NCBI GenBank assembly: GCA_949292205.1
Contig: CASEYR010000007.1
Coordinates: 1-47,530 of the forward strand
Length of the DNA: 47,530 nt
Origin: an uncultured Alphaproteobacteria bacterium
GTDB taxonomy: Bacteria; Pseudomonadota; Alphaproteobacteria; CAAHEQ01; UBA3637
Direction of reading: 5' to 3'
The notes beneath the pieces are model-generated. The model saw only the letters and a program-made list of their open reading frames with translations, made no database searches and had not been told where the DNA came from. Made by a program: the position numbers and the translations under genes. This document shows positions 1 through 47,530 of the stretch, piece by piece. The first letter of the stretch is position 1. Each line of letters opens with the position of its first letter.

Positions 1-1
1 A

Positions 2-280
2 TACTTCAAACAGTTAACCGCTGAACGTCAGGTCGTGAAAATCAGCAACGGCTATCCGAAACCTGTGTGGGAAAAAGACCCAACACGGCGAAACGAAGCA
101 TTGGACTGTCGGGTTTACGCCCGCGCCGGCGCGGCGATTTACGGGCTTGACCGTTTCTCCGAAAAGGCTTGGCAGGAGTTGAAATCGGTTATTCCTCAGG
201 ATATTCAAGAAAAGCCTATCAAAAAGAAACCTGTATTTGTTCCATTAAAACCTACAAAAGTGAGTGACCCATGGTTATAG
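2..280 (+). CDS. Phage terminase large subunit, C-terminal end (partial at window edge)
   Basis: This is the last 92 codons of a protein whose start lies left of the window; the frame is open from base 2, so the GTG at 35 is internal. Residues such as NGYPKPVWEK, NEALDCRVYARAGA and GLDRF match the C-terminal nuclease region of GpA-type (lambda-like) terminase large subunits, which cut concatemeric phage DNA and drive it into the prohead. It overlaps the following gpW-like gene by 10 bp, as in lambda-type head operons. The ATPase domain cannot be judged. The family is recognised from motif and gene order. Confidence 0.8.
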   Translation, partial: YFKQLTAERQVVKISNGYPKPVWEKDPTRRNEALDCRVYARAGAAIYGLDRFSEKAWQELKSVIPQDIQEKPIKKKPVFVPLKPTKVSDPWL

Positions 281-507
281 ATATTGAAACATTACGAACA
301 CGACTGGCGGAAGCCGAAGAAGCCTATCATAAGTTGCTCATCGGCGAAAAGGAAGTATCGGTGAGCGTTGGCAACTTCGGCTCCACCACATACAACCAAA
401 CCAGCCGGTCAGCGTTAGAGACTTACATTACTTCCTTGAAGCAACAAATCAATCTGGCTGAAGGGAAAACCTCATGTCGTAGAAAGATTATAAAAGTGAG
501 TTTTTAA
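271..507 (+). CDS. gpW-like phage head-tail joining protein
   Basis: A 78-residue protein in the slot between terminase and portal, where lambda encodes gpW. The shape fits the family: a predicted N-terminal helix (LRTRLAEAEEAYHKLLIGE), a short beta hairpin, a second helix (ALETYITSLKQQI) and a basic tail (RRKIIKVSF) like the RRR-rich end of other gpW proteins. gpW plugs the portal after packaging. The gene seems full length. The next phage gene, the portal, is displaced by about 560 bp because a toxin-antitoxin pair lies between them on the opposite strand. The two stop codons at 505-507 overlap convergently. Confidence 0.8.
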   Translation: MVIDIETLRTRLAEAEEAYHKLLIGEKEVSVSVGNFGSTTYNQTSRSALETYITSLKQQINLAEGKTSCRRKIIKVSF

Positions 508-776
508 CGTTTAATATCTCTGTAAAAGTTTTCATGAGATCCGATAGCAACAAATGTCAAAACAAGGATATCCTCTTCATAGGTATATGCAATGAGAGTC
601 AATTGATTAACCATCCTGAATTTATAAACACGAATATCAGCTAAATCCCCTTTTTTTGGAACCCCAATCAATGGATCATCAATAATCTCATGTAAAGCCT
701 GATTGACATCCGCTCTTTGATTGGGATGTAGCTTCTTATAGGCTTTTTGGAATGCCGGTTTTTGTTCTATTTTCAT
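504..776 (-). CDS. RelE/ParE-superfamily toxin
   Basis: A 90-residue basic protein of the RelE/ParE fold. It has an N-terminal helical hairpin (AFQKAYKKLHPNQRADVNQAL), then DPLIGVPKKGDLADIRVYKF, then a beta-rich C-terminus (LTLIAYTYEEDILVLTFVAIGSHENFYRDI). The conserved core G-L-x-x-x-R-x-Y-(K/R)-F is visible. Its start overlaps the stop of the upstream antitoxin by 4 bp (ATGA), so the pair is translationally coupled. Members of the fold are mRNA interferases or gyrase poisons; sequence inspection cannot tell which. The module lies in reverse orientation between the phage gpW and portal genes. Confidence 0.8.
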   Translation of the reverse strand: MKIEQKPAFQKAYKKLHPNQRADVNQALHEIIDDPLIGVPKKGDLADIRVYKFRMVNQLTLIAYTYEEDILVLTFVAIGSHENFYRDIKR

Positions 777-985
777 AATTCAAACTCAAAAGGAATAGAC
801 TTTTCTTCTTTTGCCAGCAAACATTCTTTTATAAATGATAGGGGCAAATCCGGATTGTCTTCCGCGCAACGCCCAAGTAAAGCCCAATATTCGATTTGTT
901 TCGGAATGGTCCGTAAATTAACATTTGCATAATGGGAGGCTTGATTAACCAGCTTTTCGGGTAATCTGACAGCAACTGTATTCAT
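773..985 (-). CDS. ParD-like antitoxin
   Basis: A 70-residue protein starting MNTVAVRLPEKLVNQASHYA, a ribbon-helix-helix-like N-terminus of the ParD-like antitoxin family, followed by RTIPKQIEYWALLGRCAEDNPDLP, a sequence typical of that family. A longer upstream start exists at 1087, but the ATG at 985 has a good ribosome-binding site (AAAGGAG) and fits the family length. The protein should bind the downstream toxin and repress the promoter of its own operon. The A/T-rich upstream stretch 986-1060 presumably holds that promoter. Confidence 0.75.
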   Translation of the reverse strand: MNTVAVRLPEKLVNQASHYANVNLRTIPKQIEYWALLGRCAEDNPDLPLSFIKECLLAKEEKSIPFEFEL

Positions 986-1069
986 AATATGCTCCTTTCT
1001 TTGATAACAATTACAATATATCACAAATTGTAGCAAAATGCAACACAAAAATATGGATAGGTTAAAAAA

Positions 1070-2485
1070 ATGACAGATACAGCACATACATCAGCATCAA
1101 GGACTTTGCGGGAGATTGCCTCGTGGCAACCGGTCAAAGGGTCTGCGGATAACGACCTGTTGCCGGAACTGTCCACGATTGTGGCACGTTCTCGGGATTT
1201 GGCACGTAATCACGGTGTCGCCGGTAGGGCTATTCAAACTTTGTCAGACAACATTGTCGGGCTTGGGTTTCGCCTGTCAGCCAAACCGGATTACAAAGCC
1301 TTGGGTAAATCCAAGGAATGGGAAGAAGAATGGCAAATCAAAGTGGAAAGCCTTTGGCGGTCGTGGTCGGAAACTTTTGACTGCGATGCCGCTCGTAAAT
1401 TGACCTTTAACGGTTTGACGACTTTGGTTTTTAAATCGTGCCTGATCAATGGCGAAGCGCTGGCTCTGCCGCTATGGTTGAAAGACCGCAAGTATTCAAC
1501 GGCGATTCAATTGGTGGAACCGGATCGTCTCTCTAATCCTAACGATGGATTTGATACTGATAACCTTCGTAGTGGGATAGAAATTGACGGATACGGCGGT
1601 GCGGTGGCGTATCATATTCGTAAAACGCACCCCGGAGACTATTGGACGGGCAAAAACACATCAGAGTGGGAACGCATTCCGGCTTTTACGCCTTTTGGCC
1701 GAAGGCGTGTCATTCATGTGTTTGATGCAACCCGTATCGGACAGACACGAGGCAAGCCCGTCCTCTCGTCCATTATGCCGATGTTCAAAATGCTGGACCA
1801 TTACGAGCGGTCGGAACTGCAAGCGGCGATTGTGAACGCCATGATAGCGGCCTTTATTGAAACCCCGATGGACGGCGAGAACCTCAACGAGCTGTTTGGC
1901 GGAAGTTCGGACGACTACCTGAATGCCAAAAAGGACTGGAAGGTCAAGCTGGAGGGTGGCTCCATTATCCCGATATTCCCCGGAGATAAGGTCGCCCCAT
2001 TTACACCGTCTCGCCCGAACTCGGCTTATGGAGCTTTCGTTGAAAACTTGCTTCGTCATATCGGAACAGGATTAAACATTCCGTATGAGTTGTTGCTGAA
2101 GGACTTTTCAAAAACCAATTACTCATCCGCACGTTCTGCCTTATTGGAAGCTTGGCGGTATTTTAACGGACGACGGCAATGGTTGTCCGATTGCTGGGCA
2201 ACGCCGGTTTATGAGCTATGGCTGGAAGAAGTCATCAACAAAGGCTTGATTAAGGCTCCAAACTTTTATGAGAACCGCTACGCCTACACAAGATGTAAAT
2301 GGATTGGTCCGGGTCGCGGCTGGGTTGACCCCGTAAAAGAGGCACAGGCTTGTCAAATCCGAATGGAGATAGGACTTTCAACATTAGAGGCCGAATGTGC
2401 CGGTCAAGGCTTAGACTGGGAAGAAGTTTTGGAACAACGTGCGAGAGAAAAGGAACGTATGAAAAAACTTTTTGACGAGCGTTGA
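1070..2485 (+). CDS. Phage portal protein, lambda gpB family
   Basis: A 471-residue protein of the lambda-type portal family, the dodecameric ring through which DNA enters and leaves the capsid. Family features include ELSTIVARSRDLARNHGVAGRAIQTL near the N-terminus, VEPDRLSNP, the GIEIDGYGGAVAYHI block and the FVENLLRHIGTGLNIPYELL / KTNYSSARSALLEAWR region. The ribosome-binding site is weak, and the usual first 30-40 residues appear to be missing next to the toxin-antitoxin insertion. The C-terminus stops early at FDER; a coding fragment resembling the usual portal tail appears about 70 bp later (2556-2663). The gene may therefore be clipped at both ends. Confidence 0.85.
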   Translation: MTDTAHTSASRTLREIASWQPVKGSADNDLLPELSTIVARSRDLARNHGVAGRAIQTLSDNIVGLGFRLSAKPDYKALGKSKEWEEEWQIKVESLWRSWSETFDCDAARKLTFNGLTTLVFKSCLINGEALALPLWLKDRKYSTAIQLVEPDRLSNPNDGFDTDNLRSGIEIDGYGGAVAYHIRKTHPGDYWTGKNTSEWERIPAFTPFGRRRVIHVFDATRIGQTRGKPVLSSIMPMFKMLDHYERSELQAAIVNAMIAAFIETPMDGENLNELFGGSSDDYLNAKKDWKVKLEGGSIIPIFPGDKVAPFTPSRPNSAYGAFVENLLRHIGTGLNIPYELLLKDFSKTNYSSARSALLEAWRYFNGRRQWLSDCWATPVYELWLEEVINKGLIKAPNFYENRYAYTRCKWIGPGRGWVDPVKEAQACQIRMEIGLSTLEAECAGQGLDWEEVLEQRAREKERMKKLFDER

Positions 2486-2555
2486 TAGCGAGGAAAATTA
2501 GTTTTTCTGGTTCCTTTCGCCGGATTACCGGTAAAATGCTGATAACAAAACGTGC

Positions 2556-2663
2556 GACAGGCAAACTGCCAAACTTGCAGAATTAGGTTTAACATTAGGA
2601 AATTTAACCCGAAGGGAGGAAAAAACGATACAAAATGATGATGAAATACAGACTATAGAATAA
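2556..2663 (+). pseudogene. Detached portal C-terminal remnant within intergenic 2486-2827
   Basis: The 342-bp gap after the portal contains an open stretch encoding a segment with AKLAELGLTLGNLTRREE and ending in a stop at 2661-2663. Portal proteins of this family usually end with a similar charged helix directly after the (R/K)E(R/K)(A/E)RM segment, so this may be the original end of the portal cut off by a short insertion or frameshift. The remainder, about 2664-2800, is very AT-rich and probably carries the promoter of the ATPase gene. No other gene is visible. Confidence 0.4.
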
Positions 2664-2827
2664 AATTTTTATATATTTGGCAATTTTTATTGAATTATCT
2701 GGGAATATCTGGGAAATTTTCTATTTTGCAAAATAGAAAAAATGCAAACAAATAAAATATGACTTGCTTTTATATTTATTTTCGGCTATATTGGAGTCAT
2801 ATTCCATTTTAGCCGAAAGGATGTCTT

Positions 2828-4051
2828 ATGTATCAAAGAACTTTATCTCGTCATCTTGACCGATTAACTAAAAATTTTCCGGTATTATTAATTACAGGTC
2901 CTCGTCAGGTTGGTAAGTCAACGTTATTAGAAACTTATATTTCTGATAAATATAATCGTGTTACATTGGACGATTTGAACGAACGAACAAAGGCCATCCA
3001 TGATCCTGCTTTATTTTTACAGGAACATCAACCTCCTGTTTTAATCGATGAAGTGCAATATGCTCCGGAACTTTTTAGTTATATTAAAATATATGTTGAC
3101 CAAAACAGAGATAAAAAAGGATTGTTTTTGTTGACCGGTTCACAAAAATTTCATCTTATGAAGGGAATTCAAGAAACTTTGGCTGGTCGAGTAGCGATAC
3201 TTGATTTATTGGGATTGTCTAATCAAGAAATAAACAATCATCCTGATACTGTTCCTTTCCTTCCAACGGATGATTTTATTGATGAACTGAAAAAACAAAA
3301 AAAATCTCAAAGCACATTGCAAATGGTTTATACAAATATTTTTAACGGTTCTTTCCCTGAACTGGTTAGCAGAAACGGTGAAGACAGAGATATTTATTAC
3401 AGTTCTTATGTAAAAACATATATAGACCGAGACGTAAAAGGTTCTTATAATATATCTGATGCTATCAGATTTAATAATTTTATAAAAGCAGTGGCTGCAC
3501 GAACTGGACAATTATTAAACATTGCAGATATTGCCAGAGACGTATCTATTGATAATAAAACGGCACAATCTTGGTTAAATATTTTGGAAGTTTCCGGTTT
3601 GGTGTATTTATTACATCCTTACTATAATAATATTACTAATCGTATTATAAAAACACCAAAGATTTATTTTTTGGACACAGGGTTATGTGCATATTTAACA
3701 GGTTGGGATGCTCCAAAATCTCTTGAAGCGGGTGCTATGAGTGGAGCGATACTGGAGACATACGTGTTATCTGAAATACTCAAATCATATTGGCATAATG
3801 CTAAAGAACCAAATATTTATTTTTACAGAGATAAAGATGCTAAAGAAATTGATTTTATCATAGAAGCGAATAATACAATTTATCCGATAGAAGTAAAGAA
3901 GACAATGATGCTTGATTCAAATGCTTATAAAAACTTTAATGTACTTGAAAAACTGCAAAAGCCAATAGCAAAAGGTGTCGTTTTATGTTTAAAACAAGAA
4001 GTATCTTTTATTTCTAGAGAAATTGTTGCCATACCTATTGCTTTTATTTAA
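2828..4051 (+). CDS. AAA family ATPase with DUF4143 domain
   Basis: A 407-residue ATPase. The Walker A motif GPRQVGKST is at residues 24-32 and Walker B (PVLIDEVQ) ends with D74-E75. A winged-helix-like middle follows (LLNIADIARDVSIDNKTAQSWLNILEVSGLV), and the C-terminal third (IYFLDTGLCAYLTGW, ANNTIYPIEVKK) is the DUF4143 region, whose (D/E)-x-(I/V)-E-(V/I)-K pattern recalls restriction-like nuclease folds. These proteins are common and mobile in bacteria but lack a settled function. Its base composition is much more AT-rich than the flanking phage genes, and it has its own terminator at 4072. It is best read as cargo inserted between portal and protease. Confidence 0.85.
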   Translation: MYQRTLSRHLDRLTKNFPVLLITGPRQVGKSTLLETYISDKYNRVTLDDLNERTKAIHDPALFLQEHQPPVLIDEVQYAPELFSYIKIYVDQNRDKKGLFLLTGSQKFHLMKGIQETLAGRVAILDLLGLSNQEINNHPDTVPFLPTDDFIDELKKQKKSQSTLQMVYTNIFNGSFPELVSRNGEDRDIYYSSYVKTYIDRDVKGSYNISDAIRFNNFIKAVAARTGQLLNIADIARDVSIDNKTAQSWLNILEVSGLVYLLHPYYNNITNRIIKTPKIYFLDTGLCAYLTGWDAPKSLEAGAMSGAILETYVLSEILKSYWHNAKEPNIYFYRDKDAKEIDFIIEANNTIYPIEVKKTMMLDSNAYKNFNVLEKLQKPIAKGVVLCLKQEVSFISREIVAIPIAFI

Positions 4052-4071
4052 GTATCTATGAAACGACACAT

Positions 4072-4096
4072 AGCCTCACTTCTTGTGGGGCTTTTT
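4072..4096 (+). terminator. Rho-independent terminator after the ATPase gene
   Basis: An 8-bp stem (AGCCTCAC / GTGGGGCT, one G-T pair) with a TTCT loop is followed by a run of T. It lies 20 bp after the ATPase stop codon and would isolate this gene from the phage genes downstream. Confidence 0.75.
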
Positions 4097-4110
4097 GTTA
4101 TCCAAAACAC

Positions 4111-4163
4111 AAAAAGTAAAGGTTATCAAATTATCCTTTACTTTTTCAAAAAGAAAGTAAAGG
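4111..4163. repeat. A/T-rich hairpin plus third copy of its arm
   Basis: The arm AAAAAGTAAAGG (4111-4122) is inverted at 4133-4144 (CCTTTACTTTTT overall), giving a 12-bp stem with a 10-base loop. The same motif, AAAGTAAAGGTT, recurs in direct orientation at 4154-4165. The hairpin may act as a second terminator or mark the insertion edge of the ATPase cargo. Confidence 0.5.
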
Positions 4164-4190
4164 TTTTCGTTTAAGTGAAAGGAAGTTAGA

Positions 4191-4775
4191 ATGAAACTAT
4201 TAAACAAGACAGTTTGGGCAATAACGCCCGAGATGTTGCAGACGATGATGACGATAGCGAGGCAGAACAACAAAAGCCCTGAAGCAGTCGCCAGTCAATT
4301 AGGTAAAGAGATGAAAAACACAAACGTCGTTTCAATAAGAGACGGCGTTGCTGTTATCAGGGTTGCCGGCCCATTGTTCAGGTATGCAAACCTTTTCACT
4401 CGTATTTGCGGTGCCACCTCTTATGAGCTTTTCGCACAAGATTTTAATAAAGCACTCAAAGACCCAACTGTTCAGGCCATTTTGCTTGATGTTGACAGTC
4501 CGGGAGGCGAAGTGAACGGCTGTTCAGAAGTTGCCGATATGATTTATAAGGCTCGTGGCACAAAGCCGATTGTCGCTTATGCATCCGGTTACTGTTGCTC
4601 GGGGGCTTATTGGATAGCCTCTGCCTGTGATAAAATCTTGGCGGCGGATACGGCCATTTTGGGTTCTATCGGCGTGGTTTCTATCTTTGAAACGGACGAT
4701 GACAAACCCGATGATAAAAAAGGCAGTGGACAACCTGTTTCTCAAACAGGGACAGATAGCACTCTACAAAAATAA
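4191..4775 (+). CDS. Truncated S49-family (SppA/gpC-like) phage head protease
   Basis: Residues 1 to about 163 match the S49 serine peptidase that matures the phage prohead: GVAVIRVAGPLF, LDVDSPGGEVNG and the nucleophile region GYCCSGAYWIASACDKI, where the Ser in SGAY is catalytic. Family members run past 300 residues, and lambda gpC also carries the scaffold. Here homology stops after GSIGVVS near base 4682, and the last ~30 residues (acidic, low complexity) are an out-of-frame reading of the start of the next phage gene. A deletion has therefore removed the protease C-terminus and, by normal gene order, the scaffold, decoration and major capsid genes. It is unlikely to be functional. Confidence 0.8.
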   Translation: MKLLNKTVWAITPEMLQTMMTIARQNNKSPEAVASQLGKEMKNTNVVSIRDGVAVIRVAGPLFRYANLFTRICGATSYELFAQDFNKALKDPTVQAILLDVDSPGGEVNGCSEVADMIYKARGTKPIVAYASGYCCSGAYWIASACDKILAADTAILGSIGVVSIFETDDDKPDDKKGSGQPVSQTGTDSTLQK

Positions 4776-4994
4776 GGAGATTCGGATTTTGCTTACTGAA
4801 CCTGATACTGTGGTCAAATTGGTTTTGCCAACACCCATTCCGACACACATAAGCTAAAAATCAGGATATCCGAAGCCCCCAAACTCAAAGTTGGCAATCA
4901 GTTTATCATTGGTGAGGAAACTTTGGCGGTTTATACCGAACCGAAAAAAGATATGCATAAACTGATTTGGAGCTGTGATTTGACATGCGATTAA
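4699..4994 (+). pseudogene. Frameshifted phage head-tail connector (gpFII-like position)
   Basis: An ORF starting at the ATG at 4699 encodes AVDNLFLKQGQIALYKNKEI and runs to a stop at 4857. A sister frame then carries THKLKIRISEAP, then KLKVGNQFIIGEETLAVYTE and DMHKLIWSCDLTCD to a stop at 4992-4994. The two halves read as one small beta-rich connector protein split by a frameshift near 4830-4845. Its position before the minor tail protein matches the head-tail joining genes of lambda-like phages. The final 10 bp overlap the start of the next gene. Confidence 0.6.
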
Positions 4995-5440
4995 AAGCGG
5001 CACTTCAAGGAAATTTAGCAGAACTCATGGAAGAACACTATTCTGACGGAGCAAAAGCCGTGACCTTGGGTATCCGATCGGCGACCGATGGCTTAAAGTT
5101 GGAAATGCGTTCGCAGGTGCGTTCTGCCGGTTTAAGCAGTCGGCTGGCTAATACGTGGCGGGGCGACACGTTTCCGAAATCCAAAACCAGTATCAATGCG
5201 GCCGAAGTGGAAGTCATTGTGCAAGCCTTAACGCCGGCGGAACGTGATTCCCTGTTAGATGTCCTTATTGAACAGATCGGCACAATCTTAAAAGCCGATA
5301 CAACCTTATCCGGTACGGTGGATTATTGCTATCCCAAAGCTCCGGAATTCTTGGAGGAAGTGATAGAGGGTGCTCTCGCCATGAAAGCGGCAATCATTCC
5401 GGTTGTCCTTGAATATGCCTCTGAAACATCTCTTAACTGA
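4985..5440 (+). CDS. Chimeric minor tail protein: gpZ-like N-half joined to tail-terminator-like C-half
   Basis: The first ~78 residues (MRLKAALQGNL, GIRSATDGLKLEMRSQV, SRLANTWRGDTFP) resemble the N-terminus of gpZ-like minor tail proteins (DUF6441 type). From about residue 82 the protein switches to TPAERDSLLDVLIEQIGTIL and ends EFLEEVIEGALAMKAAIIPV, which resembles the C-terminal part of a tail terminator (gpU position). Each family is normally longer than the piece seen here. The simplest reading is an in-frame deletion fusing two adjacent tail genes while keeping one start and one stop. Family assignment of each half is from memory of motif patterns and needs a profile search. Confidence 0.55.
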   Translation: MRLKAALQGNLAELMEEHYSDGAKAVTLGIRSATDGLKLEMRSQVRSAGLSSRLANTWRGDTFPKSKTSINAAEVEVIVQALTPAERDSLLDVLIEQIGTILKADTTLSGTVDYCYPKAPEFLEEVIEGALAMKAAIIPVVLEYASETSLN

Positions 5441-5452
5441 AAGGAAAAAATT

Positions 5453-6454
5453 ATGTCAAGAGCTTACGGCTGGAATGCCAAACTATTAATCGCTGAAGAA
5501 AGTACCTACGGCACACTTTCCGATGGCACATATACGCAAGTGCCGTTTGCCTCAAGCACAATCGACAGCGAGCAAGGTTTAATCGCCTCTAATGTGTTGG
5601 GATTGGGTCGTGACCCGACCACGCCGTTTCAAGATGTGATTAACGTGGGTGGCGAGTTGGCTGTGCCGGTGGATTTACGAAACATCGGGATTTGGCTAAA
5701 GGCTATCTTTGGCACTCCGACCACAACCGAGGACGGTGGCGTTTACACCCACACCTTTGAAAGCGGAAAAGTTTCGTTGCCGAGTTATACCTTGGAGGTT
5801 GGCTTACCGGAAGTGCCGGAGTTTATCCGTTTCCTTGGTGTCAAAGCGGACAGTATTGCCTTTAACTTTGCCCGATCCGGTGAAGCTCAGGCGACTATAT
5901 CTCTCTTAGCACAAGGCGAAACTGCCGCCACGACAACGGTAGCGGCCAGTCCGGAAGTCAAGAACTATACCCGCTTTTCACAGTTCCAAGGATTTATTAA
6001 ATCGGACGGACAAGCGTTGGCCAATGTAACGGCGGCGAGTTTGTCCGATATGGCCAAACGCATTAAATTGGCAAAGGATAACGGATTAAAAGACAATACT
6101 TTGCCGGATTTGGATAGCCCCACCAAGCGTGAAGCATACGCTGACCAACAGCTTATTTTAGGCTTGGCCTTGGCAGGCATCATTGAATGGGATGGCGTTT
6201 TAGAGGCCGAAAGCGATGAAAAAGCACCTTTGACCCCCGAAAAGGTTGAGGAGTTGTTTACAAACTTTTGGCTTGTTGCCGAAAACTTCCGACAACAGTA
6301 TTGCGGTATTCAGGAAATCTTGGCGGCAGAAAAAAACGCCTCTACGCCCGAGCCAAGTGGCACTTTGGTGACGGGCGAAGTTACTGCAAAGGATGCGGAC
6401 AAAAAGAAACCCTCTGCCCCCTCCACAAGTGCCGATACATTGAAACAGCTTTGA
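5453..6454 (+). CDS. Chimeric phage tail tube protein fused to tail assembly chaperone
   Basis: Residues 1 to about 215 look like a complete or nearly complete tail tube protein: GWNAKLLIAEESTYGT, VNVGGELAVPVDLRNIGIWLKA and a C-terminal QFQGFIKSDG / AKRIKLAKDNGL segment. Around residue 218 it passes into NTLPDLDSPTKREAYADQQL, then GIIEWDGVLEA and LTPEKVEELFTNFWLVAENFR, the pattern of the small tail assembly chaperone that in many phages follows the tube gene. It ends in a charged, Pro/Ser-rich tail (KDADKKKPSAPSTS). This seems to be another in-frame deletion fusion. The A-rich AAAAAG near codon 317 is where a -1 frameshift to the next ORF could occur. Confidence 0.7.
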   Translation: MSRAYGWNAKLLIAEESTYGTLSDGTYTQVPFASSTIDSEQGLIASNVLGLGRDPTTPFQDVINVGGELAVPVDLRNIGIWLKAIFGTPTTTEDGGVYTHTFESGKVSLPSYTLEVGLPEVPEFIRFLGVKADSIAFNFARSGEAQATISLLAQGETAATTTVAASPEVKNYTRFSQFQGFIKSDGQALANVTAASLSDMAKRIKLAKDNGLKDNTLPDLDSPTKREAYADQQLILGLALAGIIEWDGVLEAESDEKAPLTPEKVEELFTNFWLVAENFRQQYCGIQEILAAEKNASTPEPSGTLVTGEVTAKDADKKKPSAPSTSADTLKQL

Positions 6455-6648
6455 AAACCGTTGAAGGTTATCAGGCTTGGGAAGTCTTGCTTAAACTTTC
6501 CGAGCCTAACCTCAGCGAGGCCTTGAAAATAGCGGAACATTTAGGATTTGATATGGCAATAATGAGTGAGTTGTTGCCTGTGGGAATACAGGGAATGAAA
6601 TGTGGACTTGATAACAATAATTCAGAAAACTCCTTTGGAAAAGTGTAA
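6401..6648 (+). CDS. Possible -1 frame extension of the tail chaperone (gpGT-like)
   Basis: The -1 frame relative to the tail tube/chaperone gene is open past its stop and encodes TALKTVEGYQAWEVLLKLSE and then EALKIAEHLGFDMAIMSELLP, which look like real helical protein rather than a shadow. Lambda-like phages make the longer chaperone gpGT by exactly such a -1 slip. The candidate slip site is C AAA AAG at 6400-6406, an imperfect heptamer. No independent start codon with a ribosome-binding site is seen. The ORF runs into the first of the 33-bp repeats at 6631, so its true end has probably been lost. Alternatively it is the remnant of a separate small gene. Confidence 0.4.
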
Positions 6649-6716
6649 TATTAGTGTGAAAAGTCCTTTGGAAAAGTGTGAAATTCGCACTAAAAGTCAT
6701 TTGAAAAAGTGTAAAA
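6631..6716. repeat. Three tandem 33-bp direct repeats, possible IS21-type end
   Basis: The unit TC(C/A)TTTG(G/A)AAAAGTGT(A/G) begins at 6631, 6664 and 6697, exactly 33 bp apart, with diverged spacers that include AGTGTGAAA and a TTCGCACT arm. Repeated CACTTTTCCAAAGGA-type blocks, read on the other strand, recall the multiple transposase-binding sites at the ends of IS21-family elements. No istA or istB gene is present, so this would be an orphan end. It coincides with the abrupt end of phage tail coding. Confidence 0.6.
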
Positions 6717-6821
6717 TAATACTTGAAACCCTTTCCTGGGACAGCATATAAACAAAATGAAGTTATTACAGATATTCCTTACTCTGACCAACTGATATAC
6801 AAGGTATAAAGGAAGGAATAT

Positions 6822-6950
6822 ATGAAAAAACATGAAAATCAGTATTCAAAAAAGATGGCTTTATTTTTATTTAAAAATGTCTATAAAAAAGCGACATATT
6901 TAAATAATTTTACAATAAGGACTTGTTTTTTTATTTTATTTATGTTTTAA
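6822..6950 (+). CDS. Small ORF of unknown function
   Basis: A 42-codon ORF starting MKKHENQYSKK, with a strong ribosome-binding site (AAAGGAAGG five bases before ATG), a basic middle and a hydrophobic C-terminus. No family is recognised. It ends at the promoter of the AbiE operon. The rest of 6717-6975 is AT-rich with no other supported gene. Only the good ribosome-binding site argues that it is real. Confidence 0.25.
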   Translation: MKKHENQYSKKMALFLFKNVYKKATYLNNFTIRTCFFILFMF

Positions 6951-6975
6951 TATGTCTATGAAAGAAGGACATATT
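6923..6975 (+). promoter_or_regulatory. Promoter and inverted-repeat operator of the AbiE operon
   Basis: A TTGTTT (6923-6928) and TTTAAT (6946-6951) pair with 17-bp spacing forms a plausible sigma-70 promoter. An 8-bp inverted repeat, AATATGTC (6949-6956) / GACATATT (6968-6975), straddles the likely transcription start. AbiEi antitoxins are known to repress their own promoter by binding inverted repeats, so this is a good operator candidate. The ribosome-binding site GAAGGA lies between the arms. Confidence 0.55.
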
Positions 6976-7725
6976 ATGATAAATTTAAAACAACTTCTCT
7001 ATGAATCTTCACCCAATAAGATTTTTGTTTCTTCTTGGTTGGAGCAACAAGGTATAGATCGTAGGTCTACCTATGCATATAGAAAAAATGGCTGGATAAG
7101 ACCACTTGGACGAGGAGCCTTTGTAAAAAAAGGGACAATACCTATGTTCGATTCAGCTGTGGAAGCACTGCAAACACAATTATTGTTGCCTGTTCATCTC
7201 GGAGGCAAAAGTGTATTATCGCAAAGACATAACATAGACCATTTTCTTAGATTTAAGAAGATAAAAGGAGAATTATTTGCACCAAATAAAACAGTTATAC
7301 CTCTTTGGTTTAAAAAGACATTCAAGGACGAATACAACTTGGTTTTATCTGATTTCTTGCCAAATGAATTGGGTATTGAAATTATGGAGCAAGCAGATTG
7401 TAAAATAAAGATATCTTCTCCTGAACGCGCTTTTTTGGAACTGCTTTATTCGGTGCCTCAAAAAACATCAACAAAGGAAGCTTATCAGTTATTGGAGTTG
7501 TTACCAACATTAAGACCAAAATTACTACATGAACTTTTATCACAATGTAAATCTATAAAAGTAAATCGTTTGTTTTTATATCTGGCATCCGAGCTTAAAC
7601 CAGATTGGTTGGACCCTATAGACATAAATCAAATAAATTTAGGTACAGGTGTACGAACTATAGATAAATTAGGAGTATACAATAAAGAATATAATTTAGT
7701 AGTAAATAGTGTTGGAGATATATAA
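6976..7725 (+). CDS. AbiEi-family antitoxin (type IV toxin-antitoxin)
   Basis: A 249-residue AbiEi homologue. The N-terminal winged helix (FVSSWLEQQGIDRRSTYAYR, then GWIRPLGRGAFVKKG) precedes the AbiEi_3-type core (AVEALQTQLLLPVHLGGKSV) and ISSPERAFLELLY. ATG 6976 was chosen over the in-frame ATG at 6952 because it follows GAAGGA at a 7-base spacing. The antitoxin normally blocks the AbiEii nucleotidyltransferase toxin and autoregulates the operon. Here the toxin gene that follows is broken, so the antitoxin may persist as an orphan. Base use is AT-rich compared with the phage genes. Confidence 0.8.
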   Translation: MINLKQLLYESSPNKIFVSSWLEQQGIDRRSTYAYRKNGWIRPLGRGAFVKKGTIPMFDSAVEALQTQLLLPVHLGGKSVLSQRHNIDHFLRFKKIKGELFAPNKTVIPLWFKKTFKDEYNLVLSDFLPNELGIEIMEQADCKIKISSPERAFLELLYSVPQKTSTKEAYQLLELLPTLRPKLLHELLSQCKSIKVNRLFLYLASELKPDWLDPIDINQINLGTGVRTIDKLGVYNKEYNLVVNSVGDI

Positions 7726-7727
7726 TA

Positions 7728-8144
7728 CACAATAAATATGAAGATCAGGTCCGTTTATTAGTAAAGACTCTTCCTGCAATAAAAAAGGAAGAATGTTTTG
7801 CCATAAAGGGAGGAACTGCGATTAATTTATTTTGCCTTGACATGCCCAGATTATCTGTTGATATCGATTTAGTTTATCTTCCGGTTGAAGACAGAGAAAC
7901 AACATACAAAAACATTTATACGGCTCTTAACAGGATAAAAGAACAATTGGAAAAATTTGGTTTGACTGTCAGAAAAAGCAACAACGAATCTGTAAAACTA
8001 ATTTGTTCTGAGGGTAAGGCAGAAATTAAAATTGAACCGAATTATACTTTACGTGGAGCTGTTTTTGAACCTACACTTATGGAAGTTTGTGATAAAGTCC
8101 AAAATTTATTCGAGTATGGTCAAAAAATATCCGGGTTTAAGTAG
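7728..8144 (+). pseudogene. Broken AbiEii nucleotidyltransferase toxin
   Basis: The frame reads HNKYEDQVRLLVKTLPAI, CFAIKGGTAINLF and MPRLSVDIDLVYLP. The last two contain the GG-(T/S) and D-x-D motifs of the DUF1814/AbiEii nucleotidyltransferases, which are known to inactivate tRNAs. No ATG, GTG or TTG lies between the in-frame stop at 7707 and the ATG at 7842, which is within the catalytic core. An ATG at 7738 is one base out of frame, suggesting a single-base deletion. The C-terminal two thirds, including the usual GGK(I/L)CAALDR-type helix, is missing: the protein stops at 8144, just before the radical SAM operon. The toxin should be inactive. Confidence 0.75.
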
Positions 8145-8176
8145 ATAATAATATAGACTTTTTATACAGATTTTAG

Positions 8177-8205
8177 TTGATATTAATTTAGTTAAATGGT
8201 ATAGC
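8177..8205 (+). promoter_or_regulatory. Candidate promoter of the radical SAM operon
   Basis: TTGATA (8177-8182) and TATAGC (8200-8205) are separated by 17 bp and lie 30 bp before the first gene, which has a clear AGGAG ribosome-binding site. The -10 box is imperfect. Confidence 0.4.
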
Positions 8206-8234
8206 AGCTATGTATTTTAGAATAGGAGCATCAT

Positions 8235-9149
8235 ATGGAATACAAATATAATACAAATATTGGACGCTTTGAATTAATTAATGATTCTAATTTTAAAGAC
8301 GATATTGCAAAAGCAGAAGTTCCTCTTTCAGTTATTTTACAAATAACTCGGAGATGCCATTTTAATTGTAAATTTTGCAGTGAGGCTACTCGTAATTTAA
8401 CAGATACTTCTTTAGAAGATTTGAAAAAGATTAAAAATAATTTAAAAGGGGTCAAACGGGTCTTCCTATCAGGGGGAGAACCACTTATTAGAAAAGATTT
8501 TGCCGATGTTGTGAAAATTTTTGCAAATGAATTTATTCTAGGTCTTCCAACAAATGCAGTTGCAACAAAAGAACAAACTCAAATTATAAAAGAAAATTTC
8601 AGCCTAGTAAATATTGGTTTTGAGGGACCTTATAATATAACAAATCGCGTTCGTGGAGATTATGATTTAATTATTGATGGAGTAAAAAATTTTATTAAGA
8701 ATGATATTCCTTTTTCAATGACAGCTGTGATAATGAAAAGTTATCTAGAGGATGTTTTATTTATTTGTGACTCGGCAGCTGCTTTAGGTGCTCAAAAATT
8801 AAAACTTGTATTTCCTATTAAAAAAGGAAATGCTGTAAGTATTCCTGATTCTGAATATCCCACTCTTGAAGATGGTAAGATTTTGGCTCAACGGATAAAA
8901 GAGGCAAAAAAAAGGTTAGGATGGAAAACTGTTTTCACTCTTTCAACATGGACTGAACAAACAAATGGCTATTCGTTGTTAATGTATCCTAATGGGGAAA
9001 CATATGCATGGCCTGTGTTAGATAAAGAGGACAAAGTAGAATATTTGGGTAATTTGATTACTGAAGATATTCGTGAAATATGGAAAAAATACAAATATAA
9101 AGAAAATCATTTTGGAAAATATTTAGGAAAAAATATAGATGTGATATGA
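8235..9149 (+). CDS. Radical SAM protein, first gene of an uncharacterised four-gene operon
   Basis: A 304-residue radical SAM enzyme. The CX3CX2C cluster motif is at C41, C45 and C48 (RRCHFNCKFC), and the GGEP SAM-binding motif is at about 80-83. The C-terminal region reads like a SPASM/twitch end (LLMYPNGETYAWPV, then YLGNLITEDIREIWKKY), but the cysteines that would bind a second cluster are missing, so only one [4Fe-4S] cluster is expected. The substrate is unknown. It overlaps the next gene by 4 bp (ATGA). The operon sits inside the broken prophage and is strongly AT-rich. Related MoaA/PqqE-like enzymes modify peptides or small molecules. Viperin-like nucleotide chemistry is possible but not shown. 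Confidence 0.8.
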   Translation: MEYKYNTNIGRFELINDSNFKDDIAKAEVPLSVILQITRRCHFNCKFCSEATRNLTDTSLEDLKKIKNNLKGVKRVFLSGGEPLIRKDFADVVKIFANEFILGLPTNAVATKEQTQIIKENFSLVNIGFEGPYNITNRVRGDYDLIIDGVKNFIKNDIPFSMTAVIMKSYLEDVLFICDSAAALGAQKLKLVFPIKKGNAVSIPDSEYPTLEDGKILAQRIKEAKKRLGWKTVFTLSTWTEQTNGYSLLMYPNGETYAWPVLDKEDKVEYLGNLITEDIREIWKKYKYKENHFGKYLGKNIDVI

Positions 9150-9877
9150 TCGTTATTGAGAAAAAACTTTGTTTAAATAAAAAAAATACGACTATTTTTG
9201 GTGTTGATTTTGAGTGGACAAAAAATTACAAGATCAAAAATGGAAATGTTCCTTTTTGTTTTTCTGTTGTTTACTTTCCTCTTTATGATAAAAATTTTGA
9301 TATCTCTAAAAAACTAGATTTTGGTTTTAAAAGTTTTTATGTAGAAAGCACTAAAGAAGGAGAAAAATTGATACAAAGGGCAAGTGTTTTTTTCGATAAC
9401 GTAAAAAAACATCAAAATAGTATGATTATTGGACATCAATTACATTCCGATTTAGGGGTTCTTAGTAATTACAGTTTTCAAAAAAATCATTCTATAGAAG
9501 AATTTAAATTCTTATGGAAAAATAGAAAAAGTAGCCATTTTTTATTTGATACGCGATATGATATAGACAATATAAATTGCAAGAGTCGACGTTTGGTTGA
9601 TGTGTGTGTGGATTACGGAATAAATGTTATCCAACCAGAAATAAAGGGGTCAATGTCCAAAATGCATAATACTTTTCTACTAAAAAAAGATAGAGCAATA
9701 ATGGAAAGATTATCTGTGATGAATTTGCGACACAGTTTATCAACCGCACTTCTTTACACTTCATTTATACTAGATGAAAAAAGAGAAATAAGAACTAACG
9801 ATATTTTATATAGAAATCTGAAAAACTACTATAATTATGTGCAATCAACAGATTTTAAATCTTTATTATTGAGGTAA
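9146..9877 (+). CDS. DEDD-type 3'-5' exonuclease-like protein with altered Exo III motif
   Basis: A 243-residue protein resembling the DnaQ/RNase T fold. Exo I appears as VDFEW (D21, E23), Exo II as GHQLHSDLGVL (D102) and Exo III as NLRHSLSTALLY with H196. In active DEDDh enzymes an Asp follows that His by 4-5 residues; here the positions are T200 and A201, so the last catalytic acid seems absent unless another residue serves. It could be a nucleic acid-binding or regulatory relative, or a nuclease with shifted geometry. It is coupled to the radical SAM gene by a 4-bp overlap and followed after 2 bp by the next gene. The assignment is from motif spacing only. Confidence 0.55.
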   Translation: MIVIEKKLCLNKKNTTIFGVDFEWTKNYKIKNGNVPFCFSVVYFPLYDKNFDISKKLDFGFKSFYVESTKEGEKLIQRASVFFDNVKKHQNSMIIGHQLHSDLGVLSNYSFQKNHSIEEFKFLWKNRKSSHFLFDTRYDIDNINCKSRRLVDVCVDYGINVIQPEIKGSMSKMHNTFLLKKDRAIMERLSVMNLRHSLSTALLYTSFILDEKREIRTNDILYRNLKNYYNYVQSTDFKSLLLR

Positions 9878-9879
9878 AT

Positions 9880-11094
9880 ATGATTATAACCAAAGATAAT
9901 TTAGATATTCTTAATGATAAAAATATAATCTTGGGTAAAAAAGCAAGATATTTGCTTGAGTTATATAAAATATCAAAGGGGGTTATATTTGATATCCCAG
10001 ATTTTGCAATCATTCCAGGAAATGTTCTAGAAGAGTATAATAGAAAACATCAGCTAACACCAAAGAATACAGAGCAGGATGCTATTAATTTTATGCGCCC
10101 CAATCAAAAAATTGTTGAAAATTACAATCTGTTTGTATCTGACAACTATTCCGAATTAAGTACAGCTTTTGATATAACTTACTCAAATTTTAATCCAAGG
10201 ATTAGAACAAGCATTTGTTTGGATGAAAATCATCCAGATTCTTTTGCTGGAGTAAACCATACAATTGATTGTGAAGAAAATGATAAAAGAAAATTTCTTT
10301 ATTATGCAATACCTCAAGCAATTGCGGGTCTGTATAAGCCTTATTCTAATTGGTATTTATCTAATAAAAACTTAGAAAAAGAAAATCGATATGCTTCTTT
10401 AATGTTTTCCAAATTTGTGGCAAATACATATGCAGGAATTGCACATATATCATCTCATCACGCAGATGTTGTTTTAGGGTTAAATAATATTACAAAATCC
10501 AGAAATTTTTCATTTAATTTTACTTCGTCTTGTAATGATATTCATGAACATAAAAAATTGTTTAATGCTTTAAAATTTATTCGAAATAAAATGAACGAAA
10601 AAGAAGTAGAAGTAGAATTTTTGCTAAAAAATGATGATTCTTCTCAATTAAACATTATGCAAATTAGAGGTGTTCAAAATAATGACAGTTTATTGATGTC
10701 AAGAGAGCTTGATGAATTTCTTTGTAATCGTCAATTAATAAATTTACTAAATAAACCGAATACATCAAATGAACTTATGAAAAATTTAGAAAATATAAAA
10801 AATCCAAGTGATTTTGTATTTATAATCAATCATGAAAACAGAAAAAATATTAAATTTCTAGATGCTACGTCTTTAATAATAGAATTAAATAAAAGATATC
10901 CCAACTCGCCACTTTTTATTATTGCTTCTTTTAATGATCAGCCTCCTTCTACACATTTGATGACTGCCATTAGAGAGGAAAAACTTATTAATTTTAAAAT
11001 GCTTCCTGAAACAAAATCCAGATTGTTATTAAGGCATGATTTAAAATTGCCAATGATGCGAAAATTAAGAGAAAATAATGAAAGGACAATATAA
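9880..11094 (+). CDS. PEP-synthase/PPDK N-terminal-like ATP-binding protein
   Basis: A 404-residue protein whose first ~265 residues follow the PPDK_N ATP-grasp plan: ILGKKARYLLELYKISKG...IPDFAIIPG at the N-terminus (compare LGGKGAxLxxL...VPxGF), IRTSICLDENHPDSFAG at about 108-124 (compare RSSAxxEDxxxxSFAG), and VEFLLKNDDSSQLNIMQIRG (compare the D-x-E-W...LYILQARP end). The swivelling phosphohistidine and PEP-binding domains of true PEP synthases are absent. Instead about 110 residues of unknown type follow (PSDFVFIINHEN, PLFIIASFNDQPPSTHLM). It probably uses ATP on a substrate or partner made or checked by its operon neighbours. Confidence in the fold is moderate. Confidence 0.55.
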   Translation: MIITKDNLDILNDKNIILGKKARYLLELYKISKGVIFDIPDFAIIPGNVLEEYNRKHQLTPKNTEQDAINFMRPNQKIVENYNLFVSDNYSELSTAFDITYSNFNPRIRTSICLDENHPDSFAGVNHTIDCEENDKRKFLYYAIPQAIAGLYKPYSNWYLSNKNLEKENRYASLMFSKFVANTYAGIAHISSHHADVVLGLNNITKSRNFSFNFTSSCNDIHEHKKLFNALKFIRNKMNEKEVEVEFLLKNDDSSQLNIMQIRGVQNNDSLLMSRELDEFLCNRQLINLLNKPNTSNELMKNLENIKNPSDFVFIINHENRKNIKFLDATSLIIELNKRYPNSPLFIIASFNDQPPSTHLMTAIREEKLINFKMLPETKSRLLLRHDLKLPMMRKLRENNERTI

Positions 11095-11095
11095 A

Positions 11096-11422
11096 ATGAA
11101 TTTTATTGATTTAGAACATTTTTTAGATGAAAATTTGTTAAAATTACAAGCAAAGTACGGCTTTAGAAATAAAGAAGATGTGAGTTTATTGGTAAAAAGC
11201 CTTAAGTTATCCGAGGAAGTAGGTGAGTTTTCTGAAAATATATTAAAATATCTTTCTTATCAAAGGAAAGAAAAATTAGATGTAGATATCTTAGAAGAAA
11301 TAAAAGAAGAATACGCGGATGTCATAATTACGGCAAGCCTAATATTAAAAGAGCTAGAATTAGACATATCTGAAGCACTGGCAAAAAAAATTAATAAAAT
11401 TTCAGGACGAGGTGGCGTTTAG
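11096..11422 (+). CDS. MazG-like nucleotide pyrophosphohydrolase
   Basis: A 108-residue all-alpha NTP pyrophosphohydrolase of the MazG type. The metal-binding motif is intact: EExxE as E40-E41-V-G-E44, and ExxD as E72-Y-A-D75, inside the helix pair typical of the fold. Such enzymes cut NTPs or dNTPs to NMP plus pyrophosphate and are used for nucleotide sanitation and in several phage-defence contexts. An ATG at 11078 overlapping the previous gene is possible, but ATG 11096 has AAAGGA upstream. It is the last gene of the operon and is followed by a terminator. It implies that the operon handles a nucleotide. Confidence 0.8.
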   Translation: MNFIDLEHFLDENLLKLQAKYGFRNKEDVSLLVKSLKLSEEVGEFSENILKYLSYQRKEKLDVDILEEIKEEYADVIITASLILKELELDISEALAKKINKISGRGGV

Positions 11423-11440
11423 AAATGGATAAAAGATTTT

Positions 11441-11462
11441 CCCGCTTCGGCGGGATTTTTTA
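11441..11462 (+). terminator. Terminator closing the radical SAM operon
   Basis: CCCGC-TTCGG-CGGGA forms a short GC-rich stem with a UUCG-type loop, followed by TTTTTTATT. It lies about 20 bp after the MazG-like gene and just before the phage NlpC/P60 gene. Confidence 0.75.
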
Positions 11463-11483
11463 TTACCTAAAACAGGAAAACAA

Positions 11484-11885
11484 ATGACACATTTTGCATT
11501 AAAGTATATCGGTCGCCCATGGATCGCAGGTGCACAAGGTCCCGACAGTTTTGACTGTTGGGGCTTTGTTCGTTATGTCCTCTTACACGAATATGGATTT
11601 GATGTTCCACCGGTCAATATAAATCCTGATAATTTACGTGATGTCTTACGGGCTTTCAAAGAGGACTTGGCGTTTCAAGCTTTTAAGGAAGTTCCCTCCC
11701 CTCAAGACGGCGATATGGTCTTAATGCGACAATCCAAAAATCCCGTTCATGCCGGCCTTTGGTTGGACGTGGACGGCGGTGGCGTGTTGCATTGTATTCG
11801 GGACAGCGGAGTTGTGTTTCAAAACGTGCATTCCCTCAACCTGAACGGTTGGTATTTAGATAGTTATTACAGGGTGAAAGAATGA
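11484..11885 (+). CDS. NlpC/P60-family phage tail-tip peptidase
   Basis: A 133-residue NlpC/P60 cysteine peptidase with the catalytic Cys in SFDCWGFVR (C25) and His in NPVHAGLWLD (H89). In lambda-like phages the gpK-type enzyme sits at the tail tip and cuts peptidoglycan stem peptides during DNA entry. The short single-domain form is common in phages with GTA-like tails. It is intact and has the GC-richer base use of the other phage genes. The tape-measure and minor tail genes normally found between the chaperone and this gene are missing and replaced by AbiE and the radical SAM operon. Confidence 0.85.
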   Translation: MTHFALKYIGRPWIAGAQGPDSFDCWGFVRYVLLHEYGFDVPPVNINPDNLRDVLRAFKEDLAFQAFKEVPSPQDGDMVLMRQSKNPVHAGLWLDVDGGGVLHCIRDSGVVFQNVHSLNLNGWYLDSYYRVKE

Positions 11886-11900
11886 CTCAAATTCATGAAT

Positions 11901-11973
11901 TGTATCATTTTTGATAAAAATACTTGCAAAATCGTTTCATAAATGATACGATTTATATAAAAAAATGATACGA
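11901..11973 (+). promoter_or_regulatory. Promoter with four half-site operator upstream of fic
   Basis: TTGCAA (11924-11929) and TACGAT (11947-11952) form a sigma-70 promoter with a 17-bp spacer. The spacer and -10 box are covered by a 10-bp inverted repeat, ATCGTTTCAT-AA-ATGATACGAT (11931-11952, one mismatch). A further half-site ATGATACGA is at 11965-11973 and a reverse-orientation TGTATCATTT at 11901-11910. The arrangement suggests cooperative autorepression by the winged-helix domain of the Fic protein. Confidence 0.65.
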
Positions 11974-11984
11974 AAGGATTGCGT

Positions 11985-13028
11985 ATGAAAAATAAAAGAC
12001 AGGAACTTATTTTGCAATATCTTAATCAAACTAAGGAAGCCTCTCGCCAAGATATTGAAGATTTTTTACAAAAAAATGGGATTTTAGGCTCTAAAATCAC
12101 CATATTACGTGATTTGGATGATTTAGCTCAAGAATGTTTGATTGAAAAATCCGGTAAAGCTAAAGCCACCATTTATAAACTTTCATCGCAATCATCATTA
12201 TTGCTTCCCATAGATGTTGAAGCTTATTTTGATATTCCGCAAGACAATCGCAAGATTGCAAGTATTCGTTTTAATTTTGAGATTTTTAATAAGTTAAAAG
12301 GCTTGTTAACAACAATCGAAAAAGATGAATTGCAATCATTAAATGACACCTATAGGCAAAAAAGGCAAAGTTTATCTCCTACGTTATTACAAAAGGAGTT
12401 TGAGCGCTTAACGGTAGAGTTGGCTTGGAAATCATCTAAAATAGAAGGTAATACCTATACTCTATTGGATACAGAACGCTTGTTAAAAGAAAATGTATCT
12501 GCTACGGGAAAAACGGCAGAAGAAACACAAATGATCTTAAATCATAAGAAAGCTTTGGATTTTGTTTTACAAGCCCCTGAATACTATAAGGAGCTTTCCG
12601 TTGCTAAAGTTGAAGATATTCATAGGCTATTAACAGAAGGGTTAAATGTATCTCAAGGCATTCGTAATGCTCGTGTGGGAATTATTGGAACCGATTATAC
12701 ACCGTTGGATAATCAGTATCAAATTAGAGAAGCATTAAATGATTTAATCACTCTGATTAACAAAACCCCAAATCCCATAGAAAAAGCATTAATCGCCGTT
12801 TTGATGATTGCTTATATCCAACCTTTTGAAGATGGGAATAAACGCACATCTCGCATTTTAGGTAATGCGTTATTATTGGCCAATGATTATTGTCCGCTTT
12901 CCTATCGCAGTGTGGATGAAATTGATTACAAAAAAGGTGTTATTCTGTTTTATGAACAAAATAACATTGCATATTTTAAACAGTTGTTTATAGATCAGTT
13001 TAAACAAGCGGTTCAAAAATATTTTTAG
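11985..13028 (+). CDS. Winged-helix Fic protein with His-to-Gln change in the FIC motif
   Basis: A 347-residue Fic protein with an N-terminal winged helix (residues 1-70, ASRQDIEDFLQKNGIL) and a C-terminal Fic domain. The inhibitory helix is present (SSKIEGN, S-x-x-x-E-G-N, around residues 150-156), as in class II Fic enzymes. The FIC motif normally reads HPFxDGN(G/K)R; here it is Q279-PFEDGNKR-287. The catalytic His is replaced by Gln while the phosphate-binding and metal residues remain. AMPylation is therefore doubtful; the protein may bind nucleotide without transfer, or use other chemistry. ATG 11985 was preferred to the in-frame TTG at 11979 because of GAAAGGA spacing. It is flanked by an operator and a terminator, a self-contained cargo gene. 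Confidence 0.85.
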   Translation: MKNKRQELILQYLNQTKEASRQDIEDFLQKNGILGSKITILRDLDDLAQECLIEKSGKAKATIYKLSSQSSLLLPIDVEAYFDIPQDNRKIASIRFNFEIFNKLKGLLTTIEKDELQSLNDTYRQKRQSLSPTLLQKEFERLTVELAWKSSKIEGNTYTLLDTERLLKENVSATGKTAEETQMILNHKKALDFVLQAPEYYKELSVAKVEDIHRLLTEGLNVSQGIRNARVGIIGTDYTPLDNQYQIREALNDLITLINKTPNPIEKALIAVLMIAYIQPFEDGNKRTSRILGNALLLANDYCPLSYRSVDEIDYKKGVILFYEQNNIAYFKQLFIDQFKQAVQKYF

Positions 13029-13046
13029 CTTTAAAAACATTGCTTT

Positions 13047-13074
13047 TCCCTCAACTCTTGTTGAGGGATTTTTT
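13047..13074 (+). terminator. Terminator after fic
   Basis: A perfect 9-bp stem (TCCCTCAAC / GTTGAGGGA) with a TCTT loop is followed by six T. It lies 18 bp after the Fic stop codon. Confidence 0.85.
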
Positions 13075-13088
13075 GTATGGAAAATTAA

Positions 13089-13373
13089 ATGATTTATTTT
13101 AATTACATCACAAATCCGTTCAATCCAAACAAGGGACGGATAAGTAAAGTCTTGCCCGAAAAACAGACCATATGGCAAGTTGTCAAATCTCAAAAGGTGG
13201 ATTTATCCCGCCCGACTGTCTGTTTTGTTAATGGCATGGCAAAACTCCGCAAAGACTGGGATATGGTCTTACATCAAAAGTCTGTTGTCAGTTTTGTCGC
13301 TTTACCTCTGAGCGGTGGCGGCAAAAGTTCTAAACACTCCACCAAACGAAAACCAAACGCTGGCCTACATTAA
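13089..13373 (+). CDS. Truncated phage tail-tip assembly protein
   Basis: The first ~78 residues (MIYFNYITNPFNPNKGRI, then TIWQVVKSQKVDLSRPTVCFVNG) match the ubiquitin-like N-terminus of large tail-tip proteins in phages with a gpK/gpI/gpJ-type tip, ending in the usual SFVALPLSGGGKS glycine stretch. Intact proteins continue with membrane-spanning or fibre domains for hundreds of residues. Here the reading frame breaks into an unrelated basic tail (KHSTKRKPNAGLH) where a muramidase fragment begins. This is another deletion joint of the prophage. No function is expected. Confidence 0.65.
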   Translation: MIYFNYITNPFNPNKGRISKVLPEKQTIWQVVKSQKVDLSRPTVCFVNGMAKLRKDWDMVLHQKSVVSFVALPLSGGGKSSKHSTKRKPNAGLH

Positions 13374-13529
13374 TAGCGTGGCTCAACAATTGGGAGTGCC
13401 CCGGACGCAGAGGTTGATTTAACCGAAATAGGTGTGTTGACCGTTTTTATCAAAGCCATTATTCACCACGAAAACGGTATTCAGCCCTACAAAGACGAAA
13501 CGATACAAAAAGGAATTGAGCTGTCATGA
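13315..13529 (+). pseudogene. Frameshifted phage virion muramidase / structural lysin fragment
   Basis: One frame encodes NENQTLAYINSVAQQLGVP, and after a frame change in the C-run at about 13399-13402 the next encodes PDAEVDLTEIGVLTVFIKAI, then HHENGIQPYKDETIQKGIEL. The latter part has the (I/V)xHENGxxPYxDxxIxxG pattern of small phage-associated lysozyme-like proteins, including the catalytic-type Glu in HENG. The whole is one gene split by a one-base indel. The stop overlaps the following lipoprotein ATG. The true start is lost in the deletion joint near 13330. Confidence 0.6.
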
Positions 13530-13714
13530 AACGAAAATGGCTCGGGATAAACTCTCTAATCCTGATTATGTTAAACGCCTGCACAACAAATATAAACGGT
13601 GATTTTTGCCTTATTTATGAACCTGTGTATGCGGATTATGAGAACGATACACCGGAAACCATCCGTCAAATTGATAGAAATAATATCGTTTATGATGAAA
13701 TTTGTGGGATTTAA
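13526..13714 (+). CDS. Small phage lipoprotein, possible outer-membrane spanin (Rz1-like)
   Basis: A 62-residue protein with a basic start, a hydrophobic segment and a lipobox LNAC (LILIMLNAC), so the mature form begins at the lipid-modified Cys near residue 19. The short periplasmic part has EPVYADYENDTPETIRQIDR, a pattern seen in small phage proteins next to lysis genes. It overlaps the muramidase remnant by 4 bp. Rz1-like outer spanins have this size and location, but they are usually proline-rich, which this is not. Its function is inferred from context. Confidence 0.55.
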   Translation: MKRKWLGINSLILIMLNACTTNINGDFCLIYEPVYADYENDTPETIRQIDRNNIVYDEICGI

Positions 13715-13974
13715 TTATTTTTCTAAAAATTAAAAGATATTTTAAGGTATCTCTTGATAACCTCTTGATAAAAATTTATCAGTATTTGTTAAATTCAATC
13801 ATAACCTGTAAGACCAGCAACACTAATAACTTAAATGAATTAAGATTTATTCAGTTTTTTGCATTATAGATCTCTAGATATGAATAGTTTTTGGACGGTA
13901 AGTTGAGAATTTATTTATACTATTTATAGCATAAACAAATACATCTACGATTATAGGTTTATATATTTTTACAG
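13715..13974. other. AT-rich spacer between prophage block and polysaccharide operon
   Basis: No ORF, tRNA or strong hairpin is recognised here. A short near-repeat (CTCTTGATAA followed by CTCTTGATAAAAA at about 13751-13772) is visible. The stretch ends at the promoter at 13975 and is the boundary where phage homology stops. Confidence 0.5.
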
Positions 13975-14002
13975 TTGACTTTTAGTCATAAAATTGTATA
14001 AT
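13975..14002 (+). promoter_or_regulatory. Sigma-70-like promoter of the polysaccharide operon
   Basis: TTGACT (13975-13980) and a perfect TATAAT (13997-14002) are 16 bp apart. Transcription would begin near 14009, giving a leader of about 45 nt before the first small ORF and 180 nt before the HTH gene. Confidence 0.65.
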
Positions 14003-14054
14003 GATTCAATCGTTACCAAACGCCTTTTGTTAAATAATTATTTGAGATTTATTT

Positions 14055-14192
14055 ATGATAATTGGATGCATAGCCCACTTAGGAAAAGAACGCTTTTTAG
14101 AGAAAAAAATGATGTATGTCCCCAAAAATCAAACTATGAGTTTTTTTACGAAAACTAAGATACTTCAATCGTATTGTGAGGAGAATTATTAA
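14055..14192 (+). CDS. Possible small leader ORF ahead of the HTH gene
   Basis: A 45-codon ORF (MIIGCIAHLGKERFLEKKMM...) ends with TAA directly abutting the GTG start of the HTH gene, so translation could be coupled. Its ribosome-binding site is weak and no family is recognised. It could be a genuine leader peptide, a degraded N-terminus or chance. Confidence 0.3.
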   Translation: MIIGCIAHLGKERFLEKKMMYVPKNQTMSFFTKTKILQSYCEENY

Positions 14193-14723
14193 GTGAAGTT
14201 AAAATTCTCCTCTTTAATTAGAAAATCCCAGAAGAATTCTATATATTTTCCTCGATTGCTTGATGGTAGAGAGAAGGAAATAGAGAATTTGTATAATTCA
14301 AATTTAACGATTCAAAAAATAGCCCAAAAGCTCAATGTCAGCACAACTGTAGTGTATAAAAAGCTAAAGGCTATGAAAATCAAAAAAAGGAAGCCTCGAT
14401 TTAGAATTAAACAATTAAATAAAAAACAAATAATAGAATTAGAGGAACTTGGATTATCCAAAGTAGCTATCGCAAAAAAATTAAATTGTTGTACCATATC
14501 AGACAGTAAAAAAATCAAAAAACTTAATCTTCCTCAACCAATAAAAAAACAAGAGAGAAATTCAGCCTTGAAAGGGCATGATGAAGAACTTAAGCAAATG
14601 TATCTTTCTGGAGTACTCATAAAGAATATTGGGGAATACTTTGGAGTAGTCAGTTCAACTATTATTTACAGACTAACCAAATTGGGAATATATCAACCAT
14701 ATAAAAACAAAGGAGCCATTTAA
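14193..14723 (+). CDS. Protein with three tandem helix-turn-helix repeats, likely operon regulator
   Basis: A 176-residue, very basic protein made of three similar ~37-residue units: EIENLYNSNLTIQKIAQKLN, QIIELEELGLSKVAIAKKLN and ELKQMYLSGVLIKNIGEYFG, each followed by a (V/I)-x-x-(R/K)-(L/K) recognition-helix segment and a basic linker. This is the resolvase/invertase type of HTH without a catalytic domain. GTG start with GTGAGGAG upstream. The last base of its stop is the first base of rmlB, so it is co-transcribed with the polysaccharide genes and is likely to bind DNA near its own promoter or at recombination sites. No exact family is recognised. Confidence 0.65.
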   Translation: MKLKFSSLIRKSQKNSIYFPRLLDGREKEIENLYNSNLTIQKIAQKLNVSTTVVYKKLKAMKIKKRKPRFRIKQLNKKQIIELEELGLSKVAIAKKLNCCTISDSKKIKKLNLPQPIKKQERNSALKGHDEELKQMYLSGVLIKNIGEYFGVVSSTIIYRLTKLGIYQPYKNKGAI

Positions 14724-15727
14724 TGAAACCCATTCTTGTAACAGGTGGAGCCGGTTTTATCGGATCAAACTTCGTACCGTATTTTTGTGAAAAGTATCCG
14801 AATTATCATATTATCAACTTGGACAAGTTAACTTATGCCGGTAACTTGGATAACTTAAAAGAGTGTAACAAGATGTCTAATTATACCTTTATCCAAGGAG
14901 ATATCTGTGACAGACCCCTGATTGAAAAATTGTTCCAAGAATATGATATTCACGGAGTCATTCATTTTGCCGCAGAAAGCCATGTGGATAATTCCATCAA
15001 AAATCCAAGCGCTTTTATTAAAACAAACATTGAGGGTACTTTTAACTTAATTGATGTAGCCTTCCGTCATTGGATGGCGGGACCAAACAAGACAAAAAGC
15101 GGTTATGAAAATTGCCGTTTTCATCACATATCAACGGATGAAGTTTATGGCACTTTGGGACAAGAGGGATATTTTTCGGAAAGTACTCCCTATGCTCCGA
15201 ATAGTCCCTACTCTGCCAGCAAGGCCAGCTCTGACTTTATCGTCCGAGCATATCACCACACCTTCGGTATGAATGTGACAACCTCTAATTGCTCCAACAA
15301 CTATGGTCCTAAACAACACCATGAAAAGCTGATTCCTCATATTATCAGCAAGGCTCTGTCTGAACAACCTCTGCCAATTTACGGTAAAGGAGAAAATGTC
15401 CGAGATTGGCTGTATGTATTAGATCATTGCAAAGCCATCGATTTAATTTACCACACAGGTAAATCCGGAGAAACATACAATGTCGGCGGTCATAATGAAC
15501 GTAATAATATCACGATTGTTAAGACAATCTGTGCCATATTGGATAAAAAAAGACCTCGTAAAAACGGTCAAAAATATGAAGATTTGATTACTTTTGTTCA
15601 AGATCGTGCCGGACATGATTTCCGCTATGCTATTGATGCAACAAAATTGGAAACCGAACTGGGCTGGAAAGCCGAAGAAACTTTCGACACCGGCATCGTT
15701 AAAACCGTAGAGTGGTATCTGAAATGA
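14723..15727 (+). CDS. rfbB: dTDP-glucose 4,6-dehydratase
   Basis: A 334-residue extended SDR. It has the NAD-binding GGAGFIGSN (8-16), the HFAAESHVDNS motif at 81-91, catalytic T138-D139-E140 in ISTDEVYG, and Y163-SAS-K167. All residues needed to convert dTDP-glucose to dTDP-4-keto-6-deoxyglucose are in place. In this operon the product would feed the WecE-like aminotransferase at 16596. No rmlA, rmlC or rmlD is present, so the precursor must come from elsewhere and rhamnose is not the evident product. A diverged paralogue lies at 27812-28816. Confidence 0.92.
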   Translation: MKPILVTGGAGFIGSNFVPYFCEKYPNYHIINLDKLTYAGNLDNLKECNKMSNYTFIQGDICDRPLIEKLFQEYDIHGVIHFAAESHVDNSIKNPSAFIKTNIEGTFNLIDVAFRHWMAGPNKTKSGYENCRFHHISTDEVYGTLGQEGYFSESTPYAPNSPYSASKASSDFIVRAYHHTFGMNVTTSNCSNNYGPKQHHEKLIPHIISKALSEQPLPIYGKGENVRDWLYVLDHCKAIDLIYHTGKSGETYNVGGHNERNNITIVKTICAILDKKRPRKNGQKYEDLITFVQDRAGHDFRYAIDATKLETELGWKAEETFDTGIVKTVEWYLK

Positions 15728-16599
15728 AGCCGATTTTAGTTCATGTACATATCTTTTATCCCGACCTATGGCCGGAATTGAAAGCATGTATTTTGAACAT
15801 TCATCCATATCCATTTGAACTCTTCGTGACCTTGGTTGATAATCATACCGATATCATAAAAGATGTACATCACAACTTTCCAAAGGCTAAAATTGAAATT
15901 GTTGAAAATCGGGGCTATGATATTGCACCTTTCATCTATATTCTAAATCAAGCTGATTTAGATGCCTATTCCTATATCGTTAAACTGCATACAAAACGAG
16001 ACATACCAAAACATGCTTTGCTGTTCAGGGAGTTATCCGGCAGTATGTGGCGTGAAAAGTTATTATCGTTTATAAAAACCCCCGAACAATTTCAAAAATA
16101 TCTGGATTCTTTTGAAAAGAATGAACAAATCGGCATGCAAAATGATTATCACTTAATCGTAAAAAATGATTTTTATGATAAAACAGCTCAAAAGAATCTT
16201 CTTATCTTTCTGAAACAAAACGGATTGAAAAACATAAAGTATCGTTTTGTTGCCGGAACTATGTTCTTTGCCCGAGCTTGTATCTTTAAAGATATTCAAA
16301 AATTAAATATCTCTGCCACTGATTTTAAGATAGAAAATAATCATAAATCTCAGCTGGCTCATGTTTTTGAGCGCTTATTCGGTTATTTTGTGTACAAAAA
16401 CGGCTTTATTGTATCTGACGGTCCCATACAACAATCCATTCAAGAAAAATATCTAAATAGACTGTTTTTTCATCACTGTTTTATCGATCCAATTTTTCGT
16501 TTTTTTTATCAAAAAAAGAGGACGAAATCCGGTAAAATAATAATTAAGATTTGTAAAATACCTGTTTATATCAAACATATTGAGGTTGATTTATCATGA
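15724..16599 (+). CDS. RgpF-like rhamnan synthesis family protein (putative glycosyltransferase)
   Basis: A 291-residue protein of the RgpF/rhamnan synthesis F family. The N-terminus ILVHVHIFYPDLWPEL, VENRGYDIAPFIYIL, YIVKLHTKRD and GTMFFARA are the usual landmarks; the NxGxDxxPF block is the family signature. ATG 15724 overlaps the rmlB stop by 4 bp and is preferred to GTG 15712. Members occur in cell-wall polysaccharide operons and are treated as glycosyltransferases. The C-terminus carries the short motif KICKIPVYIKH that recurs in other glycosyltransferases of this window. Confidence 0.8.
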   Translation: MKPILVHVHIFYPDLWPELKACILNIHPYPFELFVTLVDNHTDIIKDVHHNFPKAKIEIVENRGYDIAPFIYILNQADLDAYSYIVKLHTKRDIPKHALLFRELSGSMWREKLLSFIKTPEQFQKYLDSFEKNEQIGMQNDYHLIVKNDFYDKTAQKNLLIFLKQNGLKNIKYRFVAGTMFFARACIFKDIQKLNISATDFKIENNHKSQLAHVFERLFGYFVYKNGFIVSDGPIQQSIQEKYLNRLFFHHCFIDPIFRFFYQKKRTKSGKIIIKICKIPVYIKHIEVDLS

Positions 16600-17726
16600 T
16601 AAACTTTAATGTCCCCACTTATACAGATAAAACAAAACAGTATATTTTAGATGTATTTGCTGAAAAACATGCCTCTGGTGATGGTAAATATACAAAGCTA
16701 TGCCATGATTGGTTTAAAAGACAATTAAACTGCAAACAAGCCCTGTTAGTTCATTCAGGAACAGCCGCATTGGAAATGGCAGCTATCTTGGCTGATCTAA
16801 AACCGGGTGATGAGGTAATTATGCCTTCTTACACTTTTTGCTCGACGGCAAACGCGTTTGTGTTGCAAGGTGCTGTACCCGTCTTTATAGATATTCGTCC
16901 GGATACATTAAATCTAGACGAAACAAAAATTGAAGCCGCTATTACGTCTAAAACGAAAGCTATTTGCTGTGTTCATTATGCAGGAGTCTCTTGTGAAATG
17001 GATACAATTATGGATATCGCACGTCGTTATAATTTATTGGTTATTGAGGATGCGGCTCAAGCTTTTGATTCATATTATAAAGGAAAACCGCTGGGAACAA
17101 TCGGAGATATGGGATGTTTTTCTTTCCATGAAACGAAAAACATTATGTCTGGTGAAGGGGGATTATTTGTCACCAATAATCCTAAAATTTCAGATCGAGC
17201 AGAGCTCATTCGTGAAAAAGGCACGAATCGCAGTAAGTTTTTTAGAGGTCAAGTAGATAAGTATACTTGGGTAGATAAGGGGTCTTCTTATTTACCAAGT
17301 GATATTATTGCCGCTTATTTATATTCAGTTTTAGAAATATCAAATAATATCCAAGAAAAAAGAAAATATATCTGGCAAAAATATTATGAGGCTTTTATAC
17401 AACTGCAAGATCAGAAAAAAATTCGATTACCGATAATTCCAACAGATTGTACAAATAATGCTCATATGTTTTATTTTTTGTTTGATTCGCTGGAAACAAG
17501 AACTGACTTTATTTCATATTTAAAAAGGTATGACATTCAGACTCCGTTCCATTATATTCCGTTGCACTCTGCACCAATGGGATTAGACCATTGTAGAACT
17601 CATGGAGATATGTCTATAACTAATCGTGTTAGTGATACACTTGTACGACTTCCGATCTATTTTGATATGACGGATACAGATTTAAAAACGACTATTAAAA
17701 CTATTTTAGAATTCTGGGAAAAGTAA
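16596..17726 (+). CDS. wecE: dTDP-4-amino-4,6-dideoxygalactose transaminase (WecE/RffA-like)
   Basis: A 376-residue PLP enzyme of the DegT/DnrJ/EryC1 group that follows E. coli WecE along its whole length: GDEVIMPSYTFCSTANAFVL, CCVHYAGVSCEMDTIMDIAR, EDAAQAF, SFHETKN with PLP-Lys K181, and REKGTNRSKFFRGQVDKYTW. WecE converts dTDP-4-keto-6-deoxyglucose and glutamate to dTDP-Fuc4N. The RmlB product two genes upstream is the right substrate, so the two form a pathway. It overlaps the previous gene by 4 bp. Other sugar 4-aminotransferases share the fold, but the local similarity to WecE is unusually close. Confidence 0.88.
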   Translation: MINFNVPTYTDKTKQYILDVFAEKHASGDGKYTKLCHDWFKRQLNCKQALLVHSGTAALEMAAILADLKPGDEVIMPSYTFCSTANAFVLQGAVPVFIDIRPDTLNLDETKIEAAITSKTKAICCVHYAGVSCEMDTIMDIARRYNLLVIEDAAQAFDSYYKGKPLGTIGDMGCFSFHETKNIMSGEGGLFVTNNPKISDRAELIREKGTNRSKFFRGQVDKYTWVDKGSSYLPSDIIAAYLYSVLEISNNIQEKRKYIWQKYYEAFIQLQDQKKIRLPIIPTDCTNNAHMFYFLFDSLETRTDFISYLKRYDIQTPFHYIPLHSAPMGLDHCRTHGDMSITNRVSDTLVRLPIYFDMTDTDLKTTIKTILEFWEK

Positions 17727-19061
17727 ATGAAAATTTGGACATATGCAAATCAAAAACTGTATGTTTTAGGTATCAAAATCGCTGAAGTGAAAATTAAAAG
17801 CAGAGGAGCTTATTTCAATATATTTGGATTACCTATCTATCATCTGAAATTTATCTCTACGATGTCTAAATTTTTAAGTAGTAACCAGTTTGATGCTCGA
17901 AAATATGATAAGCTTATTGCAAAAAAGGTTGATGGTATTCACGTTAAGTCGTTTAATCAAAAGCCTAAAAATGTTGCGTTTTTAGCTACTATGCTATATG
18001 ATTCGGGGGGACATACAAAATGTATTCGAGATTTGACAAAATCGATGAAGAGCATTTATACGCAAAAACTATTTTTAACCAGAAAGTCAAAACCTCTCAA
18101 AATTTTGGATGAATTAAATTCATTCATAGAAGTACAGGATTTTAATATAGGTTTTAGTATAAAAGACTCTATTCGAAATATTGTCAATCAGATAATAGCG
18201 TTTCAACCTAAAGTTGTCTTTGGGTATATTCATCCGGATGATTTTATAGGAGCCAGTGTCTTGGCTGTTTTAAAAAAATTAAATATTAAGATACTATTTT
18301 TCGATCATGCTTCTCATTATCCGACTCTAGGTATGTCTTTCGCCGATTTGATTTTAGAAGGAATGCCGTCTACGGAAAAGCTTACTTGGGAAAAACGAGG
18401 TTTTAAAAACACAAAAATTGTTGGTCTTCAATCTCTTCAAAAGGGTGAGACAAAATATTATTCTCATCAGGAACTAAAGGAACTTAAAAATCAGATCGGA
18501 GTATCATCCGAAAATCTTATTACAATGAGTGGCGGTTCTAGTTATAAATTTTTTGATAAAGAAACTTCACCTTATTTGGAAATGATAAAACGGTTACTTT
18601 TAAAAGAACCAAATCTGACGCATATATGGATGACAGAGCTTCAGCCTCTGCAAAAAATAATTTTTGATAAAATTTTAGATGATAAAAATCTTAAAAAGAG
18701 GGTGATTATTCTTCCATTTCAAAAGGAATTTGATAAATATTTTCAATTGGCAGATGTCTTCATAGATTCGTTTCCCGTATCAGCTGCTTTAACTCAGATT
18801 GATTTAATGCGAAACAGAGTGGCAAGTGTTGTGAAGATAAATCGTGAAGTACCACATTTTTCATTTCATGAATACCAAATGCCGAATTATCCGTATATGT
18901 TTGAAAAAGAATCGGATATGGAAAGAGCAATTTTGGAATTACTGCACGATAAACAAAAACGAGATGATATTATTGAAAAAAATTATAACTTTTGGTTAAC
19001 GAATTATGAAAGTGATATTTTTAGAGATAAAATTATAAATATTATAGAGGAAAAAATCTAA
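17727..19061 (+). CDS. GT-B type glycosyltransferase of uncertain family
   Basis: A 444-residue protein with a two-domain GT-B look. The N-terminal domain has NVAFLATMLYDSGGHTKCIR, in which the GGH after a hydrophobic strand resembles a nucleotide-sugar transferase glycine loop, and VVFGYIHPDDF. The C-terminal domain has IGVSSENLITMSGGSSYKFF, THIWMTELQPL and FDKYFQLADVFIDSFPVSAA, like the sugar-nucleotide end of GT4/GT41-type enzymes. Residues ~20-45 carry the IFGLPIYHLK motif shared with other proteins of the cluster. It abuts the aminotransferase and overlaps the WbqC gene by one base. Donor and acceptor are unknown. Confidence 0.65.
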   Translation: MKIWTYANQKLYVLGIKIAEVKIKSRGAYFNIFGLPIYHLKFISTMSKFLSSNQFDARKYDKLIAKKVDGIHVKSFNQKPKNVAFLATMLYDSGGHTKCIRDLTKSMKSIYTQKLFLTRKSKPLKILDELNSFIEVQDFNIGFSIKDSIRNIVNQIIAFQPKVVFGYIHPDDFIGASVLAVLKKLNIKILFFDHASHYPTLGMSFADLILEGMPSTEKLTWEKRGFKNTKIVGLQSLQKGETKYYSHQELKELKNQIGVSSENLITMSGGSSYKFFDKETSPYLEMIKRLLLKEPNLTHIWMTELQPLQKIIFDKILDDKNLKKRVIILPFQKEFDKYFQLADVFIDSFPVSAALTQIDLMRNRVASVVKINREVPHFSFHEYQMPNYPYMFEKESDMERAILELLHDKQKRDDIIEKNYNFWLTNYESDIFRDKIINIIEEKI

Positions 19062-19768
19062 TGTCCAAGAAAATAGCTATTCTACAATCTAATTACATCC
19101 CTTGGAAGGGTTATTTTGATATCATTGGGTCAGTTGACGAATTTATCTTTTACGATGAAATGCAATATACCAAAAATGATTGGCGCAACAGAAATAAGAT
19201 TAAAACAAAAAACGGAGTTCAATGGTTGTCCATACCTGTTATTACAAAAGGGCACCTAACAAATGATGTCAAAATTATTGATGCCAGAATTGTAGATGCC
19301 AAATGGGCTGTTAAACACTGGAATACAGTCAAACAATTCTATGGTAAAGCACCTTATTTTAAACAATATAAAGATATTTTCGAAAAATTGTATCAAGAAT
19401 GTGCTTTTGAAGACCGTCTTTGTCAAGTTAATTATAAGTTTATTTATGCCATTTGCGATATTTTAGGTATTAAAACAAAAATATCATTCAGTCAGGACTA
19501 CGGGTTAATTGAAGGAAAAACAGAGCGACTGGTTGATTTAGTTCGAAAAGCCGGAGGCACGGAATACTTATCCGGTCCTGCAGCTAAAGATTATATTGTT
19601 TCTGACCTATTTGATAAAGCCGGCATCAAGCTTTCTTGGATGGATTATACGGGATACCCTGAGTATCCGCAACTTTATCCTCCTTTTGAACATGGAGTCA
19701 GTATACTAGATTTAATTTTTAATTGTGGACCTCAAGCAAATAGCTATATGAAATGGAGAAATAAATGA
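19061..19768 (+). CDS. WbqC-family protein
   Basis: A 235-residue WbqC-like protein. The signature N-terminus (IAILQSNYIPWKGYFDII, then DEFIFYDEMQYTKNDWRNRN) and the later FSQDYG, TEYLSGPAAKDYI and SILDLIFNCG are all present. WbqC proteins are found in O-antigen and aminosugar operons beside WecE-like aminotransferases, as here. A role as an amide-forming or nucleotide-sugar-modifying enzyme has been proposed for relatives, but it is not settled. It overlaps both neighbours by 1 and 4 bp. Confidence 0.85.
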   Translation: MSKKIAILQSNYIPWKGYFDIIGSVDEFIFYDEMQYTKNDWRNRNKIKTKNGVQWLSIPVITKGHLTNDVKIIDARIVDAKWAVKHWNTVKQFYGKAPYFKQYKDIFEKLYQECAFEDRLCQVNYKFIYAICDILGIKTKISFSQDYGLIEGKTERLVDLVRKAGGTEYLSGPAAKDYIVSDLFDKAGIKLSWMDYTGYPEYPQLYPPFEHGVSILDLIFNCGPQANSYMKWRNK

Positions 19769-20601
19769 CCAAAATTCTTATTACCGGAGCAAATGGCTAT
19801 ATCGGACGTCATGTCGTTTCTTATGCCGCTAAACAGGGATTGGATATTGTAACAGTCGATTTTAAAAATCAAATGCCGCATAAAGGTATTAAAGCTATTG
19901 AGATAGATATTTTAAAAGAAGCCGGAAATCCGGATTTATATAATTGCTTTGGGCGACCGGATGTTGTTCTTCATTTAGCTTGGCAAGATGGATTTAATCA
20001 TAAAGCGGATAGTCATATCAATAACTTACCGGCACATTACGCTTTTTTAAAAAATATGATAGATGCCGGATGTTCATCTTTGGCTGTTATGGGTTCGATG
20101 CACGAAGTAGGATATTATGAGGGGGCAATTAGTGCTGATACACCCTGTAATCCATTGTCACTTTATGGGATTGCTAAAAATGCTTTGCGTCAAGCTATAC
20201 TGACTTACACGGAGGATAAAAATGTCTCTGTAAAATGGCTGCGAGCTTTTTATATTACGGGAGACGATGAACATAATAACTCTATATTTACTAAAATTTT
20301 AGAAATGGCAAAAGCAGGACAGAAAACTTTTCCTTTTACATCAGGTCTTAATAAATATGACTTTTTAGATGTTGATGAATTAGCGGAACAAGTGGTAACT
20401 CTTTCATTACAAAAAGAAAAGACAGGTATTATTAATGTTTGTAGTGGAAAACCCGTTAGCTTAAAGGATAAAGTCGAATCATTTATTAAACAGAAGAGTC
20501 TTGACATTCAGCCGGAATACGGTAAGTTTCCAAATAGAAAATATGACTCTCCGGCTATTTGGGGAATACCCGTGAACTTTAATAAAGAAAGGGAAGAATA
20601 A
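19765..20601 (+). CDS. NAD-dependent sugar epimerase/reductase (extended SDR)
   Basis: A 278-residue extended SDR with GANGYIG (residues 7-13) for NAD(P) binding, the active Ser region MGSMHEVGYYEG and YGIAKNAL as the Y-x-x-x-K pair. The shortness and the F-x-x-Y-T-G-like C-terminal half suggest a reductase or epimerase of nucleotide sugars rather than a dehydratase. It lies between WbqC and an acetyltransferase and probably modifies the 4-amino-6-deoxy sugar or a second dTDP sugar. The exact reaction cannot be read from sequence. Confidence 0.8.
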   Translation: MTKILITGANGYIGRHVVSYAAKQGLDIVTVDFKNQMPHKGIKAIEIDILKEAGNPDLYNCFGRPDVVLHLAWQDGFNHKADSHINNLPAHYAFLKNMIDAGCSSLAVMGSMHEVGYYEGAISADTPCNPLSLYGIAKNALRQAILTYTEDKNVSVKWLRAFYITGDDEHNNSIFTKILEMAKAGQKTFPFTSGLNKYDFLDVDELAEQVVTLSLQKEKTGIINVCSGKPVSLKDKVESFIKQKSLDIQPEYGKFPNRKYDSPAIWGIPVNFNKEREE

Positions 20602-20602
20602 C

Positions 20603-21199
20603 ATGTTTCGTAAATTAAGAAAAAGGCTGTTTTCCCAAAAAATAAAAACGGATGTATCTGTTATGGTAATGCCGGTTCCTCCTATAAAAAATGTAGGTAG
20701 ATGTACGTATTTTAATTGTGATTTAACCATAGATAATCCAAATACCTCTATCGGATCTTTTGTGTCAATAGGTGCACATGTTGTTTTGGGACACGGTGAA
20801 CATCCATTAAACTTTCTTGGTACAAGTCCTTATTTTTATTTTGATGAACTTGGCTGGAAAAGCTCATCTCAGGTAGCACATGGTGAGTATTGGCAATCAC
20901 AACCCATTATAATTGGTAATGATGTGTGGATAGGTGATAGAGTTTTTATCAAAAATGGGATTAAGATTGGAGATGGAGCCGTCATAGGAGCTTGCTCGGT
21001 TGTAACAAAAGATGTTCCACCTTATGCAGTTGTTGCCGGCAGTCCCGCACATATCATAAAATATCGTTTTGAAGATAAGGTTATTCAAAAATTATTACGT
21101 TATAAATGGTGGGAGTTGGATGATGAAACCATTCGGAAAATTCCTTATGATAATTTAGATGCCGCTCTGGTATTTTTAGAACAGGAAAGGAATAAATAA
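20603..21199 (+). CDS. Hexapeptide-repeat acetyltransferase (CatB/VioB-like)
   Basis: A 198-residue left-handed beta-helix acyltransferase. Hexapeptide repeats run from TSIGSFVSIGAHVVLG to IIIGNDVWIGDRVFIKNGI and IGDGAVIGACSVVTKDVPPY, followed by the AGSPAHIIKYRF end seen in xenobiotic and sugar acetyltransferases. The catalytic-type His lies in LGHGEHP. Placed after the WecE-like enzyme, the likely substrate is the 4-amino group of dTDP-Fuc4N or a similar sugar, with acetyl-CoA as donor. The substrate is inferred. Confidence 0.85.
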   Translation: MFRKLRKRLFSQKIKTDVSVMVMPVPPIKNVGRCTYFNCDLTIDNPNTSIGSFVSIGAHVVLGHGEHPLNFLGTSPYFYFDELGWKSSSQVAHGEYWQSQPIIIGNDVWIGDRVFIKNGIKIGDGAVIGACSVVTKDVPPYAVVAGSPAHIIKYRFEDKVIQKLLRYKWWELDDETIRKIPYDNLDAALVFLEQERNK

Positions 21200-22114
21200 A
21201 TGTCCTTAATAAAAATCAAAACAAAAGGCAATATAATCAAATATAAGTTTATGAATTTTACCTTACTCAAGGCTATAATAAACGACAGCTATAAACGATA
21301 TTATATATTTAATTTACCTATTTACTCAAAGTTTGATTTTTTATCACTTGAGCGTAAGATAGATAGATTGCATCAATACGGGAGATACATTCCGGCCTAT
21401 ATTTTAGCACAAAAGATTCATAATGAAGTTTTTCCCAAGTACCGTAATTGCAATAAGGGAAAAGATATGGTTTTACTTGCCAGTGGTCCGACATTAGATT
21501 ATTTTGAGTCTATTAAAAATGCTGTTTATTTAGGCGTAAATGATTCTTTTAAAGCCGGTAAAGCAGAGTTAGATTATTTATTTGCTCAAGATTATCGAAA
21601 GCCACAACAAGAATTGTATGATAATTATAAGGGAAATAATTGTCGTAAATTTTATGGGATACATTATTATCAAATAATAGCTCAATCTTATGCGGATAAA
21701 GTTGGAGCAGAACGCTATGTTTTTATAGACCCTTATGAGGCACAGCCATATTGGCATTTTGCACCGGATATTTCTGTTTTACCGCTTTCTGCTTGTGAAT
21801 CAGTTGTCCATCCGGCTGTTCAATTTGCTCTCTGGACAGCTCCGAAACGCCTCTATTTAGTGGGATGTGACTCATCTAAAAAGGGGCATTCAAAAGCACT
21901 TGCTCGTTCTTCGTCAGGATTAAATTTAGATCGTCTAATAGAGGATTGGAAACTGTTAAAAAAACACGCAGAAGAACTCTATCCAAACACAGAGATTATT
22001 TCAGTCAATCCAGTCGGTTTAAAGGGATTATTTCATGATGTTTATACAGAGTCTTATTTAGCAGAGCATCCTGAAATTGACCGCAGTAATATTGAGATTT
22101 TGAAAGTAGAATAA
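21200..22114 (+). CDS. DUF115/GT42-like putative glycosyltransferase
   Basis: A 304-residue protein. After a lead-in with the YIFNLPIYSKF motif shared in this region, it has KDMVLLASGPTLDYF and AVYLGVNDSF, which resemble the (A/G)-x-GPSL start of DUF115 and GT42 sialyltransferase-like Rossmann proteins. Then come HPAVQFALWTAPKRLYLVGCDSS and KGHSKAL. In GT42 enzymes the second region is similarly followed by a His. It is next to the cytidylyltransferase fusion, so a CMP-sugar donor is plausible but unproven. A MAF-like or other GT-A role is the alternative. Confidence 0.5.
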   Translation: MSLIKIKTKGNIIKYKFMNFTLLKAIINDSYKRYYIFNLPIYSKFDFLSLERKIDRLHQYGRYIPAYILAQKIHNEVFPKYRNCNKGKDMVLLASGPTLDYFESIKNAVYLGVNDSFKAGKAELDYLFAQDYRKPQQELYDNYKGNNCRKFYGIHYYQIIAQSYADKVGAERYVFIDPYEAQPYWHFAPDISVLPLSACESVVHPAVQFALWTAPKRLYLVGCDSSKKGHSKALARSSSGLNLDRLIEDWKLLKKHAEELYPNTEIISVNPVGLKGLFHDVYTESYLAEHPEIDRSNIEILKVE

Positions 22115-22133
22115 AAGAGGAGAAAAATTAAAA

Positions 22134-23459
22134 ATGAAGGTATATGCATTTGTTCCGGCAAAGGGGACATCTGAAAGAGTCGAAAGCAAGAATATGCGTT
22201 TTTTAGACGGTGAGCGCCTTTATATTCGTGCATTAAAAACGTTACTAAAATGTAAGGAAATAGATAAAGTATTTTTGGATACAGAATCACAGGAAATGTA
22301 TAATATGGCGGACTATTTGCCTATTCATTTTATGAAGAGAGATCCATCATTGGCAAACAATAAAACGGATGGACATCAAATGTTTATGAATGAAGTTCAC
22401 CACTACCCAGATGCGGATATATATGTTCAGATGTTATGTACATCTCCTTTTATCCATCCCGAAACGATTGATAATGCTATTCGTACATTAAAGGAATCGG
22501 ATCAATATGATTCAGCTATTTTGATGAAAAAAGATAAATATTATTTTTGGAAAGATAATAAACCAACATATGATATTAACCACATTCCCAACAGTAAAGA
22601 CTTGTCGGAGACAATTATTGAATCGATGGGACTTTATATTCATAAAAAATCCAGTGCCTTAAAAACTAATCGTCGGTATGGTAATAATCCCTTATTAATT
22701 TATGGTCAGCTGGATGAATTAATTGATGTTAACACGCCCGAGGACTTAGATTTTGCAGAAACATATGCTAAAGGTTTAAGAAACGATGAAAATAAACGCT
22801 TAAATTTGATTAAGCATTTTATTTCATCATCAGCTCTATCTGATTTATTAGATGACATGAAAATAGAAAAAGGAGAGACTTGTGGCGCCGTTATTCCGAA
22901 TTGGAAGTGTAATTTGACGAATGCCAGAATTTGTGGTCGTGCAAACACTCTAAAATTAAGAGCGCTAAAAGACGGTGAAGATTTTCATGGCATTTACGAT
23001 GCGCTTAAATCATATGAGGGTATTACCTCTAACGAAGTTATTGTTGTTGAAAATGAGGTCAACACATTTGCGTATTTTGGAGATTTAAATGCACGATTAG
23101 CTATTCGAGCCGGAGCCTGTGCAACTGTCGTTGATGGAGCGACACGAGATTTAAAAGAAACGACAGCATTAAACTATCCCGTTTTTTGTCGCTCTTATAA
23201 TGCGACAGATGTGCGACGTCGAGCTACGGTAGAGTATATCAATAAACCCATCTATATTGGTCAAGATAAAATATGTAAAGTATCACCCGGAGATTTAATT
23301 TTTATAGATGAATGTGCTATGGTTGTTATTTATCAAGCATTTGAGGATGAAATCATAAAGCGTGTATTAAAAACATTTAAAAATGAAAAGCAAATCATTA
23401 ATGATATTTTAGAGGAACGAGATGTTTCAGATATTTGTCAAAACAGAGGTGCTTTTTAA
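22134..23459 (+). CDS. Fusion of CMP-sugar synthetase-like domain with RraA/HMG-aldolase-like domain
   Basis: A 441-residue two-domain protein. Residues 1 to about 225 are a cytidylyltransferase of the NeuA/KdsB type (VPAKGTSERVESKN is the CTP-binding loop, with Lys where Arg is usual; also YVQMLCTSPFIHPETIDNAI and IDVNTPEDLDFAE). Residues ~245-435 are RraA-like (CGAVIPNWKCNLTNARICGRA, YFGDLNARLAIRAGACATVV, DGATRD, SPGDLIFIDECAMVVI), keeping the R-D pair that binds substrate and metal in 4-hydroxy-4-methyl-2-oxoglutarate aldolases. The pairing suggests an aldolase making or cleaving a 2-keto acid next to its activation with CTP; that is inference. It overlaps the next gene by one base. Confidence 0.8.
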   Translation: MKVYAFVPAKGTSERVESKNMRFLDGERLYIRALKTLLKCKEIDKVFLDTESQEMYNMADYLPIHFMKRDPSLANNKTDGHQMFMNEVHHYPDADIYVQMLCTSPFIHPETIDNAIRTLKESDQYDSAILMKKDKYYFWKDNKPTYDINHIPNSKDLSETIIESMGLYIHKKSSALKTNRRYGNNPLLIYGQLDELIDVNTPEDLDFAETYAKGLRNDENKRLNLIKHFISSSALSDLLDDMKIEKGETCGAVIPNWKCNLTNARICGRANTLKLRALKDGEDFHGIYDALKSYEGITSNEVIVVENEVNTFAYFGDLNARLAIRAGACATVVDGATRDLKETTALNYPVFCRSYNATDVRRRATVEYINKPIYIGQDKICKVSPGDLIFIDECAMVVIYQAFEDEIIKRVLKTFKNEKQIINDILEERDVSDICQNRGAF

Positions 23460-24439
23460 TGGTATGCCATAATAAGAAGAATAATATGGTTAAAAGACTG
23501 GGTGTTTTTTTCTTTTTTGATGAAGACGGCAGGGCGGATGAATATGTTTTTTATTTACTCAACAAAATGAAACATCTTCTGTCGGAATTATGTGTTGTCG
23601 TAAATGGTAAATTAGACGATAAGTCTATTGAACAATTCCAACAAATCGGATCAACACTTTTATTGAGAGACAATAAAGGTCTTGATGCAGCCGCTTATCA
23701 ACACGCTATTCGGTATTATGGATACGAAAAACTGGCTTCATTTGATGAAGTGCTTTTTTTTAATTTTACTTTTTTTGGTCCATTTTGGTCACTGGATAAA
23801 ATGTTTGAAGATATGTCCCACAAACAATGTGATTGGTGGAGTTTATATCGATGTTCGATGAAGCCACCATATATAGAATGGTCACACCTACCGTCATTTT
23901 TTATTGTTTATAGACAATCGTTATTACGCAGTAACACCTTTAAAGAGTATTGGGAAAGTTTACCTCCAATCGAAACATATGATGACAGCGTGATGTTCCA
24001 TGAAGAACGACAAACTCCCTTTTTTGATAAACGTGGGTTTAAAAATGAAGTCTATTTTGATTTTTCGGAGTATGATAATAGACTTGATAATGATTATTGG
24101 CCATTATCCAAAGCGGATATTTTGGTTATAAAGAATCATTTTCCATTTTTAAAACGTCGTAATTTATATGTTATTGATGGCAGAATGAATTTTAATCTTG
24201 TAGATAATGTGATTCGCTATATCGAAAAAAATAGTGATTATCCTATCCGAATGATTTATGACAATATAAGTCGAACTCAGGACATTGACTCGTTAAATAA
24301 TCATACACCCAGCCGTTTAAAAATTATTAAGTGGAAGTTACTTTCTAAAATACATCCCATTGCTGAAAAGAGGGCTAAAAATACAGCAAGATTGAACAAT
24401 CTAGTTTCATCAGATCAGTTTAAAAAACTATTCAGCTAA
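23459..24439 (+). CDS. Second RgpF-like rhamnan synthesis family protein
   Basis: A 326-residue relative of the RgpF family. It has LGVFFFFDEDGRADEYVFYL, the RDNKGLDAAAYQHAI block that parallels NxGxDxxP(F/Y), and FFNFTFFGPFWSLD followed by CDWWSLYR and PSFFIVYRQSLL. It is probably a glycosyltransferase of the same operon. The start is uncertain: ATG 23459 overlaps the previous stop as TAATG and has AGAGGTG upstream; ATG 23486 is the alternative. The C-terminal ~70 residues are basic and may be an acceptor or membrane contact. Confidence 0.75.
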   Translation: MVCHNKKNNMVKRLGVFFFFDEDGRADEYVFYLLNKMKHLLSELCVVVNGKLDDKSIEQFQQIGSTLLLRDNKGLDAAAYQHAIRYYGYEKLASFDEVLFFNFTFFGPFWSLDKMFEDMSHKQCDWWSLYRCSMKPPYIEWSHLPSFFIVYRQSLLRSNTFKEYWESLPPIETYDDSVMFHEERQTPFFDKRGFKNEVYFDFSEYDNRLDNDYWPLSKADILVIKNHFPFLKRRNLYVIDGRMNFNLVDNVIRYIEKNSDYPIRMIYDNISRTQDIDSLNNHTPSRLKIIKWKLLSKIHPIAEKRAKNTARLNNLVSSDQFKKLFS

Positions 24440-24451
24440 AGGAGGTATTTT

Positions 24452-25417
24452 GTGAATAAAAAGGAGTACGGTGGCTATTTTGAATTGGACTTAAACTATA
24501 TTAAACCAAACGGAGAATCTTTTCATTCTCAAGCAGTTGCGTTAAACTCTGGTCGGAGTGGATTACGTTATATTGTGAGGGCTCTTCAAATTAAAAATAT
24601 ATATGTACCCTATTATACCTGTCCGACGATATGGGAAGCATTAAAAGCCGAGCAGTGTAATATGTTTTTTTATGATATTACAAATGATTTGATGCCGATA
24701 ACAACTTTTCCAAAAGATGCTTTTATCTTATATACGAACTATTTTGGAGTCTGTTCATATAATATTGAACGGCTTTCGGCCATATATCCTAATTTGATTA
24801 TTGATAACAGCCATGCTTTTTATTTTCCTTTTAATAAAGGATTGTCTTCTTTCTATAGTCCCCGCAAGTTTTTTGATGTAACAGATGGGGGTTATGTATA
24901 CTGTCCTCAAAAACTGAATATCAATTTTGAAACAGATCGTTCTGCCGATCGATATTTATATTGTATCAAGCGATTAGAATCCGGAGCTAATGCCGGCTAT
25001 TCAGATTTTAAGGTAAGTGAAGATTTCTTAGATAAAGAACCGATTAAGTATATGTCTCACTTAACAGAAAGTATATTAAGTAAAAAAGATTACGGTAAAA
25101 TCAAGCAAATCAGAATGCAAAATTTAGCTTATTTACATAAGGAACTAGGTAGATACAATCTTCTCCATTTAAAATTAACGGAAGATGATGTGGCCTATAA
25201 ATACCCATTTGTTTTTAAAAATGATACTATCAGACATCTATGTATTCAAAATGGTATTTTTTTGACTAAGTGTTGGGATACGGGCAATATGGAGTTACCC
25301 AAAAGCTCGTATTCCCACACCTTACAGAATTACCTGTTTCCGATACCATTAGACCAACGCTATACGATAGAGGATATGCAATACTTGAGTTCATTTATCA
25401 AGCATATTATAGAGTAG
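24452..25417 (+). CDS. DegT-like PLP-fold protein, diverged
   Basis: A 321-residue protein of the PLP aspartate aminotransferase fold. LNSGRSGLRYIVRAL parallels the GT(A/S)AL helix of DegT enzymes, IYVPYYTCPTIWEAL the P-x-(Y/F)-T-x-x(A/T) turn, LIIDNSHAF the (I/E)-D-x-(A/S)-(H/Q)-A PLP contact, and SPRKFFDVTDGGYV the lysine region. K is retained but the spacing differs from SFHxxK. GTG start with a strong AAAGGAGG site. It ends the operon. It may be a sugar aminotransferase with an unusual substrate or a catalytically altered relative. Confidence 0.65.
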   Translation: MNKKEYGGYFELDLNYIKPNGESFHSQAVALNSGRSGLRYIVRALQIKNIYVPYYTCPTIWEALKAEQCNMFFYDITNDLMPITTFPKDAFILYTNYFGVCSYNIERLSAIYPNLIIDNSHAFYFPFNKGLSSFYSPRKFFDVTDGGYVYCPQKLNINFETDRSADRYLYCIKRLESGANAGYSDFKVSEDFLDKEPIKYMSHLTESILSKKDYGKIKQIRMQNLAYLHKELGRYNLLHLKLTEDDVAYKYPFVFKNDTIRHLCIQNGIFLTKCWDTGNMELPKSSYSHTLQNYLFPIPLDQRYTIEDMQYLSSFIKHIIE

Positions 25418-25575
25418 TATATGATTAGCGTATATTATCAAGAAGATATCAAGTTTAGTCTATTGATATAAGTGATATTTATTTTTTTATAAGATTTGAT
25501 ATAGCTAATCTAATATATCTATTTTATTTACTCAGACGAATAGAGTTGTGCTTTAAGGGTAAAAAAATCGATTAT

Positions 25576-25881
25576 TTATGTTTTTGGATATTTAGCCTTT
25601 ATTTCAGTTATTTTATTTATCCAGTTTTGGGTGCCGTTCATTTTATCCCAATATAACATATCTAATTGATCCGAAATAGGAGGATATTCATCTAATCTTT
25701 TTTCTACGTATGTTTTTTTAAAAGAGTTAGGCGCATAACCTGATAAGTACCATTCGCCTTTGTGAGTTTGCTCAACATCCATTTCATGCATACCCATAGA
25801 TTTATAAAAAGCCATATTTGTACCGGTGCCTACCTCACATTGTTTTGTTTTTTCATTGACTATTTTTGCATATTTAAGCAT
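25576..25881 (-). CDS. Phage tail-fibre-associated protein
   Basis: A 101-residue protein beginning MLKYAKIVNEKTKQCEVGTG, then YKSMGMHEMDVEQTHKGEWYLSGYAP and ending in a Lys-rich helix. This arrangement is typical of small proteins encoded directly after phage tail fibres in Gram-negative phages (fibre caps or assembly helpers). It lies 1 bp after the tail fibre gene on the same strand. It faces the polysaccharide operon across a 158-bp AT-rich gap. Its exact role is inferred from neighbourhood. Confidence 0.65.
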   Translation of the reverse strand: MLKYAKIVNEKTKQCEVGTGTNMAFYKSMGMHEMDVEQTHKGEWYLSGYAPNSFKKTYVEKRLDEYPPISDQLDMLYWDKMNGTQNWINKITEIKAKYPKT

Positions 25882-25882
25882 A

Positions 25883-26878
25883 TCAAATCCCTTTCATTGG
25901 ATAAAAAGTTTGTCCTATTCGAGAATCTTCAGGTCCTAAAGTTGCTCCACCGACAATATAGACACGATCATTTTTTGAAACAGAGATAGCAAATTGCTGT
26001 CTATTATAGATGTCATTGCTATTGCCTCGTGAAACACAAACATTATTAACCCATATGCCGTTTGTAGAATTTGTATTCAATATAGCTCTTATTTCACCGG
26101 TACAAGGTGTAGTAAATTGATTTTCTTCTGAATTGTAGACAGATATATCAATACCCGCAGAATAGTCCGGTACATATAAAGCAATAAGGTTTTCTTTTCC
26201 TACCTGAGTTAGGTTATCCATGTCTTTATTGGCTTTGGTGGAGTATTCACTGGCGGCAGCAAGTGCTTCGCTAGCTTTTTGGATAGCTATTCCTGCTGAT
26301 TCATCAGCTTCTGTTGCTTTGGATATAGCTGTATTAGCAGCATTTTCAGCTATAGTCTTATATTCATTTAATGTTGCCTCTAGCGCATTGACGGAAACTG
26401 TTGAGTTTTCTAAATTAGTCCCCTCACTATTCCAAACAATCGCTTTGCCCGCTTTCGGTAAGGGCAACGTCAGATCAACATCTATATCCGCAGCATACGG
26501 TGGCAATACCATAGATCGATTGAGATTATCGGCAATTTGTTGTTGACAGGCAATTTGATAATCCAGCTCATCATTCAAAGTCTTGGCACGCAAAGCGCCA
26601 CCTTCTTGAAAATCTGTAGTCCGTTCTATTTGTAAATTGCGTAACAAAGTAATAATCGTTCCATTTAACGGTGGTCTATTAAAAGTAACCTTTCCGCAAG
26701 AGTGTATCTCATCAATTTCAACGGAATAATCTGTCTCAGACTGAATATCACTACCTAAATAAACCCGCAAATTGGACTCCTTAAAAATAGCAAACGGAAA
26801 TTCAAAGATAGTATTCTGCCCATCCGCAACATACTGTATACGTGGCGGAGTACCATTGATTTTTACATGATTGGTCAT
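25883..26878 (-). CDS. Phage tail fibre protein, T7-type N-terminus
   Basis: A 331-residue fibre. The N-terminal ~140 residues (PPRIQYVADGQNTIFEFPFA, SGALRAKTLNDELDYQIA-like GGALRAKTLNDELDY, and ADNLNRSMVLP) match the T7 tail-fibre N-terminal domain that attaches the fibre to the tail. Residues ~165-225 form an Ala-rich coiled coil (NAANTAISKATEADESAGIA), and the rest is a beta-rich tip. It is on the minus strand, opposite the main prophage block 12 kb away, so the fibre module has been inverted or belongs to a second remnant. It is preceded by a terminator at 26891-26923. Confidence 0.85.
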   Translation of the reverse strand: MTNHVKINGTPPRIQYVADGQNTIFEFPFAIFKESNLRVYLGSDIQSETDYSVEIDEIHSCGKVTFNRPPLNGTIITLLRNLQIERTTDFQEGGALRAKTLNDELDYQIACQQQIADNLNRSMVLPPYAADIDVDLTLPLPKAGKAIVWNSEGTNLENSTVSVNALEATLNEYKTIAENAANTAISKATEADESAGIAIQKASEALAAASEYSTKANKDMDNLTQVGKENLIALYVPDYSAGIDISVYNSEENQFTTPCTGEIRAILNTNSTNGIWVNNVCVSRGNSNDIYNRQQFAISVSKNDRVYIVGGATLGPEDSRIGQTFYPMKGI

Positions 26879-26890
26879 TGTATCTCCTAT

Positions 26891-26923
26891 AAAAAAATCC
26901 GCTTAGGTTAAACCTAAACGGAT
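26891..26923 (-). terminator. Minus-strand terminator just upstream of the tail fibre
   Basis: A 13-bp near-perfect stem (ATCCGCTTAGGTT / AACCTAAACGGAT, one mismatch) is followed, in the minus direction, by seven T. It ends 12 bp before the tail fibre start, so it stops upstream transcripts or acts as an attenuator for the fibre gene. Confidence 0.7.
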
Positions 26924-27263
26924 AGAAAATTAAGCTTGATTAAAAATGAATACATACAATTATCCATTTTAATCATCAATATTTATAACATATTTTTAGC
27001 CAAAAGTCAAGGATTATTTTGTAGTTGCCATCAAAGACAATTCTTTTTAGACTAAAATTTTTCGATATTATTTTTATAACCCAATAAAATATAAGTAATA
27101 TTTTTATTATAAAAATATATTTAGCATATATTGATAAAAATTTTAAATCTATTTTTAAACAACATCAAAATCTATTGATGAACTTTACATAATCGAGAAC
27201 CACATACAAATATCTCTTGCTTCATCAAACTATTAATCTTCTCTCGATATTAAAACTGTAAGA

Positions 27264-27317
27264 GGAATAACTTTCTAGACTGATTTTAGGGAGCATCGTA
27301 AAAGTTATTCCTTTTTT
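27264..27317 (+). other. Hairpin with T-run, possible end of an unknown small RNA
   Basis: GGAATAACTTT (27264-27274) is inverted at 27301-27311 (AAAGTTATTCC), an 11-bp perfect stem with a 26-nt loop, followed by TTTTTT. Upstream, ATCGAGA (27192-27198) pairs with TCTCGAT (27242-27248). No promoter is convincing. Confidence 0.3.
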
Positions 27318-27318
27318 A

Positions 27319-27540
27319 TTATCTCGTCAGAATATCTTTAAGGAGAGCCGCAATTTTTTCTTTTACCGAAGATATGACAGAACACTGACTTTTCGAAAAA
27401 TTTAATTTTCCTCCACTAAAAACTTTAATAGTCTGTCGCAGGCGGACTTTTTTTTGCATCTGAACAGTGGCGTTATAATCCCATGTTTGTGAAGTGGTTA
27501 ATGGTGCCTGATAGTGGCAGATAATTTCAAGTGGAAACAT
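27319..27540 (-). CDS. Hypothetical 73-residue ORF
   Basis: An ATG-started ORF (MFPLEIICHYQAPLTTSQTW...) with a plausible amino-acid mix ending in a basic helix (VKEKIAALLKDILTR). It is the only substantial ORF in the gap beside tRNA-Pro. The upstream ribosome-binding site is weak and no family is recognised. It could be a remnant of a phage gene. Confidence 0.25.
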   Translation of the reverse strand: MFPLEIICHYQAPLTTSQTWDYNATVQMQKKVRLRQTIKVFSGGKLNFSKSQCSVISSVKEKIAALLKDILTR

Positions 27541-27650
27541 ATATCTTTAGCAATAATTCTTTGGGCAACAAAAAACACGAATATTTTTGTAGAGATATGT
27601 CATTAATATAAGTAAAATCAGAGTTAAAAATTAAATTAGTATTAAGCAAC

Positions 27651-27680
27651 AAAAAAAAGCGAAAGGATATCCCTTCGCTT
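27651..27680 (-). terminator. Terminator after tRNA-Pro
   Basis: AAGCGAAAGG / CCCTTCGCTT forms a 10-bp stem with one mismatch and a short loop, followed by eight T in the minus direction, 9 bp beyond the tRNA CCA end. Confidence 0.85.
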
Positions 27681-27688
27681 TCTCTTAA

Positions 27689-27765
27689 TGGTCGGAATGA
27701 CGGGATTTGAACCCATGGCCTCTACGTCCCGAACGTAGTGCTCTACCAGGCTGAGCTACATTCCG
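27689..27765 (-). tRNA. tRNA-Pro, anticodon CGG
   Basis: The minus strand folds as a standard cloverleaf: acceptor stem CGGAATG / CATTCCG, D-loop AGCCTGGTAGAGC, anticodon stem CTACG / CGTAG around the loop TTCGGGA (anticodon CGG, reading CCG), T-arm with GGTTCAAATCC, and an encoded CCA end. The 3' end points toward the phage tail-fibre genes, the usual side for integration into a tRNA, but no duplicated tRNA 3' end was found in the window. Confidence 0.95.
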
Positions 27766-27811
27766 AATGGATGACGAGTCTTTTATCCTATTTTTTCTTA
27801 CTTGTCAAGAA

Positions 27812-28816
27812 TTATTTTATGTATGATGCCACTGTTTTTACCAATCCAGTTTCAAATCTTTCAACGGCATGCCAATTCATATCTCTTTTAATGTGCGTTA
27901 AGTCAAAACCAGCAGAACAAAGGCACTCTCTCTTCCCAGTTGACAAACGAATTAATTGTTCATATTTTTGACCATTCAGTCGCGGTTTTTTTATGTCTAA
28001 AATAGCACAAATGGCCCTAAGCATTTCTAAATCTGTATAAACCTTTTGAGATGCTACATTATAAACCGATCCTGATTGAGCTTTATGATAAATTAAATCC
28101 AAGGCTCTAACGACATCATCTATATAAAGCCAATCATACTTCGTCGCTCCATCATCATTTAAGCTTAAATTTTTTCCTTTCAATGCCCGTGTAATCATCG
28201 TTGGAATAAAACATCCCTCTAACTGTCTTGGACCATAAACTCGAGAAAGTCTAGAGATGGAAATATTCATATTATACGTATTGACATAGGATTTCAAAAA
28301 CATCTCCGCTGAAGCCTTAGATGCCGCATAGGGGGTTTGAGGACACAATAAGTTTTTTTCAGTTACCTCCCCCTCCTCTGACTGCTGCCCATATACATCC
28401 GTTGATGAAACATAATGAATACGACAGTCGTCATATCCTAATTTGTAAATCCCCGCACTGCTTTGCCAATGATTTCGTGCAACCTCTAATACCGTAAACA
28501 CGCTTAAAAAATTAGAGTCAATCAAAGGACGTGGATTTTTGAAGGAGCTATCTGCCAAATCTGCTGATGAAAGTATAACGACACCGCGAATATCAAATTT
28601 TTGAAATAAATTAACCACTCGCTGAGTAGTAGACGCATCCCCGTGTTCAAAAAAATAATGCGGTATTTTTTGACATTCATGAACGTTATCTAAACATCCT
28701 GAAAAGAGCAATTTATCCAAATGAATAATACGATAGTCGGAATATTTTTCTAAAAAATAGCGAGTTAAATGAAATCCGATAAAACCCGCCCCACCAACAA
28801 ATAAAATTGATTTCAT
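27812..28816 (-). CDS. Diverged RmlB paralogue with altered catalytic residues
   Basis: A 334-residue extended SDR aligned without gaps to the intact RmlB at 14723 around the active site and ending with the same type of C-terminus (ILDIKKPRLNGQKYEQLI, ETGLVKTVASYIK). GGAGFIG for NAD is kept, and so are Y163 and K167. The catalytic triplet T138-D139-E140 reads S138-T139-D140, and the AAESHVD motif reads SSADLAD. It has lost the Asp-Glu pair needed for 4,6-dehydration, so it is more likely a 4-epimerase/4-reductase-like or a dead enzyme. It is a single gene between tRNA-Pro and lexA. Confidence 0.8.
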   Translation of the reverse strand: MKSILFVGGAGFIGFHLTRYFLEKYSDYRIIHLDKLLFSGCLDNVHECQKIPHYFFEHGDASTTQRVVNLFQKFDIRGVVILSSADLADSSFKNPRPLIDSNFLSVFTVLEVARNHWQSSAGIYKLGYDDCRIHYVSSTDVYGQQSEEGEVTEKNLLCPQTPYAASKASAEMFLKSYVNTYNMNISISRLSRVYGPRQLEGCFIPTMITRALKGKNLSLNDDGATKYDWLYIDDVVRALDLIYHKAQSGSVYNVASQKVYTDLEMLRAICAILDIKKPRLNGQKYEQLIRLSTGKRECLCSAGFDLTHIKRDMNWHAVERFETGLVKTVASYIK

Positions 28817-28972
28817 AATACCTTCCTTTTTTACATGAGCTCATTATACCGACTTTTTATTACTTTTCAAGATTAAAAAAATTGTTTTGAACACGTCACA
28901 CAGAGAGTTTCAAAGCGATCTGTAAATAAGGATTGCCGAACAGAACAAATGATCAAAACAAACAAAAAATGA

Positions 28973-29018
28973 TTGACAGGATAATTTCCTCTTGATAGAA
29001 TAAGAACAAAACGGAAAC
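28973..29018 (+). promoter_or_regulatory. lexA promoter with candidate SOS box
   Basis: A perfect TTGACA (28973-28978) and TAGAAT (28996-29001) are 17 bp apart. Overlapping the predicted start site is GAAC-N7-AAAC at 29004-29018, one base from the alphaproteobacterial SOS operator GAAC-N7-GAAC, so lexA is probably autoregulated. A related pair, GAACAGAAC, lies at 28938-28946. Confidence 0.65.
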
Positions 29019-29031
29019 AAAGGAGATAAAA

Positions 29032-29658
29032 ATGCTAACCCCACAACAACACAAGTTATTGCAGTTTATCGAAAAATCATTACAAGAAAAAAAGGTTTCT
29101 CCTTCCTTTGAAGAAATGAAAGAGTTCATGGGATTAAAATCAAAATCCAGCATTCATCGCCTCATCTCCGGATTGGAATCTAAACATTTCATTAGACGAC
29201 TACATAATCAGGCGCGAGCTCTTGAACTTGTCCCCAGAAGTGATATCTCCTCTTGTTTTTTATCAATATCTAATGATAACATGAAAGCCATTCCCCTATG
29301 TGGTAAGATTGCTGCAGGACTTCCTATTGAGGCTATCCAAACAGCAGGAAATATTTTAGTTCCCCCTCAACTGACAGGCATTGGTGAACACTACGCTTTG
29401 ATGGTTGAAGGAGACTCTATGAGAGACGCCGGCATAATGGATGGGGATACGGTTATCATTAAGCGAGTTGACAGAGCCCCTGAAGGAGCCATAGTCGTTG
29501 CCTTGATTGATGGATATGAAGTTACCCTAAAACGTCTACATACTTGGGGAACATCAATTGCTCTAGAGCCTGCCAATCCCGCATATCAAACACGTATTTT
29601 TAGTGCTGATCGCGTTGAAATACAAGGCGTTTTAGTTGGTCTTATGCGACAATATTAA
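29032..29658 (+). CDS. lexA: LexA repressor
   Basis: A 208-residue LexA, the SOS repressor, which cleaves itself when RecA filaments form on single-stranded DNA. The N-terminal winged helix has PSFEEMKEFMGLKSKSSIHR, the alphaproteobacterial type. The Ala-Gly cleavage site is A95-G96 in CGKIAAGLP, the nucleophile is S129 in GDSM, and the general base is K167 in VTLKRL. All elements are intact. It has a strong promoter with an SOS-box-like element and is followed by a terminator at 29681. It is the best lineage marker in the window. Confidence 0.95.
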   Translation: MLTPQQHKLLQFIEKSLQEKKVSPSFEEMKEFMGLKSKSSIHRLISGLESKHFIRRLHNQARALELVPRSDISSCFLSISNDNMKAIPLCGKIAAGLPIEAIQTAGNILVPPQLTGIGEHYALMVEGDSMRDAGIMDGDTVIIKRVDRAPEGAIVVALIDGYEVTLKRLHTWGTSIALEPANPAYQTRIFSADRVEIQGVLVGLMRQY

Positions 29659-29680
29659 CGATTGAAAAACCAAATAAAAG

Positions 29681-29707
29681 AAAACCCCCGCGAACTGCGA
29701 GGGTTTT
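29681..29707. terminator. Bidirectional terminator between lexA and the small-RNA candidate
   Basis: AAAACCC...GGGTTTT with an inner CGC/GCG pair forms an imperfect stem flanked by A-run and T-run, so it can end lexA on the plus strand and the RNA candidate on the minus strand. Confidence 0.75.
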
Positions 29708-29812
29708 GTCAAGAAAGGGGCAAAAAAGGGGGAGCTGCACCCTTCCCCGCCGAATACCTGCGAGACATAGGGAGACTAAAATTGCAAGTATTCAGGTCAC
29801 CTTACGGCAACG
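29681..29812 (-). ncRNA. Unidentified structured small RNA candidate
   Basis: A promoter (29819-29847, minus) and the terminator at 29681-29707 bound about 130 nt with no convincing ORF. The predicted transcript has a 12-bp hairpin (CCTGAATACTTGC paired with GCAGGTATTCGG, loop about 22 nt), then a G-rich hairpin GGGGAAGGGTGCAGCTCCCC, then the terminator stem. The GGAAGGGTGCAGC block recalls the SRP RNA core GGAAGGRAGCAGC, but the matching 5' strand GGTCAGG is not evident; 6S RNA is another possibility by size. Compensated stems and clean boundaries argue for a real noncoding RNA. Confidence 0.55.
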
Positions 29813-29818
29813 AAAAAC

Positions 29819-29847
29819 ATCGTAACATATTCATTTTGTTTTGTCAA
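29819..29847 (-). promoter_or_regulatory. Promoter of the small-RNA candidate
   Basis: On the minus strand TTGACA (29847-29842) and TACGAT (29824-29819) are exactly 17 bp apart. Nothing translatable with a ribosome-binding site follows. The region 29848-30006 upstream is AT-rich without other features. Confidence 0.7.
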
Positions 29848-30006
29848 CATATTCTTGTATAAAAAATAATAAACTTAAGGGTATTTTTTGAATATTCAGA
29901 AATAAATTATCCCTTGATTTACTATCTTTGACCTATTCTCTCTTTTTAATTTTGTGTCAGAAATTTTTTCTATATCCCTCTCATACTACCTTTTCCAAAA
30001 AGCATG

Positions 30007-30034
30007 AAAAAACCTCGGCAAAACCGAGGTTTTC
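30007..30034 (-). terminator. Terminator after efp
   Basis: AAAACCTCGG / CCGAGGTTTT is a perfect 10-bp stem with a CAAAA loop, followed in the minus direction by TTTTTT. It lies 17 bp after the efp stop. Confidence 0.9.
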
Positions 30035-30050
30035 TAAAAAGCAAAACAGC

Positions 30051-30614
30051 TTATTTCGCACGCTCAACATAAGAATTATCAGCGGTCGAAACAACAATTT
30101 TTTCACCGACATTTACAAACGGAGGAATTGTTGTCCGGATACCGTTATCCAAAACAGCCGGTTTATAAGAATTTGTTGCTGTTTGATTTTTGATAGCCGG
30201 TTCTGTTTCAACAACCGTCAAAACAACATTCGGGGGCAAATTAACGCCAACCGGTTTTCCTTCAATAAAGTTGACGGTTACTTCCATATTGTCCTGCAAG
30301 AATAAAGCGGACTCTCCCATCATAGATGTCGGAACTTCGAACTGATCATATGTTTCAGAGTTCATAAACACCAAGTTATCCCCTTCTTTATACAAAAACT
30401 GGCAATCAAACTCTTCACTCATCAACTTTTCAACCGTATCGGCCGTCCGCCAACGTTCCTGAGTTTTCACTCCGGTTACGACATCACGCATTTCCACTTG
30501 AATAAATGCACCACCTTTACCCGGTTGAATTAAGTTAATTTTAGAAACCATATATTGCTTGCCATTATGTTGTAAAACCCAACCCGGGCGAATTTGATTT
30601 GCTTGTTCTTTCAT
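30051..30614 (-). CDS. efp: Elongation factor P
   Basis: A 187-residue EF-P with its three-barrel layout. The N-terminal KOW-like domain carries the loop QPGKGGAF with K33, the residue beta-lysylated by EpmA in proteobacteria. The middle domain reads EEFDCQFLYKEGDNLVFMN and the C-terminal domain ends KPAVLDNGIRTTIPPFVNVG...ADNSYVERAK. It relieves ribosomes stalled at polyproline. The partner epmA is divergently transcribed 70 bp away. EpmB is not in the window. Confidence 0.95.
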   Translation of the reverse strand: MKEQANQIRPGWVLQHNGKQYMVSKINLIQPGKGGAFIQVEMRDVVTGVKTQERWRTADTVEKLMSEEFDCQFLYKEGDNLVFMNSETYDQFEVPTSMMGESALFLQDNMEVTVNFIEGKPVGVNLPPNVVLTVVETEPAIKNQTATNSYKPAVLDNGIRTTIPPFVNVGEKIVVSTADNSYVERAK

Positions 30615-30684
30615 TTTATGCTATACCTCTTCAAAAATTAAGATGCGAAAAATATAGCATAGTTTTTTTAGAAAGGCAAGACAA

Positions 30685-31758
30685 ATGACAACAAATCTTT
30701 CAAAATGGTGGAAACCGGATTTATACTTAAAAAATCAACCGAACAGATTAGCTCGTATGACGGTTTTTCAAACTATCCGAGCTTGGATGATGAAAGAGGG
30801 ATTTTTAGAGGTAGATACACCGGCTCTTCAAATCTCTCCGGGGTTGGAAGTTCATTTAAAAGCTTTTAAAACGGAATTCGATAATCCGCTTAGAACTGAC
30901 CCGCAAACATTTTATCTGCATACCTCTCCCGAGTTTACGATGAAAAAACTAATTGTTGCCGGATTACCTAGGATTTTCCAGCTATGCAAAACATACAGAA
31001 ATGAAGGTGTTTCAACAACTCATCAACCGGAATTTACTATGTTGGAGTGGTATCGCCGTGAAGAAACATATGAAAAAATCATGGAAGATACAATGCATAT
31101 TGTTCAATCGTGTGCAAAAGCTTGCCATGTTACAGAACTTCGTCGAGGAGACAGGCGTTGTAGTCTCTTTCAAAAATGGGAGCGTTTGACTGTTGCCGAA
31201 GCTTTTCAAAGATATGTCCACATTGATATTATGAAAACTATTCCGACCGAGCCAACGTTAGAACCATCTCCGGATCTATTGCGACATGAGGCAGAAAAAA
31301 TCGGCATTCAATGTGATGATACGGACAGATGGGAGGATATATTCTTTCGCATTATGCTAAATTGTATTGAGGATAAATTAGGGGATAGAGTTCCGACCAT
31401 TCTATGCGAATATCCAACATGCCTTGGTGCTTTAGCCCGAAAAAAGCCTGATAATCCATTGGTTGTTGAAAGATTTGAGTGTTATGTCTGTGGTGTTGAA
31501 TTGTGCAATGCTTTCTCGGAATTAACCGATCCGATTGAGCAAGCCGAACGATTTAATTATGATATGAATATGAAACAAAAGCTCTACGGCGAACGGTATC
31601 CGATTGATAAGGATTTTATGGAGGCTCTCCAATACGGTATGCCCGCCTGCGCAGGAAATGCCATTGGTGTGGACAGACTCATCATGCTGATAACAGGTGC
31701 CGATGACATTCAAGATGTCCAGTGGGCACCCGTTATGGTTCAAAATCAAGAACGTTGA
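30685..31758 (+). CDS. epmA: EF-P--(R)-beta-lysine ligase
   Basis: A 357-residue class II lysyl-tRNA synthetase paralogue lacking the anticodon-binding domain. Motif 2 is visible as RIFQLCKTYRNEGVSTTHQPEFTMLEWY (positions given by RNEG...HQPEF), and motif 3 as AGNAIGVDRLIML. FLEVDTPALQISPGLEVHL is the typical EpmA N-terminal segment. It attaches beta-lysine to K33 of EF-P, encoded divergently next to it. It overlaps the convergent NYN gene by 13 bp. Confidence 0.95.
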   Translation: MTTNLSKWWKPDLYLKNQPNRLARMTVFQTIRAWMMKEGFLEVDTPALQISPGLEVHLKAFKTEFDNPLRTDPQTFYLHTSPEFTMKKLIVAGLPRIFQLCKTYRNEGVSTTHQPEFTMLEWYRREETYEKIMEDTMHIVQSCAKACHVTELRRGDRRCSLFQKWERLTVAEAFQRYVHIDIMKTIPTEPTLEPSPDLLRHEAEKIGIQCDDTDRWEDIFFRIMLNCIEDKLGDRVPTILCEYPTCLGALARKKPDNPLVVERFECYVCGVELCNAFSELTDPIEQAERFNYDMNMKQKLYGERYPIDKDFMEALQYGMPACAGNAIGVDRLIMLITGADDIQDVQWAPVMVQNQER

Positions 31759-32492
31759 TTTGCTTCCGATCTCATGTTCGGCAAAGCTACTTTTCTTGAA
31801 ATAATACGCGGTATTTGCTGCGTTTCTGTTTGAGGCGCTTTCAGTTGATCCGGAAAACGCACATGATACACGCTATTACCACATGCCGTTCTTAAGGGTT
31901 GTGTAATCTGCCCCTCTTCTATTGATAAAACGGAAACCTTTTTACCGGTTAGTTTAACTTCATCAATAACCGGAGCAAAGTCACTGTCATTGCTGACTAA
32001 AACAATCTGTTGAACATCTGGATCGTCTTTTAATTTCAATAAATCCATCGTTATTTTCGTATCAATACCTTTTTGTTTAAATATAGGCTCATAGGCTTCC
32101 TCAGGCCATTTACCCTCTTTCAAAGCCTGTATCACGCAAGCGGAACCATTGGATAATAAATCAGATTTCAACTGCCATCCCGCAGGACGCATACGCCCTT
32201 CTTTGATAAAAAAATTCGTATCTGTTTTTAACTGCTCTAACAACATCGTATTCGCGTGTTTTTTTCCGTCAATTAGAACTTTTTGACCTGTTTTTGTCAT
32301 TAAATATCCCGAAAAAAAAGCACAATCATAAAAAAAGATTTTATGGTCATTTAAATGCTCGTTGTTCTGAATATGTATTGTTTTAGTTACTTCATCAACA
32401 AACTGCTTAACAGATGTTGCATTATACCAGATATTATTGTCCTTAAATACATGAAATAAAAAATGAGCATCAATTAAAATTGCCGTTGTCAT
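31746..32492 (-). CDS. NYN-domain (PIN-like) putative ribonuclease
   Basis: A 248-residue NYN/DUF88 protein. The PIN-like acidic residues appear in AILIDAHFLFHVFKD (D8), KGIDTKITMDLLKL (D in the GVD-like turn) and IVLVSNDSDFAPVIDEVK, the classic SxDxDF motif. Such proteins are related to the LabA and MARF1 nucleases and are expected to be metal-dependent RNases. The last ~40 residues (APQTETQQIPRIISRK) look disordered. It converges with epmA. The target RNA is unknown. Confidence 0.85.
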   Translation of the reverse strand: MTTAILIDAHFLFHVFKDNNIWYNATSVKQFVDEVTKTIHIQNNEHLNDHKIFFYDCAFFSGYLMTKTGQKVLIDGKKHANTMLLEQLKTDTNFFIKEGRMRPAGWQLKSDLLSNGSACVIQALKEGKWPEEAYEPIFKQKGIDTKITMDLLKLKDDPDVQQIVLVSNDSDFAPVIDEVKLTGKKVSVLSIEEGQITQPLRTACGNSVYHVRFPDQLKAPQTETQQIPRIISRKVALPNMRSEANQRS

Positions 32493-32545
32493 ACTTTCCT
32501 CCTAACAAGTATTCCCATCATACATCAATCTTGTTTTTTGTCAAG

Positions 32546-34300
32546 TTAATTTATTTGAGCTCGCCACAGAGCCGCATAAAGAGATGATGAATCAGATAAC
32601 AATTCTTCGTGCGTTCCTTCCTCCTGAATCTGCCCTTGAGAAACAACGACTATTTTATCGGCATGCCGAATCGTAGATAACCGATGAGCAATGACTAATA
32701 CCGTTCTATCTGCCATTAAATTGTTCAAGGCCTGTTGCACAATAGCCTCTGCCTGATTATCTAGTGCTGAAGTGGCTTCATCTAAAATCACTATAGGTGC
32801 ATTTTTTAAAAAAGCTCGTGCAATCGCCACTCGCTGTTTTTGACCTCCGGAAAGTAAAATACCACGCTCACCGATTTCTGTATCCAATCCTTGTGGTAGT
32901 GATTGGATAAAATCCTCCAAACATGCGCTTTGAACAGCTCGCCTAATATGTTCCTCAGAGGCATTGGGAGATCCCAACAAAATGTTTTGCCGAATTGTTC
33001 CGGCAAATAAAAAATTATCCTGAAAAACGATAGCTATTTTATCTCGCAGAGCATCTAAATCAAGTGTTCGAATATCTTTTCCATCAATAAGAACAGTCCC
33101 ATCGGAAACATCATAAAAACGAGGCAACAAATTAACAAGTGTCGTTTTACCGCCACCGGACGGGCCAACAAATGCCGTCGTCTTTCCGACCGGAATATCC
33201 AGATTGATATGATGTAAAACAGGCTGTCCCGTTTGATAAGAAAAAGAAACATCTTTATATTGGATTGTTTTTATTTTAGAAGGAACAGCGTATGCATTCT
33301 GCTGATTGGTAATAGCCGGAGTACGCCCCATCAGTTCAAACACTCGCTCCATAGCCATCAAAGCCATTTGTACATTTGTAAAGTTAGATCCGATAGCTTT
33401 AATCGGATGGTATAACATCAGTAACGCCGTAATAAAAGACACAAAACCGCCTGGGGTTAATTGATTATGAACAATTAACCAACTTCCCAACCAAATAACA
33501 CCGGCAATACCAAGCGAGATAATAAAATGCATCATCGGACTCATCAGTCCGGTTTTTTTAGTCATTTTCATTCCCAACTTAAACACATGACGCAACGTAT
33601 CTTTGAAAACAAGGCGTTGATAATCATATAGGTTATACGAGCTGATAATCCGATTACCAGTAAATGCTTCATTGTAATGAGTCATAACACGAGCTCCGGA
33701 AAAAACCGTGTCTTTCATTATACCATCAATTTTTCGACGAACGGTTGCCAACGGATACAAAGCCCCCAACAAAACAACCAAAGCTAAAATAGCCAATTGC
33801 CATGAATTATAAAAAAGAACAAATATCAAGGAAATCGATGAAAAAAGGCGTGTCGTGAACATTTTTAAATTGCGCAACAGCCCATTACAAGCCAAATCCA
33901 CATCGTTGTTAAACCGGAATTGAATATCACCGGATGTTGACGTATCAAAAAATGCCGGTTCACACCGCATCATTTTTTGAAACAAATCATATTTTAAATC
34001 CATGGTAATTCGATTGCCGACCCACGCATTCAAATATGTTGCCGCATAGTTTAAAAAGCTTTGTGTCAAACTGAAAATAACAATCAAAACCGGAATAAAC
34101 GAAGTTGCTCGGATGCTTTTTTCAATCATAACAATATCCATATACGGCTTCAAAACCCACGCAATAACCGCATCCATGGATCCGATCGGTATTGTAATCA
34201 GCAATGCTAACAAAGCCCGTCCCCAATACGGCTTGACATAGGGCATTATCCGCTTATAATTGCTCACAAAGGATAATTTGTTTAATTTTTCAAATATCAT
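32546..34300 (-). CDS. MsbA-like ABC exporter (fused permease-ATPase)
   Basis: A 584-residue half-transporter with about six N-terminal membrane helices (residues 25-290) and a C-terminal ATPase: Walker A GPSGGGKTT, Q-loop IVFQDNFLF, signature LLSGGQKQR, Walker B IVILDEATSALD and switch His in IAHRLS. The NYKRIMPYVKPYW start resembles MsbA/lipid exporters. ATG 34300 is chosen because it directly follows the upstream stop; an in-frame TTG at 34366 overlaps that gene. It sits at the end of a glycosyltransferase operon, so lipid A/LPS or oligosaccharide-lipid flipping is likely. Confidence 0.88.
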   Translation of the reverse strand: MIFEKLNKLSFVSNYKRIMPYVKPYWGRALLALLITIPIGSMDAVIAWVLKPYMDIVMIEKSIRATSFIPVLIVIFSLTQSFLNYAATYLNAWVGNRITMDLKYDLFQKMMRCEPAFFDTSTSGDIQFRFNNDVDLACNGLLRNLKMFTTRLFSSISLIFVLFYNSWQLAILALVVLLGALYPLATVRRKIDGIMKDTVFSGARVMTHYNEAFTGNRIISSYNLYDYQRLVFKDTLRHVFKLGMKMTKKTGLMSPMMHFIISLGIAGVIWLGSWLIVHNQLTPGGFVSFITALLMLYHPIKAIGSNFTNVQMALMAMERVFELMGRTPAITNQQNAYAVPSKIKTIQYKDVSFSYQTGQPVLHHINLDIPVGKTTAFVGPSGGGKTTLVNLLPRFYDVSDGTVLIDGKDIRTLDLDALRDKIAIVFQDNFLFAGTIRQNILLGSPNASEEHIRRAVQSACLEDFIQSLPQGLDTEIGERGILLSGGQKQRVAIARAFLKNAPIVILDEATSALDNQAEAIVQQALNNLMADRTVLVIAHRLSTIRHADKIVVVSQGQIQEEGTHEELLSDSSSLYAALWRAQIN

Positions 34301-34302
34301 CC

Positions 34303-35442
34303 TTAACAGATCCTGTATTTTCCTGTTTTTAATGTTTCGATTAAAATTTGAGCCGAATGTTGCCAATTTAAGTTTTGAATTAACCGACGCCCAAAAGCTA
34401 AATTACGACAGCATAAATCATCATCTTTATAAATCCGGCAAATCATATCTCGAATTTCATTGACATCAAACGGATTAAACGCAGAATCCGAAGGGACAAA
34501 CTCTTTGGTTGAAGATGTATTCGCCGCGAAACAAGGTGTTCCGGCCGTATAACTTTCTAAAATCGGCAATCCTAAGCCTTCGTAAACCGGTGGAAAAATA
34601 CTGGCTCGTGACAAAGAAAGTAAACGAACCATCTCGGCATCCGGAATATACTCCAACACACTGACTTGACGCCCTGGTTGCAGATTATAAGACAAAGTTA
34701 TATCATTTAACTCTTCACGAAATCGTTGGCAGGACAGCAGGACAAGTGTTGCCTTTGTCGGAATCATCTCGTCTTTATAAGCCCGACAAAAAGCGTGTGT
34801 CAGATTTAATGCGTTCTTACGAATACAGCCGCCTAAAATAGAGATAAGATTGCTTGTTCTTGTCTGAGGAATATAATCTCGATTACTGTTATAAGAAGTA
34901 AACTTATCCGTATCAGCCCCACCATATAAACATGTCTGACGTGACATTGGAATACCCAAGTAAGCCGAAACACAAGCCGACGTATATAAACTGTTTGTAA
35001 AAACAAAATCCATTGTAGAAACAGCCGCATTCTGAAAAGCATAATTTTGTTTGTCTTGATCTGTCGGAACATATCCTTGGAACATCATCGGAACAAAGTC
35101 ATGAACGATACATCCCTTTTGTAAACATCTAGCCAATACTGCCGGCGGATAAAGCACATCCAAGACCTTATCCGTTCTTAATCCCAACCAAACAGATGAT
35201 CCATTTAAGAAAACATCAAATCTGTCCGAAACCAAGCCCTTTGTGAAATCTTCTACTGTATAATATGTCATCTTTTCGGATAAATCCGATGGTAATTCGG
35301 GTCTTATCATACTTGGATCCCATAACAGAGCGCCAGATTCATTCAGTTGACGCATGACTTCTATAAACAGAGCTGAAGCATAGCGACTAACCCCACGGGG
35401 ATAAAAAGCCTGATATTGCCTAAAATCATATAAAATCTTCAT
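34303..35442 (-). CDS. GT4-family glycosyltransferase
   Basis: A 379-residue GT-B enzyme. The N-terminal domain starts MKILYDFRQYQAFYPRGVSR, a form seen in mannosyl/rhamnosyl-type GT4 enzymes. The C-terminal domain has YIPDAEMVRLLSLSRASIFP and the nucleotide-sugar motif PPVYEGLGLPILES, the E-x7-E pair of GT4. It overlaps the upstream GT8-FkbM gene by 4 bp and is followed at once by the ABC exporter. Donor and acceptor are unknown. Confidence 0.88.
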   Translation of the reverse strand: MKILYDFRQYQAFYPRGVSRYASALFIEVMRQLNESGALLWDPSMIRPELPSDLSEKMTYYTVEDFTKGLVSDRFDVFLNGSSVWLGLRTDKVLDVLYPPAVLARCLQKGCIVHDFVPMMFQGYVPTDQDKQNYAFQNAAVSTMDFVFTNSLYTSACVSAYLGIPMSRQTCLYGGADTDKFTSYNSNRDYIPQTRTSNLISILGGCIRKNALNLTHAFCRAYKDEMIPTKATLVLLSCQRFREELNDITLSYNLQPGRQVSVLEYIPDAEMVRLLSLSRASIFPPVYEGLGLPILESYTAGTPCFAANTSSTKEFVPSDSAFNPFDVNEIRDMICRIYKDDDLCCRNLAFGRRLIQNLNWQHSAQILIETLKTGKYRIC

Positions 35443-37463
35443 CTTTTCAAGCTCCCTTCATCAACAAATAATGTATCAGCCGATGAGTTTGCGATATAGC
35501 GATATCCCTTCTTTTTCATATAAGAAATCAATTTATCTGTTTGATTTTCTATACAAAAGACCGTGGGTCTCCACCGATTAAAATCAAGGCTTTTAATGAT
35601 TTTAAAATCAACACCTTCTGCATCAATGGATACAAAGTCCGGTGCTTTCTGTTTAAAGTATGTTTCTAAAATTTCATTTATCGGAAAAAGTTTTTTACGC
35701 GTTACCGATACCAATTCAAATTGTTTTGCGGACTCTTCGGCGCTTTTCTTATCAAATGTATTATGCCCTTGACCTGGGATACCAAAATCATAATAATCAG
35801 CCTCCCTACTATCATCAAAAGCAATACCGCCCTCCAAAATAACATCACCGGCTCTTAAAGAGTATCCTTTTGAAATCAATCTGGTATTCGGGTCAACCAG
35901 AACGCCCCTAGCCCCCATGCAATAAAATAAAAATGTATTACTGTCACCAATCGGCTCGGCCGCCCCGATATCCAGATATGTTATCTGAGATAAATCCCGC
36001 TGACAAAAATATTTTAAAATAAACGCGACACATCTATCCTGTCCCATTTGAGAAAAAGACATATACGGCAAAAGATGACGATAGCTTGGCGGATATTCAA
36101 TATTAACAGAGACAGGATCATCAATATGACGAATGGCTTTTTCTCGAGCCTCATCAGCCTGAGGAACCGTAGCCATCAAGGATAATAAATTCAAACGTTG
36201 AAACTGTTCATTCAAATCCAAATAGCGGACTATATTTTGTTCTAATTGAGTCATATCAAATGAGTATTGCGGCCCAACTTGAGCATTACGACGATGATTG
36301 ACCTGTATTCCGAATACGAAGATACGCCGTCCGTCCGACATTTTCTGACGTCGATACACGGGAATACCGAAAACAAATTTACGCGTATCCGTTTCTGTCT
36401 TTTTAACTTTAAAAACAGGAACTTTTAGAATCTTTGTTATTTTCGTTTGAGGACGTTTTATTCTTTCCCAAACAGTCATATGTAAAAAACGAACCTTTTT
36501 CAATCCGATTTTCTTTTTGTACTCCAACACTCTTACCCCAAGTATTTTCAAAACAAAACTATTCATTAAACGATCCAAATTCACAACGGGAAATTGACCA
36601 ACATACCAAGACCAATTATCTTTATAACGTAACGGAACATTTCGGAAAGACGATTTTTGATAGACATAACGCCACTCTCCTCCGAAAAAAGCATACCTGT
36701 AAAGCCATGGTTTACGCTCATTCGTCAAATGAATAACATATGCATCATCGACCATATCTTCATATGAATCATAACGTGTCCCGTAAAAGTGATTAACATC
36801 CTCAATCGGCAAATGCAATCCTGCCAGGTTTGCGAACATCAGATTATACTTTGGCGGAAGCCAGGTAATATTCTCCCGAAAGACAAAATTAAACACATCC
36901 TGATCCATGCAACAATACTCGGGATGATCTTTTTTTACTTGATATAACCGTTCGGTCAAATTCTCTTGACGCATTAAATCCAAATTCATTAACATAATTC
37001 CCGTATTCATATACCGTGTCAAAGACAGTTTATCCTGCATACAAGCAATAACTTCACCAGCCATATCACGAACACCGGCTACATATGTTTTTTTTAAAGA
37101 CGTATTAAAAAACTCTGCCAAATCCTGCTTCACAAGAATATCCCCATCAAGGTATAACACCTTCTTCAAATCAGGTAATAAGTCAGGGATATTAAATTTT
37201 AAAAGACTGGATGGAGAAACATAGTATCCCTTCTCCTGATAGCGTTCAATATCAATGTCGCTGGCTTCAATCAAGCGAATCGTTACATCAGGTCTGGCCT
37301 GACTCAATAACCGTTCTTGATTTTCACGACTAACGCGATAAATAATAACCGAAATATCATAATGTGTTTCTTCGTTTTTAGATTGTATGGCAGATTGAAT
37401 GGCTACACCGGTCGGTAAGCTATAGGTATTATCCGTTATAAATACGAGAGGAATGGCTTTCAT
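35439..37463 (-). CDS. Fusion of GT8 glycosyltransferase and FkbM methyltransferase
   Basis: A 674-residue two-enzyme protein. Residues 1-280 are GT8 ([20 protein letters not shown], the metal-binding YLDGDIL at 104-110, MNTGIMLMNLD, HLTNERKPW). Residues ~470-670 are FkbM-type SAM methyltransferase (FSQMGQDRCVAFIL, TYLDIGAAEPIGDSNTFLF, PDFVSIDAEGVDFKI). Between them (about 340-395) lie three copies of a short motif, KILKVPVF, FVFGIPVY and FVFGIQVN, the same FG(I/L)PVY element seen in other glycosyltransferases here. It probably adds a hexose and O-methylates the glycan. The start overlaps the upstream gene by 35 bp. Confidence 0.88.
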   Translation of the reverse strand: MKAIPLVFITDNTYSLPTGVAIQSAIQSKNEETHYDISVIIYRVSRENQERLLSQARPDVTIRLIEASDIDIERYQEKGYYVSPSSLLKFNIPDLLPDLKKVLYLDGDILVKQDLAEFFNTSLKKTYVAGVRDMAGEVIACMQDKLSLTRYMNTGIMLMNLDLMRQENLTERLYQVKKDHPEYCCMDQDVFNFVFRENITWLPPKYNLMFANLAGLHLPIEDVNHFYGTRYDSYEDMVDDAYVIHLTNERKPWLYRYAFFGGEWRYVYQKSSFRNVPLRYKDNWSWYVGQFPVVNLDRLMNSFVLKILGVRVLEYKKKIGLKKVRFLHMTVWERIKRPQTKITKILKVPVFKVKKTETDTRKFVFGIPVYRRQKMSDGRRIFVFGIQVNHRRNAQVGPQYSFDMTQLEQNIVRYLDLNEQFQRLNLLSLMATVPQADEAREKAIRHIDDPVSVNIEYPPSYRHLLPYMSFSQMGQDRCVAFILKYFCQRDLSQITYLDIGAAEPIGDSNTFLFYCMGARGVLVDPNTRLISKGYSLRAGDVILEGGIAFDDSREADYYDFGIPGQGHNTFDKKSAEESAKQFELVSVTRKKLFPINEILETYFKQKAPDFVSIDAEGVDFKIIKSLDFNRWRPTVFCIENQTDKLISYMKKKGYRYIANSSADTLFVDEGSLKR

Positions 37464-38739
37464 CTAATAACTCCTTTTTAATTTGTTGAACACACTTATC
37501 CCATGAAAACAAAGAGGATCGATCCAATCCTTTCTGAATGCACGACTTCCGAAACTCTTTATCAAAATACATTTTATGATAGGCATCTATCAGTTCATCT
37601 TGAGAGCGAGGATCAATTTGAATACCAGCGTCTCCGATAACTTCCGGCATAGAAGTTGTATTAGAGCAAATAACCGGACAACCGCATTGCATAGCCTCTA
37701 AAATAGGCAAGCCAAACCCCTCATATAAACTGGGGTATACAGAGGCAAATGCTCCTGTATATAATGGGGCTAAATCCTCGTCTGCTATATATCCCGTTCG
37801 AATAATTTTATATTTGATGGAATCTAGAGAATCTATTTCTGATTTCAAAATATCAATAAAGGCATCCCAATGACCGCCACCCAAGACAAAATACAAATCA
37901 TCTATCTGATATTTCTTAATAAAAGCAGCAAATCCTTTCACAGCAAAGACCAGATTTTTACGAGGTTGCAATGTACATAGACTGAATAAATACTTTGTAC
38001 CGAACGGAATACCGTATTTATTCTGAGTCGCTCGAATTTGACGGTCATCTGTACAATGATAAAAATGCGGAGCCGCTGCAAGTGGCGTAACATGAATTCT
38101 TTCAGATTTTAGCTGAGGAAAATAATGTAAAAAATCTTTTTTTGTATATTCTGATATGGCAAAATAGGTATAGGATGGATCCAAAGATTTTTGAATTTCG
38201 TTAAACCAATGCATATTTGGTTTTTCAATCTCCGGCAAGGAAATAGGCGTTGTATCATATAAAATCAAAAACTTACGAATATGTTTTGCTTGTTTAATTC
38301 GTGTCGGAATACCGTGAAAAGGAGATAAAAAAACATCTATCATTTCATATTTTTCATCCCATGAACGATATCTGTCTAAGCGTTCAATGAATCGCAGTGT
38401 AGACAATCGTAGTTGCCCCCACATGCGAGACAACGATTTTTTTTGTTGTCGCCGTTTTCGTATATACTCTTTTAATCTTTCCATACGGTCAAACCGTTCG
38501 GTTTGCATGCGAGATGGCAGAATAACCTTATCTAACACATTAAAAGAAGATAAAGCTTTTTTCAAATCAGCCTCTCGTCCCGGAGTGCAATAAATAAACA
38601 CCCGAAAATCACTCGACTGAATCAGCCTCGTACAAATTTCATACACCGAAAAAAAAACGCCGGTTCGATCCGAATTTGCCGTGCTAAACGCATTCGCCAA
38701 AACCGTTGCATCCAGCAACAAATTTGTCTTTTGAAACAT
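37429..38739 (-). CDS. GT4-family glycosyltransferase
   Basis: A 436-residue GT-B enzyme. Key parts are [20 protein letters not shown] at the N-terminus, [32 protein letters not shown] at the domain hinge, and [20 protein letters not shown] with the E-x7-E motif, followed by [14 protein letters not shown]. It is the first gene of the minus-strand operon running down to the ABC exporter. Its promoter must lie in 38740-38830, close to the invertase promoter that faces away. Confidence 0.9.
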
Positions 38740-38831
38740 ATATCCCCCTATGTTCCCTTTATTATAGTTTGCAGATATCCCTCTGTCTAGGGTATAACTT
38801 CAAAAAAACGAATAAAAACACTTTTGTTTTC

Positions 38832-38860
38832 TGTATAAACATACTTAAGTATGGTATAAT
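38832..38860 (+). promoter_or_regulatory. Invertase promoter with palindromic operator
   Basis: A perfect TATAAT lies at 38855-38860 with a poor -35 (TGTATA, 38832-38837). Between them is a perfect 14-bp palindrome CATACTTAAGTATG (38840-38853), flanked by GTATAA and GGTATA. The weak -35 plus palindrome suggests a regulated promoter. Confidence 0.5.
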
Positions 38861-38896
38861 CAACACGCCGAATCAATTATTTACTAGGAGGATAAG

Positions 38897-39607
38897 ATGA
38901 TTTATGGATATATTCGTGTCAGCACGGACAAACAAACTGTTGAAAATCAAAGATTTGAAATTGAACAATTTGCCACCCAACAAAATTTGAATGTTGATCG
39001 CTGGATTGAGGAAACTATTTCCGGAACAAAATCCATTCATAAAAGACGATTGGGGGTATTGATGAAAAAACTAAAAAAGGGGGATACCATTATTGCATCA
39101 GAGCTATCTCGTTTCGGCAGAAACTCTATGCAAGTCATGAGTTTTTTAGAGGCCTGTATGGTCAAAGAATGTCAAGTTTGGACGTTGAAAGAGCGGTATC
39201 GTTTAGGAATGGACATTCAAAGTCAGGTTCTGGCTTTTGCATTTAGTATATCTGCCAGTATTGAACGAGAGCTTATTTCCCAAAGAACCCGAGAAACTTT
39301 TAAAAGATTAAAAGCAGAAGGACGAAAATTAGGACGTCCTAAAGGCGGACATAATCGCAAGATGAAGTTAGAGGGAAAAGAAAATAAAATAGAAGATATG
39401 CTGTTGCAACGTATTCCTAAAATACATATTGCTCGCCGCATGGGCGTTGCTACTCCAACACTTTACCGATTTATCAGATCAAAGTTTCGAAGATACTTAT
39501 CGTTATATTCCACCAGCCGAAACAACGTTTTTTTACCTGATACAACGGTTGATGAGTTTGAAACAATAACGGATAATATTCGTATTTCAAAGCAACCATC
39601 TGTTTAA
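38897..39607 (+). CDS. Serine recombinase, DNA invertase type
   Basis: A 236-residue small serine recombinase. Nucleophile S9 sits in YIRVSTDKQTVENQ, the arginine motif in IASELSRFGRNSMQV, and the long helix in SASIERELISQRTRE, followed by the GRPKGG hinge and a C-terminal HTH (IPKIHIARRMGVATPTLYRF). It resembles master invertases such as Mpi more than Tn3 resolvases. About 45 extra C-terminal residues (NNVFLPDTTVDEF) are unusual. It is divergent from the glycosyltransferase operon and could invert a nearby segment. Confidence 0.9.
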   Translation: MIYGYIRVSTDKQTVENQRFEIEQFATQQNLNVDRWIEETISGTKSIHKRRLGVLMKKLKKGDTIIASELSRFGRNSMQVMSFLEACMVKECQVWTLKERYRLGMDIQSQVLAFAFSISASIERELISQRTRETFKRLKAEGRKLGRPKGGHNRKMKLEGKENKIEDMLLQRIPKIHIARRMGVATPTLYRFIRSKFRRYLSLYSTSRNNVFLPDTTVDEFETITDNIRISKQPSV

Positions 39608-39624
39608 ACATCTTTTTCAAAACT

Positions 39625-39657
39625 AAGGCTTTGTATCACAAAACAATACAAAGCCTT
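39625..39657. terminator. Shared terminator between invertase and isochorismatase genes
   Basis: AAGGCTTTGTAT / ATACAAAGCCTT is a perfect 12-bp stem with a 9-nt loop between two convergent genes, with T-rich sequence on the minus side. Confidence 0.8.
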
Positions 39658-39665
39658 GAAAAAAA

Positions 39666-40205
39666 TTATTTTATCAGTGATTGAATCGCCTTAAAAGAAG
39701 GATGGTCGGCACTTTTTAAAAAATCAAATAAAAGCATCTCTAATGAGCAAATACCGACACCCATATCCGATAAAGCAGCCAATGCTGTTTCTTCATCCGA
39801 TTCAAAACGACTAGATGAAACATCTTGCAATAAATAAACTTCATACCCTCTTTGAAGCAAATCTACCGCCGTTTGAAAAACACAAATATGCGTTTCAACG
39901 CCACATAGAATAATCTGTTTTTTTCCCTTTTTATCTATAGATTGTGCTATTTCTTCAGAACGAAGAGCCGAAAAATCCACTTTTTCAAAAAGTTGTGTTT
40001 CCGGTGACACAACGTCTACCAATTCTTGCGTTGTATGCCCCAGTCCCTTGGGGTATTGTTCGGTTATAACGATAGGAATTCCTAAAATATAACAGGCTTT
40101 TGCCAGAACAACTGCTTTTTCCAAAATTGTTGATTTGCGAACAGCTTGGAGCAACCTATCTTGCATATCTACAATTATAATTAAAGAATTATCAATTTCT
40201 AACAT
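39666..40205 (-). CDS. Isochorismatase-family cysteine hydrolase
   Basis: A 179-residue hydrolase of the YcaC/nicotinamidase-like group. The catalytic Asp is in IIIVDMQDRLL, the Lys in EKVDFSAL, and the Cys in LCGVETHICVFQTAVDLL. The non-proline cis-peptide region GVETH is typical. Substrates vary across the family (isochorismate, nicotinamide, ureides), and no neighbour points to one. It is a stand-alone gene with its own terminator. Confidence 0.88.
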   Translation of the reverse strand: MLEIDNSLIIIVDMQDRLLQAVRKSTILEKAVVLAKACYILGIPIVITEQYPKGLGHTTQELVDVVSPETQLFEKVDFSALRSEEIAQSIDKKGKKQIILCGVETHICVFQTAVDLLQRGYEVYLLQDVSSSRFESDEETALAALSDMGVGICSLEMLLFDFLKSADHPSFKAIQSLIK

Positions 40206-40356
40206 AAAATCCTCTTTTTTAGTTTTATGTGTATATATAGCATATTTATTTTTTATAACAAATAAAAAATTTAAAAATCTGTTTGACTTTCACACATTAT
40301 CCTGTAAAATGAAAGACGCATACAAAAATATGCATTCTTTAAGAAAGGAGAACTAA

Positions 40357-40509
40357 ATGAAAAAATTATTAGTCGCTGTTGTTTTATTAATGGCTGTTTC
40401 CGCATGTACCGGAACTCGTGGAAAAATCGGAAATCAACGTGTTTGTACAAATGACTACCTATTGGGTGTCATTTCTATTTCCGAATTATTCTCACCTTGT
40501 GGTAAATAG
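40357..40509 (+). CDS. Small lipoprotein of unknown function
   Basis: A 50-residue secreted lipoprotein: MKKLLVAVVLLMAVSACTGT has a lipobox (VSAC), and the short mature part RVCTNDYLLGVISISELFSP carries two further Cys (in RVCTN and SPCGK) that could form a disulphide. It has a strong AAAGGAG site six bases before ATG and its own terminator. TRL-like periplasmic lipoproteins are of similar type, but the family is not certain. Confidence 0.8.
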   Translation: MKKLLVAVVLLMAVSACTGTRGKIGNQRVCTNDYLLGVISISELFSPCGK

Positions 40510-40520
40510 AGACAAGCAAA

Positions 40521-40545
40521 ACCGCCCCCGAAAGGGGGCTTTCTG
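40521..40545 (+). terminator. Terminator after the small lipoprotein
   Basis: GCCCCC-GAAA-GGGGGC forms a strong stem-tetraloop followed by TTTCT, 14 bp after the stop. Confidence 0.85.
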
Positions 40546-40560
40546 AATATCTGATATATA

Positions 40561-41631
40561 TTATTTTATAATAAGACTATTACTTAAAATGCCTAGATCA
40601 ATCAAAGGACCGATGTATGGATCATATGGACGAGGCATATATCCCAAAATATTTTTCTGATTTAACGAAAAAAATGTAGATGAGCTATATCCAAAAACAT
40701 ACTTTGGATTTAATCCGGCTATTATCAATAGCTCAAACGGTATTTTTTCTGGAATAACAATAACTGATGAAACACGTGAGCGCAACACATCAAGTGTTTT
40801 TCTAAAGCGTCCCCCTCTCGGATGATTTTTATAAATCCAATGCATTGATCTCAATTCTGGATTTTGATACATTATGTTGTCCAAAAAAGAAAAAGCTGAT
40901 TTTATATTCATATTGGGATCATCTAAAAAGACTACATACTCTCTTCCGTTTACCAATTTGGACAAAATGTTATTATCCAGACCAGACAACTGATATAAAA
41001 TTTCTTTTTTTGAATCATCCATATGGAAAACTTGATTAAATATGTTTTGCTGTTGCGTATGCAACGATCTGAATACAGGGTATTTTTTTAAAACCACATC
41101 ATGATGTGAAAAACAAAAAATAGTTGGGTAATTCTTAATATAAGAAATACTGGATGCATTCCATCCCTTCCAAAGAAAATACCCTATGGAATCTTCATAA
41201 AAATAAAGATTTTTCACCTGATTTTTGGGAATAATATTCAAAATAGAGTCCCACATCCATTTTTGATGATAATTCAAATGTATCGTAAAATCATAGTTTT
41301 TATACTTCTGATAAAAAGCAGAGAGCTCTTTTTTTATCACATTTAAATAATTTGGATTACCATCTTTTATCAAAGACTTTTGTAAATTTATCCGCCTTAA
41401 AGTGTCTTTTGATACTGGATGGGTAAATCTGATCCATGCTGCATATTTAGGCTCATTTTCTGGACGCTGAATAAGATCTACCATTTGGAATAAGGATGGT
41501 GTAGACGCTATATCAACATAAATATGCGCCAAAGGTTTTTCTCGTGCGGAACAAAATAAAGCGTATGCCAAAAAAAGCTCTACCACAACAAGAAAAAAAA
41601 ACATAACTGAAATAAAATATCTACATTTCAT
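40561..41631 (-). CDS. GT80-family sialyltransferase-like protein with N-terminal membrane anchor
   Basis: A 356-residue protein that follows the Pasteurella multocida/Photobacterium GT80 sialyltransferases: IYVDIASTPSLFQMVDLI (compare LYLDPASLPALNQLMDF), a catalytic acid region FYEDSIGYF where D147 aligns with the general base, WIYKNHPRGG with the HP motif (H270-P271), IPFELLIIAGLNPK, and the SSS/SSTFFSL donor-binding end. Residues 6-28 are a hydrophobic signal anchor, also known from several GT80 enzymes. It overlaps the CMP-sugar synthetase by 4 bp. The donor is expected to be CMP-sialic acid or a related nonulosonate. Confidence 0.85.
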   Translation of the reverse strand: MKCRYFISVMFFFLVVVELFLAYALFCSAREKPLAHIYVDIASTPSLFQMVDLIQRPENEPKYAAWIRFTHPVSKDTLRRINLQKSLIKDGNPNYLNVIKKELSAFYQKYKNYDFTIHLNYHQKWMWDSILNIIPKNQVKNLYFYEDSIGYFLWKGWNASSISYIKNYPTIFCFSHHDVVLKKYPVFRSLHTQQQNIFNQVFHMDDSKKEILYQLSGLDNNILSKLVNGREYVVFLDDPNMNIKSAFSFLDNIMYQNPELRSMHWIYKNHPRGGRFRKTLDVLRSRVSSVIVIPEKIPFELLIIAGLNPKYVFGYSSSTFFSLNQKNILGYMPRPYDPYIGPLIDLGILSNSLIIK

Positions 41632-42329
41632 TTTCCATTCAATAACCGCTCACACCTAGGAATATCCAATACGTCATTAAAATCAAATCCTGAATCAGAA
41701 TCAATTTCATAGCCAACCTGAGCATCATTCAAACTCAAATCACTTCCTTTTCGTATAATCTCAGGAACTGACCACATATATAAACATCCATCTACATAAT
41801 ATGTGGGTAAAACATCTTGGCGACGAACCGTACCGCAACCACCAACAATGGGAAATAAATGCCCCTCAGCATTCATATTACGTATCAAAACAGGCAAATA
41901 TGGTATTTTGGAAACACTGACACACCCCGGAATATCATTATCAATCACATAGCGAATACATCCATCAATATGTTCTGTTTTGCGTAAGGGGCTTGTCGGT
42001 TGTAAAATCATAACATAGTCAAAATCTTCACCTTTTTCTGACAAAAATGTTAATGCATGAATTACACAATCTATTGTTTTTGCTGTATCTGTAGATAGCT
42101 CATCCGGACGAGGAATAATTCCGCACCCTCCCTGTACAAATGCAATAGAAGCAATTTCATCATCATTTGTAGAACAGTAAACAGCATCCAAAAATTCAGA
42201 TCGTCCAGCTGATTCCGTTGTATATAGAATCAATGGCTTGCCATTTAACGGATATAAATTTTTCCTAGGAACAGAAATCGATCCTCCCCTAGCCGGAATC
42301 AATCCCAATATCTTTTTACCCAGATACAA
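41628..42329 (-). CDS. CMP-nonulosonate (acylneuraminate) cytidylyltransferase
   Basis: A 233-residue NeuA/PseF/LegF-type enzyme. The CTP loop is LIPARGGSISVPRKN, followed by YCSTNDDEIASIA, YVMILQPTSPLRKTEHID and a C-terminal YEIDSDSGFDFNDVLDI. It starts at TTG (42329) behind a perfect AGGAGG at a 4-base spacing. Placed between two sialyltransferase-like genes, it should supply their CMP-sugar donor. Whether the sugar is neuraminic, legionaminic or pseudaminic acid cannot be told; neuB and neuC are not in the window. Confidence 0.88.
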   Translation of the reverse strand: MYLGKKILGLIPARGGSISVPRKNLYPLNGKPLILYTTESAGRSEFLDAVYCSTNDDEIASIAFVQGGCGIIPRPDELSTDTAKTIDCVIHALTFLSEKGEDFDYVMILQPTSPLRKTEHIDGCIRYVIDNDIPGCVSVSKIPYLPVLIRNMNAEGHLFPIVGGCGTVRRQDVLPTYYVDGCLYMWSVPEIIRKGSDLSLNDAQVGYEIDSDSGFDFNDVLDIPRCERLLNGK

Positions 42330-42398
42330 AATACCTCCTATACTCAGATGGGTATTTTATCTAACTCAAAATACTTTGTCAATAAAAATATAGCCCGC

Positions 42399-43421
42399 CT
42401 AAAACGAAAATAAATGGGATTCTGAACGATTTCTATTGTCCAAACAACTGCGATAAAAATAAGTATCAGGAATCACTTTCCAATTAAATGGCATATGTCC
42501 ATACGTTTTTTCTATATCCACATATGCCACCCGTCCCATTTTTTGCCCAGGATGTGAAAATGTCAATCTACTGAAATCTTTCGCATAGATATCTATCTTA
42601 TCCGGAGTTGCCATTTGAAAAACAGCCGTTGAAAAGAAAGTACAGACTTTTTCGGGATTAATCAACGATGTCAAGAGTTCCGCCGCAATTTGCCTTGGAA
42701 TAATAGGGATGTCAGGATACAAACGCCCCCAGTCGGTCGTCTCACGAGGATGTGGTTTTATCACAACATCTTTCTGATTATACTGAGATAAAATACTTTG
42801 ATAAAGGCGAATTTTATCCTTTTCAGAAACAATGCCATCTTCCGAAAGAGGTTGAGTAACTAAAATAACTTTTTTCTGATTTAAAGACAAAAGAAGCTGA
42901 GGTTCAACATTAAATGCATGTGCAATAACATTTTGTTCTTCTTTACTTTTCTCATTCCATTTTTGTTTTAAGTCGGTCACGATAAGCTTTTTAGATACAT
43001 CTTTTTCCCAATCATTTCCTAACCGTGTCGCATAACACATTTTTATTCTGGAATCTTTCATCCATTTCGGGAAAAGAACAGAATCTCCCAGACCGTCGGA
43101 TAAAACATAGGTCGGATAAACTGAAATCAAATCTGTCGCAAACGGAGTTACCAAATTAGCATAACAAGGAACAGAGCGTCCTTTGGTTACATGTTTTAAT
43201 TTACTCATAATGATACGCAAATATCTCTTTTGCTCAGATCCTGTTTTATCGTCACGACAATCTAATATCATTTTATTCGGCAAATTACTATGTTGAATTG
43301 CAGGACCGCATATAAATAATGTAGAAAAAAACTTATCCGGAAATAAAACCAAATACTGATATAGTGAATATGACGAATTAGCAATAAAAATTTGTTCAAT
43401 ATTTTGAGTTGACACAACCAT
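42399..43421 (-). CDS. GT52-family sialyltransferase-like protein
   Basis: A 340-residue enzyme resembling the GT52 lipooligosaccharide sialyltransferases. IFIANSSYSLYQYLVLFPDK is the usual opening of the family, then a VLSDGLGDSVLFP acidic segment, QKKVILVTQPLSEDGIVS, the KPHPRE motif and EKVCTFFSTAVFQM near the C-terminus. ATG 43421 is preferred over ATG 43457 because it follows CGGAGGAAG and the longer form has no ribosome-binding site. It heads the operon with the cytidylyltransferase and GT80 gene. Confidence 0.8.
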   Translation of the reverse strand: MVVSTQNIEQIFIANSSYSLYQYLVLFPDKFFSTLFICGPAIQHSNLPNKMILDCRDDKTGSEQKRYLRIIMSKLKHVTKGRSVPCYANLVTPFATDLISVYPTYVLSDGLGDSVLFPKWMKDSRIKMCYATRLGNDWEKDVSKKLIVTDLKQKWNEKSKEEQNVIAHAFNVEPQLLLSLNQKKVILVTQPLSEDGIVSEKDKIRLYQSILSQYNQKDVVIKPHPRETTDWGRLYPDIPIIPRQIAAELLTSLINPEKVCTFFSTAVFQMATPDKIDIYAKDFSRLTFSHPGQKMGRVAYVDIEKTYGHMPFNWKVIPDTYFYRSCLDNRNRSESHLFSF

Positions 43422-43507
43422 CTTCCTCCGATATCTTGTTTTGTTGAATTGTAACATATTAAAAAAAAATTGTCAATTTTTTTCTTTTTTATCGAGTGTT
43501 TTTTCTA

Positions 43508-43536
43508 TTGATTTTCGATCGAAAGCCTGCTAGTAT
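43508..43536 (+). promoter_or_regulatory. Promoter giving a probably leaderless MFS transcript
   Basis: TTGATT (43508-43513) and TAGTAT (43531-43536) are 17 bp apart, but the ATG of the MFS gene begins only 8 bp after the -10 box. Transcription should start at or within a base or two of the ATG. No ribosome-binding site precedes it. Confidence 0.55.
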
Positions 43537-43544
43537 TGCTCATT

Positions 43545-44834
43545 ATGAACAAATCTGTTTCTATTAAGAGGTCTCTTTCATATGTTTTTTGGGGTGGTGT
43601 AGCAACTTCCGCAATGGACACACTGGCTGTTGGACCAACTTTGATTGCTTATGCAGCTTTCTTCGGCGCCGGAAATATTGCTTTCGGCATTTTAGGGGCT
43701 GTTCCCTATTTCGGTAATTTAATCCATCTGTTTGTTGCTTGGTTAATTGAAAAAGGATTATCTGTTCGTCAAATTTCTTTTTGGTCTTCTTTTGTATCTC
43801 GTCCATTTTATTTATTCGCAGCACTTCTTGCCTTGAATCCAAATATGACAGGAGCTTTATTTTTGCTTATCCTGTTCCTGTCTGCAACTTACCTGATTGG
43901 ATGCATGGCCGGTGGTGCTTGGTTACCTTGGATGAAAATATTGGTTCCCAAACGACTAATGGGGCGCTTTTTCTCTCATCGGTTTAAGTATATGATGTTA
44001 GCGAAAATCATCTGCTTTTTATGTGCCTCATTTTTCTTGAAATATGTTCATGAAAATTATCCTGAAAAAGAGATTTATGCCTATGCCACTCTGTTGGTTT
44101 TTGCATTTATTATCGGGCTATACGGGGCCTATACATTCATAAATGTAAAAGATTGTAAAATACCGACAAAGGGTGACATATCGTTTCTTCAAAAGCTACG
44201 CCTCACTTTACGTAATAAACCCTTTCAGCATTTACTTAATGCATTAAGTATGTTAAATTTTTCCCAAGCATTCATAACTCCTTTCATAACTGTATTCATG
44301 TTGCGCCGATTTGATATTCAAATGTCCATTATTTTAGTATTAACTTTGGTTTTGCAAATTGTTTATATGATGACCATAAAAACATGGGGAAAAATTGCCG
44401 ATAGACAGGGACCTGTTTCTATATTATTGTTATCTATTCCCTTGTTTATTCTATCATTAATCGGATTAATTTTATTGAACCAACTTAATCTGTCGGTTGG
44501 CTATATCCTCTATTTTTTATTAACGATTCTACACGTCTTGTTAGGTATAGCAACGGCTGGTTTAACTCTCGGCATTAACAATACGTCTTTACTTTTTGTT
44601 CCGGAAAAAATGTCTGCTATTTACCTGTCTGTCAATTCTGCCGTCAAATCTTTTGCTGGTGCTTTCGGATCTATCATTGCAGGTATATCTCTGACGCTTT
44701 GTACAACTGTTGAAAACTCCCTTTTATCCAACTCAGTAAAGTCTGGATGGACGTCTTTTTATATGATTGCCATATTATTATGCATCTTAGCCGGAATCTT
44801 ACTGAAGCAACTACAAATGAAACATTCACATTAA
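43545..44834 (+). CDS. MFS-type transporter
   Basis: A 429-residue membrane protein with about 12 predicted helices (for example FLFLLILFLSATYLIGCMAG-like stretches and ILVLTLVLQIVYMMTIKTWG), a central cytoplasmic loop, and WGKIADRQGPVSILLLSIP, the helix 2-3-type motif of the second half. It belongs to the MFS in architecture; the subfamily and substrate are not evident. It is divergent from the sialylation operon, so a role in sugar or glycan precursor transport is possible. The start is at ATG 43545, not the upstream TTG. Confidence 0.8.
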   Translation: MNKSVSIKRSLSYVFWGGVATSAMDTLAVGPTLIAYAAFFGAGNIAFGILGAVPYFGNLIHLFVAWLIEKGLSVRQISFWSSFVSRPFYLFAALLALNPNMTGALFLLILFLSATYLIGCMAGGAWLPWMKILVPKRLMGRFFSHRFKYMMLAKIICFLCASFFLKYVHENYPEKEIYAYATLLVFAFIIGLYGAYTFINVKDCKIPTKGDISFLQKLRLTLRNKPFQHLLNALSMLNFSQAFITPFITVFMLRRFDIQMSIILVLTLVLQIVYMMTIKTWGKIADRQGPVSILLLSIPLFILSLIGLILLNQLNLSVGYILYFLLTILHVLLGIATAGLTLGINNTSLLFVPEKMSAIYLSVNSAVKSFAGAFGSIIAGISLTLCTTVENSLLSNSVKSGWTSFYMIAILLCILAGILLKQLQMKHSH

Positions 44835-44840
44835 ACTTAT

Positions 44841-44874
44841 TAAAAAATAAGAGGTCATCATATCAGATAACCTC
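44841..44874 (-). terminator. Terminator between MFS and recombinase genes
   Basis: On the minus strand GAGGTTATC / GATGACCTC pairs over 9 bp (one G-T) with a 6-nt loop and is followed by TTATTTTTT. In the plus direction the same stem could end the MFS transcript weakly. Confidence 0.75.
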
Positions 44875-44879
44875 CTTCT

Positions 44880-44945
44880 CTATTGGTTGGGCACAGTGCG
44901 CAATTCACGAGCTAGTTGAGATTGATAAGTATAAATTTGTGTCAT
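44880..44945 (-). CDS. Possible 21-codon ORF after the large serine recombinase
   Basis: MTQIYTYQSQLARELRTVPN follows AAGGAC and comes directly after the recombinase on the same strand. It may be the cut-off start of a gene disrupted when the recombinase element integrated, or chance. Confidence 0.2.
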   Translation of the reverse strand: MTQIYTYQSQLARELRTVPNQ

Positions 44946-44971
44946 AGTGATTGAGTCCTTAAAAATGTATT

Positions 44972-46609
44972 TTAAGTAGTTTCCAAAGGCAAATAATTTG
45001 AAAGTAATCCGACTGGATATGCAATTTTATTAAATTCTTGCAAATTGTTTGTGATATAATCTGGAATGGTCTTTTTTACATCAGTAGATATAAATGCAGA
45101 AAATGGTTCACGGACATTATATGTTAATTTGCCATCTTTTAAAGTACAATCCTTAAGTAAAAGTTTTAATAATTGATTCCGTATTTTATAATCTGCTGTT
45201 TTCATAATATTTGAAAGATTACCTGCAATTTCAATAATTCTTTCAACCACATCTTTTATTTCAGAGGTAATGGTAATAAATTTTTGAGCATTTAATTCTA
45301 ACTGTTGTTTTTCAGCTTCCATTTTTGCTTTCTCTTCTTGATACTCTTCTTTAGTAATGCCACCTTCCAAATAAATATCAAATAGACGGCTTTTTTTATT
45401 TTCTAGTTCTTCTAATTTAAGTGTATTTTTGCGTTTTAATGCTGCGTTAATATGTGAATCTTCTTCTAAACGCATTTGAACGTTCTTTTTAACTGCTAAT
45501 AGGATAGAATCCGAAAGTTGTAATTTTGAAAAAAGTTCATCATCAAGTTGATTTAGTAATTTTGATTCAGGAACAGGTTTTTGATTACAGTTCTTTCTCA
45601 TATGACTACATCTTAAATAACGAAATACAAGCCCACTTTTTTTGGTATGTTGTTCTGAAGTAATGGTGCAACCACAAATACCACATTTTACCAAACCACG
45701 AAAAACAAATGCTTTCTTTCCATAAATTTGTTGGTGTGGAATAATCTTTTTTTTACCACGATTATCTAATATTTCCTTTACCTCATTAAATAATTCTGGA
45801 CTAACAATTCTTTCGTAAATATGTGGATAGGCTTTTCCCTTAACAACCATAGTTCCGCAATAAAACGGATTACGTAAAATATCATTAATTTTATGACGGC
45901 TAATTGAATGTGATTTTAATTTTTTTGTTGGACGAGTGGATAAACCAATTTCTCTTGCAAACTGACATAAACTTTCCAAAGAGTGTAAACCCGTTGCATA
46001 TTCCAAGAAAAGTTTCTTAATTAATGGAGCTCGTTCTTCATCTAATTTAATTTGAGCTTTATTGTCTGAATCTCGATAATTGATATAACCAATGGGTGCG
46101 AAGCCTTGCCACTTTCCATTATTGAGATTAAATTTTTGAGATTTTAAAACGTGATTCCTAAGTGCGCTGATATACATCTTCGCACTAAATACATTCAAGT
46201 CATATTGCATTTCTTCAGCTTGTTCAGCATCTTGATCTATGTTGAAATTCTCTTTCAAAAAATGGACTTCAATAATACCATCTCTGGCTAATTTATTAAT
46301 AATAGAAGTTTCATCAAAACCACGTTGCAAACGATCTACGCTATGGACAACCAAAGCAGTTTTTTGTTTTTGCTTTTTTAAAAATTCTATCATTTCTTTA
46401 AATTTTGGACGATCTCCAATGGTAGAGCTTTCCGTAATAGAATAGGATTTTACAATTTTCAATCCATTTTTATTACAATAGTTCGTCATGGCAGAAATTT
46501 GAGCCTCTTTTGACACACCATTTTCTTGCTTTTGACTGGAGACACGAGCAAAGATTACTGCTTGTTTACATTCTGTTTCTTTTGTTTCAATAATTTCGTA
46601 TTTTGACAT
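44972..46609 (-). CDS. Large serine recombinase
   Basis: A 545-residue recombinase of the phage integrase/transposon type. The catalytic domain has IFARVSSQKQENG (S24) and VHSVDRLQRGFDE (the Arg-bearing helix). The recombinase domain has HSISRHKINDILRNPFYCGT. The zinc ribbon has VKCGICGCTI with later CSHMRKNC, and a long coiled coil follows (residues ~390-450, KRKNTLKLEELENKKSRLF). Such enzymes integrate or excise elements directionally. No partner cargo with matching ends is clearly seen, so this may be one end of an element extending beyond the window. Confidence 0.92.
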   Translation of the reverse strand: MSKYEIIETKETECKQAVIFARVSSQKQENGVSKEAQISAMTNYCNKNGLKIVKSYSITESSTIGDRPKFKEMIEFLKKQKQKTALVVHSVDRLQRGFDETSIINKLARDGIIEVHFLKENFNIDQDAEQAEEMQYDLNVFSAKMYISALRNHVLKSQKFNLNNGKWQGFAPIGYINYRDSDNKAQIKLDEERAPLIKKLFLEYATGLHSLESLCQFAREIGLSTRPTKKLKSHSISRHKINDILRNPFYCGTMVVKGKAYPHIYERIVSPELFNEVKEILDNRGKKKIIPHQQIYGKKAFVFRGLVKCGICGCTITSEQHTKKSGLVFRYLRCSHMRKNCNQKPVPESKLLNQLDDELFSKLQLSDSILLAVKKNVQMRLEEDSHINAALKRKNTLKLEELENKKSRLFDIYLEGGITKEEYQEEKAKMEAEKQQLELNAQKFITITSEIKDVVERIIEIAGNLSNIMKTADYKIRNQLLKLLLKDCTLKDGKLTYNVREPFSAFISTDVKKTIPDYITNNLQEFNKIAYPVGLLSNYLPLETT

Positions 46610-46668
46610 TTAATATCCTGTTTTATATATTCATTATATCGTATAATTCACTGTAAATACGCATATTT

Positions 46669-46854
46669 TTATGCAATTTGCGAACTTTTTTCTGGGATTT
46701 TTTCATTATCATTTGCGACCTGTTTTTGATTTTCTTGAATTGTTGCGTTAGCGCAAGCAAGACAAAAATCTGTCAAATCTTGAATCATATTATGTATATC
46801 AATTATTGTCGCTTCGGGATAAATTGTTTGTAATTCTTTTTTTAATTCTTCCAT
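46669..46854 (-). CDS. Small companion protein of the large serine recombinase
   Basis: A 61-residue acidic helical protein (MEELKKELQTIYPEATIIDI, then DLTDFCLACANATIQENQKQ) with a C-x-x-C pair and an AAAGGATG-like site upstream. It lies 59 bp before the recombinase on the same strand, and the CxxC suggests metal binding. Similar tiny ORFs often accompany large serine recombinases, but no named family is recognised. Confidence 0.5.
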   Translation of the reverse strand: MEELKKELQTIYPEATIIDIHNMIQDLTDFCLACANATIQENQKQVANDNEKIPEKSSQIA

Positions 46855-47004
46855 TTAACATCCTTTCATTTTGTTATGAAAGAATTTTGTCGCACTTCTT
46901 TTGATATGTAAAACCGTTTTTAAATTTATAAAATTTTTTTATTATTATTTTGAAAGGCTAAGAAAATGAACCTCGATTTTATCAAAACCGAAGTTGTGTT
47001 TCAT

Positions 47005-47026
47005 TAAGTGACATCAATGTCAGTTA
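47005..47026. promoter_or_regulatory. 22-bp near-perfect palindrome, possible operator or crossover site
   Basis: TTAAGTGACAT / ATGTCAGTTAA around the central CA has one mismatch. It lies between the small companion ORF and the invertase end, so a recombinase or its regulator could bind it. Confidence 0.45.
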
Positions 47027-47142
47027 ATCGCAAAGAGAATTTTTTTATTCTGAACCTTTGTATGTGTGTAGGTAAAGGTTAAATATCTGTCAAACACAAC
47101 CTCCTGCCCCTAGGGCAAGAAGTTAAAGAGAATGGATCCATC

Positions 47143-47530
47143 TTAAGCCCATCCTTGGCGAGAGATAAAACGCCGAAGCGTCGTGCGTCCAACGCCCATA
47201 GCTTTAGCAATTTGTGCTTTTGAAACGCCTTTATCCAATAAATCTTTAACACGTTTTGTGTTCTTTGACAGTTTTAATTTCTTGCTTGTGGCTGCGAATG
47301 GACGACCCAGTTTTTTACCACTGGCTTTTATGTTTGCCAAAGATGATTTTGTCCGTTGTGATATTAAACTGCGTTCAATTTCTGCCGATATGCCAAAGGC
47401 AAACGCCATTACTTTTGATTGAATATCTGCGCCTAGTCTAAAATTTTCTTTTATCGTCCAGACCTGACATTCTTTGTTTAAACAAGTTTCTAATATGCGC
47501 ATAACCTCTAACATGGAACGCCCCAAACGA
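47143..47530 (-). CDS. Serine recombinase, invertase type (N-terminus beyond window)
   Basis: The C-terminal 128 residues of a small serine recombinase: LGRSMLEVMRILETCLNKEC, then FGISAEIERSLISQRTKSSL, GKKLGRP and a C-terminal HTH GVSKAQIAKAMGVGRTTLRR. It is a paralogue of the invertase at 38897 (compare CMVKECQVWTLKE with CLNKECQVWTIKE), but its HTH is different and it lacks the extra C-terminal tail. The catalytic Ser lies outside the window. The frame stays open to base 47529, so the TTG at 47526 is not the start. Confidence 0.9.
   Translation of the reverse strand, partial: RLGRSMLEVMRILETCLNKECQVWTIKENFRLGADIQSKVMAFAFGISAEIERSLISQRTKSSLANIKASGKKLGRPFAATSKKLKLSKNTKRVKDLLDKGVSKAQIAKAMGVGRTTLRRFISRQGWA

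Follow-up and report, generated by a model that had tools for sequence, protein, structure and literature searches.

Viperin is among the few immune enzymes common to bacteria and animals, and we know of very few other radical SAM enzymes linked to phage defence. SPASM and twitch maturases use auxiliary-cluster cysteines, and one of them, SuiB, is a peptide enzyme. Known NUDIX and MazG members have free NTPs as substrates, and in Z-genome phages dNMP kinases and MazG-type enzymes serve the altered genomes. For proteins of the DEDD fold, an intact DEDD signature is needed for cleavage (PMC11706625). The window analysed here, a stretch of 47,530 nucleotides, was found by ORF calling to bring such families together in four tightly packed same-strand ORFs at positions 8235-11422 (+) (Table 1). 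As the preliminary description of this DNA had supposed, the searchable literature gave no system with these genes: no description of the set was found in CC-licensed PMC articles on radical SAM enzymes with NUDIX, MazG, kinase, DEDD or defence. The locus belongs to a rare and seemingly undescribed mobile gene set that is spread over distantly related bacteria, one archaeon and phages of Streptomyces. PMC12924846 concerns an unrelated case, in which a radical SAM gene of Streptomyces is a phage attachment site.

Table 1. Features of the four-gene locus and its flanks, in window coordinates
Feature	Position	Strand	Basis
Truncated AbiEii toxin remnant, abuts cassette (context only)	7752..8144	+	PF08843 E=4.1e-15
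rSAM, radical SAM enzyme, 304 aa	8235..9149	+	PF04055 E=7.6e-18; predicted structure
Radical SAM cluster codons C41xxxC45xxC48	8355..8378	+	invariant 28/28
B, DEDD-fold protein, 243 aa	9146..9877	+	predicted structure
B motif I, D21-x-E23	9206..9214	+	invariant 35/35
B motif II Asp D102 (GHQxxxD)	9449..9451	+	invariant 35/35
B motif III region N193-[LIV]-R195-H196	9722..9733	+	N, R, H invariant; Asp at neither candidate position
Gene 3, compact PEP-synthase/PPDK-like phosphotransferase, 404 aa	9880..11094	+	PPDK_N E=1.7e-4, sub-threshold; motifs by eye
MazG-like NTP pyrophosphohydrolase, 114 aa	11078..11422	+	PF03819 25.6 bits
Intrinsic terminator-like hairpin + T run, operon end	11440..11455	+	sequence scan

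The layout is that of an operon, with spacings of -4, +2 and -17 nt in order, the first overlap (rSAM/B) being ATGA; an alternative start of the MazG-like gene at 11096 is possible. GC content falls to 26-30%, against 33-49% in the surrounding kilobases. Hence the packed genes, the AT-rich composition and the single terminator of the preliminary description were all recovered. Its candidate promoter was not, the scan being uninformative with 18 sigma-70-like sites observed against 23 expected from shuffles. The AbiE module placed beside the operon was found in part: AbiEii is present but truncated, its match at 7752-8108 covering positions 1-127 of the 238 in the PF08843 profile, and the assignments of AbiEi and of phage tail genes nearby are readings of translations by eye.

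Homologues in other genomes were then compared. Among the 36 loci, 29 have rSAM and B side by side, namely the window and 28 others with an intact rSAM homologue. These others comprise 23 of the 26 actinobacterial or Streptomyces-phage loci and five further ones outside Actinobacteria, in Clostridia, Falkowbacteria and a Thermoplasmatota archaeon. The two proteins diverge in a correlated manner (Mantel r 0.90, with none of 999 permutations as high). The recurrence of this first gene pair in distant genomes is more than chance, and the operon is real and part of a conserved family with an rSAM and B core. The co-occurrence proposed earlier is thus conserved for the pair, at six loci outside Actinobacteria including the window, but all four genes together were found in the window alone, with rSAM, B and MazG recurring as a trio at one other locus. 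The spread is very sparse: B was absent from other genomes of the window's class and phylum, the plasmid collection contained neither rSAM nor B, and E. coli genomes gave no DNA match. Besides, four Bacilli genomes have B while rSAM is absent, and two clostridial loci (L016 and L026) have rSAM and B but no same-strand kinase or pyrophosphatase gene immediately after them.

Beyond the core, the genes swap family while keeping their role. Actinobacterial loci carry NUDIX in 26 of 26 cases and a kinase in 25 of 26, Eubacterium (L036) has the order rSAM-B-kinase and Falkowbacteria (L011) rSAM-B-MazG. The pyrophosphatase slot is held by NUDIX in Actinobacteria or by MazG in the window and Falkowbacteria, and the phosphotransferase slot by a P-loop AAA_28 kinase in Actinobacteria and Eubacterium or by the PEP-synthase-like protein in the window. 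Such role-preserving exchange points to nucleotide chemistry. The MazG-like gene was identified as previously described, since its PF03819 score exceeds the cut-off of 22 bits and the EExxE and ExxD motifs are in the sequence; it shares 34% over 87 aa with the Falkowbacteria MazG protein encoded 3' of rSAM-B.

Gene 3, which occupies the slot held elsewhere by the P-loop kinase, is less clear. The motifs GKK, RTS..SFAG, E246..Q261-x-R263 and STH359..RE align by eye with those of the host PPDK, and the likeness to PEP synthase noted earlier may hold at the level of PPDK_N motifs, but the Pfam score over residues 1-299 is below cut-off (19.9-21.4 against 27 bits). From its sequence, gene 3 would consist of an ATP-grasp PPDK_N-like part and a segment that may be a phospho-His swivel. 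No pyruvate/PEP TIM barrel was found in its 404 aa, PPDK_N being the sole PEP-synthase domain in Pfam scans, and pairwise comparison with the host's own PPDK gave no significant match. Phages, plasmids, genome contigs, viral contigs and 43 family genomes returned no homologue but the protein itself, and gene 3 is so far an orphan.

The first gene is a radical SAM enzyme, as had been read from the translation, and the three cluster cysteines are the only conserved Cys columns among 28 homologues. The viperin parallel drawn earlier agrees with the predicted model (pLDDT 89.8): the top matches are viperin-CTP/UTP complexes (VIA Z 23.4, rmsd 2.6 over 257 residues, TMt 0.75-0.77). SuiB is tied with them at Z 23.0, and because the tie is within 1 Z unit, the fold is no proof of a nucleotide substrate. 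In the model, rSAM has a viperin/SPASM-type fold with a single cluster and no auxiliary one. The curated viperin model NF038283 failed, at 31.3 bits for a cut-off of 180. Among solved structures, SkfB (E=8e-14) and PqqE come nearest in sequence, and these together with the SuiB tie would suit a RiPP-like, peptide-modifying enzyme with incidental neighbours. Yet SPASM (PF13186) is below cut-off in rSAM and no auxiliary Fe-S cluster Cys is conserved in the C-terminal domain of the 28 homologues, unlike in SPASM/twitch maturases, and the steady company of rSAM is nucleotide-handling enzymes. A peptide-modifying role is very unlikely.

B was matched by no Pfam family and by no PDB sequence, but its model (pLDDT 93.1, pTM 0.92) has the DEDD (DnaQ) fold. 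In the modelled structure the closest folds are family-B DNA polymerase exonuclease domains (VIA Z 14.8 for Pol alpha and 14.4 for P. abyssi PolB; rmsd 3.2-3.5 over 171-186 residues), confirming the earlier DEDD-like reading of the second protein. Motifs I and II are also as expected, whereas the motif III Asp is absent from all 35 aligned proteins: position 200 is T, A, S or C and position 196 is His. When the sequence RHSLSTA is read against the DEDDy pattern that family-B polymerases show, T200 falls on the Asp; by the last part of the structural alignment (211 to 330), and assuming no gap in the helix, that place goes to H196 instead. Since this Asp is missing, plain exonuclease activity of B is doubtful, and with it the policing role formerly given to the DEDD protein. 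After DxE comes a loop, KNY[RK]IKNG, that is invariant and strongly basic; together with the invariant D, E, D and H it indicates that the substrate site is conserved while motif III is not. These invariant residues, the polymerase-proofreading fold and the joint divergence of rSAM and B would fit an rSAM that acts on nucleic acid instead of a free nucleotide. In that case the catalytically altered B would hold a 3' end (tRNA, RNA primer or DNA), and kinase and pyrophosphatase would tune nucleotide supply or 5' ends, for repair or self/non-self marking. This is improbable, as known NUDIX and MazG members act on free NTPs and some genomes carry B but no rSAM.

The cassette is mobile. When 2.9 million viral contigs were scanned separately with B, rSAM and the kinase, the same five contigs were obtained each time. 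Carriers include four phage genomes of 70-128 kb and one 7-kb viral contig. In Streptomyces phage Gilgamesh, the cassette, which has five genes there as in Actinokineospora, lies between integrase and portal. Phages with altered genomes do use dNMP kinases and MazG-type enzymes, and the kinase with MazG or NUDIX might prepare a modified dNTP for hypermodification of the carrier's own DNA. That is extremely improbable, because most copies are chromosomal, the prophage around the window copy is degraded and the Gilgamesh copy is in the integrase-side accessory region.

Strong defence matches were found near some chromosomal copies, namely Cas3e (L034), QatA (L020), DrmB and mad2, in a small sample where the locus was assigned for two matches and control regions gave weaker ones. 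PADLOC-DB 2.0.0 recognised no known system in the core proteins, giving a partial pVip match to rSAM (residues 33-142) and a weak PglZ match to B (E=1.6e-4). Gene context suggests a defence role. A small biosynthetic cassette, making a nucleoside-type specialised metabolite or signal and carried by phages as host-fitness cargo, would instead agree with its abundance in actinomycetes and with the DUF5753/HTH regulators that flank it and are typical of Streptomyces accessory loci. It would also agree with the rSAM profile reaching BlsE (blasticidin S) and another Fe-S radical SAM protein, 8wm2/AbmM. However, no genes for transport, resistance or tailoring were found to recur with the cassette, and the same core is carried by phages, by a patescibacterium and by an archaeon, which makes such a metabolite role unlikely.

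We therefore favour, with a probability of about 45%, a mobile nucleotide-modification cassette with an rSAM and B core and exchangeable helpers, plausibly for defence. A viperin-like rSAM with an exonuclease-fold protein and nucleotide-handling enzymes makes an unusual nucleotide product possible. rSAM would use radical chemistry to alter a phosphorylated nucleotide or a molecule resembling one, the AAA_28 kinase or its compact PEP-synthase-like counterpart would adjust the phosphorylation of substrate or product to the active level, and MazG or NUDIX would clear the triphosphate and protect the host. B might recognise or edit the modified nucleotide, or a nucleic-acid end bearing the modification. 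Since temperate phages and islands carry it as cargo, the cassette would plausibly defend against other phages. Of the altered-nucleotide defence idea first put forward, mobile carriage, the viperin-like fold and the kinase and NTP-pyrophosphatase partners have held, the defence part coming from context. A nucleotide cassette is opposed by the viperin/SuiB tie, the 31 against 180 bits and the lost Asp of B, and also by the clostridial loci that have no helpers directly downstream and by the Bacilli with B alone. Rather doubtful is the wider proposal of a new class of mobile immune system in bacteria, archaea and phages, in which rSAM, viperin-like yet distinct, would generate an antiviral nucleotide, or a mark on nucleic acid, of a new kind. 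B, with its rewired motif III, would recognise or remove that product and form, with kinase and pyrophosphatase, a protective half able to outlive rSAM. If true, a second viperin-like radical SAM family, phage-carried and with an obligate-looking partner, would imply a further antiviral small molecule, and the DEDD fold would have a new use. Through the Gilgamesh copy, direct tests of the cassette are possible with a laboratory phage and its host.

Compared with known systems, gene 3 resembles PEP synthase, PPDK and rifampin phosphotransferase in its PPDK_N ATP-grasp motifs and possible swivel His, but differs from them in its small size, in having no PEP/pyruvate domain and in its sub-threshold Pfam score. 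To our knowledge, the invariant NxRH and KNYxIKNG of B are not found in DEDD exonuclease families. B shares the DnaQ/DEDD fold and intact motifs I and II with DEDD 3'-5' exonucleases, both family-B polymerase exo domains and NrnC-type enzymes, and departs from them in motif III and in its want of a PDB sequence match. Like the NrnC-type diDNases of genomic islands (PMC11706625), it occurs in actinobacterial and clostridial mobile regions. As for rSAM, SPASM/twitch maturases (SkfB, SuiB, PqqE) include its nearest solved sequences and it has a SPASM-like C-terminal PNGxxxAWP...IW, but it has none of their auxiliary-cluster Cys and its partners handle nucleotides. Viperin/pVip (NF038283, PADLOC PDLC02903/02904) are likewise single-cluster radical SAM enzymes and give its best fold match; defence genes lie near some copies of the present cassette, and some pVip adjoin nucleotide kinases, a combination for which PADLOC has its own model. 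The present rSAM also differs from viperin in its obligate-looking DEDD-fold partner and its NUDIX or MazG partner.

The radical SAM enzyme (rSAM, gene 1) and B, the DEDD-fold product of gene 2, make up the core of the family. Intact rSAM adjoins B in 29 of the 36 loci with a full B (window counted), rSAM and B distances correlate (Mantel r 0.90, none of 999 permutations as high, 28 loci), and when 2.9 million viral contigs were scanned separately with profiles of B, rSAM and the kinase, each scan hit an identical set of five contigs. In actinobacterial and phage loci (n = 26), this core is accompanied by NUDIX (26/26), a kinase (25/26) and B2, a degenerate B-like paralogue (25/26, including L031, where it is in pieces); rSAM is intact in 23/26, the exceptions being L024 (contig edge), L031 (decayed) and L025 (absent). 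Elsewhere, the gene after rSAM and B is MazG in Falkowbacteria (L011) and the kinase in Eubacterium (L036), while the window has a PPDK-like protein plus MazG there; no same-strand gene follows in two clostridial loci (L016, L026), and the locus of a Thermoplasmatota archaeon (L012) stops at a contig edge. In L012, a xylose-isomerase-like TIM barrel gene lies directly upstream of the pair. NUDIX is exchanged for MazG and the P-loop kinase for a PEP-synthase-like enzyme, the families changing while the roles are kept; in our view, this exchange argues most strongly for the proposed nucleotide chemistry.

The four closely packed genes of the preliminary description are present in the window, and a terminator-like hairpin closes them as proposed. 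The candidate promoter cannot be claimed, sigma-70-like sites being at least as frequent in shuffled sequence. The GC content is 26-30% in the cassette against 33-49% in the adjoining kilobases. The AbiE module reported beside it does lie upstream, but its AbiEii is incomplete (profile positions 1-127 of 238): the toxin gene is truncated right before the cassette, as if its 3' half had been lost to the cassette or to a deletion. The surrounding AbiEi and phage tail genes are putative assignments from our own reading of translations, as are further cargo-like genes of the broken prophage (see the table). Three tandem 33-nt repeats separate a tail-tube-like gene from AbiEi.

Gene 1 encodes a radical SAM enzyme (PF04055, E=7.6e-18) and gene 4 a MazG protein scoring above the family cut-off. 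Gene 3, without PEP/pyruvate domain, matches PPDK_N at 21.4 bits, under the 27-bit cut-off; against the host's own PPDK, ATP-grasp motifs and a possible swivel histidine (H359) are alignable by eye. B has no convincing family in Pfam, NCBIfam or PHROG. Its relatives were reached through a tblastn match in Streptomyces phage Gilgamesh (31% identity, E=2e-25), and profile searches gave five viral contigs and 29 genomic loci, then one additional patescibacterium. Hosts of the genomic loci are Actinobacteria, Clostridia (Ruminococcus, Oscillospiraceae, Eubacterium), Bacilli, Falkowbacteria and a Thermoplasmatota archaeon. These counts are lower bounds because the searches were seeded from short conserved peptides, and some actinobacterial loci are closely related to one another.

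Coordinates of the cassette, its surroundings and related loci
Sequence	Position	Feature
Window	8235-11422 (+)	four-gene cassette
Window	11440-11455	terminator-like hairpin
Window	7752-8144	truncated AbiEii toxin
Window	6625-6723	tandem repeats
Window	11979-13028	Fic-domain-like protein
Window	2828-4051	DUF4143-type ATPase
Gilgamesh	gp39	radical SAM protein (41% identity with the gene 1 product)
Gilgamesh	gp40	B2
Gilgamesh	gp41	B
Gilgamesh	gp42	P-loop kinase
Gilgamesh	gp43	NUDIX hydrolase
L019	6947-7708	lone B, small Bacilli genome
L021	3695-4456	lone B, small Bacilli genome
L022	6947-7708	lone B, small Bacilli genome
L023	6947-7708	lone B, small Bacilli genome
L049	5956-6789	divergent B, patescibacterium
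L025	6935-8828	B-kinase-NUDIX intact; rSAM, B2 absent
L031	4489-8785	B-kinase-NUDIX intact; rSAM, B2 frameshifted, interrupted
L034	9969-14580	type I-E CRISPR-Cas, Streptomyces beigongshangae
L012	5142-5990	TIM barrel gene

B also occurs without rSAM, which is found nowhere in four Bacilli genomes and is missing beside B in G625 and L025. Together with the decay of rSAM and B2 that spared B-kinase-NUDIX in L031, this hints at a use for B and its helpers on their own, as expected of a protective half (B, kinase and pyrophosphatase), two actinobacterial loci being too few for a claim.

The B family is very rare. With starting genomes excluded, it was found in 0/384 genomes of the window's class, 0/397 of its phylum, 0/390 of class Clostridia, 0/369 of the archaeal phylum and 1/332 patescibacteria; gene 3 was found in none of the 42 further genomes searched from the family to which the window belongs. 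Copies are carried by temperate phages or neighbour replication-relaxation, transposase and antirepressor genes. Around 16 chromosomal actinobacterial copies, a small sample with rough gene calling, neighbouring ORFs matched 51 PADLOC models, with strong hits to Cas3e (L034), Cas8e, QatA (L020), DrmB and two mad2. Control segments taken from these contigs matched 11 models, with weaker hits to generic-looking proteins (TmtA, PycC, RT-Protease_XI; best E 7.6e-32). In L034, the CRISPR-Cas system (Cas3e E=4.9e-221, next gene Cse1-like) begins about 1.1 kb past the cassette NUDIX gene.

The B model (pLDDT 93) has a DEDD fold like that of the exonuclease domains in family-B polymerases (Z 14.8-14.4); among the top matches is Pol alpha, which has an inactive exonuclease domain. 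Residues D21, E23 and D102 (motifs I and II), the loop KNY[RK]IKNG, SRRLVDxC, QPE and NxRH vary little or not at all, and the motif III Asp is missing from every aligned B sequence. Cleavage requires an intact DEDD signature (PMC11706625). Either an invariant His would replace this Asp, or B would bind instead of cutting. The proofreading exonuclease nsp14 removes ddhCMP, a chain terminator made by a radical SAM enzyme (PMC9415739), but it is a different protein and a precedent only.

The cassette gene set matched no known system tested, and no description of it was found in the part of the literature open to searching. We place it among viperin-like radical SAM systems, with an inferred function. 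Only C41, C45 and C48 are conserved cysteines of rSAM (28 homologues), auxiliary cysteines being lost from its C-terminal SPASM-like stretch (PNGxxxAWP). The nearest solved sequences are SkfB, PqqE and MoaA, viperins being weaker. The best fold match of its model (pLDDT 89.8) is to viperin-UTP/CTP structures (Z 23.4, rmsd 2.6, 257 residues), but SuiB (23.0) and SkfB (22.4) tie with these, MoaA being lower (18.5). Against the viperin family model, rSAM reaches 31 bits, under the 180-bit cut-off; it thus looks like viperin, and may also work like it, though it is not classed as one.
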